A stretch of DNA of 12,365 nt from NCBI GenBank assembly GCA_024223125.1, contig JAAEOP010000266.1:1-12365 (forward strand), read 5' to 3'. This document shows positions 1 to 12,365 of this stretch, piece after piece. Made by a program: the position numbers and the translations under genes. Source of the DNA: Chloroflexota bacterium (GTDB lineage Bacteria; Chloroflexota; Anaerolineae; Promineifilales; Promineifilaceae). Under the pieces are notes generated by a model, which searched no databases, was not told the DNA's origin, and saw only the letters and a program-made list of their open reading frames with translations. Within the stretch, counting starts at the first letter, position 1. Each line of letters opens with the position of its first letter.

Positions 1-1913
1 AGTTGATCATAGGCATCTTGACGGCGTTGGGTACTTTTAGCCAGCACATCATTGTCGATGTCCATCGCTTTGAGTTGATTGAAGAATGCGGGCACATTTT
101 CATGGGCGCGTTCTGTGGCGATGTCGATCTCACGAATGCCGCGACAACCGAAGCGATCCATATAATGGTCAAATGCGATCTGGAACTCGGGCGAGAATTG
201 TTTGTCGGCAAGTTTTTGGGCAAATTCTTCACCTGTTGCTGTCTCTTGCACTTCGGGCTGTTTTGCCAACTCAAACATCAGGTGCCCCATTTCTGAGGTG
301 GGATTGCCATTGAGATCGATGTTTAGGGCGACCAATAAATCTTCAACATCATCTTTCTTAAACAGGCGACTCAGCCGTGTCTGGGCCAGCATAGCGGGAC
401 CCATCACACCTACAATGGTATTCATCTGATTGGCAAAGAGCGCATTGAGTTGCTCAACTAAATTGCTGAATGGCATATCTTGCGTGGCCAATTGTTTAGA
501 TGTGGCAACATCTTTCTCAAAAAGCGCGAGATACTTTTTCTCCGCCTTGCTCTGGTTAAATATCCCGGAAACGAAAGGCTTAATCATAGGGCCTGCCATT
601 TTCGCTGCTCTCAGCTTCATACCCCGCATTGCCTGTGGTGTTTCGGCTGGGACATACGAATCCAAGTCGAGGGTTGCAATCGCGTCACGGGTCGGCGTGT
701 CATAAGTACTAAGCAACCGAGATGCGTATCCTGTGCCAAAACCTGCCATCAAATTCGATAGGTTCACATATTGACGACCTTCACTATTGATTACGCCCCC
801 TTCCATGCCCGCATCAAACAGGCCGGCATCACCTTTGATGGCTTCCAGCATGTTGCCCCAAGTTTCGTTCCCCAAGACCGAGAGCGACTCTTGAAAACCT
901 TGAGTCAAGACGATGAGATCTAAATAAAGATACTTTTCTGCACCAGGTTCGGTGATCATCATGTCCGGCAGGGGCACGTAAGTGGTAATGGGACGGGCTT
1001 GTAAGAGATACAATTTGCCGTCAGCATACGCCCACTCAATATCCATCGGCATGTTGTAATGTGCTTCAACGGTGGTTGTAAGTTTGGTCACTTCAATCGC
1101 TTGTACATCGGTCAAAGAGGCTTTGTTGGGGTCGTCTAATGTTTGTTCAGCCATGCCGCCGCCATCTTTGCTGACGAGGACATGATCTTTGTTTGCTAAT
1201 TGTTTCTGCACAATCTCATGCGTGACTTTATCCACGACAAAGTTGTCGGGCGTCACTTGTCCAGAGACGATGGTTTCACCCAAGCCAAAGTTACTGTTGA
1301 TCACGGCTTCGTCGTAACTGTTGTTGTTGGGGTTGAGTGAGAAGGCGACCCCGCTGACCTCGGAATCAATTTGTGTTTGCACGACGACGGCAAGGCTCAC
1401 CTCATCAGGGGCAATCTCTTGTTTGAGCCGATAGGTGATGGCACGGGCTGTCCAGAGGCTAGCCCAACATTGTTTGACGGTATCGAGTAGTGCCTCTTTG
1501 CCCTGCACGTTCAAAAATGTTTCTTGTTGCCCAGCAAAACTGGCATCGGGTAAATCTTCGGCAGTGGCTGATGAGCGGACAGCTACTGCAACCTCACCTA
1601 AATCGGCATCGGCGGCCATTACGGCCGTAACAATATCCTCAGGCAGTTCTGCACCCAAAAATAATTGTTTAATCTGCTCCGAGGCGGTTTCACTCGACTG
1701 TGGATCGTCTGCAGAAACGGTGTGAGCCAGTTCGACGATCTGTTGTTGCAAACCGTGCGCCTGCACAAAGGCATCATAAGCCGCTGTCGTCAAGACAAAG
1801 CCACCTGGGACAGGAAATCCTGCTGTTGTCATTTCACCCAGGTTGGCACCTTTGCCACCCGCAACGGGGATGTTTGTTTTGTTCAGTTGCGAAAATGGAA
1901 TTGTGTAAGTCAT
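1..1913 (-). CDS. Rph-type PEP/pyruvate-binding-domain phosphotransferase (partial, C-terminus off the left edge)
   Basis: I read this by translating the minus strand from the ATG at 1913. The frame stays open for 637 codons to the window edge, with no stop. A ribosome site (GGAG, 1922-1925) lies 8 nt upstream. The ATP-grasp half carries the family landmarks: GGKGANLGEM with K21, VRSSATAEDLPDASFAGQ with R113, and DIEW (E293) then LLQARPIT (Q305, R307). Near residues 587-597 it has RFGCRGIREID. This matches the YGxRxxxEID element in the middle, substrate-binding part of rifampicin phosphotransferases better than it matches true PEP synthase. Known Rph enzymes use ATP to phosphorylate rifamycins in the cytoplasm, through a C-terminal swivelling His domain; that domain would lie beyond the edge. 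The gene follows a TetR repressor gene by 31 bp, which suggests drug-responsive expression. The family is clear, the real substrate is not, and a PEP-synthase-like role remains possible. Confidence 0.85.
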   Translation of the reverse strand, partial: MTYTIPFSQLNKTNIPVAGGKGANLGEMTTAGFPVPGGFVLTTAAYDAFVQAHGLQQQIVELAHTVSADDPQSSETASEQIKQLFLGAELPEDIVTAVMAADADLGEVAVAVRSSATAEDLPDASFAGQQETFLNVQGKEALLDTVKQCWASLWTARAITYRLKQEIAPDEVSLAVVVQTQIDSEVSGVAFSLNPNNNSYDEAVINSNFGLGETIVSGQVTPDNFVVDKVTHEIVQKQLANKDHVLVSKDGGGMAEQTLDDPNKASLTDVQAIEVTKLTTTVEAHYNMPMDIEWAYADGKLYLLQARPITTYVPLPDMMITEPGAEKYLYLDLIVLTQGFQESLSVLGNETWGNMLEAIKGDAGLFDAGMEGGVINSEGRQYVNLSNLMAGFGTGYASRLLSTYDTPTRDAIATLDLDSYVPAETPQAMRGMKLRAAKMAGPMIKPFVSGIFNQSKAEKKYLALFEKDVATSKQLATQDMPFSNLVEQLNALFANQMNTIVGVMGPAMLAQTRLSRLFKKDDVEDLLVALNIDLNGNPTSEMGHLMFELAKQPEVQETATGEEFAQKLADKQFSPEFQIAFDHYMDRFGCRGIREIDIATERAHENVPAFFNQLKAMDIDNDVLAKSTQRRQDAYDQ

Positions 1914-1944
1914 TTGTAATTCTCCGTAATCTGTGGTGTCCAAT

Positions 1945-2619
1945 TTAATTGGCGAACCAGGCGATGAGGGTATCTTTGTCGATGATAGGCATGGAGCCAG
2001 ATGGTGCGCCGAGAAGGCGTTCAACGGCCGTTTGTACCGCAGCGTTCTTTTGTAAGGCAACTGCTGCTGGATCGTCATATTTTTCATAATTGAAAATCAG
2101 TTCATTCATGGTTTCGCTGAGAGTTGAGATATTGACCATCATGATTTCGGCCGTTTCCAAAATATGCTCTACATCGAAAATACCTTCGTTAACCCCTTGT
2201 GAAATGATTTTTGCCATTTCATGAGCCATCCCCTTAAGTGTTTCGGTGCGTATCTTGTGTGCCAGGAGGATGTTTTCATCCATATGCATTAGTCGGCTCG
2301 TCTCAAGCATCTCTGCTTTGCGTTCTATCTTCCAACTGTTGTTGAGCTGAACTGCTTTTTGCCATTTGGGAATGGCACTTAATGTTTCATCGGTGATGAT
2401 TGCTTGCATATTGGCAACGGCTTGCTCTGCTATTTGCGTTACGATGGCTTCGAGAACGGCCGTTTTCGACCCAAAGTGATGGTAAAATGCCCCTTTCGAC
2501 ACGCCAACTGCCTTGATAATGTCGTTGATGGACGTGTTTTCATACCCTTTTGTAAAAAAAAGCTGCTGTGCCGTTGCGATAAATTGTGCGCGCCGTTCTG
2601 CGCCACCTGTGCGTCCCAT
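1945..2619 (-). CDS. TetR/AcrR-family transcriptional repressor
   Basis: This is a 224-residue protein, normal for the family. Residues 10-60 form the DNA-binding domain: AQQLFFTKGYENTS, then the helix-turn-helix INDIIKAVGVSKGAFYHHF (about 31-49), then the usual K-x-x-L continuation. The C-terminal two thirds are helical and of no recognised ligand class. The start at 2619 is supported by GAGG 7 nt upstream. The gene is the first of a minus-strand pair; the Rph-type gene starts 31 bp after its stop. Its promoter is overlapped by a perfect inverted repeat (2637-2665), the normal arrangement for an autoregulated TetR repressor that also controls the downstream enzyme gene. I infer that a small, possibly antibiotic-like ligand releases it from DNA; the ligand is unknown. 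Two ACGGCCGT octamers lie inside the gene and are read as Thr-Ala-Val. Confidence 0.93.
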   Translation of the reverse strand: MGRTGGAERRAQFIATAQQLFFTKGYENTSINDIIKAVGVSKGAFYHHFGSKTAVLEAIVTQIAEQAVANMQAIITDETLSAIPKWQKAVQLNNSWKIERKAEMLETSRLMHMDENILLAHKIRTETLKGMAHEMAKIISQGVNEGIFDVEHILETAEIMMVNISTLSETMNELIFNYEKYDDPAAVALQKNAAVQTAVERLLGAPSGSMPIIDKDTLIAWFAN

Positions 2620-2636
2620 AAAATAACCTCAATGAT

Positions 2637-2665
2637 AATAACATACCGACGGTCGGTATGTTATT
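2637..2665. promoter_or_regulatory. Perfect 29-bp inverted repeat, probable TetR operator
   Basis: Arms of 14 bp (AATAACATACCGAC and its exact complement) flank a single central G. The core ACATACCGAC/GTCGGTATGT has the size and symmetry of a TetR-family operator. It lies 17 bp upstream of the TetR start codon and contains that gene's -10 hexamer, so occupancy should block transcription of both the repressor and the Rph-type gene. Assignment to this repressor rests on position. Confidence 0.82.
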
Positions 2666-2686
2666 CTAAAATGATGACCATGTCAA
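2658..2686 (-). promoter_or_regulatory. Sigma-70-type promoter of the tetR / Rph-type operon
   Basis: On the minus strand, a consensus -35 TTGACA (2681-2686) is followed after exactly 17 bp by TAACAT (2658-2663), a 4/6 match to the -10 consensus. The -10 lies inside the right arm of the 29-bp inverted repeat. Predicted transcription starts near 2651, the centre of the operator, leaving a short leader that carries the ribosome site. Confidence 0.7.
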
Positions 2687-2780
2687 TAATAAATGGTGAG
2701 TTTCTGTAGAGATTAAGGTTGAGCGTAAAAAGAATCAAAAATGTTCATGTGCAAAAAACACCTAATTTTCAAGGCTATTT

Positions 2781-2797
2781 ATCAACAGGCTGTTGAT
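2781..2797. promoter_or_regulatory. Operator candidate ATCAACA-GGC-TGTTGAT for the second TetR regulator
   Basis: This is a perfect 7-3-7 inverted repeat. It overlaps the -35 hexamer (2793-2798) of the promoter reading into the TetR gene at 2857. The same half-sites recur twice upstream of the membrane-protein gene at 3752 (3620-3650 and 3709-3733). The recurrence makes autoregulation by the neighbouring TetR protein the simplest reading. Confidence 0.72.
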
Positions 2798-2821
2798 TAT
2801 CTCCATTAAGATCAGTACAAT
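2793..2821 (+). promoter_or_regulatory. Sigma-70-type promoter for the second tetR gene
   Basis: TTGATT (2793-2798, 4/6) is followed by a 17-bp spacer and TACAAT (2816-2821, 5/6). Transcription would start near 2828, giving a leader of about 29 nt that contains the ribosome site GGAGG, 7 nt before the ATG at 2857. The -35 is covered by the 2781-2797 operator candidate. Confidence 0.62.
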
Positions 2822-2856
2822 GAGAATATCATATTCCACTCACTGGAGGCCTATAA

Positions 2857-3474
2857 ATGGGTAAAGACTCGCCTATTGATCGTCGCATTGTCCGTACCAA
2901 GAAATTAATCTGCGATGCGCTCGTTACTTTAATTGAGGAAAAGGGATTTGATGCCTTGTCTGTAAAGGATATAACAACACGAGCCAATATTAATCGCGGC
3001 ACTTTTTATTTGCACTACAAGGATAAATTTGAATTGCTTGATAAAACGATGGATGATGCCATTAACGGTTTTGAAAGCGTTTTCCTGCAATCAAAATCCC
3101 TTCGGTTTGCTGATTTTGTCAATACAGATGAACCGATTTCGTTTACCCAAGAGATATTCGAATATATAAAAGAAAATGAAGCCTTAATGCGTGTGATGTT
3201 TAGCATGGGGGGCAGTGGCGCTTTTCAAACGAAATTTAGAAAGATGATGGAAAACAATTTGCAATCCGGATTCTTTGGCGGCCTTCGCGTTGAGAATTTC
3301 CTTGTTCCACATGAATACCTGGTTTCTTACACCCTTCATGCTAATTTTGGCGTTATTCAATCTTGGCTGAATATAGGCTGCCAAGAATCCCCCAAAGAGA
3401 TGGCAAAGATTTTGTCGCGCATACACCTGGACGGGCCATTCCGTTCTTCAGGATCCGATCTGAGTAATATGTAA
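2857..3474 (+). CDS. TetR-family regulator with DhaS-like (TetR_C_7 type) C-terminal domain
   Basis: This is a 205-residue protein. The N-terminal DNA-binding domain is clear: RRIVRTKKLICDAL (9-22), then the helix-turn-helix LSVKDITTRANINRGTFYLHY (about 34-54). The C-terminal part, YLVSYTLHANFGVIQSWL (154-171) followed by SPKEMAKIL (178-186), follows the pattern of the PF14278 group. That group includes DhaS, a DhaK-partner activator, as well as many uncharacterised regulators. GGAGG 7 nt upstream fixes the start. It is transcribed away from the first tetR operon, and towards a membrane-protein gene that shares its operator half-sites. I infer that it represses itself and that gene. The gene has no ACGGCCGT octamers and looks more AT-rich than the genes on the right, which could mean a separate origin. 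Confidence 0.92.
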   Translation: MGKDSPIDRRIVRTKKLICDALVTLIEEKGFDALSVKDITTRANINRGTFYLHYKDKFELLDKTMDDAINGFESVFLQSKSLRFADFVNTDEPISFTQEIFEYIKENEALMRVMFSMGGSGAFQTKFRKMMENNLQSGFFGGLRVENFLVPHEYLVSYTLHANFGVIQSWLNIGCQESPKEMAKILSRIHLDGPFRSSGSDLSNM

Positions 3475-3485
3475 GTACCATAAGT

Positions 3486-3574
3486 GTTAACTTAAGCGAA
3501 GACCTCGCAGGTTTTAACGCAAAACCTCAGAGGGGCGTAGATCATTTTGGAAACCTGCGAGGTCTTAAGTTAAC
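3486..3574. repeat. 89-bp imperfect inverted repeat (REP/MITE-like hairpin element)
   Basis: The outer arms are GTTAACTTAAG plus ACCTCGCAGGTTT on the left (3486-3496 and 3502-3514) and their exact complement on the right (3551-3574). The left arm is interrupted by five extra bases, CGAAG (3497-3501). A third, diverged copy of the arm (AAAACCTCAGAGG, 3521-3533) sits in the loop, so the left arm could pair with either partner. The element begins 12 bp after the tetR stop codon, so its transcript could also slow or end transcription; it lacks a T-run. No ORF lies inside. Confidence 0.7.
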
Positions 3575-3619
3575 GACAATGATGTAAGTGCCATAATTTT
3601 TAGCGCTTCTTTTTCTTGA

Positions 3620-3650
3620 TAATCAACATCCTTTTCTGAGGTGTTGATTA
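3620..3650. promoter_or_regulatory. Upstream operator candidate TAATCAACA-N13-TGTTGATTA
   Basis: Perfect 9-bp arms are separated by 13 bp. They use the same half-sites as the operators at 2781 and 3709 but are spaced ten bases (one helical turn) further apart. The site lies about 27 bp upstream of the -35 of the membrane-protein promoter. It could be an auxiliary site for cooperative binding or looping. A weak hairpin terminator for the upstream gene is the alternative, since a T-rich stretch follows. Confidence 0.55.
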
Positions 3651-3676
3651 GGCAACATTTTTGATTTTATTGTTTA

Positions 3677-3705
3677 TTGACAGCGGGTCTTTAATCTCTT
3701 ATATT
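3677..3705 (+). promoter_or_regulatory. Strong sigma-70-type promoter of the HXXEE membrane-protein gene
   Basis: A consensus TTGACA (3677-3682), a 17-bp spacer and TATATT (3700-3705, 5/6) place transcription start near 3712. That is inside the large operator at 3709-3733. This is the best promoter in the window, and its position suggests it is held off by a repressor rather than being weak. Confidence 0.75.
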
Positions 3706-3708
3706 TGA

Positions 3709-3733
3709 TTTAATCAACACCATGTTGATTAAA
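3709..3733. promoter_or_regulatory. Perfect 11-3-11 operator over the transcription start of the membrane-protein gene
   Basis: Arms TTTAATCAACA and TGTTGATTAAA flank CCA. The core TCAACA-N3-TGTTGA is identical in half-sites and spacing to the site at the second tetR gene's -35 (2781-2797). It begins 3 bp after the -10 box, so a bound dimer would block promoter clearance. It is the longest and most symmetrical of the three copies. Confidence 0.78.
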
Positions 3734-3751
3734 ATGGATTAGGAGTGCGAT

Positions 3752-4378
3752 ATGCAAGCAGAAAAACTAAAAAACAGTCAGCACAAGAGACTGACAAAGA
3801 TCAATCAGCTCTGGCAACGCTTAACCGGGATATTAGCCCCAGTGATTTTAACCCTGTTGGTTCTCTGGAAAGCGACTCAGCCCACTATCTCTTGGTTCGA
3901 ATGGTTGTTGTGGCTTCACCTGCCACTGGTTATGTTCCACGAATTTGAAGAATACGTGCTTCCGGGTGGGTTCAAGCATTTCTTTAATAACTACACACCC
4001 CTTTCTTTGGATCCACCTTCCGATAGTTATCCAATCGACGAAACGAAGACATTCTTTATTAACATCGGGCTTTGGGTTTGGATTATTCTTGGCGCCTTAT
4101 TAGCGAATATGGCACCTTGGATTGGCGTATCGGCGGTAATTTTTCAAATAATGAATGGCTTTGCGCACACCATCGTCATGCAGACACAGCGACCTGGATA
4201 TAACCCTGGAATCATCACCACAGTCTTTCTCCTCATTCCGTATATTGTGGCGGCGTTATGGGTGAGCATTACGCAAGGTATTCTGGGGCCGGTGGGCTGG
4301 ATAATTTCTTGCGTGGTAGGTTTTGGCGGTATAGTGGCGCTGATTTGGTTCTCAAACTTTTATAATCGCCCGAGTTGA
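3752..4378 (+). CDS. HXXEE-family integral membrane protein
   Basis: This is a 208-residue hydrophobic protein. It carries HEFEE (H63, E66, E67) at the end of the second hydrophobic stretch, NGFAH (N135, H139) in the middle, and a later NPG (151-153). The HxxEE and NxxxH pair defines the HXXEE membrane family (PF13787), whose function is unknown; the polar residues inside membrane helices suggest a metal site or an enzymatic role. I see hydrophobic segments near 25-40, 48-66, 102-120, 123-140, 155-172 and 180-200, with a short basic N-terminus and no cleavable signal. AGGAG, 6 nt before the ATG, supports the start. A strong promoter overlapped by an operator precedes it, and the matching operator sits at the TetR gene upstream, so it is the likely target of that regulator. 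The family call is firm; the role is not known. Confidence 0.88.
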   Translation: MQAEKLKNSQHKRLTKINQLWQRLTGILAPVILTLLVLWKATQPTISWFEWLLWLHLPLVMFHEFEEYVLPGGFKHFFNNYTPLSLDPPSDSYPIDETKTFFINIGLWVWIILGALLANMAPWIGVSAVIFQIMNGFAHTIVMQTQRPGYNPGIITTVFLLIPYIVAALWVSITQGILGPVGWIISCVVGFGGIVALIWFSNFYNRPS

Positions 4379-4426
4379 AATTGTTTGCACAGAAAAACCC
4401 TTTCAAGGTTGAAACAGGGGGTGGTT

Positions 4427-4458
4427 TTTGTGGGAGAAACGGCCGTTTCTCCCACAAA
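4427..4458. terminator. Perfect 32-bp palindrome centred on ACGGCCGT, possible bidirectional terminator
   Basis: Each 16-bp half reads TTTGTGGGAGAAACGG, with no unpaired loop base in the DNA palindrome. It lies between the ends of two convergent genes (stops at 4378 and 4642), the usual place for a two-way terminator. It lacks a proper T-run on either side, so it may instead be a REP-like element built on the octamer. Confidence 0.5.
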
Positions 4459-4641
4459 TCTCAAGCACAACAGCAGCCAAACCAAACAGCAAGCGTTGAA
4501 TGAGATGTTTCGCAGTAGGGTGACGTTGAATGAGTTGTTGTGATGGGGGAGGACGGCCGTTTGCCTGCCATTGTTTGCGTTGGGGCTTGGGGAGAAGTGA
4601 GGGGAGAAACGGCCGTTTTGCACCGAGTACAAACGGTAACG
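4459..4641. other. Intergenic stretch with octamer copies and a short direct repeat
   Basis: I see no convincing gene here. The stretch holds two ACGGCCGT octamers (4553-4560 and 4609-4616), each inside a purine-rich GGGGAG-type context. It also holds two copies of CGTTGAATGAG (starting at 4494 and 4524), exactly 30 bp apart. Together with 4427-4458 this is the 3' region shared by the membrane-protein gene and the helicase operon. Confidence 0.5.
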
Positions 4642-6303
4642 TTAAGCAGCATCATAATACCGAATCTCATATCGGTAGCCTTGTTCCACCAGGAACATTT
4701 GCCGTTTAACGCCAAACTCCTGCTCACGCGAGCCGCGCGAAACGAGGGTGTAAAAGTGGGAGGCTTGCTCTTTGGGGCGTAAGATGCGCCCCAATCGCTG
4801 CGCCTCCTCTTGCCGTGAGCCGTAGGTTCCCGACACTTGAATCATCACATTGGCATCTGGCAAATCGACGGCGAAATTGGCGACTTTGGAGACGACCAAC
4901 ACCGTAATTTCGCCCGCTTTGAAAGCGTCGTACAGAACTTCCCGCTCGGAGTGTTTGGTTTTGCCGGTGATGATGGGGGCGTTTAATGCTTTGGCTAATT
5001 TTTCTAATTGAGCGATGAATTGCCCAATCACCAAAATGTGTTCCCCTTGATGAAGCTCTAACAACTCCTCCACAAGGGTTGTTTTGTCTGAATTTTCGGC
5101 AGCGATGCGGAATTGCGCCCGTTTTTGCGCCAGCGCGTACTTCATCGCTAACGCTTTGGACATGGGTACGCGGTATTCGATGCAAAATGCTTCGGCGATG
5201 AACCCTTTCTTTTCCAAAACACGCCAAGGCACATCGTACCGCTTGGGGCCGATGAGCGCGAAAACATCCTCTTCACGGCCGTCTTCCCTTACCAAAGTCG
5301 CCGTCAAACCCAATCGCCGCCGCGACTGAATTTCCACCGTCGCCCGAAAAACGGGAGCGGGCAGCATATGCACCTCATCGTAAATAATCAAGCCCCAGTT
5401 GTGGGCGGTGAACAACTTCAAATGCTCAAATTCATCCTCTTTTGAGCGGCGATGGGTGAGCATTTGATAGGTGGTGACGGTGATCGGCTTGATCGCTTTT
5501 TCCATCCCTGTGTACTCGCCAATCAAATCGGAGGTGATGTGGGTTTTGGCTAACAGTTCGTCATGCCATTGACGCACGGAAATGTTGTTGGTGGTGACGA
5601 TAAGCGTTCGGGCGGAGATACGCGCCATCGCCCCCAGTCCGATGATGGTTTTGCCGGAGCCGCAAGGCAGGCAGATGATGCCGCTGCCGCCGATGGAACG
5701 GCCGGAACGGTAAAACGCTTCTACAGCGTCCGTTTGGTAATCGCGCAGTTGGAACGATTGGCCGATGGTATCCACATCGCGCAGAGCCAATGGCAATGGG
5801 TCGCCGCTGACGTAGCCGCATAAATCTTTGACGGGGTAGCCGACCTGGATGAGGGCTTGTTTGAGATTGCCGCGCCAGGCGGCGGAGACGAAGATGTTGT
5901 TTTGTTGCCGCTCCAGCCAATAGGATTGCAGGGGTTTTTCGCGCCAGATTCTCTCGAGTACGGCCGTATCTCCTACAGTAAGTCGTAAACGGCCGTTTTC
6001 CGCCGGATGCAACTCCAATAATCCATACGCCTCATACCATTCCCGCATATTCAGCAGCACAGCGGCAGGCACATCATAGCGGGCAAACGTCTGTAGCCCT
6101 TCCTCAATAAACGCGAACGAGATTTCCAGCGCGGCCGCATTCCAAAGCGAAAGCGGCGTGACGCGGTAAGTGTGGATAAATTCTGGCGATTTGACCAATT
6201 CGGCAAACTGCACCAAAAAATCACGCGCCGCTTCATAGCGCGGATGTGCCACTTCCAGCATAAGCGTATGGTCGCTTTGGATGATTAATGGGCCGTCGCT
6301 CAT
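4642..6303 (-). CDS. xpb: XPB/Rad25-type DNA repair helicase (superfamily 2)
   Basis: This 553-residue protein is full length for bacterial XPB. It opens with the N-terminal domain typical of actinobacterial XPB: DGPLIIQSDHTLMLEV (3-18), then HTYRVTPLSLWNA (44-56). It then has all helicase landmarks: Q-motif-like QLRDYQ (185-190), Walker A LPCGSGKT (K218), DEVH (309-312), GLTATLVRED with the XPB-specific RED (R339-E340-D341), and motif VI QEEAQRLGRILRP (498-510). XPB proteins are ATP-driven 3'-5' DNA translocases that open duplex DNA in repair; this one would act on chromosomal DNA in the cytoplasm. Its ATG overlaps the TGA of the upstream gene by 4 bp, so the two are translationally coupled. 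Both upstream genes encode helicase-associated proteins, which supports one complex. No motif is missing. Confidence 0.96.
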   Translation of the reverse strand: MSDGPLIIQSDHTLMLEVAHPRYEAARDFLVQFAELVKSPEFIHTYRVTPLSLWNAAALEISFAFIEEGLQTFARYDVPAAVLLNMREWYEAYGLLELHPAENGRLRLTVGDTAVLERIWREKPLQSYWLERQQNNIFVSAAWRGNLKQALIQVGYPVKDLCGYVSGDPLPLALRDVDTIGQSFQLRDYQTDAVEAFYRSGRSIGGSGIICLPCGSGKTIIGLGAMARISARTLIVTTNNISVRQWHDELLAKTHITSDLIGEYTGMEKAIKPITVTTYQMLTHRRSKEDEFEHLKLFTAHNWGLIIYDEVHMLPAPVFRATVEIQSRRRLGLTATLVREDGREEDVFALIGPKRYDVPWRVLEKKGFIAEAFCIEYRVPMSKALAMKYALAQKRAQFRIAAENSDKTTLVEELLELHQGEHILVIGQFIAQLEKLAKALNAPIITGKTKHSEREVLYDAFKAGEITVLVVSKVANFAVDLPDANVMIQVSGTYGSRQEEAQRLGRILRPKEQASHFYTLVSRGSREQEFGVKRQMFLVEQGYRYEIRYYDAA

Positions 6304-8063
6304 GTCGTTTTATCCTCGAATTTGATGGTGTACTCTTGTCGTAACAGTTTTAGGGCGGCATCGACTTGCGGTTTGTACGCTTGATTATAAGAGATAGACA
6401 AATTGGCCTGATTGGGTTCAAAGATGCACCGTTGCTTGAGCAGCTCATCCCGTAATTTGGTGTAGAAAACGGCCGTTGGCGCATGTAAAACCAATCGTGT
6501 TTCCCGTTGAATCACAACCCGATTTTTGGTTTTGCGTTTGGGTTTGGCCTTCACAGCTTTTTGTTTGGGAAAAATAGTACGCGCTTTGATTGGCAAAGCC
6601 GTCCAACGGGCATCCGAATGTTTGATGAAGAGGGGTACACGCTCGGCGCGTATTAATTCCTGAAGCAGCTTTTCTGGCTGACGAACCAGCCGTATTTTGG
6701 GCGTGATCTGTTCCACAACAAATGGTTGCGCTTCTGGCAGCCGTTGATTCCCTTCCAGAACGGCGAACCCTTCGTACAGAGTAAAAGCGTCGGCTTGCCC
6801 CGCCCACTCTTCCAGCTCTATAGCGATGTTTTGCGGCAGGGGGCGACCGGTTAAGCGGTGCAAAAAGGGGGCAATTTCTAACTTGCTATCGGCCGCCAAC
6901 GCCGCTTTGACGCGCTGTTTTTCCAGTTTGAGGACGGTTACTCGGTCTTCGGTTATCAACTCGGCAAATCGTTGCAATTTTCGCATTAAGCCGGGATGGT
7001 AAAAGGGGGATTCCAGATGGATTTCAAAGTTGGGCAAGACGGTCACTTTAGATTTTAAGGTGTCGTCGTTCATGAATTGGAGGAAACGGCCGTTTACTCG
7101 AAACGCTTCCACCATCCCCCGCTCTGGCATTTTTCCCTTGTAATCTCCTTTTTTATACGCCACATCCACATACCCCAACGTCAGGGGAATGCCCTCTAAA
7201 AAGCGTTCGATAAATCGTCCTTCCACCCGCTCAAACCCATCTGTCGCATCATCAGAAATGGGGTCTTCATCACGATAATACCCTCTCTCCTTTTTATGTT
7301 CGTAGAAATTACCGTATCGTTTCATGCGTTGTTTTGGCTTTTTCCAGCCAACACTTTCCATAGGCAATTTAGATCTTTGGGGAATAAGAAAGTAAGGGTT
7401 ATTTGTTTTTAAGTAGCGGATAAGCGATTTCGTTGTATACCAGACACCACTCTCCAACCTAGACAACAATCTAAAAAGAAAACGACGCTTTTGCGGCGCA
7501 TCAAACGATTCCATCACGCCAGTCGCGCTGCCCCATGACGGAAAACCGTTAAGCCGACTTTGCAGATGACGACCATAAAATTCGTTATATATCTTGTCAT
7601 TCACAACCGTGTTAAACAGTTTGGTTTCCTGTGCCAGCAAATGGGAGTTTAAGAATTTTTCATATGGTTGCTGATGAAATTCAATATAATTATTCGGGTA
7701 AGAGGGGCTATGACTGGAGTAGCCAGCATATTCGCCTTCTGTATCGTAATCGACAAATCCCAAATGTAAGGCGAGTGAATCTATCTCATCAATCCACCAG
7801 GAAGAGCCATCTTCTTGAATATCTTTCAGGCAGTCAGGGTGGCTCATGAGTTTAGCAAGTCGTTTGGAATCTGCTTTGGGCAATTGGTTGCTGCGATGGG
7901 CGCGTTTTATCTCCCGCTGGCTCACATAGGCCACAAATTCATGAATGTCGCGCCGCATATTGTACGGATTGCTGTACACATCTAAATGGGAGACGGTGCA
8001 GGTTTCTAATTCTGTCTGTCTTCCTTCTTTCAGTCTTTTGAGTAATGGATTGTCTGTCCTCAT
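6300..8063 (-). CDS. XPB/Ssl2 N-terminal-like (helicase-associated) protein, probable XPB partner
   Basis: This 587-residue protein has a recognisable core at about 338-435: SKVTVLPNFEIHLESP, FAELI, and then PQNIAIELEEWAGQ. That is the pattern of the helicase-associated XPB/Ssl2 N-terminal domain (PF13625) in the mycobacterial gene beside XPB (Rv0862c type). Before it lies a winged-helix-like segment, FLEGIPLTLGYVDV to FRVNGRFLQF (288-330), and another around 190-228. Residues 500-514 form a lysine-rich linker, suggesting nucleic-acid contact. The first 180 residues I do not recognise; they are Tyr/His-rich and charged. GGAG lies 9 nt before the ATG, 20 bp separate it from the gene upstream, and its stop overlaps the XPB start. 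I infer that it regulates or anchors XPB. It has no catalytic motif that I can see. Confidence 0.85.
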   Translation of the reverse strand: MRTDNPLLKRLKEGRQTELETCTVSHLDVYSNPYNMRRDIHEFVAYVSQREIKRAHRSNQLPKADSKRLAKLMSHPDCLKDIQEDGSSWWIDEIDSLALHLGFVDYDTEGEYAGYSSHSPSYPNNYIEFHQQPYEKFLNSHLLAQETKLFNTVVNDKIYNEFYGRHLQSRLNGFPSWGSATGVMESFDAPQKRRFLFRLLSRLESGVWYTTKSLIRYLKTNNPYFLIPQRSKLPMESVGWKKPKQRMKRYGNFYEHKKERGYYRDEDPISDDATDGFERVEGRFIERFLEGIPLTLGYVDVAYKKGDYKGKMPERGMVEAFRVNGRFLQFMNDDTLKSKVTVLPNFEIHLESPFYHPGLMRKLQRFAELITEDRVTVLKLEKQRVKAALAADSKLEIAPFLHRLTGRPLPQNIAIELEEWAGQADAFTLYEGFAVLEGNQRLPEAQPFVVEQITPKIRLVRQPEKLLQELIRAERVPLFIKHSDARWTALPIKARTIFPKQKAVKAKPKRKTKNRVVIQRETRLVLHAPTAVFYTKLRDELLKQRCIFEPNQANLSISYNQAYKPQVDAALKLLRQEYTIKFEDKTT

Positions 8064-8083
8064 ATTGTATTACTCCAAAATAA

Positions 8084-9478
8084 TTAATAATTTTTAACCA
8101 CATGCCCCATTTGGGCGACGATGCGTTTGACTTTGGCTAACGCTTTGGGCGGAAAGGCAATGTATTCGTCGGAAAGGGGAATAAATTCGGTTGGTTTTAA
8201 GGTGCGTTCGATTTTGATGCGCAAGGGCAAATCTTTGACGCGGGCGACGAGTAAATTGCTGTGTACAATTTGCTTGCCCCATCGAGATTTGATGGTTTTT
8301 TGCATCGCGGCAAAGGCGGGGATGTTGTCGCTTAACCATCCCATGAGCGGCGAGACAAGAATGTTTTGCGGCGCAACGCCCATGCGGATGAAGTTTGGAA
8401 CGGCCGTCATCTTTCCATCTGTTACTTTCAAATCTGCAATTTGGCTTAATTGCTCAAACACGGTGTAGGGGATGGTGCGTAGATTGAGGAGCGCGGTTTC
8501 TTCATCCAGCGCGGATAGATAATCGGCTGGCGGCGGCGGTTCGGCGGCGGCTGGTTCGGCACCAGCTAAACGGTAGCAGGTACGGCCGTTTACCTCATTT
8601 TGCGCCAGATACCCCCACTTCCAACCCAATTGACAAATTTTTTCGGTATCGAGGGTACGCAAGCAAAAAATCTTCAACACGTCGTCCAACTGCTGGGGCA
8701 AAATCCATTCATCTGGCTGGAGCAAGCCGAGTGCGTAATTGAGCGCATCTACTGGTTTCATCATAAATTTTGGGCCGATGACAGATGGCCGTTGACTATA
8801 TTCAGTTCCAGCAGGCATAACGTGCTGCCAACTGGCTTTCTGCCATTTTTGTAAATCGGCGGCCTGGAATGGTTTATCGCCAGAGAGAAGACGGCCGTTA
8901 CGCAACGACATCGCATACTTCGGTAAAGCAGGTAGCGGTGGATCCACTTCCCCTGTTAGTGCCAATAGCTTGTTGCGCGGCACATCTCGCTGTACTGCGC
9001 CCGGTGTCGTCAAACGCTCAATTTCCGACATGGGGCGGGGCAAATATGGCGCAAACTCCTTTGGGAAAACAAAGCGCCACTGCTCCATCTTCGTCAAATC
9101 AGGGTACGGCTTTTGCGCCATAATGAGAATACCCTTGCGTACCAACTGCGTTCGCACTTGTTTGAACACTGGCTGATACCGCTGGGTAAAGGTGCGACTG
9201 TAGTAGCCAGACTTAAAATCCGGGTTATACAATCGTTCAAACCATGTTAGAGAAGCAGATTCACCCGCCAGATGCAGTAGATGTAGCAATGCTAACTCAG
9301 CCGGGGTCAAGGTTGCCAGTGCCTTTTTAACGCCCACAGGGGAAAGATAAAAACTCGCCAGCGTACTGCGATTAGCAGCTTCGCGGCGGCTAAAGCCGCG
9401 ATTCTTGCTAATCGCATTAATATCCGCCTGTGATAAATCATCATGACACATTCGATGTAGTAAAGTTGTTGTATCCAT
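8084..9478 (-). CDS. Helicase-associated winged-helix protein, first gene of the XPB operon
   Basis: This 464-residue protein has no enzyme motif. The N-terminal part (about 30-145: LSPVGVKKALATLTPAELAL and onwards) resembles the start of the large XPB-partner proteins. A second winged-helix-like unit lies at 255-305, ending LGWKWGYLAQ then CYRLAG. An Ala/Pro-rich linker (302-320) leads to a C-terminal module (about 330-460) with VHSNLLVARV and EFIPLSDEYIAFPP. Its layout is similar to the end of the next gene's product, so the two may be paralogous subunits. It is the promoter-proximal gene; the 587-aa gene starts 20 bp downstream and XPB follows. I infer a DNA-binding or scaffolding role in an XPB complex. 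Assignment rests on context plus weak sequence resemblance. Confidence 0.78.
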   Translation of the reverse strand: MDTTTLLHRMCHDDLSQADINAISKNRGFSRREAANRSTLASFYLSPVGVKKALATLTPAELALLHLLHLAGESASLTWFERLYNPDFKSGYYSRTFTQRYQPVFKQVRTQLVRKGILIMAQKPYPDLTKMEQWRFVFPKEFAPYLPRPMSEIERLTTPGAVQRDVPRNKLLALTGEVDPPLPALPKYAMSLRNGRLLSGDKPFQAADLQKWQKASWQHVMPAGTEYSQRPSVIGPKFMMKPVDALNYALGLLQPDEWILPQQLDDVLKIFCLRTLDTEKICQLGWKWGYLAQNEVNGRTCYRLAGAEPAAAEPPPPADYLSALDEETALLNLRTIPYTVFEQLSQIADLKVTDGKMTAVPNFIRMGVAPQNILVSPLMGWLSDNIPAFAAMQKTIKSRWGKQIVHSNLLVARVKDLPLRIKIERTLKPTEFIPLSDEYIAFPPKALAKVKRIVAQMGHVVKNY

Positions 9479-9485
9479 GCCGCTT

Positions 9486-9491
9486 ATTGTA
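9486..9491 (-). promoter_or_regulatory. Possible -10 box of the helicase operon, implying a leaderless start
   Basis: TACAAT on the minus strand ends 7 nt before the ATG at 9478, so transcription could start at the A of the start codon. No good ribosome site precedes that ATG. No convincing -35 lies 17 bp upstream, where there is only a T-run, so the call is weak. Confidence 0.3.
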
Positions 9492-9582
9492 CTGGAAGGA
9501 GGGTAATTAAAAAAACGGGGGAGCAGGGCGGGGATACGGGAAGATGCAGCGTGGCCGCAGTTGAAGTAGGTGGCTTTGTGTT

Positions 9583-9663
9583 GGTGATGGGGGGAGGTAA
9601 CGGCCGTTTCCCATCAGCTAAAATTGTGTGTGGTGATGGGAAGAAATGACCGTTCCCCCCATT
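9583..9663. repeat. Pair of degenerate inverted palindromic elements around an octamer
   Basis: The first copy (about 9583-9620) reads GTGATGGGGGGAGG, then AACGGCCGTTT, then CCCATCA. The second (about 9632-9663) is the same element inverted and decayed: read on the minus strand it gives GTGAATGGGGGGAACGG then TTCCCATCAC. They lie between the end of the ABC exporter gene (9663) and the start of the helicase operon, and could fold as a terminator for the exporter transcript. The rest of 9479-9662 holds no gene that I can support. Confidence 0.5.
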
Positions 9664-11471
9664 CACCCCAAATACCGACAGTGACTCACATACAAATCAG
9701 CATAAAACCCGCCCGCTGCCAGCAGCGAATCGTGTGTGCCGCGCTCAATGATACGGCCGTTATCAACCACAAGAAGCTGGTCTGCCCGGCGGATTGTGCT
9801 GAGGCGGTGGGCGATGACGAAGGCGATACGGCCGTCCATCAACCGTAGCAACCCCTCCTGAATTTGCAACTCTGTGCGCGTGTCCACACTGCTTGTTGCC
9901 TCGTCCAAAATGAGGATGCGTGGATCGGCGAGGATGGCGCGGGCGATGGCCAGAAGCTGACGCTGCCCTTGACTGAAATTATGCCCTTTTTCCGACACCT
10001 TCGTCTCGTACCCTTGCGGCAGCCGACGGATAAACCAATCCGCATTCGCCAGTTGAGCGGCGGCGATGACCTCATCGTCGGTGGCATCTAAACGGCCGTA
10101 ACGCACATTCTCCATCACCGACCCCGAAAACAAGAACGTATCCTGCAACACAATCCCCAACTGCGACCGCAGCGATGCCTGTTTGACTTGGCGGATATCC
10201 TGCCCGTCAATACAAATGCGCCCCGCATCGACATCATAAAATCGGGTGAGTAAATTGATAATCGTCGTTTTACCCGCGCCCGTTGGCCCCACAAGGGCTA
10301 TCGTTTGCCCCGCTTGGGTACTCAAATTGACATCCCGCAGCACTGGCTTTTCGGGATTGTAGCCGAAGGTAACATCTTCAAAGGTGACGACCCCTTCAAT
10401 TGTTGGCAATGGTGGCGCCGCCGCCAAATCGGCGACGGTGGGAACGGCGTCGAGTAGTTCAAAAATGCGCTCGGCTCCTGCCAAAGCGGATTGCAAATGG
10501 TTGTAGAGCATGGCGATGCCGCGCATGGGGCGGAAAAAATTATTGATGTAGACGACAAATGTGGCGATAACGCCCACCGTGACCACGTTTTGTAAGGCCA
10601 GCCATCCCCCAAGCAGGGCGGTGGCGGCGATGGTGATCGTACTCATGGTGGTGAACATCGGGCCTAAAGCGGCGGTGATAATATCGGCCGTCGTGCCGGA
10701 TTTGCGATTGGCGGCGTTGACGATGGCGAACTGTTCTTGGGTGGCCGCGCTGCGGGCGAACGCTTGCACGACCCGAATCCCGTTGATATTTTCTTCCATC
10801 ACGGCATTCATCACGCCCAAATTGCCCTGCACTTCGCGGAAGGCGACGCGGCTGCGTTTGGTCACTTGTCCGGTGATGAAAACCATCAGGGGAATGATGA
10901 TTAGCATACCGATGGCGAGCTGCCAATTGAGCAAAAACATCGCTGCCAAGATGCCGCCCAGCATCAAGATGTTGGTTGTGAATTGGATGAGGCCATTGGA
11001 GAGGACTTGGTTAATCGCTTCGGTGTCGTTGCCGACGCGACTCATCAAATCGCCAACTTTGTGCTGGTCGTGGTAGGCCATCGACAGCAGTTGTAAGTGG
11101 TTGAAAAGCTCCCCTCGAATGTCGGCGACTAATCGCTGCCCGACGCTGACCATCAAAATGCCGTAGACGACGGCGGCAATGCCGCCCAGTAGATAGATGC
11201 CCAACATCGTCGCGGACAGTTGTAATAATAAGGCAGCGTTGCCGGGAATAATCGCTTGGTCGATGGCGATGCCGATCAAAATCGGGCCGGCTAAGGTGGC
11301 GATTGTGCCGATGATGACGAGGATGGCGATGAGGATGAGTTTGCGGGAATACGGCCGTGCATACTTAAACAAACGTCCAATCGTCGTCCGCAGCGTTTTC
11401 GCGCCTTCGCCTGTTAATGCGCCTCCGCCGTACCCGATTCTGACGCGGGGGGTGTTGGGTTTTGTGGTCAT
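9663..11471 (-). CDS. ABC exporter half-transporter, catalytically complete subunit (LmrD-like)
   Basis: This 602-residue half-transporter has an N-terminal cytoplasmic tail (1-40), six membrane helices (about 43-318) and a nucleotide-binding domain (360-600). Walker A is GPTGAGKT (395-402). Walker B is ILILDEATSSVD with catalytic E524. The switch histidine is H555 in IAHRLSTI. The signature motif is FSQGQ (499-503) instead of LSGGQ. The ATG at 11471 overlaps the TGA of the upstream ABC gene by 4 bp, so the two are coupled and almost certainly form a heterodimer. The off-consensus signature here faces the degenerate Walker B of the partner, as in TM287/288, BmrCD and LmrCD. Such pairs export drugs or lipids from the inner leaflet of the membrane; the substrate cannot be read from sequence. 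Two octamers near the 3' end are read as NGR and DGR. Confidence 0.94.
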   Translation of the reverse strand: MTTKPNTPRVRIGYGGGALTGEGAKTLRTTIGRLFKYARPYSRKLILIAILVIIGTIATLAGPILIGIAIDQAIIPGNAALLLQLSATMLGIYLLGGIAAVVYGILMVSVGQRLVADIRGELFNHLQLLSMAYHDQHKVGDLMSRVGNDTEAINQVLSNGLIQFTTNILMLGGILAAMFLLNWQLAIGMLIIIPLMVFITGQVTKRSRVAFREVQGNLGVMNAVMEENINGIRVVQAFARSAATQEQFAIVNAANRKSGTTADIITAALGPMFTTMSTITIAATALLGGWLALQNVVTVGVIATFVVYINNFFRPMRGIAMLYNHLQSALAGAERIFELLDAVPTVADLAAAPPLPTIEGVVTFEDVTFGYNPEKPVLRDVNLSTQAGQTIALVGPTGAGKTTIINLLTRFYDVDAGRICIDGQDIRQVKQASLRSQLGIVLQDTFLFSGSVMENVRYGRLDATDDEVIAAAQLANADWFIRRLPQGYETKVSEKGHNFSQGQRQLLAIARAILADPRILILDEATSSVDTRTELQIQEGLLRLMDGRIAFVIAHRLSTIRRADQLLVVDNGRIIERGTHDSLLAAGGFYADLYVSHCRYLG

Positions 11472-12365
11472 TGGTTTGCCCCCTGACGGGTAGAGACGCC
11501 CCGCCGGGGCGTCTCTACGGGGTCATCGCCCAATTGGGATTGATAAATTTCTTGATAGATGGGGCTGTGGGCGAGCAGTTCGTCGTGGGTTCCTTCGGCG
11601 ACTAAACGGCCGTGTTCCAACAATAATATCTTGTCCGCCCGTAATACCGACGTAATCCGTTGGGCGATGATGAATGTGGTGCGATTGGACATCAATCTGT
11701 CCAAGGCGGCTTGGATGTTGGCCTCCGTTTCCATGTCCACCGCGCTGGTGCTGTCGTCCATAATCAAAATGCGGGGCGAGATGAGCAGGGCGCGGGCGAT
11801 GGCGATGCGCTGTTTTTGCCCGCCCGACAAATTGCTGCCCCGTTCTTCGATGTAGCTGTCATATTGGTCGGGCAGGGCGGTGATGAAGTCGTGGGCTTGC
11901 ACCGCTTCTGCCGCCGCGATGACCTCATCTAGCATGGCACCGGGACGGCCGTAGGCGATATTCTCGAAGACGGAGCCGCTAAACAGCGTCGTTTGTTGCA
12001 GCACGACCCCGATCCGCTGGCGCAACGCTTCCGGTTCCCAGTCGCGGACAGGCACATCATCAATGAGAATACGGCCGTTATGGACATCATAAAAACGGGG
12101 GATGAGATTGATTAGACTGCTCTTACCGGAACCAGTCGCTCCCAAAATGGCGACCTGCTGACCGGGTTCGACGGTAAAACTGAGATTGGTCAACACATCC
12201 CCACCGCCGTGTCGCGTGGTGTGGCCGTCTTCGTTGAAACGGCCATGTGCGCTCGCTTCCAGCCCATCATAATGGAAGGAAACATCCTCAAAAACGACCC
12301 GCCCCCGCAGATCATCGGCGCGGAAAGGGGCGGGCGCAATTTTGACGGCCGGCTCCGTATCCAAC
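11468..12365 (-). CDS. ABC exporter half-transporter with degenerate ATP site (partial, N-terminus off the right edge)
   Basis: Only the nucleotide-binding domain and C-terminal tail are in the window. The reading frame is open to the edge, so the real start and the six membrane helices lie beyond it. Numbering from the first complete codon, Walker A is GATGSGKS (75-82), the signature is a canonical LSGGQ (179-183), and Walker B is ILIMDDSTSAVD, with Asp204 in place of the catalytic Glu. The switch residue is Gln235 (IAQR) in place of His. It is therefore the degenerate partner of the next gene. There is an unusual insertion of roughly 25 residues after the A-loop Tyr (about 33-57; Gly, His and Asp-rich). 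The last residues, about 283-292, are encoded by a perfect REP-like palindrome, so the tail may be an acquired extension. Confidence 0.92.
   Translation of the reverse strand, partial: LDTEPAVKIAPAPFRADDLRGRVVFEDVSFHYDGLEASAHGRFNEDGHTTRHGGGDVLTNLSFTVEPGQQVAILGATGSGKSSLINLIPRFYDVHNGRILIDDVPVRDWEPEALRQRIGVVLQQTTLFSGSVFENIAYGRPGAMLDEVIAAAEAVQAHDFITALPDQYDSYIEERGSNLSGGQKQRIAIARALLISPRILIMDDSTSAVDMETEANIQAALDRLMSNRTTFIIAQRITSVLRADKILLLEHGRLVAEGTHDELLAHSPIYQEIYQSQLGDDPVETPRRGVSTRQGANQ
11490..11518. repeat. Perfect 13-3-13 REP-like palindrome inside the end of the ABC gene
   Basis: GTAGAGACGCCCC and its exact complement flank GCC. It is read in frame as VETPRRGVST near the C-terminus of the upstream ABC subunit, 22 bp before that gene's stop. 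Such GACGCCCC/GGGGCGTC hairpins look like dispersed REP elements; only one copy occurs in the window. Confidence 0.7.
12194..12268 (-). other. In-frame insertion with palindromic character in the ABC nucleotide-binding domain
   Basis: This segment encodes about 25 residues between the A-loop tyrosine and the strand leading to Walker A, where related exporters have only a few. It contains an inverted repeat (GGCCGT at 12223-12228 and ACGGCC at 12239-12244) made of the two halves of the abundant octamer. It may be a captured repeat; the exact insertion ends are estimated. Confidence 0.4.

Follow-up and report, generated by a model that had tools for sequence, protein, structure and literature searches.

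A highly iterated palindromic octamer with lineage-specific dialects in a family of Anaerolineae

Described counterparts of the octamer

The closest described counterparts are the highly iterated palindromes (HIPs) of cyanobacteria, reported as GC-rich palindromes at approximately 500–2,500 copies per Mb, with deviations at the outer bases, longer extensions in some genomes, and the lineage alternates GCGATCGC and TCGATCGA built on a common core (Elhai, 2015, PMC4390886). In the same account the cyanobacterial word and methylases mostly co-occur, which is part of the reason why the role of HIP1 is unsettled. For Synechococcus elongatus, an apparently random spread of HIP1 over ORFs is described, and its scarcity has been used to flag foreign genes (PMC3025956). 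DNA uptake sequences (DUS) of Neisseriaceae are reported with thousands of copies per genome, dialects that track phylogeny and an invariant short core (PMC3630211).

The octamer ACGGCCGT resembles the cyanobacterial HIPs, as far as the cited accounts describe them, in being a GC-rich palindrome, in density, in outer-base deviations, in longer extensions in some genomes, in its spread over genes and in alternates sharing a core (here ACGGCCGT, TCGGCCGA, and GCGGCCGC). It differs from HIP1 (GCGATCGC) in its Chloroflexota host, its CGGCCG core and its sequence, and from the HIPs in general in having no common methyltransferase within the two families searched and in being dense on contigs that bear tailed-phage genes. 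Copy number, dialects and a core are shared with the DUS of Neisseriaceae, whereas the octamer is palindromic and occurs on phage contigs. Chi sites are likewise over-represented, lineage-specific short words, and the octamer may share their role in recombination; in contrast to Chi, the octamer is palindromic, reaches approximately 15,000 copies per genome and changes protein sequence. Among the titles and beginnings of abstracts listed in literature searches, none described an iterated octamer from Chloroflexota. The octamer represents an independent case of the HIP type in Chloroflexota, with four dialects and lineages of weak mixture in a single family. Since dialects, weak mixtures and genomes with at most marginal matches to the two methylase families searched coexist in this family, the causes become separable by comparison.

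The octamer in the window

The window, i.e., the whole stretch of 12,365 nt that was analyzed, contains 22 exact copies of ACGGCCGT, compared to a mean of 0.17 and a maximum of 1 in 200 dinucleotide shuffles, which confirms the excess claimed in an earlier note on this DNA. The runners-up among the other palindromic octamers have only two copies each. When octamers are ranked without regard to symmetry, the next in frequency overlap ACGGCCGT, and the top non-overlapping one occurs six times. As also proposed earlier, both genic and intergenic DNA carry the word (18 and 4 copies, relatives likewise) and it imposes the same short peptides: the genic copies encode TAV (six), [NDYH]GR (11) or ARPY (one), and TAV is in excess in relatives as well.

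All octamer-bearing genes lie on the reverse strand. TAV is encoded at 1621..1628 in a PPDK_N gene truncated by the window end (3-1913), and at 2024..2031 and 2456..2463 in a TetR-family gene (1948-2619). The gene of an XPB-type helicase (4645-6303) contains a DGR copy at 5275..5282, which is present in three of the four family members with an alignment there (G141, G385, and G413, not G262), followed by TAV at 5960..5967 and NGR at 5989..5996. The gene 6303-8063, with a Helicase_C_3 match under the cut-off, has TAV at 6469..6476 and NGR at 7086..7093, and the gene 8087-9478, without a Pfam family, has TAV at 8400..8407 and NGR at 8582..8589 and 8891..8898. In the ABC transporter gene (9666-11471), the NGR copy at 9753..9760 and the YGR copy at 10092..10099 are shared with the relatives G365 and G400, the ARPY copy at 11351..11358 is shared with G365, and at the DGR copy (9828..9835) neither relative has the octamer. 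In the second ABC gene (11471-12364), G365 has ACGGCCGC at the HGR copy (11606..11613), the octamer at the YGR copy (11945..11952) and no octamer at the NGR copy (12071..12078).

The four intergenic copies had all been placed in longer palindromes. This holds for the copy at 4439..4446, the center of a 32-bp perfect palindrome (4427..4458) in the gap where the HXXEE and XPB genes converge; the copies at 4609..4616 and 9600..9607 extend to 12 and 10 bp, respectively, and the one at 4553..4560 has no extension. Hairpin selection was rejected, as flank pairing is close to the composition expectation and a long palindrome is found at a single window copy.

Distribution, dialects and conservation among relatives

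Counts in the source genome were replaced by counts in relatives, for which we used 396 genomes from the class of Anaerolineales HSG25. More than 1,000 copies of ACGGCCGT were found in 21 of the 396, all inside a single family of 52 genomes (probably Promineifilaceae), and the highest count outside this family is 430. Of the 52 family genomes, 27 have densities of 991–2,102 per Mb, and the load reaches approximately 15,000 places per genome. The best matches of the window's ABC transporter among the 396 genomes are two ACGGCCGT-rich family members with octamers at common positions; the window derives from the octamer-rich Anaerolineae family or a close relative. The XPB helicase proved misleading as a taxonomic marker (69% to L001/G001, 52–54% to 11 family members), and the 80 loci from this search have at most three octamers each. 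The confinement to one family in the class sample, the dialects and the octamer-bearing phage contigs go beyond the earlier note.

In 751 kb from 25 of the 27 ACGGCCGT-rich genomes, 1,213 copies were counted, whereas a third-order Markov model predicts 18 when the sites are masked. As is typical of highly iterated palindromes, density is far over the Markov expectation, and sites lie in all frames and in intergenic DNA. The genome-wide, HIP1-like signal suspected earlier is thus borne out by whole-genome counts in relatives; together with the counts of the 256 palindromic octamers in samples of relatives and the Markov model, these do not support a local composition effect. Host intergenic density is slightly lower than the density overall (1.31 versus 1.61 per kb). 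Sites exceed the codon-usage expectation in all three frames (6.6-, 17.7-, and 48.8-fold), and the octamer alters amino acids (TAV, NGR): TAV occurs 520 times, versus 56–152 times for each of its five permutations, and is encoded by the octamer in 505 cases and by other codons in only 15.

Dialects were recognized in 31 of the 52 genomes, among them the groups labeled ACG, TCG, and GCG. ACGGCCGT is the dominant dialect of the palindrome through most sampled genomes of the family; TCGGCCGA is used in two genomes and GCGGCCGC and TGCCGGCA in one each, further members have mixtures around CGGCCG, and some lineages have a weak mixture only. The CGGCCG core is common to every dialect except TGCCGGCA of G409. 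In an RpoB tree the dialects form clusters. At 20 of 22 covered places, sites of the alternate dialects fall off the ACGGCCGT places of ACG genomes; switching of dialect in place was rejected, since just 2 of the 22 coincide.

The sites are preserved far beyond other octamers, a comparison that the earlier note had proposed, and the word differs by lineage. Compared to G370, five ACG relatives have octamers intact at 65–79% of the places that align (other 8-mers, 14–38%), and eight pairs counted both ways, four of them without G370, gave 47–92% for octamers and 13–58% for other 8-mers; in the comparison with G406, 0 of 2 octamers were intact. One-offs make up 16 of 60 changed sites, compared to 47% in controls. 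This deficit concerns small, non-independent numbers (gapped places dropped), because the three closest pairs (89–92% identity) give 7 of 16 changed places, versus 0.68–0.69 in controls, and one of these pairs gives 3 of 4.

Single-base variants of the word in ACG genomes are enriched at its outer position (T 4.8-fold, G 2.6-fold, C 1.1-fold) and show no excess in the core (0.36–1.09 of expectation), i.e., deviations are biased to the first and last position as in the HIP class. In small samples, TCG genomes have one core variant in excess (11 versus 5), and outer variants are not enriched in G189. The flanks are graded and symmetric, with a weak A adjoining the octamer, then G-rich sequence on the 5′ side and C-rich sequence on the 3′ side. 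Even spacing was not seen (gap CV 1.09). The variance-to-mean ratio of the site spread is 1.5–2.7 in 18 loci, one of which has a repeat array, and a spacing peak at 44–46 bp is mostly due to a single repeat array in L229.

Possible causes of the iteration

The iterated palindrome is certain as a phenomenon, while we infer its mechanism. Tentatively, we prefer the reading that this highly iterated palindrome may be kept by a putative repair or recombination factor that reads the sequence, and its maintenance is probably independent of methylation. Such a factor would be trans-acting and symmetric, probably dimeric, would belong to the replication, repair or recombination machinery, and would recognize CGGCCG plus the outer bases and flanks. 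Near-matches would become, or revert to, the perfect word through biased repair or conversion or through very strong selection, each site being treated independently of spacing. If the specificity of the factor drifted, old sites would decay and new ones would appear elsewhere; methylation of the word would probably be unnecessary. A reader is then expected in every dialect genome, changing along with the dialect. On the other hand, selection for function would equally explain the conservation and the few near-misses, the lower intergenic density (1.31 versus 1.61 per kb) is not predicted by a pure mutation drive, and the one-off pattern is clear in ACG genomes only.

The octamer is also present on four contigs that bear tailed-phage genes, where its density of 1.5–3.6 per kb equals or exceeds that of host DNA, and in 14 dense viral loci, some of which are perhaps not phage, it encodes 127 of 130 TAV. 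The phage contigs offer a second test of whether DNA surviving in the host requires the word. It is conceivable, though doubtful, that the word forms a methylation-independent identity code, in which the factor treats DNA of the current dialect as self and host and phage DNA would be rewritten to saturation, proteins included. Up to approximately 15,000 places per genome, also in proteins, are fixed by a DNA word, which bears on phylogeny, binning and phage-host prediction.

We regard it as rather unlikely that the octamer is a Chi-like signal of self-identity or protection, by which a host nuclease-helicase would spare or recombine word-bearing DNA and phages would acquire the word to survive. 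The density on the four phage contigs is consistent with this, and a palindrome would function from either end; further, the word changes by lineage, as nuclease specificity could, and its 5′ flanks are G-rich on both strands, Chi sites being G-rich. However, known Chi sites are oriented and not palindromic, which the octamer is, and 505 of 520 TAV filled as well as the irregular spacing exceed the need of a function with diminishing returns. A clear phage counterpart of the TCGGCCGA dialect was not seen in IMG/VR, where the sole dense stretch is short. The scans for phages of other dialects covered TCGGCCGA and TGCCGGCA, and the stretches are neither annotated nor linked to the octamer family. 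Triple TCGGCCGA gave six viral stretches, the densest being L396 with 5 copies in 2.7 kb (1.9 per kb) and the other five having 0.5–0.8 per kb; triple TGCCGGCA gave 29, the densest being L410 (12 in 5.4 kb).

A methylation-linked HIP as in cyanobacteria (Elhai, 2015), in which a methyltransferase that produces m5C or m4C and has a specificity of the CGGCCG type would, together with methyl-directed mismatch repair, create and keep the word, appears quite unlikely. The anatomy is HIP1-like, with a GC-rich palindromic core and genome-variable outer bases, and deviations in ACG genomes affect the first and last base as in HIP1. Profile searches for PF00145 and PF01555 across the 52 family genomes detected a PF00145 gene in 17 of the 31 dialect genomes and in 7 of the 21 others, a link that is not significant (Fisher p 0.16). 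PF00145 is missing from 14 of the 31 (assemblies possibly incomplete), and two of the genomes without it, G370 and G419, have only marginal best matches to PF01555 (E 4.6e-4 and 5.0e-4). Neither of the two families searched is thus common to the dialect genomes, and a methylase as common cause, suggested earlier, finds no support in them. Further, m6A is unable to mark every dialect because the CGGCCG core is without adenine. The argument from absence is tempered by some HIP1-rich cyanobacterial genomes reported without a CGATCG methylase (Elhai, 2015, PMC4390886). DndC was above the cut-off in just 5 of the 52 family genomes, and Dnd phosphorothioation was rejected as a candidate. It acts at GGCC, a core which the octamer shares.

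A DNA uptake signal of the Neisseriaceae or Pasteurellaceae type, whereby competence machinery would favor word-bearing DNA and transformation would spread the word, is distinctly improbable. DUS are also reported with phylogeny-congruent dialects and a common short core (PMC3630211), a pattern found here except for TGCCGGCA of G409, which is without the core, and Pasteurellaceae prophages reportedly gather uptake sequences (PMC7371117). Nevertheless, the spread of octamer sites is uneven (variance-to-mean ratio of 1.5–2.7 in the 18 loci including the repeat array) and competence is unnecessary for tailed phages. DUS and USS words are oriented and non-palindromic, whereas the octamer is palindromic.

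It is very unlikely that the word serves for binding by an abundant nucleoid protein or a global regulator: the palindrome has graded symmetric flanks and the copy between the convergent genes lies in a 32-bp palindrome, but spacing is irregular (gap CV 1.09) and host intergenic DNA is not preferred (1.31 versus 1.61 per kb). A local composition effect, local repeat or sampling artefact is hardly credible at all, even though the window is short, as the shuffles, the ranking of octamers, the genome counts of relatives and the Markov model are all contrary to it.

Octamer in the window and its relatives

The window contains 22 exact copies of the octamer ACGGCCGT, a palindrome with the core CGGCCG, compared to a mean of 0.17 and a maximum of 1 in 200 shuffled windows, which corroborates the excess over approx. 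0.2 expected copies claimed in an earlier note. All other palindromic octamers occur at most twice each. Likewise as claimed, the copies are spread over unrelated genes and intergenic DNA: 18 are located in seven genes (PPDK_N, truncated at the left end; TetR; an XPB-type helicase; two genes next to the helicase; two ABC transporter genes) and four are intergenic. The imposed peptides were also found, as the genic copies encode [NDYH]GR eleven times, TAV six times and ARPY once. A GC-poor stretch (approx. 40%) of 2 kb at 2464–4438, carrying another TetR gene as well as an HXXEE gene, is without the octamer and was perhaps acquired recently.

Octamers were counted in 396 genomes of the class Anaerolineae, evenly drawn from a larger group. 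The distribution is bimodal: all 21 genomes with more than 1,000 copies belong to the 52-genome family of genome G370, and the highest count outside this family is 430 copies in 3.6 Mb. Within the family, 27 of the 52 genomes carry 991–2,102 copies per Mb (sizes rounded to 0.1 Mb), and the reversed word TGCCGGCA occurs 40–459 times in each of these 27. Thus, counted in relatives of the window, the signal is genome-wide, as had been proposed. The family name is probably Promineifilaceae, not proven, because it is taken from the labels on RpoB relatives of G370 (Anaerolineae, Ardenticatenaceae, Candidatus Promineifilaceae and Candidatus Leptofilum, the latter two with 80–84% identity). Ten class genomes of 2.2–6.0 Mb (G027, G059, G132, G163, G250, G256, G328, G340, G363, G373) have no copy of ACGGCCGT, which suggests avoidance, perhaps via restriction.

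In protein searches, named relatives of the window helicase (69–83% identity) are labelled Chloroflexi or Ardenticatenaceae, and a 76% identical relative of the ABC transporter is labelled Candidatus Promineifilaceae. Among the 396 genomes, from the class of G001 (Anaerolineales bacterium HSG25), the best matches of the 602-aa ABC transporter are in G365 (74%) and G400 (72%). DNA alignment with G365 (72–74% identity) showed co-located octamers at four of seven covered sites (9753, 10092, 11351 and 11945), and alignment with G400 at two of three; the aligned parts of the six next-best genomes (68–72% identity) contain none. At the XPB site at 5275, the identical octamer is present in three of four covering family members (G141, G385, G413) and absent from the aligned G001 sequence. 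The helicase itself (4645–6303) shares 69% identity with its homolog in the octamer-poor G001 but only 52–54% with the homologs in 11 family members, which may reflect horizontal gene transfer or a sister lineage absent from the sample.

Dialects and methyltransferases

Dialect genomes, defined by one word at 800 or more copies per Mb, make up 31 of the 52 family genomes. Family members poor in ACGGCCGT use other words, namely TCGGCCGA (9,414 copies in G406, 7,668 in G102), GCGGCCGC (12,040 in G189) and TGCCGGCA, which has no CGGCCG core (3,665 in G409). Mixtures of NCGGCCGN were found in G159, G212, G289, G359, G423 and G424, and weak mixtures in the clade around G075. In an RpoB tree of 44 genomes, calculated with a quick method, a branch with support 97 separates the genomes of the ACG dialect, interspersed with eight genomes lacking a clear dialect, from the rest; G102 and G406 cluster with the mixed G159, and G189 with mixed genomes (support 86). 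The base adjoining the word is A or T in 96% of cases in the two TCG genomes and C or T in 87% in G189. ACG genomes show a weak A at this position and flanks which are G-rich 5′ and C-rich 3′ up to about 10 bases, in genic and intergenic copies; pairing of these flanks is about as expected from composition. Just two of 22 covered alternate-dialect sites lie at the octamer place of an ACG genome, and therefore a dialect change is suggested to rebuild the site set. Lineage dialects are also known from uptake sequences of Neisseriaceae, where they are attributed to a DNA-binding protein and its specificity (PMC3630211).

TGCCGGCA also occurs 7–12 times in 5–14 kb (37–181 times expectation) on the IMG/VR contigs L409, L410, L415, L418 and L426, some of them at approx. 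40% GC, which makes it a further palindrome over-represented on viral contigs. L410 (2.2 per kb) could stem from a G409-like host.

A methylase as shared cause, suggested earlier, was not supported for the two families searched (PF00145 and PF01555). PF00145 (m5C methyltransferase) is present in 24 of 52 family genomes: 17 of the 31 with a dialect and 7 of the remaining 21. It is absent from G370 (14,867 copies) and G419, whose best PF01555 matches have E-values of 4.6e-4 and 5.0e-4; PF01555 matches exist in 48 of 52 genomes (over cut-off in 41), and DndC is over cut-off in five. For cyanobacteria, Elhai (PMC4390886) explains highly iterated palindromes (HIPs) by methyl-directed repair and holds that, wherever a word is highly over-represented in a genome, at least one putative methyltransferase capable of marking that word is encoded there; genomes rich in HIP1 but lacking a CGATCG enzyme are also noted. 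This rule is not transferable as a general rule to the families searched here (PF00145, PF01555, DndC). A remark in PMC3497702 from 2012, credited there to unpublished work, holds that octamers reach the frequency of HIP1 in very few bacterial genomes. The octamer behaves like a HIP, and the words form a new HIP family divided into dialects, which is probably methylation-independent.

Upkeep of sites and occurrence on phage contigs

Maintenance was assessed in 751 kb of 25 ACG genomes (1,213 copies), many loci of which were chosen by methylase, helicase or rpoB matches. By frame, the octamer exceeds codon-usage expectation 6.6-, 17.7- and 48.8-fold, and it fills 505 of 520 TAV, 393 of 461 [NYHD]GR and 214 of 300 compatible third-frame places. 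TAV itself occurs 520 times (15 without octamer) versus 56–152 times for its permutations; in TCG genomes, SA[DE] is raised instead (78 versus 9–40). One-base variants of the core are at 0.36–1.09 of third-order Markov expectation in ACG genomes, where the outer base alone is free; TCG and GCG samples are smaller and the pattern is less clear.

Octamers are kept between relatives, a question the earlier note had raised: against 20 kb of G370, 28 of 40, 19 of 24, 34 of 45, 29 of 39 and 15 of 23 aligned places are intact in five ACG relatives (65–79%), versus 14–38% of other 8-mers. Neither of two places aligned with the TCG genome G406 is intact. In eight genome pairs, counting sites of either genome, 47–92% are intact versus 13–58% of controls. 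Altered places show one-base changes in 16 of 60 cases compared to 47% in controls, with counts too few to judge in the closest pairs. Gaps between sites are near random (CV 1.09), counts are somewhat clustered, and no ruler is apparent.

Scanning IMG/VR gave 14 stretches with three octamers within 84 bases and at least 120 with two; because they were chosen by these scans, the loci are selected for clustered octamers. L238, L239, L245 and L250 are dense among the three-octamer stretches, and 20 of 129 scanned loci (15 contigs) carry at least 1.9 copies per kb. Among selected proteins of nine contigs, structural phage genes were annotated on four: L245/L343 (terminase, portal, major head, tape measure; 3.5 and 2.7 per kb, and 3.6 in L307 on the same contig), L305 (terminase; 1.9), L315 (portal, head; 2.0) and L347 (terminase, portal; 1.5). 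Further matches are an endolysin-like, an antirepressor and a ParA-like gene on L239, a partition and a terminase-like gene on L250, a partial tail-spike match on L332 and a helicase loader on L272; the single protein scanned from L238 had no PHROG match. The dense contigs L239 and L250, with ParA/partition and FtsK- or terminase-like genes, and RadC besides the antirepressor on L239, are perhaps phage-plasmids. In 14 dense loci, which total 143.7 kb with 376 copies and are not in every case proven to be phage, the octamer fills 127 of 130 TAV and 137 of 157 [NYHD]GR places and reaches 3.8 per kb in intergenic DNA. The hosts of the phage contigs are putative, being assigned by the octamer alone.

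Since compatible places are filled, core near-misses are not in excess, spacing is irregular and the octamer occurs on phage DNA, a site-by-site process fits better than a spaced structural element. A putative sequence reader would then act on each site by biased repair or conversion. The main rival to such a reader is strong selection for the octamer as a self-identity or recombination signal.

Two repeat types were observed besides. Tandem arrays built of imperfect units of approx. 90 bp each in G404 (L229:9307–16370), with an octamer every 44–47 bp, are the main source of a spacing peak at 44–46 bp. Dispersed repeats of approx. 70 bp in G370 (L224:11647–11717 and 16643–16714) have matches on both strands in numerous contigs of G262, G404, G405 and G242.
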